Origin: Methylococcales symbiont of Iophon sp. n. MRB-2018
GTDB taxonomy: Bacteria > Pseudomonadota > Gammaproteobacteria > Methylococcales > Methylomonadaceae
NCBI GenBank assembly: GCA_003666325.1
Contig: QPIL01000119.1
Coordinates: 1-64,000 of the forward strand
Length of the DNA: 64,000 nucleotides
Reading direction: 5' to 3'
The notes under the pieces are model-generated. The model was given only the letters and a program-made list of their open reading frames with translations, did not search any database and was not told the DNA's origin. Shown here one piece after another: positions 1 to 64,000 of the stretch. Within the stretch, counting starts at the first letter, position 1. Each line of letters begins with the position of its first letter. Both the position numbers and the translations under genes were made by a program.

Positions 1-91
1 GTTCCAGACAATCTTACTGCATTTCCACCATCCTTGGCAGTCAAACGCACCTTACTTTTAAGGTTATCCCCAGAACTAATCAAAAATCAAG
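1..91. repeat. Rearranged copy of a ~100-bp composite repeat
   Basis: Bases 1-51 are the reverse complement of a module also present near 56580-56625 and 63590-63635 (a GGATGGTGGAAATGCAG core and an AGATTGT/ACAATCT hairpin). Bases 52-91 resemble the flank that leads into the 7-bp repeats at 56640-56660 and 63650-63668 (AATCAAAAATCAAGGAGTC type). The copy is internally inverted relative to the others. No gene is visible here. Confidence 0.75.
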
Positions 92-154
92 GAGTCCTGA
101 GTCTTTCGTCTTTCGTCTTTCGTCTTTCGTCTTTAGTCTTGAGTCTTTAGTCCT
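92..154. repeat. 7-bp tandem repeat array (TTTCGTC/TTTAGTC)
   Basis: About eight to nine units with a 7-bp period, mainly TTTCGTC, with TTTAGTC and TTGAGTC variants at the right end. It directly follows the conserved flank AATCAAAAATCAAGGAGTC. The same array type recurs at 41482, 41970, 56661 and 63669. Confidence 0.9.
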
Positions 155-159
155 TGCTT

Positions 160-293
160 ATGAATGGATAAAAAAGGCTAGAATATTTCCATCTTTCAGC
201 CAAAATAACGCATTATTACACTTGTATTTTGACTAAAACCTGAAAAACCCCATCACTTTTTTTGTCCGTTCCAGAATTATGCCGAGTTCTCTT
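160..293. mobile_element. MITE-like hairpin element, copy 1 (one end lost)
   Basis: This stretch aligns over about 130 bp, at nearly 90 percent by eye, with the reverse complement of 54004-54155. Shared blocks include GGATAAAAAAGGCTAGAA, CATCTTTCAGCCAAAATAAC and GACTAAAACCTGAAA. The right end carries a degenerate terminal repeat (CAGAATTATGCCGAGTTCTC). The left terminal repeat is missing and is replaced by the 7-bp array. No ORF is present, which fits a non-autonomous element. Confidence 0.75.
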
Positions 294-423
294 TAAGGCG
301 GATAATTAAATTAAAAATAAATGTTACTAGCTAAGGTTATGATTTAAAATGATATTGTTGTTATTCTAGTGTTTTTAGTATTTGCAATTCACCTTAGTTT
401 CCTATACTCTATCTAGTCGTCCA

Positions 424-2408
<1,985 letters not shown>

Positions 2409-2424
2409 TTTAAAATAACGCATT

Positions 2425-2472
2425 CGGGTTGTTAGTTTCTTGGTATTTTTATGAAATAAACAACCCGTTTTG
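2425..2472 (+). terminator. Rho-independent terminator of thiC
   Basis: CGGGTTGTTAGTTTC pairs with GAAATAAACAACCCG, with two mismatches in a 15-bp stem and a 13-base loop, followed directly by TTTT. It starts 17 bp after the thiC stop codon. Confidence 0.85.
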
Positions 2473-2527
2473 ATTGGGCTGATTAAACAATAAGGGAGTG
2501 CCAGCCAAGAAAATCACACCAACCCGC

Positions 2528-2719
2528 ATTGATCTATCGCCAGCCTTTATATCAGGTATTACCTAACATTTCCCCAAAGCAGATATAACCTTTGATCGGT
2601 TCCATGTTGTCAAATTATTCAATGAAGCTATGGATACCGTCCGCAAACAAGAACGCAAAGAACATGAGCAATTAAAAGGGCATAAATACACTTTTAAACC
2701 TGTTAAAATGCTCGGTTAA
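2528..2719 (+). pseudogene. ISL3-family transposase remnant
   Basis: A single frame reads IDLSPAFISGIT, then a stop, then HFPKADITFDRFHVVKLFNE and a charged helix. ISL3 transposases carry this block around the second catalytic region (D-S-P-A-F and F-D-R-F-H). One in-frame TAA stands where the family usually has Glu or Lys. Both the N-terminal DNA-binding part and the C-terminal end are missing, so this is a decayed internal fragment of about 63 codons. It fills most of the 342-bp gap between thiC and serA. No terminal repeats were recognised. Confidence 0.8.
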
Positions 2720-2750
2720 CTTAATTATCTTTAATAAATTTTTTAAAAGT

Positions 2751-4340
2751 ATGAAAAAAATCCTTGTTTCTGACAAATTTGCCGATGCTGGCATTAATTA
2801 CTTAAATGATCAATCTGGTATTCAGGTTCACATTCAGACTGGACTGAATGAAGATGAGCTTATTGAAATTATTGGCGAATATGATGCCCTATTAATAAGA
2901 AGTGATACTAAAGTCACCAAGAAAGTATTACAGGCGGCAACTCATTTAAAAGTAGTTGGACGTGCTGGGATTGGTGTCGATAATGTAGATATTTCTGCGG
3001 CAACAGAGCAGGGTATTATCGTGATGAATACGCCAGATGCAAATGCGACCACGACAGCTGAATTAGCGATTGCCCACATGTTTTCTCTCAGTCGTAATTT
3101 ACCAGAAGCGAGTGTGTCTGTTCGTGCTGGAAAATGGGAGCGTTCTCAGTTAGTGGGTGCGGAAATTAATCATAAAACATTTGCCATTTTAGGTTTTGGT
3201 ACGATTGGAAGATTAGCTGCAAAACGTGCATCTGGTTTAGGTATGCGTGTCATTGCTTATGATCCCTTTGTTACAGTAGAAATTTTTGAAGAATATGGGG
3301 CGCAGTCTGTAGATTTGGAGACATTGATCAAGGAAGCAGATTATTTGACATTACATTGTCCGATGATTGAAAAAACCCGTGGCATCATTGGTGCAGATCA
3401 ATTAAAAATGATGAAAAAAACTGCTATGTTGATTAACTGCGCTCGTGGTGGTTTGATTGATGAAGTCGCTTTATATAATGCATTGAAAAATGGTGAAATT
3501 GCCAAAGCAGCACTGGATGTTTATGAAACAGAACCCCCTAAAGATTCGCCTTTATTTGAATTAGATAATATTGCGTTTACGCCACATTTAGGTGCTTCAA
3601 CACGCGAAGCGCAAGTGGCTGTGAGTGTTGAGATTGCTATTCAAGCTGTGACTTATCTAAAAACAGGTGAAGCGATCAATGCCTTAAATTTATCCACTAA
3701 AATTTCTGCTGAAGAATTGAAAAAGTCACGTCAATTTATGATGTTGGCAAAAGTGATGGGTAAGTTATTGCTTAACCTAGCAGGTAAACCGATTGAGAAA
3801 TTAGAAATTGCATTATTTGGTACGGCGGCAGAAGTTGAAGTCAGACCGATTACAGTTGAAGCTTTGGTGGGGGTATTGGAAGATCAATTCTCTGCACCCG
3901 TTAACAGTGTAAATGCTGAAAGCATTGCTAAAAAACAAGGTGTGAGTCTGGTTGAATCTAGGTCAGAAGAAACCCAAGGCTATTTGTCTTTGGTTAAACT
4001 GGTTGGACATTGCTGTAAAGGTAAAACAGTGTCTGTAGCAGGGACTTTATTAGGTGATCATCATCCTCGTATTGTTAACATTAATCAATTTGAAATTGAA
4101 GTAGTACCAGAGGGGACTTTATTAATCACTGAGCATAATGATAAACCAGGTGTTATCTCGGCGATCAGTTCTATTTTAGGTGAATCAAATATTAATATTT
4201 CCAGAATGCAGGTTGGTGTACCTGATTCTAATGAACAAGCCATGGCGGTGATCAGTGTTTCAGGTACTTTATCTGATGAAATATTAGCTAAAGTGAAAGA
4301 CTTGTCGTTTGTTAATTCTGCAATTTTAGTCAATTTATGA
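2751..4340 (+). CDS. serA: D-3-phosphoglycerate dehydrogenase SerA (long, ACT-containing form)
   Basis: Catalyses the first step of serine synthesis, oxidation of 3-phosphoglycerate with NAD. The 529 residues match the long SerA form: a D-isomer dehydrogenase fold with the NAD motif GFGTIGRLAAK at about 147-157, the active-site blocks CARGGLIDE and PHLGAST, an intervening domain, and a C-terminal ACT domain starting near residue 455. E. coli SerA is shorter (410). The last four bases overlap the start of serB, so the two serine-pathway genes are translationally coupled. Confidence 0.97.
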   Translation: MKKILVSDKFADAGINYLNDQSGIQVHIQTGLNEDELIEIIGEYDALLIRSDTKVTKKVLQAATHLKVVGRAGIGVDNVDISAATEQGIIVMNTPDANATTTAELAIAHMFSLSRNLPEASVSVRAGKWERSQLVGAEINHKTFAILGFGTIGRLAAKRASGLGMRVIAYDPFVTVEIFEEYGAQSVDLETLIKEADYLTLHCPMIEKTRGIIGADQLKMMKKTAMLINCARGGLIDEVALYNALKNGEIAKAALDVYETEPPKDSPLFELDNIAFTPHLGASTREAQVAVSVEIAIQAVTYLKTGEAINALNLSTKISAEELKKSRQFMMLAKVMGKLLLNLAGKPIEKLEIALFGTAAEVEVRPITVEALVGVLEDQFSAPVNSVNAESIAKKQGVSLVESRSEETQGYLSLVKLVGHCCKGKTVSVAGTLLGDHHPRIVNINQFEIEVVPEGTLLITEHNDKPGVISAISSILGESNINISRMQVGVPDSNEQAMAVISVSGTLSDEILAKVKDLSFVNSAILVNL

Positions 4341-4978
4341 GTTTTGACATCATCTGTTTCGATTGCGACAGTACCTTGAGTAAAATTGAAGGTATTGATG
4401 AGTTAAGCAGACATGTTGATAAGTTTGATGAAATAGTGGTATTAACCAATGCTGCCATGAATGGCGAATTGGCACTTGAAGAAGTTTATGGCAAGCGTTT
4501 GGACTTGATCAAGCCAGATCAGTCACAAATAGCTTGGCTGGCTGATTTGTATATAGCAGAAATTGTCGATGGTGTTGACGCTGTTTTTAGTACTTTGATA
4601 GAACAGGGTAAGCAGGTTCATATTATCAGTGGTGGCATTCGGCAATCCATTTTGCCATTAGCTACAAAGTTGGGTATTCCTAAAAACCAGGTTCATGCTG
4701 TTGATATTTTGTTTAATGAGGATGGCTCATATTTAGGCTTTGATCAACAATCACCCTTAGCAAAAACAGGGGGGAAAGCTGTTATTTGTCAACAGATCAA
4801 TAATAGTCAGGCAACGATGGTTATGATAGGTGATGGAAAAACAGACTTGGAAGCCAAGCAAGTGGGTGCTAAAGTGATTGGCTTTGGCGGAGTGGTGCAA
4901 CGAGACATTGTTGTAGAACAAGCAGATGTTTTTGTTAAAGAGACATCGTTGATGGCTGTTTTGCCACATTTGGGTTAA
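4337..4978 (+). CDS. serB: Phosphoserine phosphatase (HAD-IB family)
   Basis: Dephosphorylates O-phosphoserine, the last step of serine synthesis. Residues 9-14 are DCDSTL, the HAD motif I with nucleophile Asp9 and Asp11. Motif II lies in HIISGGIRQS and motif IV is GDGKTDLEA. The 213-residue length suits a HAD-IB phosphatase without the N-terminal domain of enterobacterial SerB. An ATGA overlap with serA supports the function. Some HAD-IB relatives act on other phosphate esters, so substrate assignment rests partly on context. Confidence 0.88.
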   Translation: MSFDIICFDCDSTLSKIEGIDELSRHVDKFDEIVVLTNAAMNGELALEEVYGKRLDLIKPDQSQIAWLADLYIAEIVDGVDAVFSTLIEQGKQVHIISGGIRQSILPLATKLGIPKNQVHAVDILFNEDGSYLGFDQQSPLAKTGGKAVICQQINNSQATMVMIGDGKTDLEAKQVGAKVIGFGGVVQRDIVVEQADVFVKETSLMAVLPHLG

Positions 4979-5046
4979 GAAATATAGCTTGGATTGCGCT
5001 ATCGCTTGGCTTATCCAAATTTAAAAATTAAGAGCAGAAAAATAAT

Positions 5047-5799
5047 ATGGCTGGACATAGTAAATGGGCAAATATTAAACACCGCAAAGGTGCGCAAGAT
5101 GCTAAACGTGGGAAAATTTTCACCAAGATTATTCGTGAGATTTCTGTGGCAGCAAAAATGGGAGGTGGAGAACCTGCAAATAACCCCAGTTTACGGACAG
5201 TGATAGATAAAGCTCTGGGTGCCAATATGAAAAGGGATACCATTGAAAATACTATTAAAAAAGCAACCGGCACCATAGACGGGGTTGTTTATGAAGAAGT
5301 TCGTTATGAAGGCTATGGACCTGGTGGGGTAGCAGTCATGGTTGATTGTTTAACCGACAATAAAAACCGAACCGTTGCAGAAGTCAGACATGCTTTTAGT
5401 AAAGTAGGTGGTAATTTAGGTACCGATGGTTCTGTCTCCTATCTGTTTAATAAAGTAGGTATTATCAGTTATCCAGATTCAGTAGATGAAGATGCAGTGA
5501 TGGAAGCAGCCATGGAAGCAGGTGCTGATGATATAGCCACAGATGATGATGGTTCGGTCGATGTGCTAACCTCGGCAGAAGAATATCTAATCGTTAAAGA
5601 GGCAATGATTACTGCTGAGTTTAAACCTGTGCATTCAGAATTGACTATGCAAGCAAATATCAAAGTCGATCTCAATGTTAAAAATGGGGAAAAAATGTTG
5701 CGCTTAATTGATGTACTAGAAGATTTGGATGATGTGCAAGATGTGTATTCTAATGCTGAGATTTCTGAGCAAGTGCTAAAGCAAATTGCCGAATTGTAA
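5047..5799 (+). CDS. yebC: YebC/PmpR family translation or transcription regulator
   Basis: The N-terminus [20 protein letters not shown] is the unmistakable YebC signature, and the 250-residue length is standard. Members are cytoplasmic. They have been described both as DNA-binding regulators and as ribosome-associated factors that ease translation of proline stretches. It lies just upstream of ruvC, the usual gammaproteobacterial arrangement, with a 10-bp gap. A small ORF at 4994-5203 overlapping its start is a shadow. Confidence 0.97.
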
Positions 5800-5809
5800 A
5801 TAATGTATT

Positions 5810-6307
5810 GTGGTTAGAATTTTAGGGATAGATCCCGGCTCAAGAATAACAGGCTATGGGCTTATTGAAGAAACAAGACAAAATAGTTACCGCTATATTG
5901 CCAGTGGGAGTATTAAAGTAAAAGCGGAGACATTCCCTGAGCGCTTAAAGCAAATTTTTGATGGAGTGACAGAGGTCATTGCGTTGTACCAACCAAAACA
6001 AATGGCTATAGAGCAAGTGTTTATGCATAAAAATGCAGATTCCGCATTAAAGCTGGGGCAAGCCAGAGGAGCTGCTATATGTGCTTCTATGAATGCGGAT
6101 CTAGCCGTTTCAGAATATGCTAGCAGACAGGTTAAACAGGCTTTGGTAGGTAAAGGAGGTGCAGATAAAATGCAAGTTCAGCACATGGTAAAAATACTGC
6201 TCAGTATTCAAGGTGAATTACAAATAGATGCCAGCGATGCCTTGGCTATTTGTTTATGCCATTGTCATTATCAACAAACCGAACAGTATTTAAAAAAGAG
6301 TACATGA
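5810..6307 (+). CDS. ruvC: Holliday junction endonuclease RuvC
   Basis: Resolves Holliday junctions by paired nicks, working with RuvAB. The 165-residue product begins MVRILGIDPGSRITGYG, with the first catalytic Asp at residue 8. Further acidic active-site residues occur in MAIEQVF and in IDASDALAICLCH near the C-terminus. The start is GTG at 5810; no ATG fits this conserved N-terminus. The stop overlaps the ruvA start by four bases. Confidence 0.97.
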   Translation: MVRILGIDPGSRITGYGLIEETRQNSYRYIASGSIKVKAETFPERLKQIFDGVTEVIALYQPKQMAIEQVFMHKNADSALKLGQARGAAICASMNADLAVSEYASRQVKQALVGKGGADKMQVQHMVKILLSIQGELQIDASDALAICLCHCHYQQTEQYLKKST

Positions 6308-6902
6308 TTGGTTTTATTCGCGGTATTCTAATTTCAAAAGCACCCCCCCAATTAGTAGTGGATGTACAAGGTGTGGGCTATGAGCTTGAAGCCCCTATGA
6401 CCACGTTTTATGAGCTTCCCGCGATAGGTCAGGAACTCAAGTTATATACTCACTTAGTGGTAAGAGAAGACGCTCATATCCTTTTTGCTTTTATTGCTGA
6501 ATCAGACAAAATGATGTTCAAAAGTTTGATCAAAGTCAATGGTGTAGGGCCTAAGCTAGCGTTGACTATTTTATCTGGACAAAGTGCTGAAGAGTTTCGC
6601 CGTTGTATACATGATAATGATCTTCAGGCTTTAGTACGCTTACCTGGAATCGGTAAAAAAACGGCTGAACGCCTGATTATTGAAATGCGTGATCGACTGC
6701 CAACAAAAACTGATGCGGTAGAAGGTGGGCAAATTACTTCTATTAGTCCATCTGCTAGCAATCCAAAACAAGAAGCTATTAGTGCATTATGCTCCTTAGG
6801 GTATAAGCCACAAGATGCTATAAAAATGGTGCAAAATATCCCCCAAAAAAATAAAAGTTGTGAATATATCATCAGGCTGGCGTTGCAAGGAGCAGGTAGC
6901 AA

Positions 6903-6906
<4 letters not shown>
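6304..6906 (+). CDS. ruvA: Holliday junction branch-migration protein RuvA
   Basis: Tetrameric DNA-binding subunit that targets RuvB to Holliday junctions. The start at 6304 gives the conserved MIGFIRG N-terminus and a 200-residue protein, close to the usual length; an upstream in-frame ATG at 6250 lies inside ruvC and is rejected. Two helix-hairpin-helix motifs are visible ([13 protein letters not shown] and [16 protein letters not shown]), and a C-terminal domain III binds RuvB. It overlaps ruvC and ruvB by four bases each (ATGA), forming a tightly coupled operon. Confidence 0.97.
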
Positions 6907-9979
<3,073 letters not shown>

Positions 9980-10045
9980 CTAAGCCGCGTAGCTTGGGTT
10001 AGATTGTTAAGCGTTAGCGTACAAACTAAGCCAGCATCTTAGGTG

Positions 10046-10090
10046 AATGTTGAGTCGCCAAAAAGTTAATTTTCAATTTTCAATTGTAAC
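10046..10090. repeat. Dispersed repeat (GCCAAAAAGTTAATTTTCAA), copy 1
   Basis: Nearly identical to 14446-14483 (TTGCCAAAAAGTTAATTTTC and AATTGTAAC). This copy has exactly one additional 7-bp unit, TTTTCAA, compared with the second copy. Confidence 0.8.
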
Positions 10091-10094
10091 TACT

Positions 10095-10170
10095 GAATTA
10101 GTTAATTTACCATAAGGGCAGTAGAGACAGGGCATGTCTCTATCTATCCCAATTGTTTAGTTTTAAATCA
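10095..10170. repeat. Paired dispersed repeat, copy 1 (ATAAGGGCAGTAGAG)
   Basis: Matches 11032-11102 in the same orientation (GTTAATTT, ATAAGGGCAGTAGAG, CTATCCCA, TTTTAAATCA). The two copies bracket the TA pair. This copy adjoins and overlaps an IS1595-like transposase fragment, so the repeat may be an element end; that is inference. Confidence 0.65.
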
Positions 10171-10258
10171 TAAAAGAGGATATGCTTTCAGCTCCGCGGC
10201 CACGCTTGCCTTCATGTCTGCCACCGACAAAAGAATCATCCAATTCAATGGTGCCCAT
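10163..10258 (-). pseudogene. IS1595-like (ISXO2 domain) transposase fragment
   Basis: On the minus strand a 31-codon frame reads MGTIELDDSFVGGRHEGKRG and then a stop. The pattern E-x-D-[DE]-[ST]-[FY]-V-G-G-[RK] is characteristic of the first catalytic Asp region in IS1595-family transposases. The rest of the transposase is absent. The fragment abuts an attC-like half-site on its right and a dispersed repeat on its left. Its ATG at 10258 is incidental. Confidence 0.7.
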
Positions 10259-10285
10259 ATCATCAGGTGGATTTGATTGTTAGCC
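10259..10285 (-). other. attC-like half-site (truncated cassette end)
   Basis: The minus strand reads GCTAACAATCAAATCCACCTG. This matches the equivalent arm of the full attC-like site at 47769-47867 (CCTAACAATCAAATCCACTTG) at 19 of 21 positions. The stop codon of the antitoxin gene lies within it. The distal half is missing and replaced by the IS1595-like fragment. Confidence 0.55.
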
Positions 10286-10498
10286 TTTTCTTGATTCTTC
10301 AACAGCACTTAAAATATTTTGTGTAGTTGTTTTTGTGTTTATTCCAGATACATCAAAAGGTGACTTCAATAGCTTCTTCTTTGATATAAGTGAAAATATA
10401 GAGCCATCTTTCCTGCGAATTTCAACCTCTTCAGTTTGAGCAAGAACTAATAATTTAGAAAGGTTTTGACGTGCCTCAGAATAGGTAAATACTTGCAT
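10280..10498 (-). CDS. Type II antitoxin, Phd/YefM-like
   Basis: A 72-residue protein starting MQVFTYSEARQNLSKLL, the pattern of Phd/YefM antitoxins: a short DNA-binding N-terminal fold that represses the operon and a C-terminal tail that wraps the toxin. The ATG at 10498 is chosen because the conserved fold begins there; a longer reading would start inside the toxin gene. It lies four bases downstream of the PIN toxin gene, so the gene order is toxin first, the reverse of the usual order. Its stop codon is inside an attC-like arm. Confidence 0.75.
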   Translation of the reverse strand: MQVFTYSEARQNLSKLLVLAQTEEVEIRRKDGSIFSLISKKKLLKSPFDVSGINTKTTTQNILSAVEESRKG

Positions 10499-10502
10499 TT
10501 CA

Positions 10503-10892
10503 TTACTCCAAAACTTCAATATTAAGATCAATGGCAACTTGCTTCATTCGTTTATCTAATGTGAGCAATTGATATGATGAGGATTTTGCACACTGCAAAA
10601 AGTAAGCATCATAGGCGTAGATATTGAATTCTAGTGCCAGCTCTAGTGCTTTGATAATATCAACTGGAACTAACTGAACAGGAATTTTACTTGCTACTTC
10701 AAATGTTGAAAATGCTTCATCATCTGTGATTTGTTTTCGTTTAATCATTGCAGAAAGTGCATTACCAATTTCATAAGGCAGTATTTCTGGAGCTACTGCA
10801 TTCCTATTTGAGGTAAGCTGAATAATTCTTGTTTTCTCTGGTGCATTAAGAGCCACTGCTAAAAAAAGATTTGTATCTGTTACAAGGTTCAT
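10503..10892 (-). CDS. PIN-domain toxin (putative ribonuclease)
   Basis: PIN-domain proteins of TA systems are metal-dependent ribonucleases. This 129-residue product has the first acidic motif VTDTNLFLAVAL, a central Glu in LPYEIGNALS, the conserved YDAYFLQCA segment containing the third acidic residue, and LTLDKRM near the end. The ATG at 10892 is preferred over a TTG nine bases upstream. It is the first gene of the pair, with the Phd-like antitoxin following. The target RNA cannot be told from sequence. Confidence 0.8.
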   Translation of the reverse strand: MNLVTDTNLFLAVALNAPEKTRIIQLTSNRNAVAPEILPYEIGNALSAMIKRKQITDDEAFSTFEVASKIPVQLVPVDIIKALELALEFNIYAYDAYFLQCAKSSSYQLLTLDKRMKQVAIDLNIEVLE

Positions 10893-11031
10893 AACTGACA
10901 ATTGTACAACAGATATATTTTTTTACAAGAAGCTAACGCTAAGCTAAGCTTGAGTGTTTTGTTAGCTTTATTTGCGATTGATGATTGAATAGACATGGAT
11001 AGCAAAAGATTTATAGAGACCTTGGTATTCT

Positions 11032-11102
11032 GAATGAGTTAATTTTCTATAAGGGCAGTAGAGGGAATGCCCTGTCTATCCCAGTTATTTGGCTTTAAAT
11101 CA
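11032..11102. repeat. Paired dispersed repeat, copy 2, in the 10893-11273 gap
   Basis: Same family as 10095-10170. The rest of this 380-bp gap holds an AGCTAAC/GTTAGCT inverted repeat near 10934-10970, a CCGCGTAGCTTGGG motif also found at 9983, and GC-richer sequence of unclear origin before 11274. No gene was recognised. Confidence 0.6.
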
Positions 11103-11273
11103 ACCGCGTAGCTTGGGCTGGTTAATCTGCCGCTATCAAAATAACCGTGGCGAAAACGACCCAGAAGTGAGCCGCTGAGCTTTGTTATTATTTAAGTTTT
11201 AAGCAATCAAACTCCTACGCCAATCCGCCCGTTTTGGTGTGGGTTTTTTATTGGGCAATTTTAGGAGAAAAAA

Positions 11274-11813
11274 ATGAAAAAACTATTACTTATTATTGGA
11301 CTTAATATCTCACTTTCAGCGGTTGCTCTACCACCTGATATGCAGGCAGATAGGTATTTACTGCAAGTGGAAAAAGCCTTGCAAGGAAAAGATAAAGATT
11401 ATAAAAAAGCTGTTGAGGTTATGGATAAAATCATAGCGTTAAAAGACCAGCATAATTTACAGATGCCGATTGAGTTTTATTTTAAATATGCCAAGATTAC
11501 ATTAAAAGGAGACGGCAAACAAAAAGCCAATAAAGCCTATACTGCCATTAACCACTATCTGCAAACTGCCGGCAGACAAGGTGAACATTATGTTGAAGCA
11601 TTAAATTTATACGACCAATCACTTTTTTTGCGTTTGGGTGAGGCAAAAACTGCTAATGAAGTTAAAGAATTAATTGAATTGGGGGCAGATGTTAATGCAG
11701 TAAACAAAAATGGCAAGAAGATACTATCGAGCTATATAAATTATAATAATATGTCAGATAGCGACAAAGTAAAAGTAAGATACTGGCTTAACAACCCCAG
11801 CCTACTTCGTTGA
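11274..11813 (+). CDS. Secreted protein of unknown function with an ankyrin-like C-terminus
   Basis: The 179-residue product has an N-terminal signal peptide (MKKLLLIIGLNISLSAVA, cleavage near residue 18) and no lipobox. The middle is helical and Lys-rich, with spaced Tyr residues as in TPR-type helices. Residues 125-155 (EVKELIELGADVNAVNKNG) read as one ankyrin repeat. RBS GGAG lies seven bases before the ATG. It sits 28 bp upstream of a membrane-protein ORF, and an attC-like site closes the pair. Function unknown; periplasmic protein binding is the most one can infer. Confidence 0.75.
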   Translation: MKKLLLIIGLNISLSAVALPPDMQADRYLLQVEKALQGKDKDYKKAVEVMDKIIALKDQHNLQMPIEFYFKYAKITLKGDGKQKANKAYTAINHYLQTAGRQGEHYVEALNLYDQSLFLRLGEAKTANEVKELIELGADVNAVNKNGKKILSSYINYNNMSDSDKVKVRYWLNNPSLLR

Positions 11814-11841
11814 TTTTTTTTAACTTTTAAGGAGTAATAAA

Positions 11842-12195
11842 ATGAAAAAATTTAAAGCACTCATACTCTTCGTGATAGCTTTTGCATTCGCAAAACTCAT
11901 GGGAGAAATTATTTCACAAAATACTCTGATAGATGATGGTGTTATTGACAAACTTTATTATGCAAGAGCTATTAACAATGCTTTACCACAACTGTCTTTA
12001 GCTATTGTTTTGCTTATCGTGTATTTAATTACGTTGGTATTGAAATCATTAAGAGAAAAAGGTAATTCTAAATCACATTCCCAGTTACAGGAAATGGAAA
12101 GTACCTCTAATACAACTGAGCAAATACAAAATTCTAAGACTATTGAAAATAAGTTCCGTCTCAGAAAGAAATGTCATTGGCTGGTATCTGTTTAG
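11842..12195 (+). CDS. Small membrane protein, probably the 5' part of a frameshifted gene
   Basis: 117 residues with two transmembrane stretches (about 6-22 and 48-68) separated by a short loop, then a polar Ser/Gln/Asn-rich tail. RBS AAGGAG stands eight bases before the ATG. The tail runs into a second frame (12143-12352) that continues with two further membrane segments, so the two ORFs may be one gene broken by a frameshift near 12160. No family recognised. Confidence 0.55.
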   Translation: MKKFKALILFVIAFAFAKLMGEIISQNTLIDDGVIDKLYYARAINNALPQLSLAIVLLIVYLITLVLKSLREKGNSKSHSQLQEMESTSNTTEQIQNSKTIENKFRLRKKCHWLVSV

Positions 12196-12352
12196 TTCAG
12201 CAATTATTGGCGGTGTATTTGGAGGATGCGGTGGTTTTGCGTTTGCAAACTTTACACTTGGCTTAACTGAGTCTGTATCAGAAATTGTAGGTTGGGCAAC
12301 AGCAATTACACTTGGAATTATATCTTTTAAAAGAAGGTGGGAATTATTTTAA
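12143..12352 (+). CDS. Small membrane ORF overlapping the previous one
   Basis: 69 codons from a TTG at 12143, with hydrophobic stretches at about 13-33 and 45-60 and glycine-rich packing (GGVFGGCGGFAFA). It has no ribosome site of its own and overlaps the previous ORF by 53 bp, which favours it being the 3' half of a frameshifted membrane protein. It stops one base before an attC-like site begins at 12354, as a cassette gene would. Confidence 0.45.
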   Translation: MKISSVSERNVIGWYLFSSAIIGGVFGGCGGFAFANFTLGLTESVSEIVGWATAITLGIISFKRRWELF

Positions 12353-12353
12353 A

Positions 12354-12453
12354 AGCTAACAAAAGCATACACACGGACCACCAAAAAGCGGCGCGGCTTC
12401 CGCTACACTATAGCCACACCATTTTTGGCGGTCGATGATGCAGGTCGTTATGC
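12354..12453 (+). other. attC-like site (integron cassette end)
   Basis: An imperfect palindrome of about 100 bp. The outer arms are AGCTAAC and GTTATGC. Inside these, GCATACACACGGACCACC and AAAAA pair with TTTTTGG and CGGTCGATGATGC with bulges, as in attC sites with extrahelical bases. The centre holds a GC-rich hairpin. It lies directly after the membrane ORF stop and 22 bp before the next gene, as expected for cassette boundaries. The core GTTATGC differs from the GTTRRRY consensus at one base. Confidence 0.65.
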
Positions 12454-12475
12454 TTTCAAATAAGGATAAGACTCA

Positions 12476-12880
12476 ATGATTAAACAAAAAACTTTACAGA
12501 TATTATTATTAATATTATTACTTTTTATATCATCACATGCTTTCTCTTTAACAACAAAGCAGATAAATAAGATGTTGGTTAAAATTTCCAATGATTTGAA
12601 TTCAACTTTACCAAAAATGATTGACTCTGAAATACAATTGACTTCAACATGGACACTTAATAAAACTCTTATATATCGTGGTGAATTTATAAATTATGCA
12701 GCAGATAAAATTACTGCTTCGACTCTTCGTGAAGAAATGACTCCCAGATTAGTCAATACTTTTTGCACTAGTCCTGAGCTTAAAATATATAGAGATAATG
12801 ATATTAAATTATCATATATATATTTTGGAAAAAATAGTAAACATATTGTTTCCATTGATATTTCTAAAAAGCAATGTTGA
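12476..12880 (+). CDS. Exported small protein of unknown function (cassette-type)
   Basis: 134 residues with a signal peptide (MIKQKTLQILLLILLLFISS, cleavage near residue 22) and no other membrane segment. The mature part carries two Cys, in NTFCTSPE and in the terminal KKQC, that could form a disulfide. The C-terminal pattern (NTFCTSPE, then R-D-N-D, a Y-x-Y-F strand, a G-K turn, S-I-D-I and a final Cys) resembles small exported hypothetical proteins. It directly follows an attC-like site, consistent with a cassette gene. Function unknown. Confidence 0.65.
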   Translation: MIKQKTLQILLLILLLFISSHAFSLTTKQINKMLVKISNDLNSTLPKMIDSEIQLTSTWTLNKTLIYRGEFINYAADKITASTLREEMTPRLVNTFCTSPELKIYRDNDIKLSYIYFGKNSKHIVSIDISKKQC

Positions 12881-13047
12881 AAAAACATTTGCTGTTAAGA
12901 GGACGCCACCCTAGCGTTTTATGACACCACAGAGCAAAAACTAGATATACATCCAACTTCGATGCTTGCACGACAAATTAAGTACCTATCGAGAAAATTA
13001 GTATTGTATAACTTGTAAAGTACACCAATAGCGTATATTATTGTGAG

Positions 13048-13386
13048 ATGATTACTATTGCTGAAACCGAATCTTTTTTAAAGAAAGCATCTAAATTACT
13101 TCCCAAAGAAGATAAAGAGAATTTAATTTTATATTTGTCTGAACACCCAAGTACAGGTGACATAATTCAAGGAACTGGAGGTATTAGAAAGCTAAGGTGG
13201 GCAAAAGGTAATAAAGGAAAAAGTGGTGGGTTTAGAGTTATTTATTATTTTCATAATAAAAAAATGCCACTTTATCTGTTAGCTATTTTCTCAAAAAATG
13301 AGAAAGTAAACATTAGCACCGAAGAAAAACATTTTTTATCCAAAGCAGTTAAAGAATTAGTCACATATTGGAGATATAGACAATGA
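13048..13386 (+). CDS. RelE/HigB-like toxin
   Basis: A 112-residue RelE/ParE-superfamily protein, likely a ribosome-dependent mRNA interferase. The core shows GTGGIRKLRWAKGNKGKSGG, then FRVIYYFHN and LLAIFSKNEKVN, the pattern of HigB-type toxins paired with HTH antitoxins. No SD is obvious before the ATG. The stop overlaps the start of the antitoxin gene by four bases. The toxin-first order is normal for HigBA. Confidence 0.85.
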   Translation: MITIAETESFLKKASKLLPKEDKENLILYLSEHPSTGDIIQGTGGIRKLRWAKGNKGKSGGFRVIYYFHNKKMPLYLLAIFSKNEKVNISTEEKHFLSKAVKELVTYWRYRQ

Positions 13387-13670
13387 TTACAGCATTTAGT
13401 GAAATCTCAGCAGGACTTACCGAAGCAATTAATCATGCTAAAGGTGAGGAAACAAAGGTTATTGAGCATGTAGCTAAAGACCTTAATGTAAAAGCGATTC
13501 GTGAAACAACAGGAATGAGCCAGCAAAAGTTTTGTGCTACATTTGGCATTTCCGTTGGAACATTAAGAAACTGGGAGCAAGGTTTACGTTCACCTAGAGG
13601 GACAGCAAGAGTGTTGTTGCAAGTTGTAAAGCACAATCCAGCAGCTATTATTGAAGCAATTCAACATTAA
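13383..13670 (+). CDS. HigA/NadS-like HTH antitoxin
   Basis: A 95-residue protein with a central helix-turn-helix of the XRE type (RETTGMSQQKFCATFGISVG, then TLRNWEQG). It ends with RGTARVLLQVVKHNPAAII, the tail shared by NadS and HigA2-type antitoxins. It probably neutralises the preceding RelE/HigB-like toxin and represses the operon. ATGA overlap with the toxin gene. An attC-like remnant begins shortly downstream. Confidence 0.87.
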   Translation: MITAFSEISAGLTEAINHAKGEETKVIEHVAKDLNVKAIRETTGMSQQKFCATFGISVGTLRNWEQGLRSPRGTARVLLQVVKHNPAAIIEAIQH

Positions 13671-13675
13671 GAAAA

Positions 13676-13740
13676 ACATAAGCAGAGTATGCACTTGACC
13701 ACAAAAAGCGTCATTTTTTTGCAAAAGAACCGTAAAAAGT
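13676..13740 (+). other. Degenerate attC-like remnant
   Basis: CACTTGACCACAAAAAGCG and TCATTTTTTTGC, followed by AAAAG, align with the reverse complement of the vapBC attC-like site (CACTTGACCGTAAAAAGCG, TCATAAATTTTGC). A second arm fragment, CCGTAAAAAGT, follows at 13730. The core arm is not intact. It lies six bases after the HigA stop, the expected cassette position. Confidence 0.45.
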
Positions 13741-13952
13741 AATCAAAGGGTTCAGATACAGAATATAAGGGGACGCCACCCCTTTATTCAATCCAGTCTT
13801 TTGTTATTTTTAGCCTTTGTGGCTAATGTTAGGGCTGTCAATAGGCTTAGTATCGTAAATAGATGTATCTAAACTCACCATTGATTGTGGATTATCAGTA
13901 ACAACAAAAAACATCATCACAAATTTGCTAATAACAGCAAAGGCCTTAATGC

Positions 13953-14402
13953 TTGCATCTGATCTCTTTGATTTTTTACATCATATTATGGCTATTACAG
14001 CTTTATGCTTTGTCTTTAATGTTACAATTCGATATGGACACCGACGACACACCCCTTAATAAAACCAAAGTAGATGATATGCTCATTGAAATGATTACGC
14101 CTAAAGTTAAGGAAATTGAAGAAAAATTTGGCAAAGGTGAAGGGCTTACGCAAGATGATATTAATACCTTATTGCTTAAATCACAATACAATCACATTAA
14201 TCATTTAGACTTAAAACTCAATGAAGCCGTGACAGATGTTGCCAGTTTAAAAGGCGAGTTTGAACTGTTAAGAGGTGAGTTTGAGTTATTAAAAAAAGAC
14301 ATTGAAATTATTATTCAAAAAGCACTTAACAAAAATATGATGACGCTCATCATTGTGATGGGGGCGTTTTTAACCTTGTCAAAAATCATTGATAAATTTT
14401 AA
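13953..14402 (+). CDS. Coiled-coil protein with a C-terminal membrane anchor, unknown function
   Basis: The longest reading has 149 residues. A hydrophobic leader (residues 1-22) precedes MLQFDMDTDDTPLN, so a start at ATG 14019 or 14034 is equally possible. The centre is a heptad coiled coil containing a tandem EFELL repeat (residues 100-118). A transmembrane helix (MMTLIIVMGAFLTLSKII) ends the protein. The architecture resembles small bacterial proteins with a coiled coil and a tail anchor; no specific family recognised. Confidence 0.6.
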   Translation: MHLISLIFYIILWLLQLYALSLMLQFDMDTDDTPLNKTKVDDMLIEMITPKVKEIEEKFGKGEGLTQDDINTLLLKSQYNHINHLDLKLNEAVTDVASLKGEFELLRGEFELLKKDIEIIIQKALNKNMMTLIIVMGAFLTLSKIIDKF

Positions 14403-14445
14403 GGGTCTTGATTAGTTAGGCAATAATTAGGGTTAGACTCCATAA

Positions 14446-14483
14446 AATGTTGGGTTGCCAAAAAGTTAATTTTCAATTGTAAC
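14446..14483. repeat. Dispersed repeat copy 2, in the 14403-14760 gap
   Basis: Matches 10046-10090 but lacks one TTTTCAA unit. A second partial start of the same unit (GTTGGGTTGCCAAAAAGACG) follows at 14487. The rest of this 358-bp gap holds repeat-like GC-richer sequence (14510-14640) and then the AT-rich leader of accA. No gene seen. Confidence 0.7.
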
Positions 14484-14760
14484 TGTGTTGGGTTGCCAAA
14501 AAGACGGCAGCCCAAGTTACGCCGTGTTGCCCTAGTAAGCTCCGCACTTTCGCCTTGCTCTTGAACGCTTTGCTCTTGAGCAGAACAGAGAGCAATCTAA
14601 GCGGTTACGGAGTACGCTGAGTAGTTACAAGAAATCAAATGATTTCATTTTTATGCAATATTTCTGCTGATTTTTGCTAAATTTTTAGGCATTAATTTCT
14701 GTTTTTCTATAAAATCATTAATTCGATTGAAATTCCATTCATTTTATTCTCAAAACTTCT

Positions 14761-15729
14761 ATGGATCTAAAATTTCTAGACTTTGAACAACCTATTGCTG
14801 AACTAGAAGCAAAAATTGAAGAGCTCCGAAAAGTAGAGTTTGAAAATGATATTAATATTTCAGACACCTTGACACAGCTTGAAGAAAAAAGTCAGCACCT
14901 GACCGAGTCTATTTTTGCTGATTTGTCAGATTGGCAATGCTCCCAATTATCACGTCATCCCGAACGTCCTTATACCCTAGATTACATTGAGTATATGTTT
15001 ACTGATTTCCATGAATTACATGGTGATAGAGTGTATGCGGATGATCCAGCCTTAGTGTGTGGTCTAGCAAAACTGGAAGGTCAGCCAGTCATGGTTATTG
15101 GTCATCAAAAAGGACGTGATACCAAAGAGAAAATATATCGAAACTTTGGTATGCCCAGACCAGAGGGCTATCGTAAAGCCTTGAGAGTAATGAAAATGGC
15201 TGAGCGTTTTAAATTACCCCTTATTTGTTTAATTGACACACCAGGCGCTTATCCAGGTATTGGTGCAGAAGAACGTGGGCAAAGTGAAGCAATTGCCAGA
15301 AACTTATTTGAAATGTCTACACTAAAAACACCTATTATTTGTACGGTTATTGGTGAAGGGGGGTCTGGCGGTGCATTAGCGATTGGTGTGGGTGATCGTT
15401 TGATTATGCTGGAATACAGTACCTACGCAGTTATTTCGCCAGAAGGCTGTGCATCTATTTTATGGAAAAGTGCTGAAAAATCTCAATTGGCAGCAGAAGC
15501 CATGGGTATAACTTCTGATCGCGTTCGTGAGCAAGGTTTATTAGATGAAGTGGTGCGTGAGCCAATAGGTGGCGGACATAGAGACTATCAAAAAATAGCG
15601 TTAAGTCTGCGTGAAACAATTATCAGGCATCTGGATGAGTTAAGGGAGCAAGATTTGGATACACTGCTTAAACAGCGTTATCAACGCATTATGTCCTTTG
15701 GTTCATTTACTGAGGAGTTTGTAAAATAG
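14761..15729 (+). CDS. accA: Acetyl-CoA carboxylase carboxyltransferase subunit alpha
   Basis: With AccD it transfers the carboxyl group from biotin to acetyl-CoA, making malonyl-CoA for fatty acid synthesis. The 322-residue protein (E. coli 319) starts [19 protein letters not shown] and contains the crotonase-type core with [23 protein letters not shown]-like sequence and [16 protein letters not shown] terminator follows 30 bp after the stop, so it is separated from tilS. Confidence 0.98.
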
Positions 15730-15758
15730 CGTTAGCTAAACTCTACTTCACTGCCATA

Positions 15759-15786
15759 GAAAAATCGGCTTATGTCGGTTTTTTGC
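15759..15786 (+). terminator. Rho-independent terminator of accA
   Basis: AATCGGC pairs with GTCGGTT (two G-T pairs) around a four-base loop and is followed by TTTT. It sits between accA and tilS. Confidence 0.75.
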
Positions 15787-15793
15787 GTTATTT

Positions 15794-17152
15794 ATGCTGA
15801 CATTTCAAACTATTGTTTCAGCTTTACCCGCTGATACTAAAAAAATTTATATTGGATTTAGTGGTGGTAAAGATTCTCATGTTTTACTGCATATACTGGC
15901 TTCAAAGATAGAGATTAAATCTAAAATATGTGCTGTTTATATACATCATGGCTTACAGGTTGAGGCTGATGAGTGGCAAAAGCACTGTCAGGCCATTGCT
16001 TTAGAAAATGGTGTTTCTTATCAATCTATCAAGGTTAATGCAGAGAAACAAAACAGGCAAAGTCAGGAAGAAATAGCTAGAAATGCGCGTTATCAAGCGT
16101 TCAGGTCGTTATTAACTAAAAACGATGTCTTGTTATTGGCTCAACATCGACAAGATCAGATGGAAACAGTGTTGTTGCAACTTTTTCGGGGAGCCGGTGT
16201 TCAAGGCTTAGCGGCTATGCCATTATCCACTAACTTTGGAAAAGGCAAGATGATCCGTCCACTGCTTGATGTTTCACCAGCTACTATTGATGAATATGCT
16301 AAGCAGCATAAGCTACAGTGGATTGAAGATCCGAGTAACCAAAATAATCAGTTTGACAGAAATTTTCTCCGCAATCAGATTTTACCGCAATTAAAAAACC
16401 GCTGGCCAGCCTTAGATAAGACGGTTTCCAGATCAGCAAGACATTGTGCCGACAGTTATCATTTGAATGATGAGCTATCAAAACAGTGGTTAAACTCGCT
16501 TTATGATGAGAATAAAAAAACGCTGAATATTACTCAATTACTTAAATTAAATGATAACAAGCAACATTATGTAATTCGTCAATGGTTCACTGTTAATCAA
16601 TTAAGAATGCCTTCTGAAAAGGTGCTGATTCAAATTATCAGGGAAGTGCTTAAAGCTAAACCATCTGCCAATCCAAAGATTAGAACTAAAACTTATTGTA
16701 TTAGGCGTTATCGGGATAAATTATTTTGCTTTAAAAATGATATGGCAGAGTTGAGTGAAGATGATAAATGCTGGAAAAAAGGGACTAACAAGCTGCGTTT
16801 AAATGCAAGCATTTTAAGCTTATCGGAAGCGTCTGAAGGTATTTCTAAAACACGTTGGAATGCGTCAAAAGTCACGGTAAAATTTAAAAAAGGTTCGGAA
16901 AAAATAAAGCTTGCAGGCAGAGAGGGTCGCCATACCTTAAAAAAATTATTGCAGGAAAAAGAAATTCCACCTTGGGAGAGAGCCTTAGTCCCTTTGATTT
17001 ATTTAGATGACAGTTTAGCTGCTATTGCTGATTTGTGGGTCAGTGAAGATTTTATAGTTTGTTCAAGGCAACAGTGTGTGCTGATACAGTGGACAGGACT
17101 TGTTAATAATAAGCATGAATTGAAAGAGACCTCAGCTCCAGAGTTATGCTGA
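15794..17152 (+). CDS. tilS: tRNA(Ile)-lysidine synthetase TilS
   Basis: Modifies C34 of the minor tRNA(Ile) to lysidine so that it reads AUA. PP-loop motif FSGGKDSHVLLHI lies at about residues 23-35, AQHRQDQMETVLLQLFRGAG is the conserved central block, and the C-terminal domain contains GREGRHTLKKLLQEKEIPPW. Length 452 (E. coli 432). The last codons (ETSAPELC and stop) run into a sequence resembling two abutted ends of the MITE-like family, which also forms the terminator. Confidence 0.97.
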   Translation: MLTFQTIVSALPADTKKIYIGFSGGKDSHVLLHILASKIEIKSKICAVYIHHGLQVEADEWQKHCQAIALENGVSYQSIKVNAEKQNRQSQEEIARNARYQAFRSLLTKNDVLLLAQHRQDQMETVLLQLFRGAGVQGLAAMPLSTNFGKGKMIRPLLDVSPATIDEYAKQHKLQWIEDPSNQNNQFDRNFLRNQILPQLKNRWPALDKTVSRSARHCADSYHLNDELSKQWLNSLYDENKKTLNITQLLKLNDNKQHYVIRQWFTVNQLRMPSEKVLIQIIREVLKAKPSANPKIRTKTYCIRRYRDKLFCFKNDMAELSEDDKCWKKGTNKLRLNASILSLSEASEGISKTRWNASKVTVKFKKGSEKIKLAGREGRHTLKKLLQEKEIPPWERALVPLIYLDDSLAAIADLWVSEDFIVCSRQQCVLIQWTGLVNNKHELKETSAPELC

Positions 17153-17160
17153 GGCCTTTT
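17130..17160 (+). terminator. Terminator of tilS built from MITE-like ends
   Basis: CCTCAGC pairs with GCTGAGG around an 11-base loop and is followed by CCTTTT. GAGACCTCAGC and GAGTTATGCTGAGG match the two terminal repeats of the element at 54004-54155. The tilS stop codon TGA at 17150-17152 is inside the stem. Confidence 0.75.
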
Positions 17161-17179
17161 GAAAATCATTAAAGATAAA

Positions 17180-17232
17180 AAACAGATAAAAAACAGCAAC
17201 AATGGTAGAACCAGAGGTTTTGAAACAATAAT
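17180..17232. repeat. Imperfect direct repeat, left copy (flanks dinD island)
   Basis: AAACAGATAAAAAACAGCAA and CAATGGTAGAACCAGAGG closely match 18932-18986 (AAACAGAAAAAAACAGCAAT, AATGGTAGAATTAGGGG) in the same orientation. The right copy lies just upstream of pyrG. Confidence 0.7.
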
Positions 17233-17347
17233 TAGGGTCAGAGTTTATTTCGTGAAACAAGGCTTGGCTGTTGTTATTCTTATATCTGGAGGAGATAAAA
17301 GCACTCAAAATTCAGATATTATTAAAGCAAAAGAACTGGGCAAGTAA
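17231..17347 (+). pseudogene. C-terminal fragment of a RelE-type 'addiction module killer' toxin
   Basis: The frame reads RVRVYFVKQGLAVVILISGG and then DKSTQNSDIIKAKELGK. This matches the conserved C-terminal half of RelE-superfamily killer proteins (RVYF..., L-x-G-G-D-K-S-x-Q-x-x-D-I-x-x-A). The N-terminal half is missing; upstream sequence is the direct repeat. The matching antitoxin fragment starts 15 bp downstream. Confidence 0.75.
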
Positions 17348-17362
17348 TTAGAGGATTGAATT

Positions 17363-17479
17363 ATGAGCATTAATATAACTTGCTGGGATTCAGCAGAGTA
17401 TTTAAAAACTGAAGAGGACATGCAGTTATATCTTGAAGCATTAAATAATGAAAAACGAAATCATTCAATCATTTACTGA
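17363..17479 (+). pseudogene. N-terminal fragment of the cognate HTH antitoxin
   Basis: A 38-codon frame, MSINITCWDSAEYLKTEEDM then QLYLEALN, matches the N-terminus of addiction-module antidote proteins, which continue into an HTH of about 60 residues. That HTH is absent here. GAGG precedes the ATG. The dinD start codon at 17448 lies inside this fragment, so dinD has joined onto the antitoxin and may use its translation. Confidence 0.7.
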
Positions 17480-18299
17480 GAACTTCGATACTCACTCTCA
17501 AACTACAGATAGCGGTATTGAGTTTTGGTTTGCCAGAGATTTACAACAGTTACTAGGTTATAGCGATTGGCGTAATTTTCACCAGGTTATTACTAAGGCT
17601 AAAATTTCTTGTGAAGCCAGTAATAACAAACCTTCCGACCATTTCGTTGACGCCAACAAAATGGTCGTATTAGGCTCTAATTCTGAGCGTGAAATTAAAG
17701 ATATAATGCTGACTCGCTACGCCTGTTATTTAATTGCTCAAAATGGCGACCCAAGAAAAGAAACCATCGCTTTTGCACAAACTTATTTTGCTATGCAAAC
17801 GCGAAAACTAGAACTAATACAAGAGCAAATACACGGTTTAGAACGCTTACAAGCAAGGCAAAAACTCACCCACAGCGAAAAAGAACTCTCAAGCTTAATT
17901 TATAAGCACACTCGAAATGATAGGAATTTTGGCTTTATTCGCTCAAAGGGTGATAAGGCATTATTTGGCGGTAAAACAACTGCTGAAATGAAACAAAAAA
18001 TGCAAATGTCAGACAATAGAGCTTTAGCAGATTTTTTACCTGCCATCACCATTAAAGCCAAAGATTTTGCCACAGAAATTACCGTTTTTAACACCAAAGA
18101 ACATAGGCTAATCACCGAAAACGACATTACCACAGAACACATTAAAAATAACCAAAGTGTTAGAGATATTTTATTAAGTCGTGGTATTAAACCTGAAGAT
18201 TTACCTCCAGAAGAGGATATTAAAAAACTAGAACGAATACTTAAATCAATAGATAAAAAAATAGCGAGAAATCCAGATAAATTAGGTAATAAAAGATGA
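17448..18299 (+). CDS. dinD: DinD-like DNA damage-inducible protein
   Basis: The 283-residue product (E. coli DinD 274) has an N-terminal BRO-type fold with FWFARDLQQLLGYSDWRNF, followed by LTRYACYLIAQNGDPRK, FAQTYFAMQTRK and LFGGKTTAEMKQKM, all characteristic of DinD. E. coli DinD is SOS-induced and inhibits RecA strand exchange. No clear LexA box was recognised upstream. The start is embedded in a truncated antitoxin gene, which with the flanking direct repeats marks this as horizontally acquired. Confidence 0.92.
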   Translation: MKNEIIQSFTENFDTHSQTTDSGIEFWFARDLQQLLGYSDWRNFHQVITKAKISCEASNNKPSDHFVDANKMVVLGSNSEREIKDIMLTRYACYLIAQNGDPRKETIAFAQTYFAMQTRKLELIQEQIHGLERLQARQKLTHSEKELSSLIYKHTRNDRNFGFIRSKGDKALFGGKTTAEMKQKMQMSDNRALADFLPAITIKAKDFATEITVFNTKEHRLITENDITTEHIKNNQSVRDILLSRGIKPEDLPPEEDIKKLERILKSIDKKIARNPDKLGNKR

Positions 18300-18490
18300 G
18301 TAGTCATTTTCAGCTTTCTCCTGAATTGGAGATGAAAACGCTAGTTATAATTCTATTGATAAAGTAATTGCTGAAATTGAAAGCACTTAACAATTAGCTT
18401 CAGCGGACAATTCAAAGCGTTATGAGTAATATGGAGAAACAATGGAAACTTGAATTTACAGCGTAATTGACGAAAAATAGGAGAAGCCTA

Positions 18491-18612
18491 ATGAAGACGG
18501 ATAAAGTTGTTGGTTATGCTGAGGTCTCAAGCAATTTAAAATAGATATTAATGCAGGTAAACTTGATTTTTTAATCAATGAGGCGACGCTAGAAAAGAAA
18601 CAAGTTGCGTGA
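18491..18612 (+). pseudogene. Remnant antitoxin disrupted by a MITE-like end
   Basis: The downstream half reads FKIDINAGKLDFLINEATLE, typical of small antitoxins that precede ParE-like toxins (G-K-L-D-x-L-I-x-E-A), and stops at 18610-18612 in a GTGA overlap with the toxin. The upstream half from ATG 18491 is in another frame, and the break coincides with the MITE-like end at 18511-18530. Confidence 0.6.
18511..18530 (+). mobile_element. Solo MITE-like end inside antitoxin remnant
   Basis: GGTTATGCTGAGGTCTCAA matches the terminal repeat of the 54004-54155 element (GAGTTATGCTGAGGTCTCA) at all but one or two positions. Confidence 0.65.
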
Positions 18613-18874
18613 AATCTAAAGTTCATCGTGCTACCACTAGATTTTGGTCGTGCTTTGAGCGTTTGCCAATGCCTATTCAAGAAATAGCAAGAAAAAATTA
18701 CAAACTTCTCAAGAATGATGTCCATCACCCCTCACTGCATTTAAAAAAAAGGTAGGGAGTTTTTACTTAGCAAGAGTTGGTATTAATTATCGTACACTTG
18801 TAATAAAAGACCATAATGATTTTATTTGGCTATGGTTAGGTACAGATGAAGAGTATGAGTGTTTAATCAAATAG
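18609..18874 (+). pseudogene. ParE-like toxin, frameshifted at an A8 run
   Basis: From a GTG at 18609 the frame reads TTRFWSCFERLPMPIQEIAR and KNYKLLKNDVHHPSLH. It then fails in a run of eight A at 18743-18750 and continues one frame over as KVGSFYLARVGINYRTLV and FIWLWLGTDEEYECLIK. The joined product (about 88 residues) is a typical RelE/ParE-superfamily toxin. A one-base change in the A-run would restore it, so it could also be phase variable or a sequencing error. Confidence 0.75.
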
Positions 18875-18931
18875 CATAACAAATCATTCCAGCCGACGGC
18901 TAACGAGTGTTGCACTTATGATGTGAATTTA

Positions 18932-20645
<1,714 letters not shown>

Positions 20646-20647
20646 CA

Positions 20648-22770
<2,123 letters not shown>

Positions 22771-22936
22771 CTTTTCCTTACCAAACCCTCTCCGTAATGG
22801 CGAGGGTTGAGTGTAGGGTGGAAAAGTGAAACGCATTCCACCTTTTACCATACGCTTGTCGGGTTGTGCTGGTGCTTATCCAGCCTACGTCTACGTATTT
22901 AATGCTGTTCAACCTTGCATTATCAATATAAGAAAT

Positions 22937-23215
22937 ATGAATATCCCCAAAATTCTTATAGCTGTTCTGATGGTATTGATTATACAGCTACAATATCGCT
23001 TATGGTTTGGTGACGGCAATATTCAACAGGTTAAAGACTATCAACAACGTCTGAATAGCCTCAAAGAAAAAGTCCAATTAAAAAAAGAACGTAACGAAAA
23101 ACTTTATGCAGATGTTGTGGATTTACGCAAAGGTGAAGAAGCCATAGAGGAACGAGCGCGTTATGAGTTAGGGATGATTAAAGAGAATGAAACGTTTTTT
23201 CAGGTGGTTGAGTAA
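22937..23215 (+). CDS. ftsB: Cell division protein FtsB
   Basis: A 92-residue bitopic inner-membrane protein of the FtsQLB divisome complex. The chosen ATG at 22937 gives a short cytoplasmic tail, a transmembrane helix (ILIAVLMVLIIQLQYRLWFG) and a periplasmic coiled coil (LKEKVQLKKERNEKLYADV), ending with the conserved ERARYELGMIKENETFFQV. A longer frame from 22826 would add 37 residues translated from repeat-like sequence and is rejected. A 7-bp repeat array starts two bases after the stop. Confidence 0.93.
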   Translation: MNIPKILIAVLMVLIIQLQYRLWFGDGNIQQVKDYQQRLNSLKEKVQLKKERNEKLYADVVDLRKGEEAIEERARYELGMIKENETFFQVVE

Positions 23216-23216
23216 T

Positions 23217-23292
23217 AAAGACTCAGGGCTCAGGGCTCAGGACTAAGAACTCAGGACTAAGAACTCAGGACTAAGAACTCAGGACTAAAGAC
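23217..23292. repeat. 7-bp tandem array after ftsB (GACTAAG AACTCAG)
   Basis: Alternating heptamers GACTAAG and AACTCAG give a 14-bp higher-order unit, with GGGCTCA variants at the left. The right end runs into GACTAAAGACCCCTTGATTT, the inverse of the flank AAATCAAGGAGTC seen at the other arrays. Confidence 0.9.
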
Positions 23293-23403
23293 CCCTTGAT
23301 TTTTTATTTATTGAATATGATATTATTAATTCCTCGCTGCTTACAAAAACTTGTATTTTCTGTCTTTCTTAGAACCTGTTTTTATCAAATCTAATAAGCT
23401 AAT

Positions 23404-24117
23404 ATGTCAAAGCCTATAAAATATTGGGCTGTAGTGCCTGCTGCTGGTGTTGGTAAAAGAATGCAAGCAGATAAACCCAAACAATATCTTCCAATCGTTG
23501 CAACAACCGTTTTAGAGCAAACTATAAATCGCTTATTACAAGCAGATGTTTTTTCTGCTATATCCGTAGCTATTTCAAAAGAAGACCCTTACTGGACAGA
23601 ATTATCATGTTCCAGACATGAAAAAATAGTGACTGCGGAAGGGGGTAAAGAAAGAGCCGATTCTGTTCTTTCAGCCTTAAAATCCTTAGAGGAATATGCA
23701 TCTGATAATGATTGGGTGTTGGTGCATGATGCAGCAAGACCTTGTATCACAGGGTCTGACATTCTTCATCTTGTCGAGGAATTAAAAGAGGATGATGTGG
23801 GGGGAATTTTGGCTTTGTCCTCATGCGACACTTTAAAAAATGTTGAAGGAAAATCTATTACAGAAACGATTGATAGAAGTGTAATATGGCGAGCCTTAAC
23901 ACCTCAAATGTTTCGCTACGGCATGTTAAAAAAAGCCCTGCAACAAGCTAAAGGTAATCCAGCGATAACAGATGAAGCCAGCGCTTTGGAAATGCAAGGC
24001 TTACGGCCCAAAATTGTGGCAGGTCGTGCTGATAATATTAAAATCACCCGACCTGAAGATTTGGCACTGGCTGAATTTTATATGAAGCAACAAGAAATGG
24101 AAAATGACAATGATTAG
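23404..24117 (+). CDS. ispD: 2-C-methyl-D-erythritol 4-phosphate cytidylyltransferase
   Basis: Third step of the MEP isoprenoid pathway, making CDP-methylerythritol. The 237-residue protein has the nucleotide-binding N-terminus [19 protein letters not shown], the [10 protein letters not shown] block and the C-terminal motif [18 protein letters not shown]. It overlaps ispF by 14 bases, the common paired arrangement. Confidence 0.97.
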
Positions 24118-24583
24118 AATAGGTCAAGGCTACGATGTTCATCGCTTTATTGATGAAGGGGATGTCATACTCGGCGGGGTAACGATTGATTATGAGCAAG
24201 GTCTGGAAGCCCATTCTGATGGTGATGTGGTGTTACATGCACTATCTGATGCACTACTTGGAGCGGCGGCATTAGGCGATATAGGTAAACATTTTCCCGA
24301 TACCGACCCTGCATTTAAAGGTGCAGACAGTCGTGTATTGTTACGCCATATTTATGCCATTGTGCAAGAAAAAGGCTATCGCTTAATTAATGCAGATATT
24401 ACCATTATTGTCCAAGCACCCAAAATGGCACCTTATATAGTCGCCATCTGTAACAATATTGCAGCAGATTTACAGGTTGATATTGATTTTATTAATGTTA
24501 AAGCAACCACTACGGAAAAACTGGGGTTTGAAGGACGTAAAGAAGGTATTGCTGTTCAGGCAGTTGTTCTTATTGAGAAATAA
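24104..24583 (+). CDS. ispF: 2-C-methyl-D-erythritol 2,4-cyclodiphosphate synthase
   Basis: Fifth step of the MEP pathway. The 159-residue protein shows [11 protein letters not shown] with metal-binding Asp and His, [30 protein letters not shown] and the terminal [19 protein letters not shown]. The start lies within ispD, so translation is coupled. A 20-bp direct duplication (GAGAAATAATAGAGCAGGTT) spans its stop codon at 24575-24614. Confidence 0.97.
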
Positions 24584-24701
24584 TAGAGCAGGTTGAGAAA
24601 TAATAGAGCAGGTTCAAGCTAAAAAAGTTTCGTTTCTTGTTCACACTCTCTGCGTGGGAATACCTACATTAACGCCTCTAGGGCATAAGAATATTTTAGT
24701 A

Positions 24702-25736
24702 ATGTCCACAAATTTAACCATAGAAATTGCCGTTTGCCCTTATGCCTATGGTAGCCCAAAAAGTAGCGGAACAATAAAATCAACCCCTGATGATTTTATT
24801 GTCAAAGAAAACTTGTCTTTTCAAGCTGAAGGTTCGGGCGAACATGCCTTCTTACAAATTCAAAAAAAAGGCGAAAACACGGAAGATGTGGCTCGTTTAT
24901 TGGCGCGTTTTGCCAAGGTAAGACGGGGTGATGTTGGTTATGCAGGGCTAAAAGACAGGCATGGTTTAACAACGCAATGGTTCAGTATCTGGTTGCCTGG
25001 TAAAGACGACTCAGACTGGATGCAACTGGAATCCAAAAATATTAAAGTTTTACAGTCTATACGTCATGTCAGAAAGCTTAAACGAGGCGCCTTATTGGGT
25101 AATGACTTTCAAATAAAAGTGCGTGATTTGACGGGGGATAAAAACGCAATTGAAAAACAACTTCAAAGTATAAAAGAAAAAGGTTTTCCTAATTACTTTG
25201 CTTCCCAGCGTTTTGGTCATCAAGGACAGAATATCAACAAGGCAATAGCGTTATTTAACGGAGCAAAGGTAAATCGTGAACAGCGTAGTATTTATTTATC
25301 TGCTGCTCGTGCCTATTTATTTAATTTGATTTTAGCGCACAGAGTTAAACAAGAAAATTGGAACCAAGCCATTGCTGGTGATGTTTTTCTTTTAAATAAA
25401 TCTAATAGTTATTTTAAAAACAATCAGATTTGTGATTCACTGATGCAACGCATTGTTCAAGGGGATATTCACCCAACTGCCATACTGTACGGTAAAGGTG
25501 AAATAGAAACAAAAGCAGATGCCTTGGCTATTGAGGAATATATTATCCACAGCCAAGAGTGTTTAGTTGATGGGCTGTTGAAATGGGGTTTGAAAGCCAG
25601 TAGACGGGCATTACGGGTTATTCCTGATCAGTTAGAATGGGAATTTCAAAAAGACTCAGGCATTCAATTGGGTTTCTCGTTGCCTTCAGGAAGTTATGCA
25701 ACGTCCTTATTAAGAGAGATTGTTAACTTTGAATAG
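24702..25736 (+). CDS. truD: tRNA pseudouridine(13) synthase TruD
   Basis: Forms pseudouridine 13 in tRNA(Glu). Hallmarks are STPDDFIVKENL near the N-terminus, the catalytic block GYAGLKDRHGLTTQWFS with the nucleophilic Asp, and FPNYFASQRFGHQGQN. The ATG at 24702 gives 344 residues (E. coli 349); a GTG at 24654 would add 16 residues and is less likely. It follows ispF as in E. coli. A solo MITE-like end begins five bases after the stop. Confidence 0.95.
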   Translation: MSTNLTIEIAVCPYAYGSPKSSGTIKSTPDDFIVKENLSFQAEGSGEHAFLQIQKKGENTEDVARLLARFAKVRRGDVGYAGLKDRHGLTTQWFSIWLPGKDDSDWMQLESKNIKVLQSIRHVRKLKRGALLGNDFQIKVRDLTGDKNAIEKQLQSIKEKGFPNYFASQRFGHQGQNINKAIALFNGAKVNREQRSIYLSAARAYLFNLILAHRVKQENWNQAIAGDVFLLNKSNSYFKNNQICDSLMQRIVQGDIHPTAILYGKGEIETKADALAIEEYIIHSQECLVDGLLKWGLKASRRALRVIPDQLEWEFQKDSGIQLGFSLPSGSYATSLLREIVNFE

Positions 25737-25740
25737 GTTT

Positions 25741-25772
25741 ATCCGTTTGCTGGTTTATACTGAGGTCTCCTT
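25741..25772 (+). mobile_element. Solo MITE-like end after truD
   Basis: ATCCG, then TTATACTGAGGTCTCCTTAT, matches the right end seen at 32354-32386 (TTATGCTGAGGTCTCCTATA) and 54128-54155. No element body is attached. Confidence 0.6.
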
Positions 25773-25836
25773 ATATTAATCGCCCAAAAGTTCTTGTACA
25801 ATACAGTCCCTAAAAAAATTTGTTAAGTCTCTGTTA

Positions 25837-28800
25837 ATGCCCAATCTATCTATAATTAAACAATTATCTAAGCAGCTAAATGGCTGTATTAATGTTGATA
25901 AATATCAATACAAGCGACAATTAGATCGTTTGCGTAACGAATCTGAGAAAGGTCAGAGTGTTGAATCAAAACTGGCTGATTTATCGCAAAAAATAGAAGT
26001 CTCTATTGGTAAATGGCAGAAACGTAAAGATAGCATTCCTGCCATAAACTATGCTGATTTACCCGTTACAGATAAAAAAGATGAAATTGCAGATTTAATA
26101 CAGCAGAATCAGGTATTAATCCTTTGTGGTGAAACTGGCTCTGGTAAAACCACTCAACTTCCTAAAATTTGTTTGCAGATTGGTCGTGGCGTAGCTGGTT
26201 TTATTGGTCATACCCAACCACGGCGTATTGCTGCTCGCACAGTGGCAGACAGAATTGCTGAAGAGCTAGGGCAAACGATAGGTCAGTCTGTCGGCTATAA
26301 AGTCAGGTTTCATGATAAAACCAATGATAAGTCATTAGTTAAGCTGATGACCGATGGTATTTTATTAGCTGAATCTCAAAATGATCCTTACTTGACTCAA
26401 TATGACACACTTATTATTGATGAAGCACATGAGCGTAGCTTAAATATAGATTTCTTATTAGGTTATCTGCGTTGGCTTTTACCTAAACGCCCTGATTTAA
26501 AATTAATTATTACTTCGGCAACTATTGACCCAGAACGCTTTTCAAAACATTTTAATAATGCACCGATTATTAATGTTTCTGGGCGTACATATCCAGTAGA
26601 AATGCGGTATAGACCCATCGAATTGATGGAAGAAGATGATGAAACTTCAGCCGATTTACAACAAGCTATTATTGATGCGGTCGATGAACTACATAGGGAT
26701 ATTCCAGGAGATATCCTTATTTTTCTTAATGGTGAACGAGAAATTAGAGAAACCTCAGAGTCATTAAGAAAACATAATCCAAAAAATTGTGAAATTCTGC
26801 CTTTATATTCAAAACTCAGTGTCAGTGAACAGGAATACGTATTTAAGCCTAAAGGGAAAATGCGTATTGTATTAGCGACTAATGTTGCTGAAACATCACT
26901 GACTGTGCCGGGGATAAGAAGTGTGATTGATATTGGACATGCGCGTATTAGTCGATACAGTCATCGCAGTAAAATTCAGCGTTTACCGATAGAGAAAATC
27001 TCACAAGCCAGTGCCAATCAAAGGGCAGGGCGTTGTGGTCGAGTCGCTAAAGGTATCTGTATACGTTTGTATTCAGAAGAGGATTATCTGGCGCGTGCTG
27101 AATTTACAGAACCTGAGATATTAAGGACTAATTTATCGTCCGTTATTTTGCAGATGATGTCTTTAAAGTTGGGCGATATTGAAGACTTTCCCTTTGTAGA
27201 CGCACCGATAAGTAAAATGATTCTGGATGGTAAAAAGTCATTACAAGAAGTCAATGCATTAGACAAAGAGGGTAAATTAACAGCCGTGGGACGACAATTA
27301 GCCAAAATCCCTACTGATCCTAAATTAGCCAGAATGCTACTAGCGGCTAATCAACTTAATTGTTTGACAGAAGTGTCCATTATTGTATCGGCATTGAGTA
27401 TTCAAGACCCGCGTGAAAAACCTGCGGATAAAAGGCAACAAGCAGATAGTAAACATGCACAATTTAAAGTTGATAACTCAGATTTTTTAACCCTATTAAA
27501 TATCTGGAATGTGTTTACAATACAAAAAAAAGAATTATCAAACAATCAACTTAGAAAATATTGCAAAGCACAATTTTTGTCTTATATCCGAATGCGGGAA
27601 TGGTTTGATATTCACTCACAGGTTATGCAAGTAATCAAAGGGGAGTTGAAATTTAAAGCCAATAATAGTGCCGCTAATTATAAAGCGATTCATTGTGCTT
27701 TATTACCTGGATTATTATCAAACATAGGTTTTAGACATCAGCAATATCAATATCTAGGTGCCAGAAATCTCAGGTTTTTTATTTTTCCAGGATCGGGACA
27801 ACATAAAGCCAAGCCTAAATGGATTATGGCGGCTGAACAAGTCGAAACATCAAAAGTGTACGCACGTACCGTAGCTAAAATTGATCCAGAATGGATAGAA
27901 AAAAGCGCGCAACATCTGATTAAGTCCATTTATTATGAGTCACATTGGGAAAAGAAAGCAGGACGTAGTGCAATTTATGAACGAACCTTATTGTATGGCT
28001 TGACGCTACAGCCGAAACGAAAAATTCCTTATGAGCGAATAGATCCCAAGGCGGCACGAGAGATTTTTATTCGCAGTGGTCTAGTTGCTCAGGATTATCA
28101 GAGTAATGCCCCTTTTTTTAATGCCAATAAAAAGCTATTGGAGGAAGTCGGTTATATTCAGCATAAAGGCAGACGTGTCGATTTAATTGAAGATGAAGAA
28201 TGGCTGTATCAGTTCTACCATAAGAAATTACCTGAACAGGTAGTAAATGGTATTACTTTAGATAAATGGCGTAAAACAGTAGAGAAAGAGTCGCCTAAAA
28301 TTCTGTTTTTAAGCAAGCAAGATTTAACTCGCCAAGAAGATGAAACTGTGAGTGATCGGGATTATCCTGACCATAAAATGGTGGGCAATTTATCCATAAA
28401 ATTACAATATCGCTTTGAACCAGGGCATGATGAAGATGGGGTGACGGCAATTATTCCCGTACACCAACTCAATCAAATATCAACACCAGTTTTTGAATGG
28501 CTAGTGCCAGGTTTATTAGAAGAAAAAGTTATCGCCTTGCTTAAAGGATTACCTAAACAAGTACGCAAACATTTTGTACCAGTATCAGATACTGCCAAGG
28601 CTTGTTTAGAAATAGAACCTGAAATGAAAGCTTCTTTGTATGACTGGTTGGGTATGCGTTTGCGTAAACTAACGGGTGAAGCCATTGCTTTAACGCAATG
28701 GAATAGAGAAAGTCTAGCTGATCATTTAAAAATGAATTATCGAGTGGTTGATGATAAGGGACATGCTCTGGATTATGGGCGAAAGCTAAAAGTTTTACAG

Positions 28801-29724
28801 GAAAAATACACTACAAAAGCGGGCGATAGTTTTAATAAAATAGCGGCAGATGAGCTAAATCACACAGGCTGTATTCAATGGGTTTTTGATGATTTACCTG
28901 AGTCTTATGCGTTTGTTCAAAAAGGGCAGTCGTTTATTGGTTTTCCTGCCATTATTGATGAAGGTGATGCGGTAGGTGTGCGTATCTTTGATACCCGCAT
29001 TAAAGCACAGCAGGCACACTATAATGGTTTGGTTCGATTATTTCAATCTGTGACAAGAAAAGAATCTAAATATGTACTCAAGAATCTAGCTAAAACAGAT
29101 ACGACTGAATTACAGTACAATCGTTTGCCCTCACATGCCTATATTAAAAACCGAACGGGTGAAAACTTTAGAGAAGATATTTTGTTTAATATGGTCGCTA
29201 CTGTGTTTTTACAGGAGGGAGATATTCGCTCGCAGCTACAATTTGATGAATGCTTAAAGGATAACAAACAATATATGTTTGCTATTGCTAATGATGTTGA
29301 AAAAATTGTAGTGCGTATTATAGATAGAGTGATCCCAATAAAAAATTCCTTGAGCAGGCCTAATATTGACAAGGAATTATTTGATGATATTACCGAGCAA
29401 ATGAATTGTCTGGTTTATACGGGGTTTATTCGATACACGTCTTATGATCAGCTTAAATCTATCCCGCGTTATTTAAAAGCAATAGAATACCGTATAGATA
29501 AGCAAAAAAATGATCCGCAGAATAGGCAAATATTAAACCATTATTGGAAGCGATTTTGGCAAGAAGTTGAAAAACAATCAACAAAACAAAATGTGATTCC
29601 AGAACAGGATAAATTTCGCTGGGATTTAGAGGAGTTGAGAGTGTCATTATTTGCACAGCAACTTAAAACAGCTTATCCCATTTCAGCTAAGCGATTAGAT
29701 AAAGCCTGGGATGAACGAATATAG
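25837..29724 (+). CDS. hrpA: ATP-dependent RNA helicase HrpA
   Basis: A very large DEAH-box helicase (1295 residues; E. coli 1300), linked in E. coli to mRNA processing and stalled-ribosome rescue. Walker A GETGSGKTTQLPK at about 96, TQPRRIAART, the DEAH box IIDEAHERSLNIDF at about 195, motif III SATI, ATNVAETSLTVPG and the QRAGRCGR motif are all present. The long C-terminal DUF3418 region is intact. It is preceded by about 100 bp including a MITE-like end, so it is probably transcribed independently. Confidence 0.97.
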   Translation: MPNLSIIKQLSKQLNGCINVDKYQYKRQLDRLRNESEKGQSVESKLADLSQKIEVSIGKWQKRKDSIPAINYADLPVTDKKDEIADLIQQNQVLILCGETGSGKTTQLPKICLQIGRGVAGFIGHTQPRRIAARTVADRIAEELGQTIGQSVGYKVRFHDKTNDKSLVKLMTDGILLAESQNDPYLTQYDTLIIDEAHERSLNIDFLLGYLRWLLPKRPDLKLIITSATIDPERFSKHFNNAPIINVSGRTYPVEMRYRPIELMEEDDETSADLQQAIIDAVDELHRDIPGDILIFLNGEREIRETSESLRKHNPKNCEILPLYSKLSVSEQEYVFKPKGKMRIVLATNVAETSLTVPGIRSVIDIGHARISRYSHRSKIQRLPIEKISQASANQRAGRCGRVAKGICIRLYSEEDYLARAEFTEPEILRTNLSSVILQMMSLKLGDIEDFPFVDAPISKMILDGKKSLQEVNALDKEGKLTAVGRQLAKIPTDPKLARMLLAANQLNCLTEVSIIVSALSIQDPREKPADKRQQADSKHAQFKVDNSDFLTLLNIWNVFTIQKKELSNNQLRKYCKAQFLSYIRMREWFDIHSQVMQVIKGELKFKANNSAANYKAIHCALLPGLLSNIGFRHQQYQYLGARNLRFFIFPGSGQHKAKPKWIMAAEQVETSKVYARTVAKIDPEWIEKSAQHLIKSIYYESHWEKKAGRSAIYERTLLYGLTLQPKRKIPYERIDPKAAREIFIRSGLVAQDYQSNAPFFNANKKLLEEVGYIQHKGRRVDLIEDEEWLYQFYHKKLPEQVVNGITLDKWRKTVEKESPKILFLSKQDLTRQEDETVSDRDYPDHKMVGNLSIKLQYRFEPGHDEDGVTAIIPVHQLNQISTPVFEWLVPGLLEEKVIALLKGLPKQVRKHFVPVSDTAKACLEIEPEMKASLYDWLGMRLRKLTGEAIALTQWNRESLADHLKMNYRVVDDKGHALDYGRKLKVLQEKYTTKAGDSFNKIAADELNHTGCIQWVFDDLPESYAFVQKGQSFIGFPAIIDEGDAVGVRIFDTRIKAQQAHYNGLVRLFQSVTRKESKYVLKNLAKTDTTELQYNRLPSHAYIKNRTGENFREDILFNMVATVFLQEGDIRSQLQFDECLKDNKQYMFAIANDVEKIVVRIIDRVIPIKNSLSRPNIDKELFDDITEQMNCLVYTGFIRYTSYDQLKSIPRYLKAIEYRIDKQKNDPQNRQILNHYWKRFWQEVEKQSTKQNVIPEQDKFRWDLEELRVSLFAQQLKTAYPISAKRLDKAWDERI

Positions 29725-29828
29725 CTTGAGTGGGTCAATCCCAGTGATCTTGATTTAAAGAATACAGACAAAATAACTTGTTTCGATTGGATGTGTTGGA
29801 ATAAGGTATTTTTTATAAAATACAAAAT

Positions 29829-30542
29829 ATGATCCCAATTAGAGATAACGTTCCTTGTAAAAGTAGACCCTATGTTAGCTGGAGTATTATGGCTATTTGT
29901 ATCAGCGTTTTTTTGCTGATGAAAATGATGCCTGATGAAATACAAAGGCAATTGACCTATATCTACGGCATGGTACCTATACGCTATTCAAATCCACAAT
30001 GGTCAGCCTCGTTTGGCTTGGATCCAGACTACCACTTGTCATTTTTTACCAGTATGTTTTTACATGGTGGATGGTTACATATTTTGTCTAATATGTGGTT
30101 TATGTGGATTTTTGCCAAGAGTATTGAAGATCGAATGGGACATGCTAAATTTCTTGTTTTTTATCTATCATCTGGATTGATAGCTTCTTATGTGCAATGG
30201 CATTTTTCTCCAGAATTAGTTATTCCTGTCGTCGGTGCATCGGGAGCAATTGCTGCTGTATTGGGTGCTTATTTGGTGTTGTATCCTTTTGCTCGTGTGG
30301 TAATTTGGTTTCCTTTGTTTTTTTTACCTATTTTTTTTCAATTACCCGCTATTGCTTTTTTAGGTTTCTGGGCCATTATCCAGTTTCAAAATGCAACATC
30401 ATCAATATTATTTGATGGTGTTATTGTTGATGTAGCTTGGTGGGAGCATCTGGGAGGATTTATAGCTGGTGCTATATTGCATACTCTGTTTGTTAATGAT
30501 GAGAAACCAGTGCTTTTACCAGGGGCAGATGAGAGCGATTAA
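29829..30542 (+). CDS. Rhomboid family intramembrane serine protease
   Basis: A 237-residue polytopic membrane protein with about six hydrophobic segments. The catalytic Ser lies in VVGASGAIAAVLGAY (GxSG motif), the His in WWEHLGGFIAGAIL, and the TM2 HxxxN-type motif in HGGWLHILSNMWFMWIF. Substrates cannot be inferred; the protein is larger than GlpG-core rhomboids and resembles the widespread bacterial group with an extended L1 loop. It converges with the downstream sigma-54 activator. A 7-bp-type repeat starts shortly after the stop. Confidence 0.92.
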   Translation: MIPIRDNVPCKSRPYVSWSIMAICISVFLLMKMMPDEIQRQLTYIYGMVPIRYSNPQWSASFGLDPDYHLSFFTSMFLHGGWLHILSNMWFMWIFAKSIEDRMGHAKFLVFYLSSGLIASYVQWHFSPELVIPVVGASGAIAAVLGAYLVLYPFARVVIWFPLFFLPIFFQLPAIAFLGFWAIIQFQNATSSILFDGVIVDVAWWEHLGGFIAGAILHTLFVNDEKPVLLPGADESD

Positions 30543-30605
30543 GAAGAAAGGAAGGACTCAAGACTCAGAAAAGGAGGGACGCTACCCTTATGCTGAGAAT
30601 ATCGA

Positions 30606-31562
30606 CTAATGAGTCGCTATACCATGTTTTTGTATGCGATATAGCAGGGTATCCCTTGAGATTCCGAGCAACCTTGCCGATTTACTGCGATTACCCTTTG
30701 TTCTGCTGAGTGCTTGATGAATCATATCTGCTTCTAAAGAGTCAAGTTGAATGCCTAGATCAGGTAGTATAAAAGCAGTGTCGCTTGATGTCGCTGTGCA
30801 ACGACTAAATTCAGCAGGGAGGTTTTCTGGTTCAATTGTTTTGCCAGCTAGAAGAATACTTAGGCGTTCACATAAATTACGCAATTCACGAATATTGCCA
30901 GGCCAGTTGTAGTCACGTAGAACTTTAAATGTGGCTTTGCTAAAATTGGGTGCATTAATTGAGTGTTTAACAGAAAATTGAGTCAAGAAGTGCTTTGCTA
31001 GTGATTCAATGTCTTCTGTGCGCTGATTTAATACGGGAATTTCCATGGGTACAATATTAAGACGAAAATATAAGTCTTGGCGAAAGTTACCCGCTACAAT
31101 TTGTTGGTCAAGATCAGTATTAGTGGCAGCAATTATTCTTACATTGACTTTATAGGGTTTGGTTTCACCAACAGCCAAACATTCACCTGATTCTAAAACA
31201 CGAAGTAATTTTGTTTGAATAGAGACAGGTAATGAATTAATTTCATCGAGAAATAATGTACCTCCGTCAGTAGCTTGAAACAGACCCTGCTTATTAACTA
31301 CAGCCCCCGTGAACGCACCTTTTTTATGACCGAATAGTTCCGATTCTATTAAGTTTTCTGACAAAGCGGCACAGTTTAAAGTGATAAATGGTTTATCTGA
31401 GCGCTTACTTTCTTTTTGTAAGGCAGTAGCAAGCATTTCTTTGCCTGTTCCTGTTTCTCCTTTTATCAAAACGGTGACATCTGTTGCGGCAACCATTTTT
31501 GCATTGCGAATCAGGGATTCAAAAGCGGGAGAGCGGCCAATGTTTAAGCTAAAATTATCCAT
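30606..31562 (-). CDS. Sigma-54-dependent transcriptional activator without a receiver domain
   Basis: An enhancer-binding AAA+ activator of 318 residues. It starts almost directly with the ATPase domain: Walker A GETGTGKEML at about 36, the sigma-54 contact loop GAFTGA near 80, Walker B LFLDEINSLP, and a C-terminal Fis-type HTH (NRSKSARLLGISRDTLLYRI). It has no receiver, GAF or PAS domain, like PspF, so activity is probably controlled by a partner protein or by expression level. It is followed 20 bp upstream on the same strand by a TauE/SafE gene, suggesting co-transcription with that gene first. Confidence 0.9.
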   Translation of the reverse strand: MDNFSLNIGRSPAFESLIRNAKMVAATDVTVLIKGETGTGKEMLATALQKESKRSDKPFITLNCAALSENLIESELFGHKKGAFTGAVVNKQGLFQATDGGTLFLDEINSLPVSIQTKLLRVLESGECLAVGETKPYKVNVRIIAATNTDLDQQIVAGNFRQDLYFRLNIVPMEIPVLNQRTEDIESLAKHFLTQFSVKHSINAPNFSKATFKVLRDYNWPGNIRELRNLCERLSILLAGKTIEPENLPAEFSRCTATSSDTAFILPDLGIQLDSLEADMIHQALSRTKGNRSKSARLLGISRDTLLYRIQKHGIATH

Positions 31563-31582
31563 AGTTTTTATATTGTGTACAG

Positions 31583-32299
31583 CTAAATGTGTTGCAAACG
31601 CATCGGATTAAGCCAAGGAAATAGAGCAATTAAAGCAATGATAACCAAAAAGATACCAATAAATTGTTTAAAACGTCGCATCCTAGCCAGTATAGTGAGT
31701 GCGCCAGACATTATACCCGTTCCTAGTACAGCAGGTAAAGTACCTAAGCCAAATGCAAGCATGGTTAATGCGCTGCTTGTAATGTTGCCACTTGTTGCGG
31801 CAAGTGCTAATGCTGCATAAACTAGACCACAAGGAAGCCATCCCCAGACCATACCAAATAAAAAGGCTTGAAAGCGTGTTTCAACTGGAATAAGTTTTCG
31901 CCCATAAGGTTCTATTAATTTCCATAAGTGAGACCCCGTTTTTTCAATATAAGCAAAACGAGGAAACCATCCAGCAAGATAAAACCCAGCACCGATCATA
32001 ATAAGTGCAGAAAAAATTTGTAATACTCTATGTCCATAATCTTCTGCAAAAGGCAAGGTAATAAAAGTCTGAAGTAGCCCAGCTAAAGCTCCAGCAAGGG
32101 TATAGCTAGTAATACGGCCGATGTTGTAATTAAGTACAAATTGAAACAAGGTGGCTTTCTGGTTTCTTACTTCTGCTTTAAGACTAAGCGTTAAGGTACC
32201 AATAATAGAGCCGCACATACCAATACAGTGGATGCTGCTAAACAAGCCCATCGCAAAAGCGGCAAGATAAGATTCGGTAAAGCCAAGATGAAATTCCAT
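31583..32299 (-). CDS. Sulfite exporter TauE/SafE (DsbD-2-like) family membrane protein
   Basis: A 238-residue protein with about six membrane segments and the two Cys-containing motifs SSIHCIGMCGSI (about residues 21-32) and WGWLPCGLVYAAL. This subgroup of the TauE/SafE superfamily is often encoded near cytochrome oxidase cbb3 assembly genes, where a copper or redox role has been proposed. No such gene is nearby here. It lies upstream of the sigma-54 activator on the same strand. Confidence 0.85.
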   Translation of the reverse strand: MEFHLGFTESYLAAFAMGLFSSIHCIGMCGSIIGTLTLSLKAEVRNQKATLFQFVLNYNIGRITSYTLAGALAGLLQTFITLPFAEDYGHRVLQIFSALIMIGAGFYLAGWFPRFAYIEKTGSHLWKLIEPYGRKLIPVETRFQAFLFGMVWGWLPCGLVYAALALAATSGNITSSALTMLAFGLGTLPAVLGTGIMSGALTILARMRRFKQFIGIFLVIIALIALFPWLNPMRLQHI

Positions 32300-32353
32300 A
32301 GCTTGCGAACACTACCATATTTAGCATTAAAGAGGCAGGTTTAAAATAATTAA

Positions 32354-32386
32354 ATTATCCGTTCCAGAGTTATGCTGAGGTCTCCT
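32354..32386 (+). mobile_element. Solo MITE-like end, in the 32300-32580 gap
   Basis: TTATCCGTTCCAGAGTTATG, then CTGAGGTCTCC, is the right end of the family at 54004-54155 and the best match to copy 1 at 270-293. The rest of the gap holds a TTCCACGAAGACTGTGGGAA hairpin at 32523-32542 and the leader of the next gene. Confidence 0.7.
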
Positions 32387-32580
32387 ATAATGAGTTTGGC
32401 TATCTTTTTTTGGCTGTTCACTCTTTGCTCTTGTATACTTAAGAAATGCTGAATAATAGAAGCTGATATTTATCTGTCATTGCCTGTGCTATTGTAAAAT
32501 ACATGATTTTCTTTTATCTCATTCCACGAAGACTGTGGGAATGAGATTGTTTTTCTACTCTATATCATATTTCGTTCACT

Positions 32581-33246
32581 TTGATGATTAGTACCTTAAT
32601 AAATCGGTTAATTGCTATTACTAAAAGAAGTTTTAACAGCTTTTATTATTTGGGCAGAGAGTCTCTATTTGGACATCATAAACGCGATATTGTGGTTATA
32701 CATGTTGAGCAGGCATGCAATAGCCTTAAAAGTACCCGTGACCAGTTTCAAGATGCTTTGCAACAATTCAAAGATATAGTCAAGATAGAGCAAACGTCAC
32801 TGGATCATCGTTATATGTTATTAAAGCGACAATATGAGTTTTGTCAGGCTAAAGCAGATGATGTCAATAGTCGAATTGCTATTATTGAAGAAGTGAGTGC
32901 TTCCTTGTTTAATGAATGGAATGAAGAGTTAGAACAATATTCCAATCCTGCCTTACGCATTAAAAGTCGACAACAATTAAAAGCATCTAGGCAACAATAT
33001 AATCGTTTGATTAAAACCATGCGAAAGGCAGAAAGTCGAATACATCTTGTTTTATCAGCCTTTAAAGATCAGGTGCTTTTTTTAAAACATAATCTCAATG
33101 CTAAAGCTATTGCCGCTATTCAGCATGAGTTTGTGGAGATAGCAATAGACATCTCACAATTAATTGAAGCCATGGAAATTACCATTAATGAAGCCAGTCA
33201 ATTTGTTTCAACATTAGTGGATAAAAAAGCACTACCATCGGCTTAA
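32581..33246 (+). CDS. DUF2959 family protein
   Basis: The 221-residue product matches DUF2959: near the N-terminus GHHKRDIVVIHVEQACNSLK and FQDALQQFKDIV, and near the C-terminus LKDQVLFLKHNLNAKAIAAI-like sequence (here FKDQVLFLKHNLNAKAI), followed by IAIDISQLIEAMEITINEA. Predicted to be mostly alpha-helical and coiled coil. It has no clear signal peptide, although the first 20 residues are mildly hydrophobic. Function unknown in the family. It ends three bases before mutL. Confidence 0.8.
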   Translation: MMISTLINRLIAITKRSFNSFYYLGRESLFGHHKRDIVVIHVEQACNSLKSTRDQFQDALQQFKDIVKIEQTSLDHRYMLLKRQYEFCQAKADDVNSRIAIIEEVSASLFNEWNEELEQYSNPALRIKSRQQLKASRQQYNRLIKTMRKAESRIHLVLSAFKDQVLFLKHNLNAKAIAAIQHEFVEIAIDISQLIEAMEITINEASQFVSTLVDKKALPSA

Positions 33247-33249
33247 GCC

Positions 33250-35067
33250 ATGCGAATTCAAACACTGCCTATACAACTAATCAATCAAATCGCTGCTGGT
33301 GAGGTGGTTGAACGACCATCGTCCATTGTCAAAGAACTGCTTGAAAATTGTTTTGATGCAGGTGCTACACACATTCAGATAGATATTGAACAAGGTGGAA
33401 TCCGACTGATAAAAGTGGGTGATAATGGTTGCGGTATTGTTAAAGAAGATTTGCCATTGGCACTATCACGACATGCCACCAGTAAAATTTCTAGTTTACA
33501 GGATTTAGAATGTGTATCCAGTATGGGCTTTCGTGGAGAAGCTTTACCTAGTATTAGCTCGGTTGCAAGGCTTAGTTTGATATCTCGTACCGTTAAGGCA
33601 GAGTGCGCTTGGAAAGTCAGTGCCGATGGGTCTGAGAAAGATTTTAACCCACAGCCTGATCCACATCCTGCTGGAACTACTATTGAAGTCAGGGATTTAT
33701 TCTATAATACGCCCGCCAGACGCAAGTTTTTAAAGACCGAAAAAACCGAGTTTTCTCATATTGAAAATCTGCTTAAAAAAATGGCTTTAAGTCGTTTTGA
33801 TGTAGGCTTTGTGCTAAACCATAATCACCGTGAGATTATGAATTTAAAGCCAGCAGAATCTGTGCAACAACAAGAAAAGCGTATTGCCAGTATTTGCAGT
33901 ACCGCGTTTATGGAAAGTTCGGTTACTATTGATTTTGAAGCTTCAGGGATGCAATTATCAGGTTGGGTGGGCTTGCCTACATATTCACGCAGCCAGCCAG
34001 ATATGCAGTTTTTTTACGTCAATGCTCGATTAATCAAAGACCGTCTGGTTTCTCATGCCATTAAGCAAGCCTATCGTGATGTTTTATTTCATGGTCGCCA
34101 TCCTGTGTTTGTGCTTTATTTAAACTTAGATCCTACCTTGGTTGATGTCAATGCTCACCCTGCAAAACTTGAGGTGCGATTTAGAGAAGGGCGTACTGTC
34201 CATGATTTTTTATTTAAAGCACTGCATCGCTCATTAGCGGATGTTAGGCCAGGACAACAAAAAAATAGAGTCAATACTGAAGTGTTTACACCCATTGGTA
34301 ATAGCAATAATACTTCTGTTGCCCATCTAAAACCTTCTCGTTTAGCAACAACTCCACCCCCTGTTCAGAGCTCTTTACCTATACAGGTAGAAGAACAAAT
34401 AAAAGCGTATACTGCACTTTATCCTCAAGCTATTAACGAGAGTGATAGGCATAATGATTCTGCTACAGAATCATTACAGAATATGCCGCCACTAGGCTAT
34501 GCTATTGCCCATCTACACAGTATTTTTATCTTGTCTGAGACTGAAAAAGGCATTGTGCTGGTGGATGCACATGCTGCCCATGAACGGGTATCTTATGAGC
34601 GATTAAAACAACAATATCATCAAGGATCAGTGCCTACCCAGCCCTTATTATTGCCTATTAAAATTCAGGTTAGTTCAGCGGAAGCTGATTTAGCCGAACA
34701 GCAGCATCAAATCTTTTTTTCTTTAGGGTTTGAAATCAATCGTTCTGGTCCAGAAACCATTGTTCTAAGATCCACTCCAGCTTTGCTGCAAAAAGAAGAT
34801 GTGGATACCCTTATTAAAGATATTTTGGCTGATATTGTTATTCACGGGATGAGTGATCGATTACTGGAAAGATGTAATGAAATATTGGCAACTATGGCTT
34901 GTCATGGGGCAGTCAGAGCAAAACGTAAATTAACTGTGGCAGAAATGAATGTTTTATTAAGGGATATGGAAAAAACCGAAAGAGCAGGGCAGTGTAACCA
35001 CGGTCGCCCTACTTGGGTTGAGTTAAGTACATCAGATTTAGACAGGTTCTTCTTGCGTGGTCAATAA
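33250..35067 (+). CDS. mutL: DNA mismatch repair protein MutL (endonuclease-type)
   Basis: A GHKL ATPase that links MutS to downstream repair. The N-terminus shows IAAGEVVERPSSIVKELLEN with the catalytic Glu, VGDNGCGI and GFRGEALPSI. The 605-residue protein keeps the C-terminal block DAHAAHERVSYERL, fitting D-x-H-A-x2-E-x4-E, the metal-dependent nicking site of MutL proteins from MutH-lacking bacteria, plus ACHGAVRA and CNHGRPTW. It therefore probably nicks DNA itself. Head of mutL-miaA-hfq-hflX. Confidence 0.97.
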   Translation: MRIQTLPIQLINQIAAGEVVERPSSIVKELLENCFDAGATHIQIDIEQGGIRLIKVGDNGCGIVKEDLPLALSRHATSKISSLQDLECVSSMGFRGEALPSISSVARLSLISRTVKAECAWKVSADGSEKDFNPQPDPHPAGTTIEVRDLFYNTPARRKFLKTEKTEFSHIENLLKKMALSRFDVGFVLNHNHREIMNLKPAESVQQQEKRIASICSTAFMESSVTIDFEASGMQLSGWVGLPTYSRSQPDMQFFYVNARLIKDRLVSHAIKQAYRDVLFHGRHPVFVLYLNLDPTLVDVNAHPAKLEVRFREGRTVHDFLFKALHRSLADVRPGQQKNRVNTEVFTPIGNSNNTSVAHLKPSRLATTPPPVQSSLPIQVEEQIKAYTALYPQAINESDRHNDSATESLQNMPPLGYAIAHLHSIFILSETEKGIVLVDAHAAHERVSYERLKQQYHQGSVPTQPLLLPIKIQVSSAEADLAEQQHQIFFSLGFEINRSGPETIVLRSTPALLQKEDVDTLIKDILADIVIHGMSDRLLERCNEILATMACHGAVRAKRKLTVAEMNVLLRDMEKTERAGQCNHGRPTWVELSTSDLDRFFLRGQ

Positions 35068-35079
35068 ATAACAGACCTT

Positions 35080-36018
35080 ATGCACCAATCAAATTTTCCA
35101 CCCGCTATTTTTTTAATGGGGCCTACAGCAACGGGTAAATCAGACTTGGCTATACAGTTGGCTGATCAATTTAATGGTGAGATTATCAGTGTTGATTCTG
35201 TTTTGGTTTATCAGGGAATGGATATTGGTACAGCAAAACCTACACTGGAAGAAAGGGCGGGAATAGCGCATTACTTGATTGATATTCTTGACCCAGCAGA
35301 GGCATATTCAACAGGGAGTTTTAGACAATCTGCATTGCAATTAATGGAGCAAATTAGCGGCCGTGAAAAAATACCTATTTTAGTGGGCGGCACCATGCTT
35401 TATTTTAATGCTTTGTTAAAAGGCTTGGCTGAGTTGCCTAAAGCAAATCCTGAAATTCGACGAAAGCTGGATGAAGAATTAGCTGAATATGGCAAACAAG
35501 CCTTGTTTTCTAGGCTTAGGGCAGTTGACCCAGAATCTGCAGAAAGAATACACCCCAATGATCCCCAGCGGATTCAACGTGCTTTAGAGGTGTATGAAAT
35601 CAGCGGTCAGACGATGAGTCATTTTTTTCATCAGGCACAAGCAGTGCCACTGCCTTATCGAAAAATAAAATGTATTATTTCAACAGACGATAGAGCCTTA
35701 TTGCATAAAAGAATTGCTATAAGATTTAAAGCTATGATTGCAGCCGGCTTTATTGATGAAGTAAACGCACTCTATTTAAGAGCTGATTTATCGGAAAATT
35801 TACCAGCTATTAGAGCCGTTGGTTATCGACAGGCATGGGCATATCTTAATGGAGAGTATGATTTAGACAGGATGATAGAAAAAGCTATTATTGCTACCCG
35901 ACAGTTGGCTAAAAGACAGTATACCTGGTTAAGAAGGGAAGTAGATTATATGCAAATAAATGCTTTTGAGAAAGGGCTGTCTAGCAGCGTTATTCAACGC
36001 TTAAAACCGCTTATTTAA
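35080..36018 (+). CDS. miaA: tRNA dimethylallyltransferase MiaA
   Basis: Adds a dimethylallyl group to A37 of tRNAs reading U-initial codons. The 312-residue protein has the P-loop MGPTATGKSDLAIQL at about 13-27, ISVDSVLVYQGMDIGTAKP, the VGGTMLYFNALLKGL block and AIRAVGYRQAWAYL. It lies 12 bp after mutL. A 30-bp perfect palindrome starts five bases after its stop codon. Confidence 0.97.
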   Translation: MHQSNFPPAIFLMGPTATGKSDLAIQLADQFNGEIISVDSVLVYQGMDIGTAKPTLEERAGIAHYLIDILDPAEAYSTGSFRQSALQLMEQISGREKIPILVGGTMLYFNALLKGLAELPKANPEIRRKLDEELAEYGKQALFSRLRAVDPESAERIHPNDPQRIQRALEVYEISGQTMSHFFHQAQAVPLPYRKIKCIISTDDRALLHKRIAIRFKAMIAAGFIDEVNALYLRADLSENLPAIRAVGYRQAWAYLNGEYDLDRMIEKAIIATRQLAKRQYTWLRREVDYMQINAFEKGLSSSVIQRLKPLI

Positions 36019-36023
36019 TAATG

Positions 36024-36053
36024 GAATTAAGTTAAAGTACTTTAACTTAATTC
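36024..36053. other. Perfect 30-bp palindrome between miaA and hfq
   Basis: GAATTAAGTTAAAGT is followed directly by its exact reverse complement ACTTTAACTTAATTC. There is no T-run, so it is not a classical terminator. It could extrude as a cruciform, fold in RNA as a processing or stability element, or be an operator. Confidence 0.85.
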
Positions 36054-36086
36054 AATTGATCATACATTGTATTGTTATATACTATG

Positions 36087-36162
36087 GAAATTGAAAATTG
36101 AAAATTGAAAATTGAAAGTTAAGAATTAAGAATTAAGAATTGAAAATTGAAAATTAAGAATA
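36087..36162. repeat. AT-rich 7-bp tandem array upstream of hfq
   Basis: Heptamers GAAAATT, repeated four times, then TTAAGAA three times, then GAAAATT twice. The period is exactly 7 as in the GTCTTTA arrays, but the unit sequence is different. The array ends a few bases before the AAAGGAG ribosome site of hfq. Confidence 0.9.
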
Positions 36163-36178
36163 ATAAAGGAGATTGCTT

Positions 36179-36418
36179 ATGCCAAAAAGTCAAAATTTAC
36201 AGGATAACTTTTTAAACACACTGAGAAAAGAGCATATTCCTGTCTCTATTTTTCTTGTAAATGGTATAAAACTACAGGGTCGAGTAGATTCGTTTGATCA
36301 ATATGTCATTATGCTTAAAAACACGGTGAGTCAAATGGTTTATAAACATGCAATATCGACCATTGTGCCAAGTAAACCAATAAAACTACCACGGGAAAAT
36401 GAAAAAATTGATGTTTAA
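36179..36418 (+). CDS. hfq: RNA chaperone Hfq
   Basis: A hexameric Sm-like protein that pairs small RNAs with mRNAs. The 79-residue product shows [20 protein letters not shown], then [19 protein letters not shown] and the Sm2 motif [11 protein letters not shown]. The ATG at 36179 with AAAGGAG upstream is chosen over a TTG two codons earlier. The C-terminal tail is very short compared with E. coli Hfq (102). The leader contains a 7-bp tandem array and a perfect palindrome, so length variation there could affect expression (inference). Confidence 0.97.
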
Positions 36419-36438
36419 TAATTTTATGGAGTGTTTTT

Positions 36439-37707
36439 TTGTTTGATCGCCCAGGATCAGGTGAGCGGGCGATACTGATTCACCTATCTTTACATATAGG
36501 TCAGGAAGATTTATATGAGCTCAAAGAATTAGCTAAATCGGCAGGTGCAAAACCTGTTCATGTCATTACAGGGGCGCGGCGGCGTCCAGATCCAAAATAT
36601 TTCGTTGGTACAGGAAAACTTGAAGAAGTTAAAGATGCTATTACACTTTATCAGGCGGATATAGTTTTAGTTAATCATCCTCTAAGTCCTAGTCAAGAAA
36701 GAAACCTTGAGCAGGCGTTAGAGGTTAGAGTAGTCGATAGGAATGGTTTGATTTTGGATATTTTTGCCTTACGCGCCCAAACTTTTGAAGGAAAGTTGCA
36801 AGTAGAACTAGCACAGTTAAAACATTTATCGACACGACTTATTAGAGGTTGGACGCATCTTGAACGCCAAAAAGGCGGTATTGGTATGCGCGGGCCAGGG
36901 GAAACGCAGCTAGAAACAGATCGGCGTTTATTAAGTAATCGTATTAAATTGATTCAACAGCGTTTAGAGAAAGTTGCCAAACAACGTAGCCAAGGGCGAA
37001 GTAAAAGAAAAAAATCAGAAACCCCTTCCGTTTCATTTGTAGGCTATACCAACGCAGGAAAATCTACTTTATTCAATGCAATGACAGGTGCAGATATTTA
37101 TGTTGCTGACCAACTATTTGCTACATTAGACCCAACACTCAGAAACTGTGCATTAGAAGAGGGTTCTGAGATTGTATTGGCAGATACGGTGGGTTTTATT
37201 CGGCATTTACCACATGAGTTAGTGGCTGCATTTAAGTCAACGCTACAAGAAGCCAGTGAAGCAGACCTATTGCTACATCTGATAGATGCTAATGCAAAAG
37301 ACAGGGATGAAACTATTTTTCAAGTGAATCAGGTGTTAGAAAGTATTGATGCTAATGAAATTCAGCAGTTACAAGTGTTTAATAAAATTGATTTGTTGGA
37401 TAATGTAGAAGCACATATTGATTATGATGATGAAGGAAATCCCATAAAAGTCTGGTTGTCGGCTGAAACTGGTGAAGGAGTTGAGTTATTGTTTCAGGCG
37501 TTGACAAAAATTTTTGCCACCTCCAAAGTGCGAAGAAAATGTATGCTTCAGCCTCATCAGGGCGGGATAAGAGCCCGTCTTTTTGATTGTGCCAAAATTA
37601 TTGATGAGAAGGTAACTGATTTGGGTGGCTGGGATTTATCTATAGAAATAGATAAAAAGCATTTGGGCTTGTTAAAAACGGTAAAAGTTGAAGAGCTTGA
37701 TGGATAA
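36439..37707 (+). CDS. hflX: Ribosome-associated GTPase HflX
   Basis: A GTPase that splits stalled ribosomes. The 422-residue protein contains the HflX N-terminal domain with DPKYFVGTGKLEE, the helical linker GPGETQLETDRRLL, G1 GYTNAGKSTLFNAMTGAD, G3 DTVGFIRHLPHELVAAFKST and NKID. The start is a TTG at 36439 giving LFDRPGSGERA, which aligns with the conserved MFDR start; a GTG a little upstream is out of frame. It follows hfq by 20 bp as in E. coli. Confidence 0.95.
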   Translation: MFDRPGSGERAILIHLSLHIGQEDLYELKELAKSAGAKPVHVITGARRRPDPKYFVGTGKLEEVKDAITLYQADIVLVNHPLSPSQERNLEQALEVRVVDRNGLILDIFALRAQTFEGKLQVELAQLKHLSTRLIRGWTHLERQKGGIGMRGPGETQLETDRRLLSNRIKLIQQRLEKVAKQRSQGRSKRKKSETPSVSFVGYTNAGKSTLFNAMTGADIYVADQLFATLDPTLRNCALEEGSEIVLADTVGFIRHLPHELVAAFKSTLQEASEADLLLHLIDANAKDRDETIFQVNQVLESIDANEIQQLQVFNKIDLLDNVEAHIDYDDEGNPIKVWLSAETGEGVELLFQALTKIFATSKVRRKCMLQPHQGGIRARLFDCAKIIDEKVTDLGGWDLSIEIDKKHLGLLKTVKVEELDG

Positions 37708-37821
37708 TATTACGGCTATTGTGATGCTTATTTTGCCAAGCCATAGCACATGGTTGGGAAAAGAAGATTAAAGAAACATTCAATAGTAGAATGAGCTACA
37801 GTGGATAAGCCATGAAAAATG

Positions 37822-37859
37822 TAAAAGCTGGGTTTCGCGTTACTGACGATATACCCAGC
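37822..37859 (-). terminator. Terminator after rpe
   Basis: Read on the minus strand, GCTGGGT pairs with ACCCAGC around a 19-base loop, followed by TTTTAC. It lies 24 bp past the rpe stop and within the convergent gap with hflX. Confidence 0.65.
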
Positions 37860-37882
37860 AAATATTTGAATTAATAGCTATA

Positions 37883-38551
37883 TTACACTTTTGCCATTTC
37901 TGCTCGCATATCAGTAATCACTTTTTTGTAATCTGGTTGGCTAAAAATTGCGGAACCAGCAACAAACATATCAGCACCAGCGGCTTTTATTTCAGCTATA
38001 TTATCTACTTTTACGCCACCATCAATTTCCAAACGGATATCAAAACCGCTGTCGTCAATACGTTTTCTTGCTTGACGTAATTTATCCAGTGTTGCTGGAA
38101 TAAATGATTGACCACCAAAACCAGGGTTAACCGACATTAATAAAATAATATCTACTTTGTCCATGACATAATCAAGGTAGCTAAGCGGTGTTGCAGGGTT
38201 GAATACTAAGCCTGATTTACAACCCGTATCTCTTACCATTTGTAAAGAGCGGTCAATATGTGTAGATGCTTCTGGGTGGAAAGTAATCATGCTTGCACCC
38301 GCTTTAGCAAAATCAGGGATGATCCTGTCAACGGGTTGTACCATTAAATGCACATCAATTGGTGCGGTTACGCCATGATTCCTAAGGGCTTGGCAAACTA
38401 ATGGGCCAATAGTCAGGTTGGGTACAAAGTGATTGTCCATAACATCAAAATGGACAACATCAGCACCGCAGGCAAGGACGTTATCAACTTCTTCGCCCAA
38501 TTTAGCAAAGTCCGCAGAAAGAATGGAAGGAGCTATCCAATTATCAGTCAT
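37883..38551 (-). CDS. rpe: Ribulose-phosphate 3-epimerase
   Basis: Interconverts ribulose 5-phosphate and xylulose 5-phosphate in the pentose phosphate pathway, and in the ribulose monophosphate cycle where present. The 222-residue TIM barrel shows [63 protein letters not shown] and LEIDGGV, which together carry the metal ligands and catalytic Asp residues. A 180-bp AT-rich leader without recognisable features precedes it. Confidence 0.97.
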
Positions 38552-38732
38552 TTTATAATCCTCTTTATTTAAACAAGTTAATATTATTTTTTTTTTAGTT
38601 ATTTTAAGGTTATCCCCTTTTCAAAAATAAAGGATATAACCTAGCACCTATTTTTAGCAAGCACATAAGGCACTATATCACACCATTTATTCTTGAAAAT
38701 GGTATAAGTCGCTTTAGAATCTGAACAGCTTA

Positions 38733-39278
38733 CTAAAATAAACCCAGTTGCACTTGTGCAACTTCCGACATCATTTCTCGACTCCAGGGAGGATCAAGTA
38801 CAACTTCAACATCTACTGAGCTAACCCCAGGAAGGGCACGAATTGATTTTTCAACATCAGCTTGAATGACAGGTCCCATACCACAGCCAGGAGCAGTTAA
38901 GGTCATTTTTATGTGTACATCATTACCTTCTTCTAAAGGCTCCACATCGCAGCCATAAACTAAACCTAAGTCTACAATATTAACGGGTATTTCAGGGTCA
39001 TAAACAGTTTTCATCACTTCCCAACAATTTTTTTCTACGCCTTTTGCATCCGTTGCAGAGACTAATGTTTGTAGGGTATGAGATTCTTTGCCTAAGGCAT
39101 CGGCATCAGTACCTGAAATACGCACCATGTGTCCATGTTTGGTGACTACCGTGTAGTTATCACCTAAGGACTGATGGATAGTGACTTCTTCACCTTTACT
39201 TAAAGTGCCATGATTGCCATCAGGAATCATCACTATATTGACATCACGAGTTAAAATTATGCTTTCTCTAATCGCCAT
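38733..39278 (-). CDS. sufT: SufT-like Fe-S assembly protein (MIP18/DUF59 domain)
   Basis: The 181-residue product has the DUF59/MIP18 domain at its C-terminus: VYDPEIPVNIVDLGLVYG (about residues 93-110), then TLTAPGCGMGPVIQADVEK with the conserved Cys, and EVVLDPPWSREMMSE. The N-terminal RESIILTRDVNIVMIPDG segment is typical of SufT proteins. A role in maturation of Fe-S proteins is inferred from the family. The ATG at 39278 is chosen; a longer reading would overlap the yciK gene. Confidence 0.9.
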   Translation of the reverse strand: MAIRESIILTRDVNIVMIPDGNHGTLSKGEEVTIHQSLGDNYTVVTKHGHMVRISGTDADALGKESHTLQTLVSATDAKGVEKNCWEVMKTVYDPEIPVNIVDLGLVYGCDVEPLEEGNDVHIKMTLTAPGCGMGPVIQADVEKSIRALPGVSSVDVEVVLDPPWSREMMSEVAQVQLGLF

Positions 39279-39282
39279 ATTG

Positions 39283-40029
39283 TTAATTAATATTAAATGT
39301 TTCTGCGTTAATTGTTTGTCCGGTAACACCTATACTTTCGGAGCTAAATAAATATTTATAAACATTAGATAAGCTATCCATAGGAGCTAGTTTGCTTTTA
39401 TCTTCTGCAGGAAATAATTTTTTACGCAGTGGGGAATTTGTAACACCAGGTACTAATGTATTAACACGAATTTTTTGCTTTGCTTGGTTCTCATCAGCCA
39501 GTATTTTGGCAAATCCTTCCAACGCTATTTTAGAAACGCCATAGGCTCCACTGTACGCTTTGGGCGTTCTAACCATTGAGTCACTGGTAAAAACAATGGA
39601 GGCATGTTCACTTTTCTCTAAAACCGGTAGCAATACTCGACACAATAGAAACGGTGCATTCAAATTGACATTAAGTGTATGTCCCCAGTCTTTAGTTTGG
39701 TGAATTTCAATAGGTGTAAAAGCATTGAGTTCAACGGCTGAATGTAATAGTCCTTGTAGCGAGCCATAAGTTTTGTTTAGGGTGGCAGCAAGCTCTTCAT
39801 ACTGTACTTCATTAGCACCCGCTAAATCAAAAGGATAAAGGGTGGGTTGGGTAGCGCCAGACTCAACGATTGCATCATAGACTTTTTCTAGTTTTGGAAT
39901 GCTTTTATCCAATAATACAATATGCGCACCTTGTTGAGCCAGAGTCAAAGCTGCTGTACTTCCCAAGCCACCACCTGCACCAGTAATTAATATAACATGG
40001 TTAGTTAATGGCATGTTGCTGTTATCCAT
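39283..40029 (-). CDS. yciK: Short-chain dehydrogenase, YciK-like
   Basis: A Rossmann-fold SDR of 248 residues with the cofactor motif TGAGGGLGSTAAL at about 16-28, the catalytic Ser in VFTSDS and Tyr-Lys in YSGAYGVSKIAL. The family's substrate is unknown. It overlaps the 3' end of gph by 25 bp (10 bp if the second Met at 40014 is the start) and is followed four bases later by sufT, forming ubiG-gph-yciK-sufT. Confidence 0.88.
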   Translation of the reverse strand: MDNSNMPLTNHVILITGAGGGLGSTAALTLAQQGAHIVLLDKSIPKLEKVYDAIVESGATQPTLYPFDLAGANEVQYEELAATLNKTYGSLQGLLHSAVELNAFTPIEIHQTKDWGHTLNVNLNAPFLLCRVLLPVLEKSEHASIVFTSDSMVRTPKAYSGAYGVSKIALEGFAKILADENQAKQKIRVNTLVPGVTNSPLRKKLFPAEDKSKLAPMDSLSNVYKYLFSSESIGVTGQTINAETFNIN

Positions 40030-40682
40030 GAAGTTAATTGTTCGGGAGATTCGATGAGTGCGTCAGCACCCCAAGTATCAGGGGTATCATCAACTTTAAG
40101 ATAGCCATAAACGGCAGCCAGTGTTTTCATGTTTGCATTTTTACCAGCAACAATGTCATGTAGGGCATCACCAATATAAACACACTCTTCTGGCTTAACA
40201 TTGGCTAATGAGCAAGCGGTAAATAATGGCTCCGAGTGTGGTTTTCTATTGGGGGTAGTATCTCCACTAATGATGCAACTAGCGCGATTAGTCAAGTTTA
40301 GTGCTTTAACTAACGGCTGGGTAAAACGCTCACGTTTATTAGTCACTATTCCCCACTTTAAATTTAATGATTCTATGGTATTTAATGTTTCATTTATTCC
40401 TGAAAAAAACTGACTGTATTGAGAAATATTGTGTTGATAGCAGTCGAGCATGGTATCCAGTATTTTGTTTCGTGTTTGCTGGTTGACACTTTCTTCCACA
40501 CTGCTTTTTATCATGGTTTCTGCCCCAAAGGAAATTAAGGGTTTGACCTTAGTTGCAGTGACTTCATTAAAACCATATTGCAGTAATGCTTTGTTTAAAC
40601 AAGCTATTAAGTCAGGTGCTGTATCAACCAGAGTGCCATCTAAATCAAATAACACACAGGATAATTTAAACGATGATGACAT
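40005..40682 (-). CDS. gph: Phosphoglycolate phosphatase (HAD family)
   Basis: A HAD hydrolase of 225 residues with motif I LFDLDGTLVDTAPDL (nucleophile Asp near residue 13), motif II IVTNKRERF, and the C-terminal EECVYIGDALHDIVAGKNA motif. Clears 2-phosphoglycolate; the exact substrate is inferred from the strong resemblance to Gph and the position directly after ubiG, which is widespread in gammaproteobacteria. Its ATG shares one base with the ubiG stop codon. Confidence 0.9.
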   Translation of the reverse strand: MSSSFKLSCVLFDLDGTLVDTAPDLIACLNKALLQYGFNEVTATKVKPLISFGAETMIKSSVEESVNQQTRNKILDTMLDCYQHNISQYSQFFSGINETLNTIESLNLKWGIVTNKRERFTQPLVKALNLTNRASCIISGDTTPNRKPHSEPLFTACSLANVKPEECVYIGDALHDIVAGKNANMKTLAAVYGYLKVDDTPDTWGADALIESPEQLTSWITATCH

Positions 40683-41389
40683 TATTGATGGCGCTGAAAT
40701 GCAGCAATGTAATTAACATTAATATCCTTACCTAGGTTAAAACGTCTTTTAAATGGATTGTATTCAATACCCACGATGCCTTTTAATTCAAGCCCTGCAC
40801 TTCTAGCTGTTTGACTCAGTTCCGAAGGTTTGATAAATGTTTTATATTCATGGGTGCCTTTAGGTACCATTTTTAACAGATGTTCAGCGGCAACAATAGC
40901 TAATAAATAAGCTTTTGGAACACGATTAAGGGTGGAGAAAAAAACCATACCTCCTGGTTTAACCAAGGTGGAACAAGCAGAGATGATAGAACCTGGGTCT
41001 GGCACATGTTCTAGCATTTCCATACATGTTACATGGTCAAAACATTGTGGCTCTTGTTCTGCCAGCGTTTCTGCACTGATTTTTTTGTACTCTGCATTAA
41101 TGCCTGATTCCAATCCATGTAAATCGGCGACGTCAATTAAATCTTCGCTTAAATCAATACCTAAGGCATCAGCTCCATTTTGGGCAAGACCTTCGGTAAG
41201 AATACCACCACCACAGCCCACATCGACAATACGTTTGCCTTGAATATCAGCATAATCCTTAATAAATCGAATTCTAAGCGGATTAATATCATGTAAGGTT
41301 TTAAACTCACCTTGAGGATCCCACCAACGCTCAGCTTGTGAACCAAATTTATCAATTTCGTGTTGATGTACGTTTTCAGCTACTGTCAT
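40682..41389 (-). CDS. ubiG: Ubiquinone biosynthesis O-methyltransferase UbiG
   Basis: A SAM-dependent methyltransferase that performs both O-methylations in ubiquinone synthesis. The 235-residue protein has EIDKFGSQAERWWDPQGEFK, the SAM motif VDVGCGGGILTEGLAQNGA at about 56-74, and MEMLEHVPDP, all UbiG-specific. It is first in the minus-strand operon. Two more ubiquinone genes, ubiH and ubiI, lie at 59477-61917. Confidence 0.97.
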   Translation of the reverse strand: MTVAENVHQHEIDKFGSQAERWWDPQGEFKTLHDINPLRIRFIKDYADIQGKRIVDVGCGGGILTEGLAQNGADALGIDLSEDLIDVADLHGLESGINAEYKKISAETLAEQEPQCFDHVTCMEMLEHVPDPGSIISACSTLVKPGGMVFFSTLNRVPKAYLLAIVAAEHLLKMVPKGTHEYKTFIKPSELSQTARSAGLELKGIVGIEYNPFKRRFNLGKDINVNYIAAFQRHQ

Positions 41390-41481
41390 AATTCTACATT
41401 ATTTGATTGATGTAGTAGTTTACTCTATTGCTAGCTTATACCATATTCAAAAAATAAATAGACTAATATAGTGCTTATATT

Positions 41482-41582
41482 AAAGACGAAAGACGAAAGA
41501 CGAAAGACGAAAGACGAAAGACGAAAGACTAAAGACTAAAGACTAAAGACTAAAGACTAAAGACTAAAGACTAAAGACTAAG
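41482..41582. repeat. 7-bp tandem array (GACGAAA, then GACTAAA)
   Basis: About six GACGAAA units followed by eight GACTAAA units with almost no imperfections. The two variants are segregated into blocks, which suggests expansion by local duplication. It begins about 90 bp upstream of the ubiG start codon. Confidence 0.95.
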
Positions 41583-41633
41583 TATTGAGTCCTTAGTCCT
41601 TTTTTAGGCTGATAGAGGTGGTTTTTTGTTTGG

Positions 41634-41671
41634 GTTTTTAAGGGTTGTCTAAGTAGTCAACCCTTAAAAAC
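41634..41671. other. Long hairpin at the edge of the duplicated module
   Basis: GTTTTTAAGGGTTG pairs exactly with CAACCCTTAAAAAC around a 10-base loop. Only the right arm is kept in the second copy of the module at 56254. Confidence 0.8.
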
Positions 41672-41856
41672 ACAACAACCATCTGATTTATAACAATAAA
41701 TTAAACAAAAACCATAGACAAAACAAGCAGTATTTGGTAAAATAACGGCTATTTCTTGGTCGTTTTGCTGATAAAACATACTAACAAAATCAACCCCAAA
41801 CACAGAGCAACTAAACCTCTTTCATTCAGAGTTATTTGTTGAACAGGGTATAAGAG
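41656..41856 (-). repeat. ~200-bp duplicated module, copy 1
   Basis: Matches 56254-56457 at about 90 percent by eye over the full length, including CATCTGATTTATAACAATAA and CAAAATCAACCCCAAACAC. A short third piece is at 63208-63250. On the minus strand both full copies encode a hydrophobic C-terminal tail. Confidence 0.85.
41749..41856 (-). pseudogene. IPTL-CTERM-like sorting tail fragment, copy 1
   Basis: The minus strand reads QQITLNERGLVALCLGLILL, then VCFISKTTKK and a stop. The layout (T-L-N-E then a hydrophobic helix and a basic end) resembles the IPTL-CTERM sorting signal (I-P-T-L-S-E-W-G, helix, basic). No start codon or passenger domain is attached, so this is the detached end of a larger gene. 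Confidence 0.45.
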
Positions 41857-41875
41857 CCGCGTCACTCCCTCTGTC

Positions 41876-41943
41876 ATTCCTGCATGTTCTAAGCAGGAAT
41901 CCAGGTGTTTAAAACTAGATTCCCGATAACAGACTTCGGGAAT
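41876..41943. repeat. REP-like double hairpin
   Basis: Two adjacent hairpins: ATTCCTGC with GCAGGAAT, and ATTCCCG with CGGGAAT, separated by CCAGG and an AT-rich spacer. This CATTCC(T/C)GC...GCAGGAATCCAG style is common among dispersed extragenic repeats in proteobacteria. Confidence 0.65.
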
Positions 41944-41969
41944 AACGTGTAGTAACAGAGGTTCCAGTT

Positions 41970-42120
41970 ACTTTAGTCTTTAGTCTTTAGTTCTTAGTTC
42001 TTAGTTCTTAGTTCTTAGTTCTTAGTTCTTAGTTCTTAGTTCTTAGTCTTTGAGTCTTTGAGTCTTTGAGTCTTTGAGTCTTTGAGTCCTGAGTCCTGAG
42101 TCCTGAGTCCTGAGTCCTAA
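41970..42120. repeat. Long 7-bp tandem array (TTTAGTC, TTCTTAG, TTTGAGTC, CTGAGTC blocks)
   Basis: Roughly 20 units in four blocks: TTTAGTC, then TTCTTAG repeated about eight times, then GAGTCTTT (one 8-bp step then 7-bp period), then GAGTCCT. Each block is internally almost uniform, showing stepwise expansion of variants. Between 42121 and 42250 there is no gene. Confidence 0.92.
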
Positions 42121-42249
42121 CCGTTAAATGTAAGTAAAACTTTGAGCAGATGTTTACTGTGTTTTTTGTGGGAGTATTAATGTACCAGCGGTAAATATGG
42201 CTACTTGGCAGGGCAGGTAAAAGATAGAGTAAAAAAAGGGGAGGGGGAG

Positions 42250-42311
42250 TAAAAAAAACTAGAGAGTCCCACGTTTACTTAAATTAAGCAAAATAGAACA
42301 GAACTCTCTAG
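42250..42311 (-). terminator. Terminator of the small secreted-protein gene
   Basis: Read on the minus strand, CTAGAGAGT pairs perfectly with ACTCTCTAG around a 35-base loop and is followed by eight T. It lies 25 bp past the stop of the gene at 42336. Confidence 0.75.
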
Positions 42312-42335
42312 AATATATCGGATGTAGTTTAAAAC

Positions 42336-42713
42336 TCAATTAAAATGGATAGATTTAGCTTTTTTGTATTTGGCCAACGCTTCTTCAGCTAGTCTGACTG
42401 CTTCAACCGTATCGCCTGCTCTGTATGCTCTACGTGATTTTTTTAGTTTCATGCTGCCTTTTTGTTTGTTTAAGTCAGCAGGACCACTGATAACAACAGA
42501 TTTTGAAGCTTGTTTAGTTGCTTTTAACAAAGCACCAACTTTTTCAGCATTATCGCCAGCTTTCATTGCTGCAATTGTTTGCTCATTTAAGTCGATAACA
42601 TCAGCAAGTGTTTGGACAGGACCAGAAGCTTCCATTGCCATAACAGACTGCATAGACCCAAGCATTAAGATGCTAGTAAATAAAGCAATGATTGATTTTT
42701 TTAATAAAGTCAT
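42336..42713 (-). CDS. Small secreted helical protein of unknown function
   Basis: 125 residues with a clear Sec signal peptide (MTLLKKSIIALFTSILMLGS, cleavage after VMAM at about residue 27). The mature part has two helical regions joined by a short Pro-Gly linker, with Lys/Arg-rich patches (KKSRRAYRAGD) and AVRLAEEALAKYKKAKSIHF at the end. It resembles small periplasmic proteins with conserved Leu and Ala-spaced helices; no named family recognised. It stands alone between repeats and selO, with its own terminator. Confidence 0.8.
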   Translation of the reverse strand: MTLLKKSIIALFTSILMLGSMQSVMAMEASGPVQTLADVIDLNEQTIAAMKAGDNAEKVGALLKATKQASKSVVISGPADLNKQKGSMKLKKSRRAYRAGDTVEAVRLAEEALAKYKKAKSIHFN

Positions 42714-42951
42714 TATAAATATACCTTGTAAAGTGGTTGTTAAAAAAAATGGGTACGAGTAAGTTCAGGTACACATTAAAAGCGAGTGTAGCATAAAAAA
42801 AGCAGGATATTATTGAAAAAATTAATAATTTCTAAAAGTCGGGTCATAATTTTTTATTTTCATTTAGAGAAAACATTGGTCAAATTAAGGTAGAAATAAT
42901 AGGACTATTTTTGAATAATAGCATTCAGGTAAATAATAATTTTAAAAAAAT

Positions 42952-44571
42952 ATGAACAATTCCTCTGGCTTAAATAAATTAATATTTGATAATCGCTATG
43001 TAAAAGAATTACCAGCAGATTCTGAAAGCGAGAATTTTTGTAGGCAAGTGAGTGCTACCAGTTTTTCGCGTGTTATTCCCACCAAAGTATCTAAACCTTT
43101 ATTGCTGGCATATTCAAAGGAAATGGCAGCAACATTAGATCTTTCGGTTAGTGATTGTAACAGTGATCACTTTGCTCAGGTGTTTGCAGGAAATCAGTTG
43201 TTATCTGGAATGGACCCTTATGCCATGTGTTATGGCGGGCATCAGTTTGGCAATTGGGCTGGACAGTTAGGGGATGGTCGTGCAATAAATCTGGGAGAAA
43301 TTATTAACTCAGAAAATCAGCGTTGGGTACTTCAGTTAAAAGGTTCTGGTTTGACACCTTATTCTCGTAATGCTGATGGCTTGGCTGTTTTACGTTCTTC
43401 AGTTCGCGAGTTTTTATGCAGTGAAGCAATGTATCATTTGGGAGTACCCACAACACGCGCATTAAGCCTGATTCTGACTGGTGAGAAAGTAGTACGAGAT
43501 ATGTTTTATGATGGTCGTCCTAAAGCAGAGCAAGGTGCAATCGTTTGTCGCGCATCTCCCTCATTTAATAGATTTGGCAGTTTTCAAATTTATACAGCAC
43601 GAGGTGAGCTGGATTTATTACGAAAATTTGTTGACTTTACTATCCGAACAGATTTTCCTGATTTATTTGAAGAGTCTACAGTATTAAGCAAAACAGATTA
43701 TGTTCATTGGTTTGAACAGGTGTGTCAGAAAACTGCGAAAATGATTGTGCATTGGCAACGTGTTGGTTTTGTACATGGGGTAATGAATACCGATAATATG
43801 TCTATATTAGGATTAACTATTGATTATGGGCCTTATGGTTGGCTTGATAATTACGATCCAGATTGGACACCCAATACCACAGATGCAGGAGAAAGACGTT
43901 ACCGTTATGGGCAGCAACCGCAAATTGCATTGTGGAATTTAGTGCAATTAGCCCAGGCTATTCATCCTTTAATAGAAGATGCTGAGTTGATGCAACAAGC
44001 ATTGACTGTTTATAAGCAGAGCTTTAGTCAAGGTTGGCAAAAGATGATGGCTGATAAACTAGGGCTTGATCACTTTGAAGCTGAAACGGATGAACAATTA
44101 TGCCATGACTTATTATTGTTATTAGCTGAAGTTGAAACAGATATGAGTATTTTTTATCGAAAACTAGCTTTATTAGATGTTGCTAATGTAGATGATAATT
44201 ATTCGTTCGATCAATTACTAGAGATCATGGAAAATGCCTATTATCGAATTGAAGCACTTAATGACGGTTATAAAGCAAGCATGGTTAATTGGATAAAACA
44301 ATATAGTATTCGTGTTCTGAAGGATAATAAAACTCAAGCAGATAGAATGCGGCAAATGAATAGAGTTAACCCAAAATATGTATTACGAAACTATTTGTCT
44401 CAACAAGCCATTGATAAAGCAGAGCAAGGTGATTTTTCTTTGGTAAATGATCTGTTGGAAGTGATGAGAAGACCTTATGATGAACAAGCAGATAAGGAGG
44501 AATTTGCAAAAAAACGACCAGAGTGGGCACGAAATAAACCGGGATGTTCTAGCTTGTCTTGTAGTTCTTAA
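42952..44571 (+). CDS. selO: Protein adenylyltransferase SelO (YdiU)
   Basis: A pseudokinase-fold enzyme that AMPylates proteins, in E. coli linked to redox homeostasis. The 539-residue protein has CYGGHQFGNWAGQLGDGRAI, LQLKGSGLTPYSRNADG, VLRSSVREFLCSEAM and the metal-binding MNTDNMSILGLTIDYGP. The C-terminus, CSSLSCSS, keeps the Cys that replaces selenocysteine of eukaryotic SelO. E. coli YdiU is 478 residues, so this is somewhat longer. It is monocistronic, with a long hairpin downstream. Confidence 0.96.
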   Translation: MNNSSGLNKLIFDNRYVKELPADSESENFCRQVSATSFSRVIPTKVSKPLLLAYSKEMAATLDLSVSDCNSDHFAQVFAGNQLLSGMDPYAMCYGGHQFGNWAGQLGDGRAINLGEIINSENQRWVLQLKGSGLTPYSRNADGLAVLRSSVREFLCSEAMYHLGVPTTRALSLILTGEKVVRDMFYDGRPKAEQGAIVCRASPSFNRFGSFQIYTARGELDLLRKFVDFTIRTDFPDLFEESTVLSKTDYVHWFEQVCQKTAKMIVHWQRVGFVHGVMNTDNMSILGLTIDYGPYGWLDNYDPDWTPNTTDAGERRYRYGQQPQIALWNLVQLAQAIHPLIEDAELMQQALTVYKQSFSQGWQKMMADKLGLDHFEAETDEQLCHDLLLLLAEVETDMSIFYRKLALLDVANVDDNYSFDQLLEIMENAYYRIEALNDGYKASMVNWIKQYSIRVLKDNKTQADRMRQMNRVNPKYVLRNYLSQQAIDKAEQGDFSLVNDLLEVMRRPYDEQADKEEFAKKRPEWARNKPGCSSLSCSS

Positions 44572-44575
44572 AAAC

Positions 44576-44625
44576 AGGAGGCAAAGATTTCATAGGTGTA
44601 GTAACCATGAAAATTACAGCCTCCT
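44576..44625 (+). terminator. Long hairpin after selO, in the 44572-44852 gap
   Basis: AGGAGGC pairs with GCCTCCT, and inside that TTTCAT pairs with ATGAAA. It is five bases past the selO stop but lacks a T-run. Further along, ACACTCTG at 44760 pairs with CAGAGTGT at about 44803. A TAACGCC motif at about 44715 resembles the outer arm of the attC-like site at 47772. No gene seen. Confidence 0.5.
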
Positions 44626-44852
44626 CAATCAATTTAATAAATGACTCAGATTAAAATATATGTTCTTCTAAATTCATTTATTTCCTTTCAGTTTAAAAAA
44701 CTCCCAGCTCATAACGCCAAATTCAATGGCCGTTGGCAGAGGTTCAATGAACTAAGCAAACACTCTGAACTTTGATAAAAAACAAGCTTATAATTTATCA
44801 ACAGAGTGTCCAGTCAAGTGGGGGAACTTCAGTTTAGGGCTTATTTTTATTT

Positions 44853-45123
44853 CTAATCCGCGCCTACCTCCACTAACATCACGCCTTGTTTTTTTTGATA
44901 TATAGGAGAGATTGCACCCTTTAAATACCCAGTAACTTTTTCTGCTTTTTTAACATCCATCATTGCTATTTTTTTATGCTTAGAGCCTTAACAAGTTTTT
45001 TGTATTCAAGCTAAAAGATACAGGAATAATAGCTACAACACAGCTTATCTTGTCTGCTAATAACAGCAGCGTTTTAAAAACTATATTACCATCTAAATTC
45101 AAAGACTCTATAGCTGTAGCCAT
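44853..45123 (-). pseudogene. ybaK (Cys-tRNA(Pro) deacylase) remnant
   Basis: The minus strand reads MATAIESLNLDGNIVFKTLL, VVAIIPVSFSLNTKNLL and then, after a stop near 44980 and a frame change, AMMDVKKAEKVTGYLKGAIS and PIYQKKQ. YbaK/EbsC proteins have the same order (V-F-K-T-L, V-P-V, then M-A-D-x-x-x-A-E-K-V-T-G-Y-x-x-G-G-I-S-P). The first 30 residues and the C-terminal 40 are missing. It lies two bases after csaA. Confidence 0.75.
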
Positions 45124-45125
45124 GA

Positions 45126-45485
45126 TTAAGCCAACCTTTCGCCATTAGTTACTGACATACTAGGTTCCATTAATACTGTTCCTGTATCTTTGCAAATTAT
45201 AGCTAATACAAGAACTTCTGATTTCACACCTGCTACTCTTCTAGGTGGAAAATTCATCACCGCACAAATTTGTTTACCTATAAGAGACTCTTCGGTGTAG
45301 TTTTCAGTTAGCTGTGCTGAGCTTTTTTTTATTCCAATGTCATACCCAAAGTCTATATCTAATACATACGCAGGCTTTTTTGCTTTTAGGTTAGTTGTCG
45401 CTGAAACTATAGTGCCAGCTCGAATATCAACATTTAAAAAATCTTCAAATGTTATTTCTTGAGAAATATTTTTTCCAAATGACAT
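45126..45485 (-). CDS. csaA: CsaA-like tRNA-binding domain protein
   Basis: The 119-residue product is a single OB-fold tRNA-binding domain: FEDFLNVDIRAGTIVSAT, KKPAYVLDIDFGYDIGIKKS, YTEESLIGKQICAVMNFPPR and SEVLVLAI. CsaA and YgjH proteins have this composition and are reported to have chaperone-like or tRNA-binding activity. Its stop is two bases before the ybaK remnant, so the two were probably acquired as an operon. The upstream gene is cut off right before its start. Confidence 0.9.
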   Translation of the reverse strand: MSFGKNISQEITFEDFLNVDIRAGTIVSATTNLKAKKPAYVLDIDFGYDIGIKKSSAQLTENYTEESLIGKQICAVMNFPPRRVAGVKSEVLVLAIICKDTGTVLMEPSMSVTNGERLA

Positions 45486-45509
45486 AGCTTTAAGTTTGGT
45501 GGATTCGAC

Positions 45510-45809
45510 TCATAAGTGCACCACATCTAATTTACTGGCATCAACGCCCGTGTTTTCATAAAATACCTCGCAAGTATTTGAAAGCACCATACCATTCAGT
45601 TTTTTTGTTGTCGTATTAGGCAATTCAATAGGCAATAACTCTGAAAACCCATCACCTTGATAAATTATGAAATCATTCTTTAAAAAACTTGTATATAGCC
45701 GTTTATCTATATTTTCAGGGAAATTTTTTAATTCAGAAAATAAATTTTCATTTGCAATATTAGATAAATATTGAGGGAGATATTTTTTTATATCCTCAAA
45801 ATCAATCAT
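45510..45809 (-). CDS. Third gene of TIGR04255 operon, apparently truncated
   Basis: 99 residues from an ATG that overlaps the previous stop codon (ATGA). The N-terminal part DFEDIKKYLPQYLSNIANEN and the block GMVLSNTCEVFYENTG look like the start of a larger protein of the type that accompanies TIGR04255 genes. The reading stops soon after, just before csaA, so the C-terminal half seems lost. No catalytic motif visible. Confidence 0.55.
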   Translation of the reverse strand: MIDFEDIKKYLPQYLSNIANENLFSELKNFPENIDKRLYTSFLKNDFIIYQGDGFSELLPIELPNTTTKKLNGMVLSNTCEVFYENTGVDASKLDVVHL

Positions 45810-46111
45810 ACTAAATCCCAAAAATTTTTATCAATTGCTTCTGAAAACTCTAAAGGTATATCTTCAATGTTTTCAAGTAAATTTGATGAAAATTTATGGA
45901 TAGTTTCTATATTTTTCTTTTCTTGTAAATAACTATTATCAACCAAAGTATATCGGTCAAATGATAACCCATGACTAACTTGCACTTGAGATGATGATGT
46001 GGGTTTAACCTGTAACAATGCAAGTAATTGTTCATCTATAGATACACCACAAAATAAAATTGCTGTTGTTACAGACGTTCCAACAGTATGAGGAAAATTA
46101 ATTAATCCCAT
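45806..46111 (-). CDS. Second gene of TIGR04255 operon, unknown function
   Basis: A 101-residue soluble protein with no signal peptide or membrane segment. It contains a run with several Ser/Thr (VKPTSSSQVQVSHGLSFDRY) and an acidic C-terminus. The start is 11 bases after the TIGR04255 gene and the stop overlaps the next gene (ATGA). No family recognised. Confidence 0.6.
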   Translation of the reverse strand: MGLINFPHTVGTSVTTAILFCGVSIDEQLLALLQVKPTSSSQVQVSHGLSFDRYTLVDNSYLQEKKNIETIHKFSSNLLENIEDIPLEFSEAIDKNFWDLV

Positions 46112-46122
46112 ATTAATTACCT

Positions 46123-46839
46123 TTAATATTCTACAGTTAATGTTTTTAGAACTTTGGAGCCTATTATTTTATAAAATAATCTTTTTTCTTCTTCATGCAC
46201 TTGATTTAAGTTATCTAAAAAACACTTTGATTCAACATTCTGTATAGATGAGTCAATATCAACCACTGACCCATGAATAATCTCATTAGTCATAGCAACT
46301 TGCGCCCCACTTATTACTCTTACAGAGCTAGAAATAGAATCGTTTTTGATTTCAGTTACTAAATTTATATTAGAACTATCTAAGGGAGAGTTTTCTAATA
46401 CAACCTGTACACTTGATGAATCAAATATATTCTTATGTGGAAAAACATTTATATATCTTAGTGCAAGCCTATTAATTTTAGTTATTATTCCTATTTTCTG
46501 TAGCTTTTTAAATGTTTTGCTTATTCTTTCTTGAAAACATTCCCATCCCTTATATTCTTTGGTATTTACTAAAGATATTGCTTTAGGTCCAATCTGCATA
46601 GTGAAAAACTCACTATCCATTTTATAATGAGGAGCAAACATTAAGTTAGGGTCTTGATTCCTAATTTGAGAGGGCACTTCTAATATAGGTAGAGACGTAG
46701 CAGTATTGTTGAATTCATCTTTAAACTGATTAAATACGATTCCAAAAATAGCATCTTCTGGTACAGAAGACTCAAACCTTAGCTCAAACACAGCCTCTTT
46801 TATTGGGCAAGGAATTATTTTTTTAGGTAAATCAATCAT
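46123..46839 (-). CDS. TIGR04255 family protein
   Basis: 238 residues. The N-terminal CPIKEAVFELRFES (about 11-24), the strand-loop motif TMQIGPKAISLVNTKEYKGW and the central INRLALRYINVFPH are the hallmarks of the sporadically distributed TIGR04255 family. The function is unknown, though its patchy distribution and small accessory-operon context suggest a role in conflict or stress rather than housekeeping. It is the first of three tightly spaced minus-strand genes in an AT-rich accessory pocket next to vapBC. Confidence 0.75.
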   Translation of the reverse strand: MIDLPKKIIPCPIKEAVFELRFESSVPEDAIFGIVFNQFKDEFNNTATSLPILEVPSQIRNQDPNLMFAPHYKMDSEFFTMQIGPKAISLVNTKEYKGWECFQERISKTFKKLQKIGIITKINRLALRYINVFPHKNIFDSSSVQVVLENSPLDSSNINLVTEIKNDSISSSVRVISGAQVAMTNEIIHGSVVDIDSSIQNVESKCFLDNLNQVHEEEKRLFYKIIGSKVLKTLTVEY

Positions 46840-47124
46840 TTACTACATTCAATTAAGAATAATTTGCGATTAATTATAGCTTATTTATTCATTAATTGTA
46901 ATTGTATAGGCTGGCGACAGGTATAATTTACATACGAAATGGTATCTAGGTGCTAACGCCAAAATAAGCCGCTACAAAAAGCGTGAGGACCCTCAGCTGC
47001 CAGTGGTCGACTGGAATTTTTTGTTATATTTTTCTTTCAATATACTGAAGTTTAAGTTTCTCTTGCCTTTACTTTTAAACAATATATACTTTTTAATATA
47101 TACTTATTAGCTGGAGAATATTCT

Positions 47125-47358
47125 ATGAACACTCAAACCGCCAAGATTTTTATGAATGGTCGAAGCCAAGCCGTACGGCTGCCCAAGGAATATCGTTTTG
47201 ATACTGATGAGGTTTACATTTCAAGGCAGGGGGACAATATTATTATTTCTGCTAAAAAACCAACATGGGATGAGTTTTTTGACTCTAAATCTAGCTTTGA
47301 TGATGACTTTTTAAAAGACAGGGATGATACCCCACCACAAGAACGGAATTTCGATTAA
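47125..47358 (+). CDS. vapB: VapB-type antitoxin (AbrB/SpoVT fold)
   Basis: A 77-residue swapped-hairpin AbrB protein: AKIFMNGRSQAVRLPKEYRF, then DEVYISRQGDNIIISAK, with an acidic C-terminal tail that would wrap the toxin. It binds its operator and neutralises VapC. GGAG lies ten bases before the ATG. The stop and the vapC start overlap by one base (TAATG). Confidence 0.93.
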   Translation: MNTQTAKIFMNGRSQAVRLPKEYRFDTDEVYISRQGDNIIISAKKPTWDEFFDSKSSFDDDFLKDRDDTPPQERNFD

Positions 47359-47753
47359 TGTATATGCTCGACACAGATATTTGTATTTACGTTTTAAAAA
47401 AGCATTCAGATAAACTACGACATAAATTCAAAGTTACAAAAAACATTTGTATTTCATCGGTTACATATGGTGAATTATGCTTTGGTATCGAGAATGGAGA
47501 TAACCCCATGAGAGAAGCACGATGGAAGGAACTCAACCTCTTTACTCAACGATTATTTATTGAGCCTTGGGGTGAAAGTGCTGCTAAACATTATGGTTCT
47601 ATTAGAGCATTACTTAGAAAACAAGGAACTCTAATTGGAAATAATGACCTTTTAATTGCGGCACATGCAAGAAGCCTGGACTCTGTGATGGTTACAAATA
47701 ATATTCGAGAGTTCAAGAGAGTTCCAAACCTTACATTAGAAAACTGGATATAA
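47358..47753 (+). CDS. vapC: VapC-type PIN-domain toxin
   Basis: A 131-residue PIN ribonuclease: MLDTDICIYVLKK (first Asp), ISSVTYGELCFGIE (Glu), then IGNNDLLIAAHARSLDSVMV with the third and fourth acidic positions, and TNNIREFKRVPNL near the end. VapCs of this class often cleave the anticodon loop of initiator tRNA; the target here is inferred only. An attC-like site starts 15 bp after the stop, making vapBC a plausible integron cassette. Confidence 0.94.
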   Translation: MYMLDTDICIYVLKKHSDKLRHKFKVTKNICISSVTYGELCFGIENGDNPMREARWKELNLFTQRLFIEPWGESAAKHYGSIRALLRKQGTLIGNNDLLIAAHARSLDSVMVTNNIREFKRVPNLTLENWI

Positions 47754-47768
47754 AAGTAATTCTTGAAA

Positions 47769-47867
47769 AAAATAACGCCCAAATCACTTGACGTAAAAAG
47801 TGGAGTGGCTTTTGCGACAGCAAAATTTATGACGCTTTTTACGGTCAAGTGGATTTGATTGTTAGGC
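47769..47867 (+). other. attC-like recombination site after vapBC
   Basis: A 99-bp imperfect palindrome. The left arm is AAATAACG...CAAATCACTTGAC and GTAAAAAG; the right arm is CTTTTTACGGTCAAGTGG, ATTTG and the core GTTAGGC, an exact GTTRRRY match. The arms pair over about 20 bp with single-base bulges on one strand, the hallmark of attC folding. The centre holds a TTTTGC/GCAAAA hairpin. Its position right after a cassette-type TA pair supports the call. Confidence 0.8.
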
Positions 47868-48016
47868 TCTTTTATTAACTGTATACGGGATAATTGTATT
47901 CTTACTGCTTTCAAATAATGGGGTTAACTGTATAGTTTCACCACGTTGTACCTGATTTAAGAATAATAAAGGACAGCCCTGATAACCTATTAAACTTTCA
48001 CCACAAAGGAATTAAT

Positions 48017-48124
48017 ATGCCCCAAGGCTATCACACGAATGCAAAAACAAAGCTGCATTCAAGAGAAATTATACAACAATCTAGTCTCAGTAATGCAGAG
48101 CTATCTAAACGCTTTGCAATAAGC
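48017..48124 (+). pseudogene. N-terminal fragment of an IS481/IS3-like transposase
   Basis: MPQGYHTNAKTKLHSREIIQ followed by SSLSNAELSKRFAIS is the typical N-terminal helix-turn-helix of IS481-type transposases. After about 36 codons the frame crosses into an opposite-strand transposase fragment and ends at 48217. An upstream AAAGGAATTAAT resembles a ribosome site. Confidence 0.65.
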
Positions 48125-48295
48125 GAACAAAATAATCCTGAGCAGAATAGCTGGATCATAGGTTGGACGACCTTCTTTATCGTTTTTGAAGGCTTTGTTA
48201 AAAATACTGATGTCTAGCTTTTGGGTAAGCGGATAATGCGGTGCATGTTCAAAGTTGCCAGTTTTCAGTTGATCCTGAAAATTGATAACAACCAT
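48119..48295 (-). pseudogene. N-terminal fragment of an IS1182/DUF772-type transposase
   Basis: On the minus strand the frame reads FQDQLKTGNFEHAPHYPLTQ, then LDISIFNKAFKNDKEGRPTY and DPAILLRIILFAY, the DUF772 N-terminal domain (G-x-P-x-Y-D-P, then L-L-x-I-x-L-F-A-Y). It ends at the junction with the IS481-like fragment near 48120. The region 48296-48570 holds only an unrecognised GC-richer stretch and the bcp leader. Confidence 0.7.
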
Positions 48296-48570
48296 GACAT
48301 TTTGGTTGTAGTGGATATAGTTGGCTATCGGAATACTCTGAATTTTGATGACCTATTTTAACAAGTTTGGGCGGTTCTTTAGGGCTTGAACGTGCAATAA
48401 ATAAACGTCCTAGATTGCAACGTCTAAGATGAATGCAAGAGCTAGCAGACGGGTGTGTTCTTTGTCGAAAAACATTATTGTTTATTTATTGTTAGATTTC
48501 AGTGATAATCAAGATGTATAATTTTCTAGATTTTAATTTATTCAAACAAAAACAATAAAAGGGGTTTTTT

Positions 48571-49050
48571 ATGTTAGAAAATAATCAAGTTGCACCTGAA
48601 TTTAATACATTAAATCAAGATGAAAAAGAAGTTGCATTATCTTCCTGTAAAGGCAGTAAAAATGTGGTTTTATATTTTTACCCAAAGGATGACACACCAG
48701 GTTGTACCATAGAAGCAAACGATTTTACGGCATTGGCAGATGAATTTGCAGGGCTTTCTACCGTTGTTATAGGAGTCAGTAAAGACTCATCTCAATGCCA
48801 TGCTGATTTTATCAAGAAATTTAATTTAAAATTAGATTTACTAGCCGATGAAAGTGGCGAGATATGTGAAAGTTATGGTGTTTGGCAAGAAAAAGTCAAG
48901 AATGGGGTGACAAAAATGGCTATTTTAAGATCAACTTTTATTATTAATACGGAAGGTGTCATTGTTGAGGCTTGTTATGGTGTTAATCATCTGGGACATG
49001 CACAAGCTGTTTTAGAAAGAGTGCAGCAGTTGGTTTATAGAGGTGAGTAA
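48571..49050 (+). CDS. bcp: Peroxiredoxin of the BCP/PrxQ family
   Basis: A thioredoxin-fold peroxidase of 159 residues. The peroxidatic Cys is in YFYPKDDTPGCTIEANDF (about residue 46). In E. coli Bcp a resolving Cys follows five residues later; here that position is Asn, so resolution must use another Cys (candidates in SSQCHADF and ICESYG) or an external thiol. LDLLADESGEICESYGVW and VNHLGHAQAVL complete the fold. A good GGGG-type site precedes the ATG. Confidence 0.93.
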   Translation: MLENNQVAPEFNTLNQDEKEVALSSCKGSKNVVLYFYPKDDTPGCTIEANDFTALADEFAGLSTVVIGVSKDSSQCHADFIKKFNLKLDLLADESGEICESYGVWQEKVKNGVTKMAILRSTFIINTEGVIVEACYGVNHLGHAQAVLERVQQLVYRGE

Positions 49051-49269
49051 AAAGTAAGAGTCCATGCCAAATAGAGTGTAAACATTATAATTACAAGTTT
49101 TCATGACTTATGGACAATGGCAAACAAAGCGAGTGCATCTAATAAAAATTGTAGGGTACGCATCGCGTACTTCTTTTAGCTTTTGCAACAAAAGATAAAA
49201 GAGTCGTTTATTTAGAATCTCCCCACCCAATCCTCTTCCAGCAAGGGAGGGCTTATTTAGAGGTGTAAT

Positions 49270-49947
49270 ATGAGTAATAAAGAATTGGTAGCAATACATG
49301 CTGCCAAGCAAGTTAAAGAGGGTATGTTGGTAGGGCTTGGTACAGGTTCTACTGCTGACCTTTTTATTGCAGAACTGGCTAGACGAATAGTTGAAGAAAA
49401 TCTAAAAATTACTGCGGTTTCCAGCTCTATTGTCAGTCTATGTAAAGCGCAACAGCTAGCAATACCGACAGTATCTATTGAGCAGCTTACGCGACTTGAT
49501 CTATATGTCGATGGTGCGGATGAAGTAAGCCCTGATAATACGCTATTAAAAGGTCAGGGTTCTGATTTGGTCAGAGAAAAATTATTAGCCAGAGCCAGTG
49601 ATCAATTTATAGTGTTGGTTGACCAAAGTAAAATGGTTGACCGTATAGGTGAGCGGTTTCCAATTCCTGTTGAAGTGATGCCTTTTGCTTGGCAAATGGT
49701 TCAACAAGGGTTAGAAAAATTAGGAGGAAAAGGTGATCTGCGTAAAGCGGGTAATGGTTTAGCCGTTTCTTCTTATGGTAACTTGGTGTTGGATGTGGCT
49801 TTTCAAGCGAATAAGAGTTGTGATGAAATAGATTCCATTCTGAATAGTATGCCAGGTGTGGTTGAACATGGTATTTTCCGAAATTTGGCAGATAATGTTT
49901 TGCTGGCTGTCGATGGCGTGGTTAAGGAAATTTCAACTAAACACTAA
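49270..49947 (+). CDS. rpiA: Ribose-5-phosphate isomerase A
   Basis: Interconverts ribose 5-phosphate and ribulose 5-phosphate. The 225-residue protein (E. coli 219) has GLGTGSTADLFIAEL at about 18-32, LDLYVDGADEVSPDN with catalytic Asp residues, LKGQGSDLVREKLLA and VLDVAF. A GAGG site precedes the ATG. The 219-bp gap before it holds a GTACGC/GCGTAC hairpin at 49157-49172 and a CTTTTG/CAAAAG hairpin at about 49180-49195, with no gene. Confidence 0.96.
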   Translation: MSNKELVAIHAAKQVKEGMLVGLGTGSTADLFIAELARRIVEENLKITAVSSSIVSLCKAQQLAIPTVSIEQLTRLDLYVDGADEVSPDNTLLKGQGSDLVREKLLARASDQFIVLVDQSKMVDRIGERFPIPVEVMPFAWQMVQQGLEKLGGKGDLRKAGNGLAVSSYGNLVLDVAFQANKSCDEIDSILNSMPGVVEHGIFRNLADNVLLAVDGVVKEISTKH

Positions 49948-50053
49948 AATGGTGAGCGCATTATAGACTGCCAAGTATGACAAAATCAGTTATTGTTTAA
50001 AAGTGCGGACTGAAGTCTGGGTTGCAATATTTACCAGATAAAGCATTATTCAA

Positions 50054-50503
50054 TTATTTTTCAGAGGGTAAGGCGTAATTAAGAAAATCTCGTAATTCTT
50101 TTAAGGAATTCATAGAAAAAGTGCCGGTAATCATGGATATTTCTTTTGAAGACCCTTGTCCTCTATGCTCTACCAAGGCACTATTATCCTCAATATAAAG
50201 AAAGTTATCATCTAATTTGAATAATACTTCTTCTGGCATTATTTGCAGAGTGAGATATTCTTTAATTTCTTTTTTTTCTACATCGTTATGGCTACCAGTA
50301 TGGATGGTAATTAATTTTCGAGTGTAAGTGTTATCGTAATCAGACGTGTTTTTATTTTCTTGATAATTATCTTCAAGAGATGTGATTGATTTTTTGTTGC
50401 CTAACTTTTTATCTTTGGCTATAGCCTCTTTAAGTACTTCTTTATAAGGACGTCTTATATTTAAGGCAAATTCAGTGGCATCTTGGTCTTTTTCGGTAGT
50501 CAT
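50054..50503 (-). CDS. Hypothetical cytoplasmic protein
   Basis: 149 residues with no signal peptide or membrane segment. Residues 1-60 are charged and probably disordered; from about residue 63 a strand-rich domain follows (LITIHTGSHNDVEKKEIKEY, then VLFKLDDNFLYIEDNS) and MNSLKELRDFLNYALPSEK ends it. No family recognised. It sits 70 bp upstream of the acs stop region, on the same strand, downstream of acs, so it could be the last gene of the dksA-gluQ-acs run. Confidence 0.65.
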   Translation of the reverse strand: MTTEKDQDATEFALNIRRPYKEVLKEAIAKDKKLGNKKSITSLEDNYQENKNTSDYDNTYTRKLITIHTGSHNDVEKKEIKEYLTLQIMPEEVLFKLDDNFLYIEDNSALVEHRGQGSSKEISMITGTFSMNSLKELRDFLNYALPSEK

Positions 50504-50572
50504 TTAAGGCTCAGGTCGTTGCTTTAAGGTTAATATCAATCATGGTGTTTAAAGCCGTTAAATTCAAGTGGA

Positions 50573-52525
50573 TCAATCATTTCTTTTTTTCTTGACTCTA
50601 TTATTAATAATATCTTCAACTACAGATGGGTCTGCTAATGTCGATGTATCTCCAAGATTATCAATTTCATTTGCAGCCACCTTTCTCAATATGCGACGCA
50701 TAATTTTACCAGAACGGGTTTTAGGTAGCCCAGATGCCCATTGAATAACATCTGGGCTGGCAATAGCGCCGATTTTTGTGCGGACTAATTGTACTAACTC
50801 TTTTGTTAACGCATCGCTAGAACTTACCCCACTATTTAAAGTAACATAAGCATAAATCCCCTGACCTTTAATATCATGGGGATAACCGACTACGGCAGCT
50901 TCTGCAACATGTTTATGCAGTACCAGTGCGCTTTCTACTTCAGCGGTTCCCATTCTATGCCCTGAAACATTAATGACATCATCAACACGCCCCGTTATCC
51001 AGTAATAGCCATCTTTATCACGTTTTACCCCGTCTCCAGCAAAGTAATAGCCTGGGTAGCTGGCAAAGTAGGTATCAACATATCTTTGATGATCACCATA
51101 AAGCGTTCGGGCTTGTGATGGCCAAGGGTAATCAAAAACCAAGATGCCTTCACACTCGCCCTCTAAAACAAGCCCTTCGTTATCAACAATTTTAGGATTG
51201 ATACCAAAGAAGGGCAGTGTGGCAGAACCGGGTTTTAAAGCGGTTGCACCGGGTAAAGGGGTAATTAAAATAGCACCTGTTTCTGTTTGCCACCAGGTAT
51301 CAACAATAGGACATTGAGCATTGCCAACAACATGGTAAAACCATTCCCAGGCTTCTGGGTTAATTGGCTCGCCAACACTGCCTAAAATACGCAGACTACT
51401 CCGTTTGGTGCGCGTTACATATTCATCACCTTGTGCCATCAATGCTCTGATAGCAGTGGGTGCAGTATAAAAAATATTAACCTGATGTTTATCGATAACT
51501 TGCCAAAAACGATCCGCTTCAGGATAAGTAGGAACACCTTCAAACATTAATGTAGTGGCTCTATTACATAAAGGTCCATAGATGATATAGGAGTGACCTG
51601 TCACCCAGCCAATATCAGCGGTACACCAGTAAATATCCCCTTGCTGATAATCAAAGACGTATTTATGAGTCATTGCTGCCATCAATAAATAGCCGCCCGT
51701 GGTATGTACAACGCCTTTGGGTTTACCCGTTGACCCTGAGGTATAAAGAATAAACAAAGGATCTTCAGCATCCATTTCTTCAGCAGGGCATTGATCAGAG
51801 GCTTTTTCCATTGCTTGGTGATAGCAAACGTCTGTTTTATCATTCCAGGCGACGGGATTACCCGTATTTTCAATAACGATTACTTTTTTTAGATTAGGGC
51901 AACCTTGTGCAGCTTTGTCGGCATTTTCTTTAATAGCAATGGTTTTACCGCCACGATAACCTTCGTCTGAACAAATCAAATATTGGCAATCTGAGTCAAG
52001 GATACGGTCTTTCAGTGCTTCTGCTGAAAAGCCACCAAAGACAATAGAATGAACAGCACCAATACGAGTACAAGCCAGAATAACAGTGGCTGCTTCAGCA
52101 ATCATCGGTAAATAAACACAGATGCGGTCGCCTTTTTTGACACCTTGAGACTTTAAGACGTTAGCAAATTTACAAACTTGCTGATGTAGTTCTTTATAAC
52201 TCATTTTTTTATCTTTACTGGGATCATCGCCTTCCCAGATAATGGCAGTTTGCTCACCATGAAATTGTAAGTGTCGATCTAGGCAATTGACACTTACATT
52301 AAGTTTACCGCCTTTAAACCAGCTTATTTCGCCCTTGCGATAGTCAAATGTTACGGTCTTATCCCAAGGCTTGTTCCAGTGCAGAAATAATTTAGCTTGT
52401 TCTGACCAAAATGTTTCTGGATCATTAATAGATTGCTGGTAAAGCAGTTGATAAGTTTTAGCAGTAAAATGAGCCGACTGGGCTACATTAGCTTTTACAG
52501 GGTATATTTTTTCTTGTTCTGACAT
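50573..52525 (-). CDS. acs: Acetyl-CoA synthetase
   Basis: Makes acetyl-CoA from acetate, ATP and CoA through acetyl-AMP. The 650-residue protein (E. coli 652) carries the AMP-binding P-loop [51 protein letters not shown] and the C-terminal [15 protein letters not shown] with the acetylatable Lys. It follows gluQ by 30 bp on the minus strand. Confidence 0.98.
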
Positions 52526-52555
52526 AGTTAAATCCCATCAATTTTTGATACTACT

Positions 52556-53431
52556 TTAGTAAATTTTTCGATTAATTGCAGATAATTTTTTTAATGGATC
52601 GGGGTGCCAGTTTTTGATACCCCATTGAATCATATTTTCTACAGAAGTTGTTTTAAGACTAGCAGGCGGGTTTTGTTTTAATAATGTGAGTAATAAATAC
52701 AATGTTTGTTCAGGATTATCTAAAGATACCGCCTGAGCAAATGTTTGTTTGCTAAGTTTAATGCCCTGTTGATCAATTAATACGGGGATATGGCAATAAG
52801 TGGGGGAAGGGTAGTCCAGTAATTTCTGTAAAAAAAGTTGTTTAGGTGTTGACTCCAGAAGATCAAAACCACGTACAACATGGCTAATATTTTGCCTAAA
52901 ATCATCAACAACCACAGCGAGTTGATAAGCAATGATATTATCTTTTCGTTTGATAATAAAGTCGCCATGTTGTGCGCTTAATAAATGTTGATGTTGACCT
53001 TGAATTTCATCTACAAAACATAACTTGATAGCTGATGTTTTAATGCGTAGTGAATGAGCGACATCTGCGTCAATTTGTTTTTTTAAACAATAGCCTGGAT
53101 AAACAGACTGTTTAGCTAAGCTTTTTCGTGAACAACTGCAAGGGTATGCTAGATTTTGTTCTAAAAACTGGTTTATAACTGTGTGATAGCTTGTTAAATG
53201 CTGGTTTTGATAAAAGATAGGGGCATCCCAGTACAAGCCATAGACTTGTAGGGTATCTATGATACTTTGAGTCGCACCAGCAACATTACGAAAAGTATCT
53301 AAGTCATCAATACGGAGTAGCCATTTTCCCTGCTGTGCTTTGGCATGAAGAAAACTAGCAAGAGCTGCATATAGTGACCCCAGATGCAACGATCCGGTAG
53401 GTGATGGAGCAAACCGACCGATATAACTCAT
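52556..53431 (-). CDS. gluQ: Glutamyl-Q tRNA(Asp) synthetase GluQ
   Basis: A truncated GluRS paralogue that attaches glutamate to queuosine of tRNA(Asp). The 291-residue protein has the HIGH-like motif FAPSPTGSLHLGSLYAALAS at about 7-26, the zinc motif CSCSRKSL with YPGYC, and the KMSKS-like KLSKQTFA. The anticodon-binding domain is absent, as in all GluQRS proteins. It follows dksA by 18 bp, the order found in E. coli. Confidence 0.95.
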   Translation of the reverse strand: MSYIGRFAPSPTGSLHLGSLYAALASFLHAKAQQGKWLLRIDDLDTFRNVAGATQSIIDTLQVYGLYWDAPIFYQNQHLTSYHTVINQFLEQNLAYPCSCSRKSLAKQSVYPGYCLKKQIDADVAHSLRIKTSAIKLCFVDEIQGQHQHLLSAQHGDFIIKRKDNIIAYQLAVVVDDFRQNISHVVRGFDLLESTPKQLFLQKLLDYPSPTYCHIPVLIDQQGIKLSKQTFAQAVSLDNPEQTLYLLLTLLKQNPPASLKTTSVENMIQWGIKNWHPDPLKKLSAINRKIY

Positions 53432-53449
53432 TGCTTGAGTGGGCAGAAT

Positions 53450-53881
53450 TTAGCCCATTTGTTTTTCTCTGATTTCATCCAGTGTTTTGCAATCTATACA
53501 TAAAATGGCAGTAGGTCTTGCTTCTAATCGACGGATACCAATGTCAATACCACAAGAGTCACAAAAGCCATAATCACCTGATTCAATGTTTTGTAGCGAC
53601 TCATCAATTTTTTTAATGAGTTTTCGTTCTCTATCTCGGGTGCGGAGTTCTATACTAAATTCAGATTCCTGTGTAGCTCTATCATTAGGGTCTGGAAAAT
53701 TAGCAGCATCATCTTGCATGTGGTGAACAGTACGATCTACTTCTACCATGAGTTCCGATTTCCAGTCCTGAAGAATATTATCAAAATGTTTTAGTTGGGG
53801 CCTTCCCATATATTTTTCGCCCTTTTTTTCCTTATATGGTGTAAAACTGAAAATAGTGTTGTCAGTTTGAGACTCAGCCAT
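53450..53881 (-). CDS. dksA: RNA polymerase-binding transcription factor DksA
   Basis: Binds the RNA polymerase secondary channel and works with ppGpp. The 143-residue protein has the coiled-coil region [20 protein letters not shown] with the tip [21 protein letters not shown], and a four-Cys zinc finger ([10 protein letters not shown], then CIDCK). It is first in the minus-strand run dksA-gluQ-acs. Confidence 0.96.
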
Positions 53882-54003
53882 CCTTTTTTTCCTAACAAAA
53901 TTTTGAAGTGCGCATTTTTATCAGAATAGAACAAGGATAGCAAGAAGTTTGTTATTATTTTGCTGATAAAAACGAATCAGGAGTATATTGTGATATGTCA
54001 TTA

Positions 54004-54155
54004 TGAGACCTCAGCATAACTCTGGACGAGATAAAAAAAGTGATAGAATCTTTCAGGTTTTAGTCAAAATACGAGTGTAATAGTGCGTTATTTTGGCTGA
54101 AAGATGGAAAACTTCTAGCCTTTTTTATCCGTTCATGAGTTATGCTGAGGTCTCA
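54004..54155. mobile_element. MITE-like hairpin element, copy 2 (complete)
   Basis: Terminal repeats TGAGACCTCAGCATAACTC (54004-54022) and GAGTTATGCTGAGGTCTCA (54137-54155) are perfect over 19 bp and continue imperfectly to about 35 bp (GGACGAGATAAAAAAAG against CTTTTTTATCCGTTC). An inner pair (TTTCAG, CAAAATA / TATTTTGGCTGAAA) makes the whole element fold as a hairpin. No ORF. It lies in the dksA-DUF3581 gap. No clear target duplication was identified. Confidence 0.85.
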
Positions 54156-54229
54156 ATTTAACAGATGGTATTAAGGCCTAGACCATAAGAATGTGATAAT
54201 TCTATTTTACGATATTAATAATAAAAAAC

Positions 54230-54946
54230 ATGCTAAAAGAATATTATTCAGGAGCTGATGATTGTACAGTTATAACTGCCGAACAAGGGAGCTTGTTTGC
54301 AAAGGAAGTCGCAGGTGATTTTAATCCGCTACATGATGTTGATGCCAAGCGATTTTGTGTCCCGGGCGATTTGCTGTTTGCTATTGTTTTGGAAAAATAT
54401 GGTTTAAGTGAAACCATGAATTTTAAATTTACAGGCATGTTAGGGCACAATATCACATTGGATTTTCCTGTCACTGAAGACGATCATTTTAATATCAATG
54501 GCAGTAATAATAAAACCATTATGAAAGTTGCAAGGGATGGGGATAAAACTACAGATGATGCAGTGATAGATGCTTTGATAAGAGATTATGTCGAGTTTTC
54601 TGGACATAACTTTCCTTACGTTTTGGTGCCTTTAATGAAACAGCAAAATGGTATGATTAATCTGACCAGACCTTTAGTCATGTACGACAGTATGTGTTTG
54701 CAATTTAACCATTTACATTTTACCCATCCAAAAATAGAAATGCTGGAACCCAAATTAAGTATTGATGGAAAACGCGGCAATGCGTATTTACATTTTCAGA
54801 TAAAATCAGATGATAAAGTGGTAGGAAAAGGCTATAAAAAAATTGTTATCAGCGGTATGCGTGAGTATGAAGAAGGCCCTATGCAAGACTTTGTAGATAA
54901 TTATCTAGCAAGAAAAGAAGCTTATTTGGAAACGGTAGGGATGTAA
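54230..54946 (+). CDS. DUF3581 family protein
   Basis: The 238-residue product matches DUF3581: FAKEVAGDFNPLHDVDAKRF then CVPGDLLFAIVLEKYGLSE, which resembles a MaoC-type hot-dog dehydratase motif (GDFNPLH). Later blocks are FSGHNFPYVLVPLMKQQNGM and the KGYKKIVISGMREYEEGPM tail. Probable cytoplasmic hot-dog protein; the substrate is unknown. Confidence 0.85.
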   Translation: MLKEYYSGADDCTVITAEQGSLFAKEVAGDFNPLHDVDAKRFCVPGDLLFAIVLEKYGLSETMNFKFTGMLGHNITLDFPVTEDDHFNINGSNNKTIMKVARDGDKTTDDAVIDALIRDYVEFSGHNFPYVLVPLMKQQNGMINLTRPLVMYDSMCLQFNHLHFTHPKIEMLEPKLSIDGKRGNAYLHFQIKSDDKVVGKGYKKIVISGMREYEEGPMQDFVDNYLARKEAYLETVGM

Positions 54947-55015
54947 TTTTTCAATAAACTCCTGTATATAAAATTAGTCCATTCCTAAGTACTTAACCCA
55001 TTTAACTGTCTACTT

Positions 55016-55537
55016 ATGTTTATTTATTCCCTGCCCATTTTGTTTAGCCACATACAGATTGGATCGCCGATAGAATTATTATCTATAGTTTTAGTTTTAA
55101 CAACAGTGTTGTGTATAGTGACGGTTTTTGACCCCTCTTATGCAGGAGAAGGAGAGCCACTATTTAGTCTGAGTTTATACCGTTATTTACTCTATGCTTG
55201 GATAGGCCATTTAAAACTCTGGGTGGTTTTTTGGCCGTTTTTTATACTGCTGAATATCAGTTTATTTATCACAGACTGGTTGGCGATAAATGGAAAATTT
55301 ACCGTATCCAGTTGGGATGAAGTTCACTTTGTTTTAGCCACACCCATTGTTTTCTGGACAATTACTGTCTGGCGGAACTCAATCAATACCAGCTTACCTT
55401 TGACAGGAGCGCTGGCTCGTTTAATGGTTTTACTGGTTTATTTTGAATTTGCTTTAAAGTTATTAATCAGAAAAGATTATCCGCGAATATTCTTTGCCTG
55501 CCAGGATATTTTATTAGATTACGCAGCTTGTTTTTAG
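55016..55537 (+). CDS. Integral membrane protein of unknown function
   Basis: 173 residues with hydrophobic segments at about 1-14, 20-38, 64-86, 100-120 and 133-150. A conserved-looking hydrophilic loop FDPSYAGEGEPLFSLSLYRY lies between the second and third. Start ATG at 55016 with no strong SD. No family recognised. It follows the DUF3581 gene by 69 bp, so the two may be co-transcribed. A MITE-like end begins four bases after the stop. Confidence 0.7.
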   Translation: MFIYSLPILFSHIQIGSPIELLSIVLVLTTVLCIVTVFDPSYAGEGEPLFSLSLYRYLLYAWIGHLKLWVVFWPFFILLNISLFITDWLAINGKFTVSSWDEVHFVLATPIVFWTITVWRNSINTSLPLTGALARLMVLLVYFEFALKLLIRKDYPRIFFACQDILLDYAACF

Positions 55538-55540
55538 TAA

Positions 55541-55561
55541 AGGCTTATGCTGAAGTCTCAA
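55541..55561 (+). mobile_element. Solo MITE-like end
   Basis: GGCTTATGCTGAAGTCTCAA matches the terminal repeat of 54137-54155 with two to three differences, directly downstream of a stop codon as at truD and tilS. The rest of 55562-55740 holds no recognised feature. Confidence 0.55.
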
Positions 55562-55740
55562 TAAAACCAGTAGTCATTCCCATGCTATAGATTTACCTGC
55601 GGTAACTGGATTAGATGGTAAAGCAGTAAGCTAGTCAAACAAAAACCTTAAAGTAAGATAGCTATACCAATACACAGCGTTATTCAAAGTGTTAGCTATC
55701 GTTCAAACCAGCCCATATTATGCTACTTCTCTGCCATTTG

Positions 55741-56235
55741 TTAATCCTTGGTTGTCGGGTCAAAGCGTTTTCCAATGAGATTTAATTCAGCACTCAGTTG
55801 CTCAGTGGATAAAATTTCTAAGGGTAATGCCAGCATGGCTTCAATACGTTGTTTTAAGATTGCAAAAGTCTGCTCAAAAGCGCTGATAATTTCTGCTTCT
55901 GTGCCCTGAGTATGGCCGGGGTCAGATACGCCCCAATGTGCCTTGATTGCATTAGATAGATAAATAGGGCATGGCTCTGCTGCTGCGTTATCACATACAG
56001 TGATGACAATATCCATAACTTGATCTTCATAGTCTTCCCATGACTGACTTTGATAATCGCCAGCAGGAAAATGATGACGCTTTAATGTCGCCAAAGCAGC
56101 TGTATTGATTTTGCCGACGGGATGGCTACCCGCAGAAAAGGCTTGAATTCGATCTTGGGCCAAATGATTAAATAAAGCTTCTGCCATAACACTACGGCAG
56201 GAGTTACCGGTACAAATAACAAAAACATTTAACAT
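55741..56235 (-). CDS. arsC: Arsenate reductase (low-molecular-weight phosphatase type)
   Basis: A 164-residue LMW-PTP-fold protein with the P-loop CTGNSCRSVMAEALFNHLA at about 8-26 (CX5R-S), SAGSHPVG, ITVCDNAAAEPCPIY with extra Cys residues and the catalytic Asp in HWGVSDPGH. The three Cys pattern (8, about 79 and 86) fits thioredoxin-coupled ArsC, which reduces arsenate to arsenite. The usual neighbours arsR and an arsenite exporter are not here, so a general phosphatase role is not excluded. Confidence 0.87.
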   Translation of the reverse strand: MLNVFVICTGNSCRSVMAEALFNHLAQDRIQAFSAGSHPVGKINTAALATLKRHHFPAGDYQSQSWEDYEDQVMDIVITVCDNAAAEPCPIYLSNAIKAHWGVSDPGHTQGTEAEIISAFEQTFAILKQRIEAMLALPLEILSTEQLSAELNLIGKRFDPTTKD

Positions 56236-56253
56236 AATAATTTCTAATATTTA

Positions 56254-56457
56254 GTCAACCTTTAAAAGCACAACAACCATCTGATTTATAACAATAAATT
56301 AAACAAAAACCATAGAAAAAACAAACAGTATTTGGTAAATAACGGCTATTTATGGGTCGTTTTTCTGATAAAACATACTAACAAAATCAACCCCAAACAC
56401 AGAGCAGCAAAACCTCTTTCATTCAGAGTTATTTGTTGAATAGGGTATAAGAACCGC
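56254..56457 (-). repeat. ~200-bp duplicated module, copy 2
   Basis: Second copy of 41656-41856, with about 20 scattered differences. It starts 18 bp upstream of the arsC start codon, so arsC's promoter may lie within or beyond the repeat. Confidence 0.85.
56346..56453 (-). pseudogene. IPTL-CTERM-like sorting tail fragment, copy 2
   Basis: The minus strand reads FLYPIQQITLNERGFAALCL, then GLILLVCFIRKTTHK and a stop. Compared with copy 1 the frame is intact, and the few amino-acid changes keep the pattern: a T-L-N-E-R-G turn, a hydrophobic helix and a basic end. The frame can be read further upstream through repeat sequence, but no passenger domain is visible. Confidence 0.45.
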
Positions 56458-56660
56458 CCCCTACTTCTAAGGTTGTCCCCAGAATATCCGTAGTAGTTCT
56501 GGTGCGTGGAACGCGCCCTACTTCTAAGGTTGTCCTCAGAATATCCGTAGTCTTTAGTCTTTAGATCCGTAGGGTGCGTTTGCCCACCAGGGATGGTGGA
56601 AATGCAGTAAGATTGTCTGGAACAATCTCTGCCCACGCACCAGAACTAATCAAAAATAAA
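56458..56660. repeat. Composite repeat block (GATCCGTAGGGTGCG module)
   Basis: Contains two copies of CTACTTCTAAGGTTGTCC, short TTTAGTC heptamers at 56549-56563, and the full module from GATCCGTAGGGTGCGTTTG at 56564 through GGATGGTGGAAATGCAG and the AGATTGT/ACAATCT hairpin to CACGCACCAGAACTAATC. The same module occurs at 63263, 63571 and, inverted, at 1-51. Confidence 0.8.
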
Positions 56661-56712
56661 GGAGTCTTTAGTCTTTAGTCTTGAGTCTTGAGTCTTGAGT
56701 CTTGAGTCTTGA
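56661..56712. repeat. 7-bp tandem array (TTTAGTC, then TTGAGTC)
   Basis: Two TTTAGTC units, then about five TTGAGTC units, directly after the AATCAAAAATAAAGGAGTC flank. Confidence 0.92.
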
Positions 56713-56770
56713 ACGTTTATTTTGAAGATATAGTGATTAATTTAACGGCTTATAAATTAAAGTTAAATTA

Positions 56771-56955
56771 GAATCTCCCACCTGCGCCGTCTCGCACCTT
56801 CGTCCTTGAACCGGAGGGTTCAAGTGGAGGCTTTATTAGTAAATCAGGCTTCCCATAAAACAGGCATGCACACCCTTACTAAAATAAACTTCCTAGGTAA
56901 AAACAGGTTCAGGAAACACCCGGTACTAATCGAACGCGGCAGGAGATACAACTTG
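56771..56955 (-). ncRNA. ssrS: 6S RNA
   Basis: Read on the minus strand, the ends pair (TATCTCCTGCCGCG near the 5' end with CGGCGCAGGTGGGAGATTC at the 3' end). The 3' half contains the characteristic hairpin CTTGAACCCTCCGGTTCAAG, and the middle is the expected long AT-rich bubble. 6S RNA mimics an open promoter and binds the sigma-70 holoenzyme in stationary phase. Its position just downstream of zapA is the conserved gammaproteobacterial location. End points are approximate. Confidence 0.88.
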
Positions 56956-56969
56956 CATTCTAACGGGGT

Positions 56970-57278
56970 TTAATGATTTTCTAAAGCCTTTTCTATCTTA
57001 TGGCGCAAATTGGCTAATTTGGAGGAGATACTGCTAATAGGTGCGGTAGTTTTATTTCTTTGAGCAAGATGAAGCTCATTGGTTAGGTTTAAAGCAGCCA
57101 TAACGGCAATTCTATCTGTGCCGTTGACTTTACCTGAGGCACGAATTTCACGCATTTGCTGGTCAAGTTTTTGTGCAGAACGTATTAATGTTTCTTCTTC
57201 GTCTACGGCACAGGTTACGCGGTAATCTTTTCCTAGAATATTAATTGATACAGGTTGGGGGTTTGTATTTGTGTTCAT
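56970..57278 (-). CDS. zapA: Cell division protein ZapA
   Basis: Stabilises FtsZ filaments. The 102-residue protein begins with the ZapA strand region VSINILGKDYRVTCAVDEEE, followed by LIRSAQKLDQQMREIRASGK and the TDRIAVMAALNLTNELH helix, with a C-terminal coiled coil. It overlaps the upstream TIGR02449 gene by four bases and precedes 6S RNA. Confidence 0.95.
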   Translation of the reverse strand: MNTNTNPQPVSINILGKDYRVTCAVDEEETLIRSAQKLDQQMREIRASGKVNGTDRIAVMAALNLTNELHLAQRNKTTAPISSISSKLANLRHKIEKALENH

Positions 57279-57502
57279 ACACCGTGTTCCATAGATTTTA
57301 AGCGGGTAATCATTGCTTCCACTCGTATTCTTGCTAGTGTAGTTTTTTCTAAAAGTTTAGCTTTTTCTCTAACTAATTCACCCTGTTTGACTTTTAAGCT
57401 AGAATTTTCTTTTTCGATGGATCCATATTTTTCGATCAATAGATCGAGTTTTTCTTCAAGGTCTTTTAATTCTAATGAAGAACCATTTTCTAAATCGGAC
57501 AT
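57275..57502 (-). CDS. TIGR02449 family coiled-coil protein
   Basis: A 75-residue protein that is almost entirely one coiled coil (LKDLEEKLDLLIEKYGSIEK, then LKVKQGELVREKAKLLEKTT), ending RIRVEAMITRLKSME, the signature of TIGR02449, a ZapB-like family always found beside zapA. A role in division is inferred from the conserved pairing. ATGA overlap with zapA. Confidence 0.88.
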   Translation of the reverse strand: MSDLENGSSLELKDLEEKLDLLIEKYGSIEKENSSLKVKQGELVREKAKLLEKTTLARIRVEAMITRLKSMEHGV

Positions 57503-57626
57503 AAGCTATTCTTTAATGGTGATATTTTATTCAAAATATTATACAGATTAAACAGTTTTGTAACATTCCTGTTTGTGTTTAACAATGGTAGCATAAGCAG
57601 ACTTTTTTTTAGCTTTGATATTAATA

Positions 57627-58163
57627 ATGGCTTATTTAACGATTACTAGGATTTTCCAGAAAAATGATTCGGATGTATCTGTAGCAGAAGCGCATGGACT
57701 GGCGACGGGAATGCTTTGCATAAATAATAAAATAGAGGGAGCTATTTGGCTGGCTGAATTATTTGAACAAGATGTAACGCTTATTGATGATGATAAAACC
57801 GTGTTGATTGCACTTTTTGAGCAGACCAAGAAATTATTGAATGCAGAAGAAAATATGTATCGTTATGATCTTTTTCTACCTGCCGATGACGAGTCTTTGC
57901 AATATCAGTTAGAGGCGATAAGATCTTGGTGTGAAGGTTTTTTATTTGGTGTTGGACACAGTCAATCCTCTGTTGAGTGGCCTAGAGAAATCAAAGAAAT
58001 TTTGAATGATATTGTTGAGTTTACAAAACTGGATACAGATGTGGATGATGAAATGGATGAAGAAGAAAAAGAGGAACATGAAACTGCACTAATAGAAATC
58101 CAAGAATATTTAAGAGCGGCTGTTAATATAGTAAAAGATCAATTGAATGAAAGTAATATTTAA
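57627..58163 (+). CDS. ygfB: UPF0149 family protein YgfB
   Basis: The 178-residue product shows VAEAHGLATGMLCINNKIEG at about 18-37 and IRSWCEGFLFGVGHSQ, both diagnostic of the UPF0149/YgfB family, with an acidic C-terminal stretch (DTDVDDEMDEEEKEEHETAL). The role is unclear; in Pseudomonas a relative modulates stress-gene expression. ATG 57627 is chosen over a TTG four codons earlier. It heads ygfB-pepP-ubiH-ubiI, divergent from zapA. Confidence 0.92.
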   Translation: MAYLTITRIFQKNDSDVSVAEAHGLATGMLCINNKIEGAIWLAELFEQDVTLIDDDKTVLIALFEQTKKLLNAEENMYRYDLFLPADDESLQYQLEAIRSWCEGFLFGVGHSQSSVEWPREIKEILNDIVEFTKLDTDVDDEMDEEEKEEHETALIEIQEYLRAAVNIVKDQLNESNI

Positions 58164-58166
58164 GAA

Positions 58167-59477
58167 ATGAATCAAAACGAATTTAAAAAACGTCGTAAAA
58201 CATTAATGCAGCAAATAGGCGAAGGTAGTATTGCATTAATTGCTAGTGCATCCAGTCATATAAGAAACAGAGATGTTGAGTTTCCTTTTAGACAAGATAG
58301 TGATTTTTATTATTTAACAGGGTTTAATGAGGCCGATTCATTGGCTGTGTTTATTCCTGGCAGAGAACAAGGCGAGTATATTTTATTTTGTCAGGAATAT
58401 GATAAAAAAAAAGCATTATGGGAAGGAGCACATGCTGGACTAGAAGGAGCAATAACACATTATCAGGCGGATGATTCCTTTCCTATTGATGATATGGGAG
58501 ATATTTTACTTGGATTGTTAGAAAACAAAAGCAAGGTGTATTACCCCATGGGTAGGGATGGCGAATTAGATCATCAAATTTTAGAATGGATCAATCATTT
58601 AAGAAAGCAATCAAGGAATGGTGTAAATGCACCGGGTGAATTGGTTTCACTGGAGCATATTTTGCATGAAATGCGACTCTTTAAAAGCGCAGCAGAATTA
58701 AAATTAATGCGTAAAGCGGCTAAAGTCTCTTGTCAGGCACATTTTAGAGCGATGCAGACCTGTAAACCAGGAATGTATGAATACCAAGTGGAGTCAGAAA
58801 TTATCTATGAATTTATGCAGCAAGGACTTCGGGCTGTTGCCTATCCATCCATTGTGGCTGGTGGTAAAAATGCTTGTGTACTACATTATGTGGAGAATAA
58901 GGATAAGCTAAAAAAAGATGATTTATTATTGATTGATGCAGGCGTTGAATGTGACCATTATGCCTCAGATATTACCCGTACATTTCCAGTATCAGGTAAG
59001 TTTAATACAGCACAAAAAAAAATATATCAACTCGTGCTGGATGCTCAGTATGCTGCACTAGAACAGATTAAACCAGGCTTGCCCTGGAATAAAGCGCATG
59101 ATGTCTCTGTTGAAGTTATTACCAAAGGATTAGTTGAGTTAGGCTTGTTGAAAGGACGTATTTCTAAACTGATAAAAGATGAAAAGTATAAACAGTTTTA
59201 TATGCATAAAATTGGTCATTGGCTAGGCATGGACGTGCATGATGTTGGTGATTACAAAGTAGAGGATGAATGGCGTTTACTTGAGCCAGGTATGGTATTG
59301 ACTATCGAGCCAGGTTTATATATACCAAAAGATTGCATGGCAGTCGATGCTAAATGGCGGGGTATTGGTATTAGAATTGAAGATGATGTCCTAGTGACAA
59401 AACAAGGGCATGAGGTTTTAACACAGAGCCTTATTAAAGAAATTGATGAAATTGAAAGTTTAATGCAGGTCAATTAA
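58167..59477 (+). CDS. pepP: Xaa-Pro aminopeptidase (aminopeptidase P)
   Basis: Removes N-terminal residues preceding proline. The 436-residue protein (E. coli 440) has an N-terminal creatinase-like domain with FPFRQDSDFYYLTGF and a pita-bread domain with the metal ligands in LLIDAGVECDHYASDITRTF (two Asp), HKIGHWLGMDVHDVG (His), LTIEPGLYIP (Glu) and GIGIRIEDDVLVT (Glu). It starts three bases after ygfB and its stop overlaps the ubiH start by one base. Confidence 0.96.
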   Translation: MNQNEFKKRRKTLMQQIGEGSIALIASASSHIRNRDVEFPFRQDSDFYYLTGFNEADSLAVFIPGREQGEYILFCQEYDKKKALWEGAHAGLEGAITHYQADDSFPIDDMGDILLGLLENKSKVYYPMGRDGELDHQILEWINHLRKQSRNGVNAPGELVSLEHILHEMRLFKSAAELKLMRKAAKVSCQAHFRAMQTCKPGMYEYQVESEIIYEFMQQGLRAVAYPSIVAGGKNACVLHYVENKDKLKKDDLLLIDAGVECDHYASDITRTFPVSGKFNTAQKKIYQLVLDAQYAALEQIKPGLPWNKAHDVSVEVITKGLVELGLLKGRISKLIKDEKYKQFYMHKIGHWLGMDVHDVGDYKVEDEWRLLEPGMVLTIEPGLYIPKDCMAVDAKWRGIGIRIEDDVLVTKQGHEVLTQSLIKEIDEIESLMQVN

Positions 59478-60688
59478 TGCAATACGATTATGATATTTTA
59501 ATTGTAGGTGGTGGGCTGGCTGGTAACTGTTTGGCTCTTGCTTTAAAGGAATCAGGCTTACGAATTGCCTTGGTTGAAGCGAGTAGTAGAGAGCAACAAA
59601 AGCAATCACCCGCAGGTGACAGAGCTTTGGCATTGTCTGCTGGCACTGTTAAATTATTGCAGGCACTAGATGCTTGGGATGGAGTTAAAGAATATGCGAC
59701 AGCCATTAAAAATATTCATATTTCAGATCGTGGACATTTTGGTAAAGCACGTTTATCTGCTAAAAAAGAGGGAGTAGAAGCATTAGGATATGTGATTAGT
59801 GGCAGAAATATAGAAGGGCATTTAGCAGAGTTAGTAGAGAAGACAAATATTAAGCAAATATGCCCAGGACGTATTTTAACTTTAATTTCGGATGGGGATG
59901 CTGTGCAGGTGAATTTAAAGGAAACTGACAAGCCAATTAGTTTATCGGTTAAATTGCTTGTCGGGGCTGACGGAGGGCAATCGACAGTACGCAGTTTGCT
60001 AGAAATTCCACAACACATTACCCAGTACCAACAGACAGCATTAATTACCACAGTTAGAACCTCAATACCCCATAATAATACGGCATTTGAGCGTTTTACC
60101 AAATCAGGGCCTTTGGCTGTATTGCCAGTAAACAATAAAGAATGCTCTATAGTCTGGACACGGACAGAAGAAGATGCAGAAGACTTAATGTCGAGTACTG
60201 AGGCTGAATTTTTACAACAACTACAACAATGTTTTGGCTATGTATTAGGTGAATTAACATTATCAGCGCCTCGTAGAGCATTTCCTTTAAGTCTTATCCA
60301 AGCAGAAAATATGGTATCAGGAAGGACGGTTATTATTGGCAATGCAGTACACCAACTTCATCCTGTTGCTGGGCAAGGTTTTAATCTAGGGGTGAGAGAT
60401 GTTGTGCAACTGGCAGAAATGTTAGTAGAACAACAGCAAAAGAAGGCAGACATTGGTGAGCCAAGTTTTTTACAGCGATATGTCGAGTTAAGAGAAAAAG
60501 ATCACAAGCAAACCATTCAATTTACGGATGGACTGGTCAAAATATTTTCAACAGACTGGTTACCATTAGCGGCAGCCAGAAGTATTAGTCTGGCGGTGCT
60601 GGATCATATCCCTTTTGCTAAATCAATGTTAGCAAAACATGCGATGGGTTTAGCAGGAAGACTGCCACGAATTGGACATAGACGATAA
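59477..60688 (+). CDS. ubiH: 2-octaprenyl-6-methoxyphenyl hydroxylase UbiH
   Basis: An FAD monooxygenase of ubiquinone synthesis (403 residues). The dinucleotide motif ILIVGGGLAGNCLALALKES is at the N-terminus, DGD-type block LLVGADGGQSTVRSLL in the middle, and the second FAD motif VIIGNAVHQLHPVAGQGFNL near residue 285. The position after pepP matches E. coli ubiH. Telling UbiH from UbiI relies on gene order. Confidence 0.92.
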   Translation: MQYDYDILIVGGGLAGNCLALALKESGLRIALVEASSREQQKQSPAGDRALALSAGTVKLLQALDAWDGVKEYATAIKNIHISDRGHFGKARLSAKKEGVEALGYVISGRNIEGHLAELVEKTNIKQICPGRILTLISDGDAVQVNLKETDKPISLSVKLLVGADGGQSTVRSLLEIPQHITQYQQTALITTVRTSIPHNNTAFERFTKSGPLAVLPVNNKECSIVWTRTEEDAEDLMSSTEAEFLQQLQQCFGYVLGELTLSAPRRAFPLSLIQAENMVSGRTVIIGNAVHQLHPVAGQGFNLGVRDVVQLAEMLVEQQQKKADIGEPSFLQRYVELREKDHKQTIQFTDGLVKIFSTDWLPLAAARSISLAVLDHIPFAKSMLAKHAMGLAGRLPRIGHRR

Positions 60689-60690
60689 AT

Positions 60691-61917
60691 ATGCAAAAGC
60701 AAAAACGCTTTGAAGTGATTGTGGTTGGTGGTGGCATGGTTGGTGCAACTACAGCATGTGCTTTGGCACAAAGTGGTATTAATGTAGCCCTGATGGATAG
60801 ATTTAATCCACAAAGACAATGGACAGATGGCTCAGTCGATTTACGAGTTTCAGCTTTAACCAAGGCATCACAGAATATTTTAGAAACTCTGGCTGTGTGG
60901 AAAGGTATGGTCGAACGTGGTGTGAGTCCCTATAAAGACATGAGAGTATGGGATGCCAAAGCGAATGGTCAATTACACTTCGATTGCGCTGATACCAAAT
61001 TTAATGAGCTAGGACATATTGTTGAAAACCGAGTCACAGTGGCTGCTTTATGGGATAAATTAGAAACATTATCGTGTGCAACTTGCATTACTGATGTAAA
61101 AGTTTCTCAGCTGCAGTTAACGCAGAAAGGTCGAACAATCTTGCTGGAAGATGGTCGTCAATTTGATGCAGAGTTGGTGATTGCTGCCGATGGTCGAGAT
61201 TCATCCCTACGTTCTATGGTGGGAATTGAAGTCACAGGCTGGTCGTATAAGCAAGATGGATTGGTAGCAACGATAAGCACAGAAAACAATCATCAAATGA
61301 CAGCATGGCAACGGTTTTTAGATGAAGGGCCTTTAGCTTTTTTACCCTTGCGAAATGGGCAGTGTTCCATTGTCTGGAGCTTGTCCAGCGATACTGCAAA
61401 AGCCTATCTGCAACTGAGTGATCAAGATTTTTTAAAGCAATTAGAACAAGCCTCAGCAAATATTTTGGGGGGTATGTTAAAAACCAGTTCCAGAGCAGCA
61501 TTTCCCTTGCGTTTTCAATATGCCAATCAATATACAGAAGACCATTTTGCATTAGTAGGGGATGCAGCACATGCCATGCACCCTCTGGCAGGGCAAGGTG
61601 CTAATGCAGGTTTACTAGATGCGGCAGCATTGTCCGAGTTGGTGATAAAAACAAAACGTGCCGATAGACCTCTAACAAGCGCAAAATATTTACGCCAATA
61701 TGAACGCTGGCGAAAAGGAGATAATTTATTAATGATGAGTAGCATGGAGCTTATTAACAAAATCTTTGTGATTGATGCGTTACCTATGGTTTCTTTACGT
61801 TCAGCGGGAATGAACCTGATTAACAAAACTTCAGCGGTTAAGGCTTTATTCAACAATCATGCGATGGGTTTGAGAGAAGACTTGCCTTTGTTAGCAAAAA
61901 AACAACGGTGTTGGTGA
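60691..61917 (+). CDS. ubiI: 2-octaprenylphenol hydroxylase UbiI (VisC-like)
   Basis: An FAD monooxygenase (408 residues) paralogous to the preceding UbiH: VIVVGGGMVGATTACALAQS at the start, AELVIAADGRDSSLRSMVGI in the middle and ALVGDAAHAMHPLAGQGANA near residue 290, followed by GLLDAAALSELV. In E. coli UbiI (VisC) catalyses C5 hydroxylation and follows ubiH. Two bases separate it from ubiH, so the two are translationally coupled. Some bacteria use UbiM or UbiL here, so regiospecificity is inferred from context. Confidence 0.88.
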   Translation: MQKQKRFEVIVVGGGMVGATTACALAQSGINVALMDRFNPQRQWTDGSVDLRVSALTKASQNILETLAVWKGMVERGVSPYKDMRVWDAKANGQLHFDCADTKFNELGHIVENRVTVAALWDKLETLSCATCITDVKVSQLQLTQKGRTILLEDGRQFDAELVIAADGRDSSLRSMVGIEVTGWSYKQDGLVATISTENNHQMTAWQRFLDEGPLAFLPLRNGQCSIVWSLSSDTAKAYLQLSDQDFLKQLEQASANILGGMLKTSSRAAFPLRFQYANQYTEDHFALVGDAAHAMHPLAGQGANAGLLDAAALSELVIKTKRADRPLTSAKYLRQYERWRKGDNLLMMSSMELINKIFVIDALPMVSLRSAGMNLINKTSAVKALFNNHAMGLREDLPLLAKKQRCW

Positions 61918-62070
61918 TATTATTTAATCTAAATGGCTTATTTTTCTGGTTGTTGGCAAGTGTTTGTTCTATACTTATTTTCGATACATTTTGGATCAGC
62001 GTTATTGGGGAGTAGATGCCCATTGAATTCTGATGTGCTTTTGTTAATTAGTGGTAAATGAGGAAATGTT

Positions 62071-62499
62071 ATGTCGGAAATAATTTTTATTTTAATCATT
62101 CTATATATTGCTTATGCGATTAAAGCAAGTTGCGATGAAAATAAAGAAACTGGGCTGGGCTCTTTAGGTTCAAAGGAAGAATCCAGTAAAACTAAAGAAA
62201 GTGTTGAGGTCGTTAAAAAAGAGCAGCCTGCTCCCAAAAAGACCAAACCCGTGGCTGAGAAAGTTATGCCATTGAGTGATGGAAAAAAAATACCAAGTGG
62301 TAATTTACGCAATCCAGAAACTGGTGAAGAGGCTAAAATGGCTAATAGCTATCGCATGAGCAAACGCTGGATTAAAGATGCATTGGTTACAGAAGGGTTA
62401 TTAGATAAGGTTTATAAACCAGCAGAAGTAGATGAAGCCAAGAAAATAGAAATTAATTTGGCTTTCGAAAAAATATTACAGATGGATAAGTATAAGTAA
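62071..62499 (+). CDS. Membrane-anchored small protein of unknown function
   Basis: 142 residues. An N-terminal hydrophobic helix (MSEIIFILIILYIAYAIKAS) would anchor the protein in the inner membrane. A Ser/Lys/Pro-rich linker follows (residues 24-70), then a compact conserved-looking C-terminal domain (IPSGNLRNPETGEEAKMANS and YRMSKRWIKDALVTEGLLDK). No family recognised. Stand-alone with its own terminator; GAGG precedes the ATG. Confidence 0.75.
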   Translation: MSEIIFILIILYIAYAIKASCDENKETGLGSLGSKEESSKTKESVEVVKKEQPAPKKTKPVAEKVMPLSDGKKIPSGNLRNPETGEEAKMANSYRMSKRWIKDALVTEGLLDKVYKPAEVDEAKKIEINLAFEKILQMDKYK

Positions 62500-62540
62500 G
62501 TAAGTAAGTAAATAAATACAGATACAGGGAAAGAAACTGA

Positions 62541-62566
62541 AAAAAAGGGGAACACCCCCTTTTTTA
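62541..62566. terminator. Bidirectional terminator
   Basis: AAAAAAGGGG, a four-base loop AACA, then CCCCCTTTTTT. It lies between convergent genes and overlaps the last bases of the methyltransferase gene, working in both directions. Confidence 0.9.
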
Positions 62567-63181
62567 TTTGATGGCTTGGATTAATTTAATCATGCTACCA
62601 CTGGCAGGGTCTAGTAATACTTTTTCGAAGCCACAGGATTGAACACTTTTTACCGTTTGCCGATTAATATTGGCACCAAATAGAGTGGATACTAACGGGT
62701 TCATAAACTGCATTATTTTTGCCATGATGTTATTGTCACTTAATACATGCTCCAGTAATAAAACCTGACCGCCTGGTTTACACACCCTATAAAGCTCCTG
62801 TAAACCTTTGATGGGTTGAGGAACAGAGCAAAATACAAAGGTAGCAATAACGGTATCAAAACTGTTATCGGCATAACATAAAGACTGTATATCTATCAGA
62901 TTGAGATCAACATTAATACGCCTGCGATGCTTCTTTTTCTCTGCCAGTGCCAACATCTTCTCACTAAAATCAATGGCTGTAATTCGAGTGTTTAAAGGGT
63001 AAAAAGGAAAGTTTTTTCCCGTGCCAACACCGACCTCAAGAATATGTTGACCTTCAATCTTTTTCCATAATATTTCTCGCCACTGATTAAAAGATAGACC
63101 TTCTAATAAGCCTCCAAAGCTATCAAAAAAAGGTGCAATACGATTGTATCTGTGTTTAGTTTTTTCATGCTCTGTTTGCAT
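62564..63181 (-). CDS. Class I SAM-dependent methyltransferase (UbiE-like fold)
   Basis: 205 residues with the SAM-binding motif ILEVGVGTGKNFPFYPLNTR at about 47-66, post-I acidic AIDFSEKML, motif II/III FDTVIATFVFCSVPQPIKGL and ELYRVCKPGGQVLLLEHVLS. The sequence resembles the Methyltransf_11 group of phospholipid or small-molecule methyltransferases (PmtA-like); substrate unknown. ATG 63181 is chosen; a longer frame to 63241 would read through repeat DNA. Confidence 0.85.
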   Translation of the reverse strand: MQTEHEKTKHRYNRIAPFFDSFGGLLEGLSFNQWREILWKKIEGQHILEVGVGTGKNFPFYPLNTRITAIDFSEKMLALAEKKKHRRRINVDLNLIDIQSLCYADNSFDTVIATFVFCSVPQPIKGLQELYRVCKPGGQVLLLEHVLSDNNIMAKIMQFMNPLVSTLFGANINRQTVKSVQSCGFEKVLLDPASGSMIKLIQAIK

Positions 63182-63205
63182 ACTAAATCCTCTTAAATTC
63201 GCCGA

Positions 63206-63262
63206 ACTATCTGATTTATAACAATAAATTAAAAAAACCATAGAAAAAACAATTAGTCTTTA
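63206..63262. repeat. Third, partial copy of the ~200-bp module
   Basis: ATCTGATTTATAACAATAAA and AACCATAGAAAAAACAA match 41678-41725 and 56278-56325. The tail-coding part is absent, and it runs into TTAGTCTTTA heptamers and the composite module. Confidence 0.75.
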
Positions 63263-63668
63263 GATCCGTAGGGTACGTTTGCCCACTAGGGATGGTGGAA
63301 ATGCAGGCATCCCTCCGGAGAGGGCTTAAAAGCCTCTCTCCCCCACGTTTTATCAACATGGTATGCAATGCAAGGACATGCAAGGACATGCAAGGATGTA
63401 GGGGCGAGCGGCTGCTCGCCCGCTCTTCCTATATTCCCGACAGCAGCACCAGATCCGTAGTAGCTCTGGTGCGTGGAACACACCCCTTGATTTTAAAAAC
63501 CCTGAAACAATCTCTGCTGACCGCCAAGGATGGTGGAAATGCAGATCCGTAGGGTGCGTTCCACGCACCGGATCCGTAGAGTACGTTTGCCCACCAAGGA
63601 TGGTGGAAATGCAGTAAGATTGTCTGAAACAATCTCTGCCCACGCACCAAAACCAATCAAAAACCAAG
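63263..63668. repeat. Composite repeat block with several module copies
   Basis: GATCCGTAGGGTACGTTTGC starts at 63263, GATCCGTAGGGTGCGTTCC at 63544 and GATCCGTAGAGTACGTTTGC at 63571; GGATGGTGGAAATGCAG occurs three times. Three tandem GCAAGGACAT units are at about 63370-63395, and GGGCGAGCGG/CTGCTCGCCC forms a hairpin at about 63402-63421. Short ORFs across this block are not considered genes. Confidence 0.8.
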
Positions 63669-63868
63669 GAGTCCTGAGTCTTTAGTCTTTAGTCTTTAGT
63701 CTTTAGTCTTTAGTCTTTAGTCTTTAGTCTTTAGTCTTTAGTCTTTAGTCTTTAGTCTTGAGTCTTGAGTCTTGAGTCTTTCGTCTTGAGTCTTGAGTCT
63801 TTCGTCTTGAGTCTTGAGTCTTTCGTCTTGAGTCTTTCGTCTTGAGTCTTTCGTCTTGAGTCTTTAGT
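63669..63868. repeat. Longest 7-bp tandem array (~28 units)
   Basis: Blocks of TTTAGTC (about 14 units), TTGAGTC, and alternating TTTCGTC-TTGAGTC in higher-order 14- and 21-bp units, after the AATCAAAAACCAAGGAGTC flank. It ends at the stop codon of the partial gene entering from the right. Confidence 0.95.
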
Positions 63869-63869
63869 C

Positions 63870-64000
63870 CTAAATCCTAAAACTTTTCAAAATCTCTTCC
63901 AGTGGAACCAAATTCATTTTTACTCTGAACAGCACATCATGATTATGAAGCAAACCATAGCAGTCGTAAGTTCTTACTTGAATATCAGTTTGGTTTAATG
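63870..64000 (-). CDS. C-terminal end of a gene entering from the right (partial)
   Basis: On the minus strand an open frame runs from the window edge to a TAG at 63870-63872, giving 42 residues (LNQTDIQVRTYDCYGLLHNH, then DVLFRVKMNLVPLEEILKSF and RI). No family recognised. The stop lies in the first degenerate unit of the heptamer array, so the C-terminus may have been set by the repeat. The start is outside the window. Confidence 0.5.
   Translation of the reverse strand, partial: LNQTDIQVRTYDCYGLLHNHDVLFRVKMNLVPLEEILKSFRI

Follow-up and report, generated by a model that had tools for sequence, protein, structure and literature searches.

A MITE remnant at the 3' end of tilS in a Methylococcales sponge symbiont

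In the Methylococcales symbiont of Iophon sp. n. MRB-2018, a methane-consuming bacterium, the tRNA-modifying gene tilS very probably (we put it at about 0.93) owes its C-terminus and its stop codon to a MITE that inserted after the gene and lost its internal part, while a separate change turned the native stop codon TAA into GAA. We analysed a stretch of 64,000 nucleotides of this genome, referred to here as the window, and compared the end of tilS with the corresponding site in G001, the symbiont of Hymedesmia sp. n. MRB-2018, which is the closest relative and has a TilS that is 92% identical. The identity of the element, the empty site in G001, the target duplication, the change of the stop codon, the reading frame and the new stop codon can all be read directly from the sequences compared.

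We propose that a MITE, of a family common to this genome and that of the sister symbiont, inserted at TGAAA, one base after the native stop codon of tilS, and that the insertion duplicated these five bases. The element would later have lost its interior, unless it was already short on arrival, and what remains is 34 bp made up of its two ends. In a separate change, the native TAA would have become GAA, and translation would now proceed through three codons of the former flank and eight of the element to a TGA in the right inverted repeat. The hairpin at this site would be a by-product of two nearby inverted ends. The first-pass annotation of this DNA had proposed both that the end of tilS originated from an element and that it forms a terminator; the first of these is supported and the second is not, and the separate mutation that removed the native stop codon had been missed.

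Table 1. Features of the tilS end and other members of the repeat family in the window
Feature	Position	Strand	Basis or remark
tilS, tRNA(Ile)-lysidine synthetase, 452 aa	15794..17152	+	native part is residues 1-441
Former tilS stop codon	17117..17119	+	GAA in the window, TAA in G001
Left copy of the 5-bp target-site duplication TGAAA	17121..17125	+	single in G001; 5 bp is the size in the family
34-bp internally deleted MITE copy	17126..17159	+	left end GAGACCTCAGC, right-end TCCAGAGTTATGCTGAGG and degenerate terminus CCTTT
Element-encoded TilS residues 445-452, ETSAPELC	17126..17149	+	codon table
Hairpin core CCTCAGC (17130-17136) / GCTGAGG (17148-17154), 11-nt loop	17130..17154	+	folding
New stop codon TGA from the element's right terminal inverted repeat	17150..17152	+	codon table
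Right copy of the target-site duplication TGAAA	17160..17164	+	comparison with G001; duplication size of the family
Full-length 150-bp MITE family member	54005..54154	+	end pairing
Exact MITE right end, no partner in the pairing search	32367..32384	+	end match
Degenerate MITE family copy	157..291	-	87% complementary to 54005-54139

The repeat family and its copy at tilS

A search of the 2.09-Mb genome with a 14-mer from the end of the repeat, allowing at most one mismatch, gave 63 forward and 56 reverse matches (119 in all), and a reversed control gave none. Copies were sought in the loci around about 100 of the 119 matches, those listed, and these loci also took in any of the others that happened to lie within them. 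Among the matches listed, at least 51 copies had both ends and measured 57-220 bp, 41 of the 51 being 149-160 bp long. An exact 5-bp flanking duplication accompanied 30 of these 51 end-paired copies among the matches listed, against 0.56 expected from mispaired flanks, and a duplication of 6 bp or more accompanied none of them. The repeats are short, have terminal inverted repeats (GAGACCTCAGCATAACTC / GAGTTATGCTGAGGTCTC) and a target-site duplication of fixed size, and occur as many dispersed copies, as is characteristic of MITEs; at 57-220 bp they leave no room for a transposase gene. Some copies are shortened, to 57, 60 and 75 bp. When two full copies were translated, the leading frame met a stop at codon 5 in either orientation, and all 12 frames except one of the L009 copy, which is open throughout, contained a stop within 31 codons, so that insertions of this family tend to end genes.

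The family was found in two of 61 genomes of the order, that of the window and that of G001, in which a 21-mer of the end had 99 matches. According to the accessible text of a paper on sponges, the symbionts of a Hymedesmia and an Iophon have reduced genomes (PMC6474228). No parent transposon was found in the loci around family copies, where only L006 and L121, which represent the same place, had two ends separated by 230-4000 bp and flanked by matching 5-bp duplications. This 1396-bp family copy (L006:1497-2892, duplication TTATA) was considered as the parent and rejected, because its layout suggests that other DNA, holding broken ORFs, interrupts a MITE copy; we take the interrupting DNA, from reading it, to be an apparently broken transposase-like gene. 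Literature queries that named neither tilS nor the repeat sequence returned no published account of the family.

At the end of tilS, GAGACCTCAGC (17126-17136) is an exact copy of the left end of the MITE, 11 bases of which are thus retained exactly, and TCCAGAGTTATGCTGAGG (17137-17154) is identical to the family end over 18 bases. The second of these contains GAGTTATGCTGAGG (17141-17154), an exact match to the repeat end, and the initial observation that GAGACCTCAGC and GAGTTATGCTGAGG are two element ends lying almost back to back is borne out. From the base composition, about 1e-6 occurrences of TCCAGAGTTATGCTGAGG would be expected in 64 kb, so that its presence at tilS is not due to chance. 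The right end of the tilS copy, GCTGAGGCCTTT, has two substitutions and one extra base relative to the consensus GCTGAGGTCTC, and the exact boundary of the element is therefore uncertain; judged by eye, an element of 33 bp between 6-bp repeats of TTGAAA is about as good a fit. The extent first given, 17130-17160, marks the right site, and the best boundaries, 17126-17159, are slightly wider. The 34-bp form with its short loop was found nowhere else in the genome of the window or in G001.

Several other repeats were seen in the window. The full-length copy at 54005-54154 was tried as a clean empty-site case and set aside, because G001 carries 59 bp of other DNA there. At 18511-18528, GGTTATGCTGAGGTCTC comprises most of a repeat end inside a small ORF starting MKTDKVVGYAEVSSNLK, either a remnant or a coincidence. 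Heptamer arrays (TAGTCTT, GAGTCTT) in both orientations lie at 41468-42130, 56613-56722, 63627-63876 and 92-166, and adjoin longer dispersed repeats. Rfam, at gathering scores, places a 6S RNA at 56771-56948 on the minus strand and a TPP riboswitch at 421-510 on the plus strand.

Empty site and reading frame of tilS

TilS is essential in most bacteria. The gene row in the window is accA, tilS, a Bro-N gene, pyrG and kdsA, the first three identified by Pfam and the last two presumed from reading their translations. A Pfam search found ATP_bind_3, TilS and TilS_C in TilS, with TilS_C at residues 360-433.

The tilS site of G001 is empty: TilS ends at a TAA right after ...NNKH, the 11-base TGAAAATCATT is uninterrupted, and the sequence at the site (locus L061) is CATTAACTGAAAATCATT, without the element. 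G001 reads ...AATAAGCAT TAA C TGAAA ATCATTGG..., whereas the window reads ...AATAAGCAT GAA T TGAAA (34 bp) TGAAA ATCATTAA..., a net gain of 39 nt that consists of the element and the second TGAAA. Beyond the duplication, ATCATT alone is common to the two genomes, and then the flanks diverge. We placed the gap on the basis of the 11 bases of TGAAAATCATT in common with G001, the duplication size of the family and the element's own boundaries; a MAFFT alignment puts it elsewhere.

The gain of 39 nt is divisible by three and keeps tilS in frame, and because the native TAA became GAA, translation continues through ELK and ETSAPELC to the new TGA. Residues 442-444 (ELK) are the former 3' flank, translated past the lost native stop codon, and the start of the element coincides exactly with codon 445. 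That ETSAPELC is encoded by element sequence had been noticed at the outset, and the codon table confirms it for residues 445-452. Read in this register, an intact copy would give ETSA and then an immediate stop; the deletion in the tilS copy fuses ETSA to the PELC of the right end and its TGA. Without the 39 nt of the element and one TGAAA, the frame of tilS is an in-frame ORF of 504 aa, compared with 452 aa. A Pfam search with the 62-aa frame 3' of the element gave only an SmpB match with an E value of 0.1, which we took as chance. The G at 17117 may be a base error, as the genome is a draft of 123 contigs.

TilS matches were found in 59 relatives, and loci were obtained for 30 matches, those of the symbiont itself and of 29 relatives. 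The same C-terminus and hairpin, which in relatives that lack the element family would argue against a mobile element, were sought in these loci: the hairpin is present in 0 of the 29, and ETSAPELC is encoded in 0 of the 29. Together with the empty site in G001 and the 5-bp duplication of family size, this result supports the original idea of a mobile-element footprint turned into a gene end. The tail after the W[IV] motif is 18-34 aa long in the 27 relatives measured and 36 aa in the TilS of the window (two of the 30 tails, those of G033 and G011, had no motif match and were left out). The variable length of this tail makes a neutral addition plausible, and the new tail, added past TilS_C where the lengths of relatives vary, would be neutral. 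The 452-aa form of TilS is presumably made and functional.

The region downstream of tilS has a feature of its own. A 38-nt block just upstream of pyrG (18939-18976) is repeated (87%) right after tilS (17188-17225), and the Bro-N gene and small ORFs lie between the two blocks. Because the start of pyrG is found downstream of tilS in 16 of the 29 relatives' loci, the stretch from tilS to pyrG has the appearance of an insertion in which the leader of pyrG was duplicated.

The hairpin and the order of events

The region 17114-17172 folds with an MFE of -19.3 kcal/mol (z -4.19), and the stem CCTCAGC/GCTGAGG gains five outward pairs beyond one mismatch. The first-pass annotation had described this hairpin with the TGA of tilS inside its stem, and the TGA is indeed in the 3' arm. 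The hairpin is stable because two inverted element ends lie close together. An intrinsic terminator has a G+C-rich stem, a short loop and a free run of U, a combination that the end of tilS lacks: the loop is 11 nt long, and the tail after the stem has only four T, which pair in the predicted stem. A pattern scan reported no plus-strand terminator in 16900-19100, with a loop limit of 8 that excludes the 11-nt loop; a hairpin spotted by eye beyond the tilS gene of G001 (L061, about 6378-6402) likewise went unreported, and the scan is therefore a weak negative. Rfam, at gathering thresholds, placed no family at 17130-17160. The sequence features thus speak against the terminator claimed at first, and such a role of the hairpin appears not supported.

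It is very improbable that the hairpin is simply an ordinary intrinsic terminator of tilS that resembles the repeat ends by accident. The fold is good, as its z value indicates, and CCTTTT comes next, but an identity of 18 bases with the family end is hardly to be expected by chance, the site is empty in G001, none of the 29 relatives' loci has the hairpin, and the T run is short and paired, with no terminator reported by the scan. The remnant might also serve as a terminator or an RNA-processing hairpin that was selected at the end of tilS. We consider this improbable, because inverted ends produce a hairpin automatically and the hairpin is thus no evidence of selection, and because a single copy in one genome is too few for a selection test. 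Moreover, the stop codon lies within the stem, and an E. coli assay showed almost complete repression of terminators situated a few bp after a gene, as the accessible text of that study states (PMC4824070). In favour of a selected hairpin are the stable fold and the view, in the available part of a review that cites the SPRITE elements of pneumococcus, that MITE-derived Rho-independent terminators are conceivable (PMC10969869). A misjoining of repeat ends during assembly could be suspected in a genome of 123 contigs with a repeated family, yet we give it hardly any credence: the flanks are correct, a duplication of family size is present on both sides, and the short-loop join was seen only at tilS in both genomes, so that an artefactual join would need reads of its own.

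For the order of events, we prefer an insertion after the stop codon followed by the loss of the stop, an order that needs no harmful step. Alternatively, the native stop codon may have been lost first, lengthening tilS by some 60 codons, in which case the element came to the rescue of the gene with a stop codon. This would agree with the 504-aa frame that is reached without the element and with the early stops in both orientations of the two full copies, stops being present in 11 of their 12 frames. Nevertheless, it appears rather unlikely, since insertion before stop loss fits the data equally well without a harmful intermediate; the downstream DNA of the two genomes differs past ATCATT, which hides the ancestral frame.

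Other gene ends and known parallels

Among the matches listed there were 95 elements or remnants, and the stop-codon survey used 81 of them (paired, or with at most two mismatches). Of the 81, 4 enclose the stop codon of an ORF 80 aa or longer, a plain count for which we claim no enrichment. These four are tilS, a phosphopantetheinyl transferase (L088), an AlkB-like 2OG-Fe(II) oxygenase (L068) and a 130-aa ORF (L097) that had no Pfam match. A full copy with the duplication CTAAT interrupts the phosphopantetheinyl transferase gene, and the transferase of G001 has an empty site and a different C-terminus, which makes this insertion a clean, independent case. The AlkB-like genes of both sister genomes (L068:1394-1542 and L141) end in family copies that lie within about 10 bp of each other and have different arms, and may represent two insertions or one altered insertion. 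As a speculation to which we attach little confidence, the family could act in this genome-reduced symbiont lineage as dispersed ready-made stop signals: since most frames that run into a copy soon reach a stop, native stop codons would decay beside copies, and the copies would become the real ends of conserved genes (tilS, the phosphopantetheinyl transferase and the AlkB-like oxygenase) and so be hard to lose.

The end of tilS is a cleanly resolved case of a mobile-element scrap serving as coding end and stop codon, with the empty site and the duplication both visible. It illustrates one route by which C-termini may drift in genome-reduced symbionts, and why a copy of a repeat can become fixed.

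Similar gene ends have been described in other bacteria. In Coxiella burnetii, according to the available text of PMC5896051, copies of QMITE1 and QMITE2 lie across the 3' ends of functional genes (enhC, pntAA, nagZ, ruvB and others), the last 33 residues of EnhC in the Dugway strain presumably come from QMITE2 and are followed by a stop, and the composition of the C-terminus is altered with little change in protein size. As at tilS, a MITE at the 3' end of a gene supplies the C-terminus. However, as far as that text goes, the Coxiella elements belong to a different family and the stop codon of enhC is just downstream of the element, whereas that of tilS is inside the terminal repeat; the tilS copy, moreover, is cut to 34 bp, and the native stop of tilS was lost by substitution. 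The RU-1/ERIC enterobacterial repeat at the 3' end of the ECA3499 amidase gene of Erwinia carotovora is also alike, in what the available text of PMC2759123 reports: the fusion lies beyond the conserved domain, the usual stop codon was apparently eliminated and a stop codon inside the repeat ends the protein. That element is a different one, and, being full-length, the repeat contributes about 34 residues (463-496), compared with 8 from a deleted copy in tilS. The review mentioned above covers in-frame fusions and suggests terminators, in the part available; among its examples, the palindromic elements of Rickettsia resemble the tilS element as small palindromic mobile repeats read in frame in protein genes, but they encode a conserved in-frame peptide, whereas the family described here tends to end the frame that it enters (PMC10969869). 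MITEs that supply C-termini and stop codons are thus already in print, and tilS is a clear new example of them, not a new class.

Follow-up and report, generated by a model that had tools for sequence, protein, structure and literature searches.

In integrons generally, the integrase IntI recombines the folded bottom strand of attC sites (PMC11023631), integrase-less cassette arrays can be mobilized in trans (PMC12444791), and toxin-antitoxin cassettes stabilize the arrays that carry them (PMC11551772). Clusters of attC sites lacking an integrase (CALINs) are recognized by default in IntegronFinder 2 from at least two attC sites (PMC9024848). The locus described here, in a window of 64,000 nucleotides from a Methylococcales symbiont of Iophon sp. 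n. MRB-2018, shares with such clusters two close attC sites in the same orientation (47770-47867 and 46951-47029, both on the minus strand), cassette-like genes between attC sites, and no intI nearby; it differs from them in being very small, in carrying one chimeric-looking and one half attC site, and in that its genome retains three intact intI genes. We consider it highly probable (about 0.93) that the palindrome at 47770-47867, hereafter attC-1, is a cassette attC site in a small minus-strand CALIN without a neighboring integrase, inserted between selO and bcp. As an element, this CALIN belongs to a known kind and is an ordinary example of it. A type II toxin-antitoxin cassette, presumably with its own promoter, is a feature that it shares with sedentary chromosomal integrons, among them the Vibrio cholerae superintegron (PMC11551772, PMC11023631); the cluster in the window differs in being tiny and without intI and in having its vapBC genes inverted relative to attC, and it would be stabilized by vapBC only by analogy with those integrons.

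The attC-1 palindrome begins 16 nt after the vapC stop codon and is imperfect; its long arms carry bulges and a hairpin lies at its center, as the initial annotation had described. Its DNA folding energy was -22.7 kcal/mol, compared with a mean of -10 for shuffled sequence (z -5.2), and 0 of 200 shuffles folded as well; either strand outfolded shuffled sequence by far (z about -5). The initial annotation had proposed running an attC covariance model on the window and the genome, and we used two such models, both giving E-values that are rough. R1 was derived from attC sites outside the source genome (G000), namely eight from class 1 integron cassettes on annotated plasmids along with two sites of more distant integrons; longer-spacer attC sites were left out of this 10-row alignment, in which the dfrA14 row is off by one column in the 3' arm. 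R2 was trained on 29 sites of the source genome located outside the window. In the window, R1 scored highest at attC-1 (minus strand; 32.3 bits, E 4.5e-5) and next highest at 46951-47029 on the same strand (28.2 bits, E 3.8e-4), and R2 scored attC-1 at 68.5 bits (E 1.7e-13). The plus-strand orientation of attC-1 was rejected, scoring 4.4 bits with R1 (filters off) and 11.2 bits with R2. A simpler scan for AAC...GTT palindromes proved too permissive and strand-blind, produced false matches in coding sequence, and was superseded by the covariance models.

Relatives of attC-1 were detected by blastn in the same genome, and its fold was common to 12 sites there, attC-1 being one of them. In their alignment, 88% of the cells were paired, and 13 of the 24 pairs had changed at both positions. 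The covariation score reached 0.41; shuffles gave 0.13, and slid controls no more than 0.11. The arms were paired with extra-helical bases, which correspond to unpaired columns 16 and 26 of alignment A4. Judged by these comparisons of sequence and predicted fold, attC-1 is a genuine attC site. The position of the palindrome directly after vapC, together with the existence of dispersed hairpin repeats in this genome, might instead point to an intrinsic vapBC terminator or to a REP/MITE-like hairpin repeat of the dispersed kind, an explanation that we regard as very improbable. No terminator-like match was found at attC-1, the site was detected by a model built only from outside attC sites, its extra-helical bases were conserved alongside the covariation, and its family was abundant in G000 and in the nearest relative, G001, while being absent or nearly so in relatives devoid of intI. 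The terminator and MITE readings were rejected on the strength of the external model, the covariation, and the distribution of the family genome-wide. Within the window, Rfam at gathering thresholds returned only a 6S RNA and a TPP riboswitch.

In the top strand of class 1 attC sites, the 5' arm is the one with the extra-helical bases, and R' stands at the 3' end. Because only the minus-strand reading of attC-1, GCCTAAC-AAT-CAAATC-(C)-ACTTGAC-(C)-GTAAAAAG ... CTTTTTAC-GTCAAGT-GATTTG-GGC-GTTATTT, matches this layout, we placed the site on the minus strand, in agreement with both models. The GTTAGGC motif that had been taken as the core site is, in consequence of this orientation, the outer R'' box (GCCTAAC, 47867-47861) read backwards, and R' is GTTATTT (47776-47770). 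R'' is an exact match to RYYYAAC, and R' fits GTTRRRY at five of seven positions. The crossover is predicted between G47776 and T47775, and the cassette that attC-1 ends lies to the right of it. Features in common with class 1 integron attC are the R''/R' boxes, the spacer, L boxes that pair, and a top-strand 5' arm with extra-helical bases; the site departs from class 1 attC in its longer variable terminal structure, AT-rich arms, and degenerate R'.

Taken in the right-to-left direction of the minus strand, the cluster comprises attC-1, a vapBC cassette with its own attC site (attC-2), one or two further cassettes, a half site (attC-3), and selO. The predicted vapBC cassette spans approximately 819 bp (46957-47775, minus), from the attC-1 crossover to that of attC-2. 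It encodes, on the plus strand, the antitoxin gene vapB (47125-47358; NF040493 and NF047862 above cut-off) followed by the PIN-domain toxin gene vapC (47358-47753; PF01850, with NF047863 above cut-off), a type II toxin-antitoxin pair by Pfam and NCBIfam cut-offs, in which VapC, going by the family name, is presumably a tRNA(fMet)-specific endonuclease. Promoter-like matches upstream of vapB were no more frequent than expected by chance. The attC-2 site (46951-47029, minus; R2 42.3 bits, E 1.8e-7) has the boxes R'' ATATAAC and R' GTTAGCA and lies 0.74 kb from attC-1. The description of an attC site following vapBC held insofar as attC-1 is genuine, but the attC belonging to the vapBC cassette is attC-2, upstream of vapB. 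Since both sites are on the minus strand and the genes on the plus strand, vapBC is inverted in its cassette.

The same inversion appears to be recurrent, as it was also seen in two gammaproteobacterial metagenome-assembled genomes encoding close relatives of VapC: one (L092) had a minus-strand attC at 5415-5526 (39.5 bits) beside a plus-strand vapBC, and the other (L091) had five attC candidates with E < 0.1, all on the minus strand, with vapBC on the plus strand. The locus of a third close VapC relative (L093) yielded only a weak attC candidate (E 0.17). In a more distant relative, G003, the homology of a vapBC pair with 82% DNA identity to the window cassette stopped exactly at the attC-1 crossover (47775). 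This G003 pair (L087, G003:C207, 3580-4995) also occupies the selO-bcp junction, with its genes on the opposite strand, and a duplication of approximately 120 bp spanning the upstream region and start of bcp flanks it; no attC match was obtained at that locus.

Leftward of attC-2, the next cassette contains a minus-strand TIGR04255-family gene (46123-46839; 108.9 bits), and the same cassette or the one after it contains a minus-strand gene for a CsaA-like tRNA-binding protein (45126-45485; PF01588, with NF007494 and TIGR02222 above cut-off). Only the 3' half of attC-3 is present (about 44710-44782, minus), showing 86% and 81% identity to the 3' halves of two G000 attC sites, and R2 did not match this half site, which is too incomplete. 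In attC-2, the 5' and 3' halves each resembled a different attC type of the genome, a chimeric appearance that perhaps arose by deletion or template switching between neighboring attC sites. From their sequences, the degenerate R' of attC-1, the chimeric-looking attC-2, and the half attC-3 suggest that the cluster may be inactive.

All of these features fall within a block of approximately 3.9 kb (44575-48455) between selO and bcp that is absent from G001, G005, and G008, where only about 80-115 bp separate the two genes; the flanks in G001, the nearest relative, are 93-97% identical. The block could reflect either insertion here or loss in the relatives, and the comparison favors insertion because three relatives have the short selO-bcp spacer. 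The route of that insertion we infer from the block and its edges. Probably, either an IntI working in trans put the cluster here, or the cluster is what remains of a larger array. According to the second of these routes, which concerns how the CALIN arrived rather than what it is, the cluster would be an eroded larger array, or a piece of an array moved by rearrangement or insertion sequences, and we hold this at just short of even odds. Consistent with it, multi-copy element fragments adjoin attC-1 immediately on the right and continue toward bcp. The first of them (47926-48122) recurs at 93-96% identity on several contigs in both G000 and G001 and is followed by a weak match to a DUF772 transposase, so that it probably represents insertion-sequence remains. 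The half-site state of attC-3, the chimeric look of attC-2, and the occurrence of the same attC family in arrays elsewhere in the genome point in the same direction, whereas the short, empty selO-bcp spacer of the relatives, the absence of any intI remnant on the contig, and the failure to identify target duplication or matching element ends around the block argue against it.

The first route, an integrase acting in trans that placed cassettes directly between selO and bcp at a non-attI site (attG), is a tentative reading to which we assign somewhat less than an even chance. On the left, homology with the unoccupied G001 site stops, in the minus-strand reading, at G|TTTTTAAG, a G/TT position, and the genome encodes intact integrases; however, no attC end adjoins this left boundary, the right junction is overwritten by the multi-copy fragments, and a G|TT boundary could occur by chance. 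As far as they are described in papers citing Loot et al. 2024 (PMC12444791, PMC12901181), attG insertions share with this block cassettes located away from attI in the presence of intact integrases, and differ from it in that the junctions of the block are not clean. By either route, the locus is read as a CALIN.

The observation of the initial annotation that no integrase was in view was correct for the whole of contig C83 (85.9 kb), which contains the window and showed neither a TIGR02249 match nor an intI remnant, but it did not extend to the genome. In this draft assembly (2.09 Mb, 123 contigs), the look for intI elsewhere that had been suggested revealed three full-length IntI above the TIGR02249 cut-off (on C69, C115, and C36), all of which keep the IntI1 catalytic residues R146, K171, H277, R280, H303, and Y312, along with degraded intI copies on C47 and C91. 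At the C69 locus (L031, 1-10891), the intact intI (6727-7710, minus) had attC sites on both sides: to its right, plus-strand sites at 9340 and 10053 followed the usual layout, and to its left, beyond the 3' end of intI, minus-strand sites were found at 395, 1418, 2043, 2954, and 3832.

Genome-wide counts of attC with R1 were 41 in G000, 44 in G001, and 0 in both G004 and G005; the corresponding R2 counts were 79, 106, 1, and 1, and because R2 was trained on G000, the independent R1 counts give the cleaner comparison between genomes. No intI match was obtained in G004 or G005, which belong to the same genus. Some more distant relatives without an intI match showed a few R1 matches (e.g., nine in G031 and eight in G034), which may represent CALINs or chance. 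The CALIN assignment of the initial annotation was borne out by two model-confirmed attC sites at a distance of 0.74 kb, a relic half site, an integrase-free contig, and dozens of related sites genome-wide. Approximately 80-106 attC sites were spread over many contigs in genomes of 2.1-2.2 Mb, some of them standing alone or in pairs between housekeeping genes. A broader proposal, that across the genus cassettes dispersed from resident integrons to many loci, mainly by integrase-driven insertion outside attI, seems to us unlikely on balance; if true, it would provide a natural example of genome-wide attG insertion.

Similar sites had also been reported in the other accessory pocket of the window, and these were recovered. 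One attC at 12354-12453 (plus) scored 45.5 bits with R2 (E 3.4e-8) and 13.1 bits with R1, the latter not significant (E 0.95); its pocket (11120-13780) is largely missing in G001, which has approximately 300 bp there. The other, at 10931-10967 (minus), is a minimal attC-like hairpin without a central stem beside a PIN-like gene (R1 22.6 bits, E 0.007; R2 30.4 bits, E 1e-4), and it sits in sequence common to the window and G001. A weak R2 match was present at 18874-18974 (plus, 21.6 bits). The window contains further repeats of other kinds. Intergenic arrays of 7-bp units (e.g., GAGTCTT, TAGTCTT) occur in both orientations at 92-166, 41482-42130, 56662-56722, and 63659-63876. A palindromic repeat of approximately 130 bp (54018-54145), not attC-like by the covariance models, has relatives on C48 and C52 and shares inverted arms with window positions 157-291. 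In G001, a stretch of approximately 95 bp (14535-14630 of the window) is repeated more than 35 times at about 90% identity.

By analogy with described integrons, the single-stranded bottom strand of attC would fold into a hairpin, which an IntI made elsewhere in the genome could recombine at the G/TT of R', with cassettes being excised or joined in as a result. The vapBC pair, presumably expressed from its own promoter, would act against cells that lose the cluster and could thereby hold it in place. Taken alone, the locus represents ordinary integron biology, and the density of attC sites and integrases together with the recurrent inverted vapBC raises it slightly above routine. The analysis identifies a genuine CALIN in a genome dense in attC and equipped with three intact integron integrases. 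With close relatives that have empty sites, it offers a useful natural case for asking by what route cassettes come to lie outside attI, and the same case bears on the reason for the repeated inversion of the vapBC operon within its cassette.
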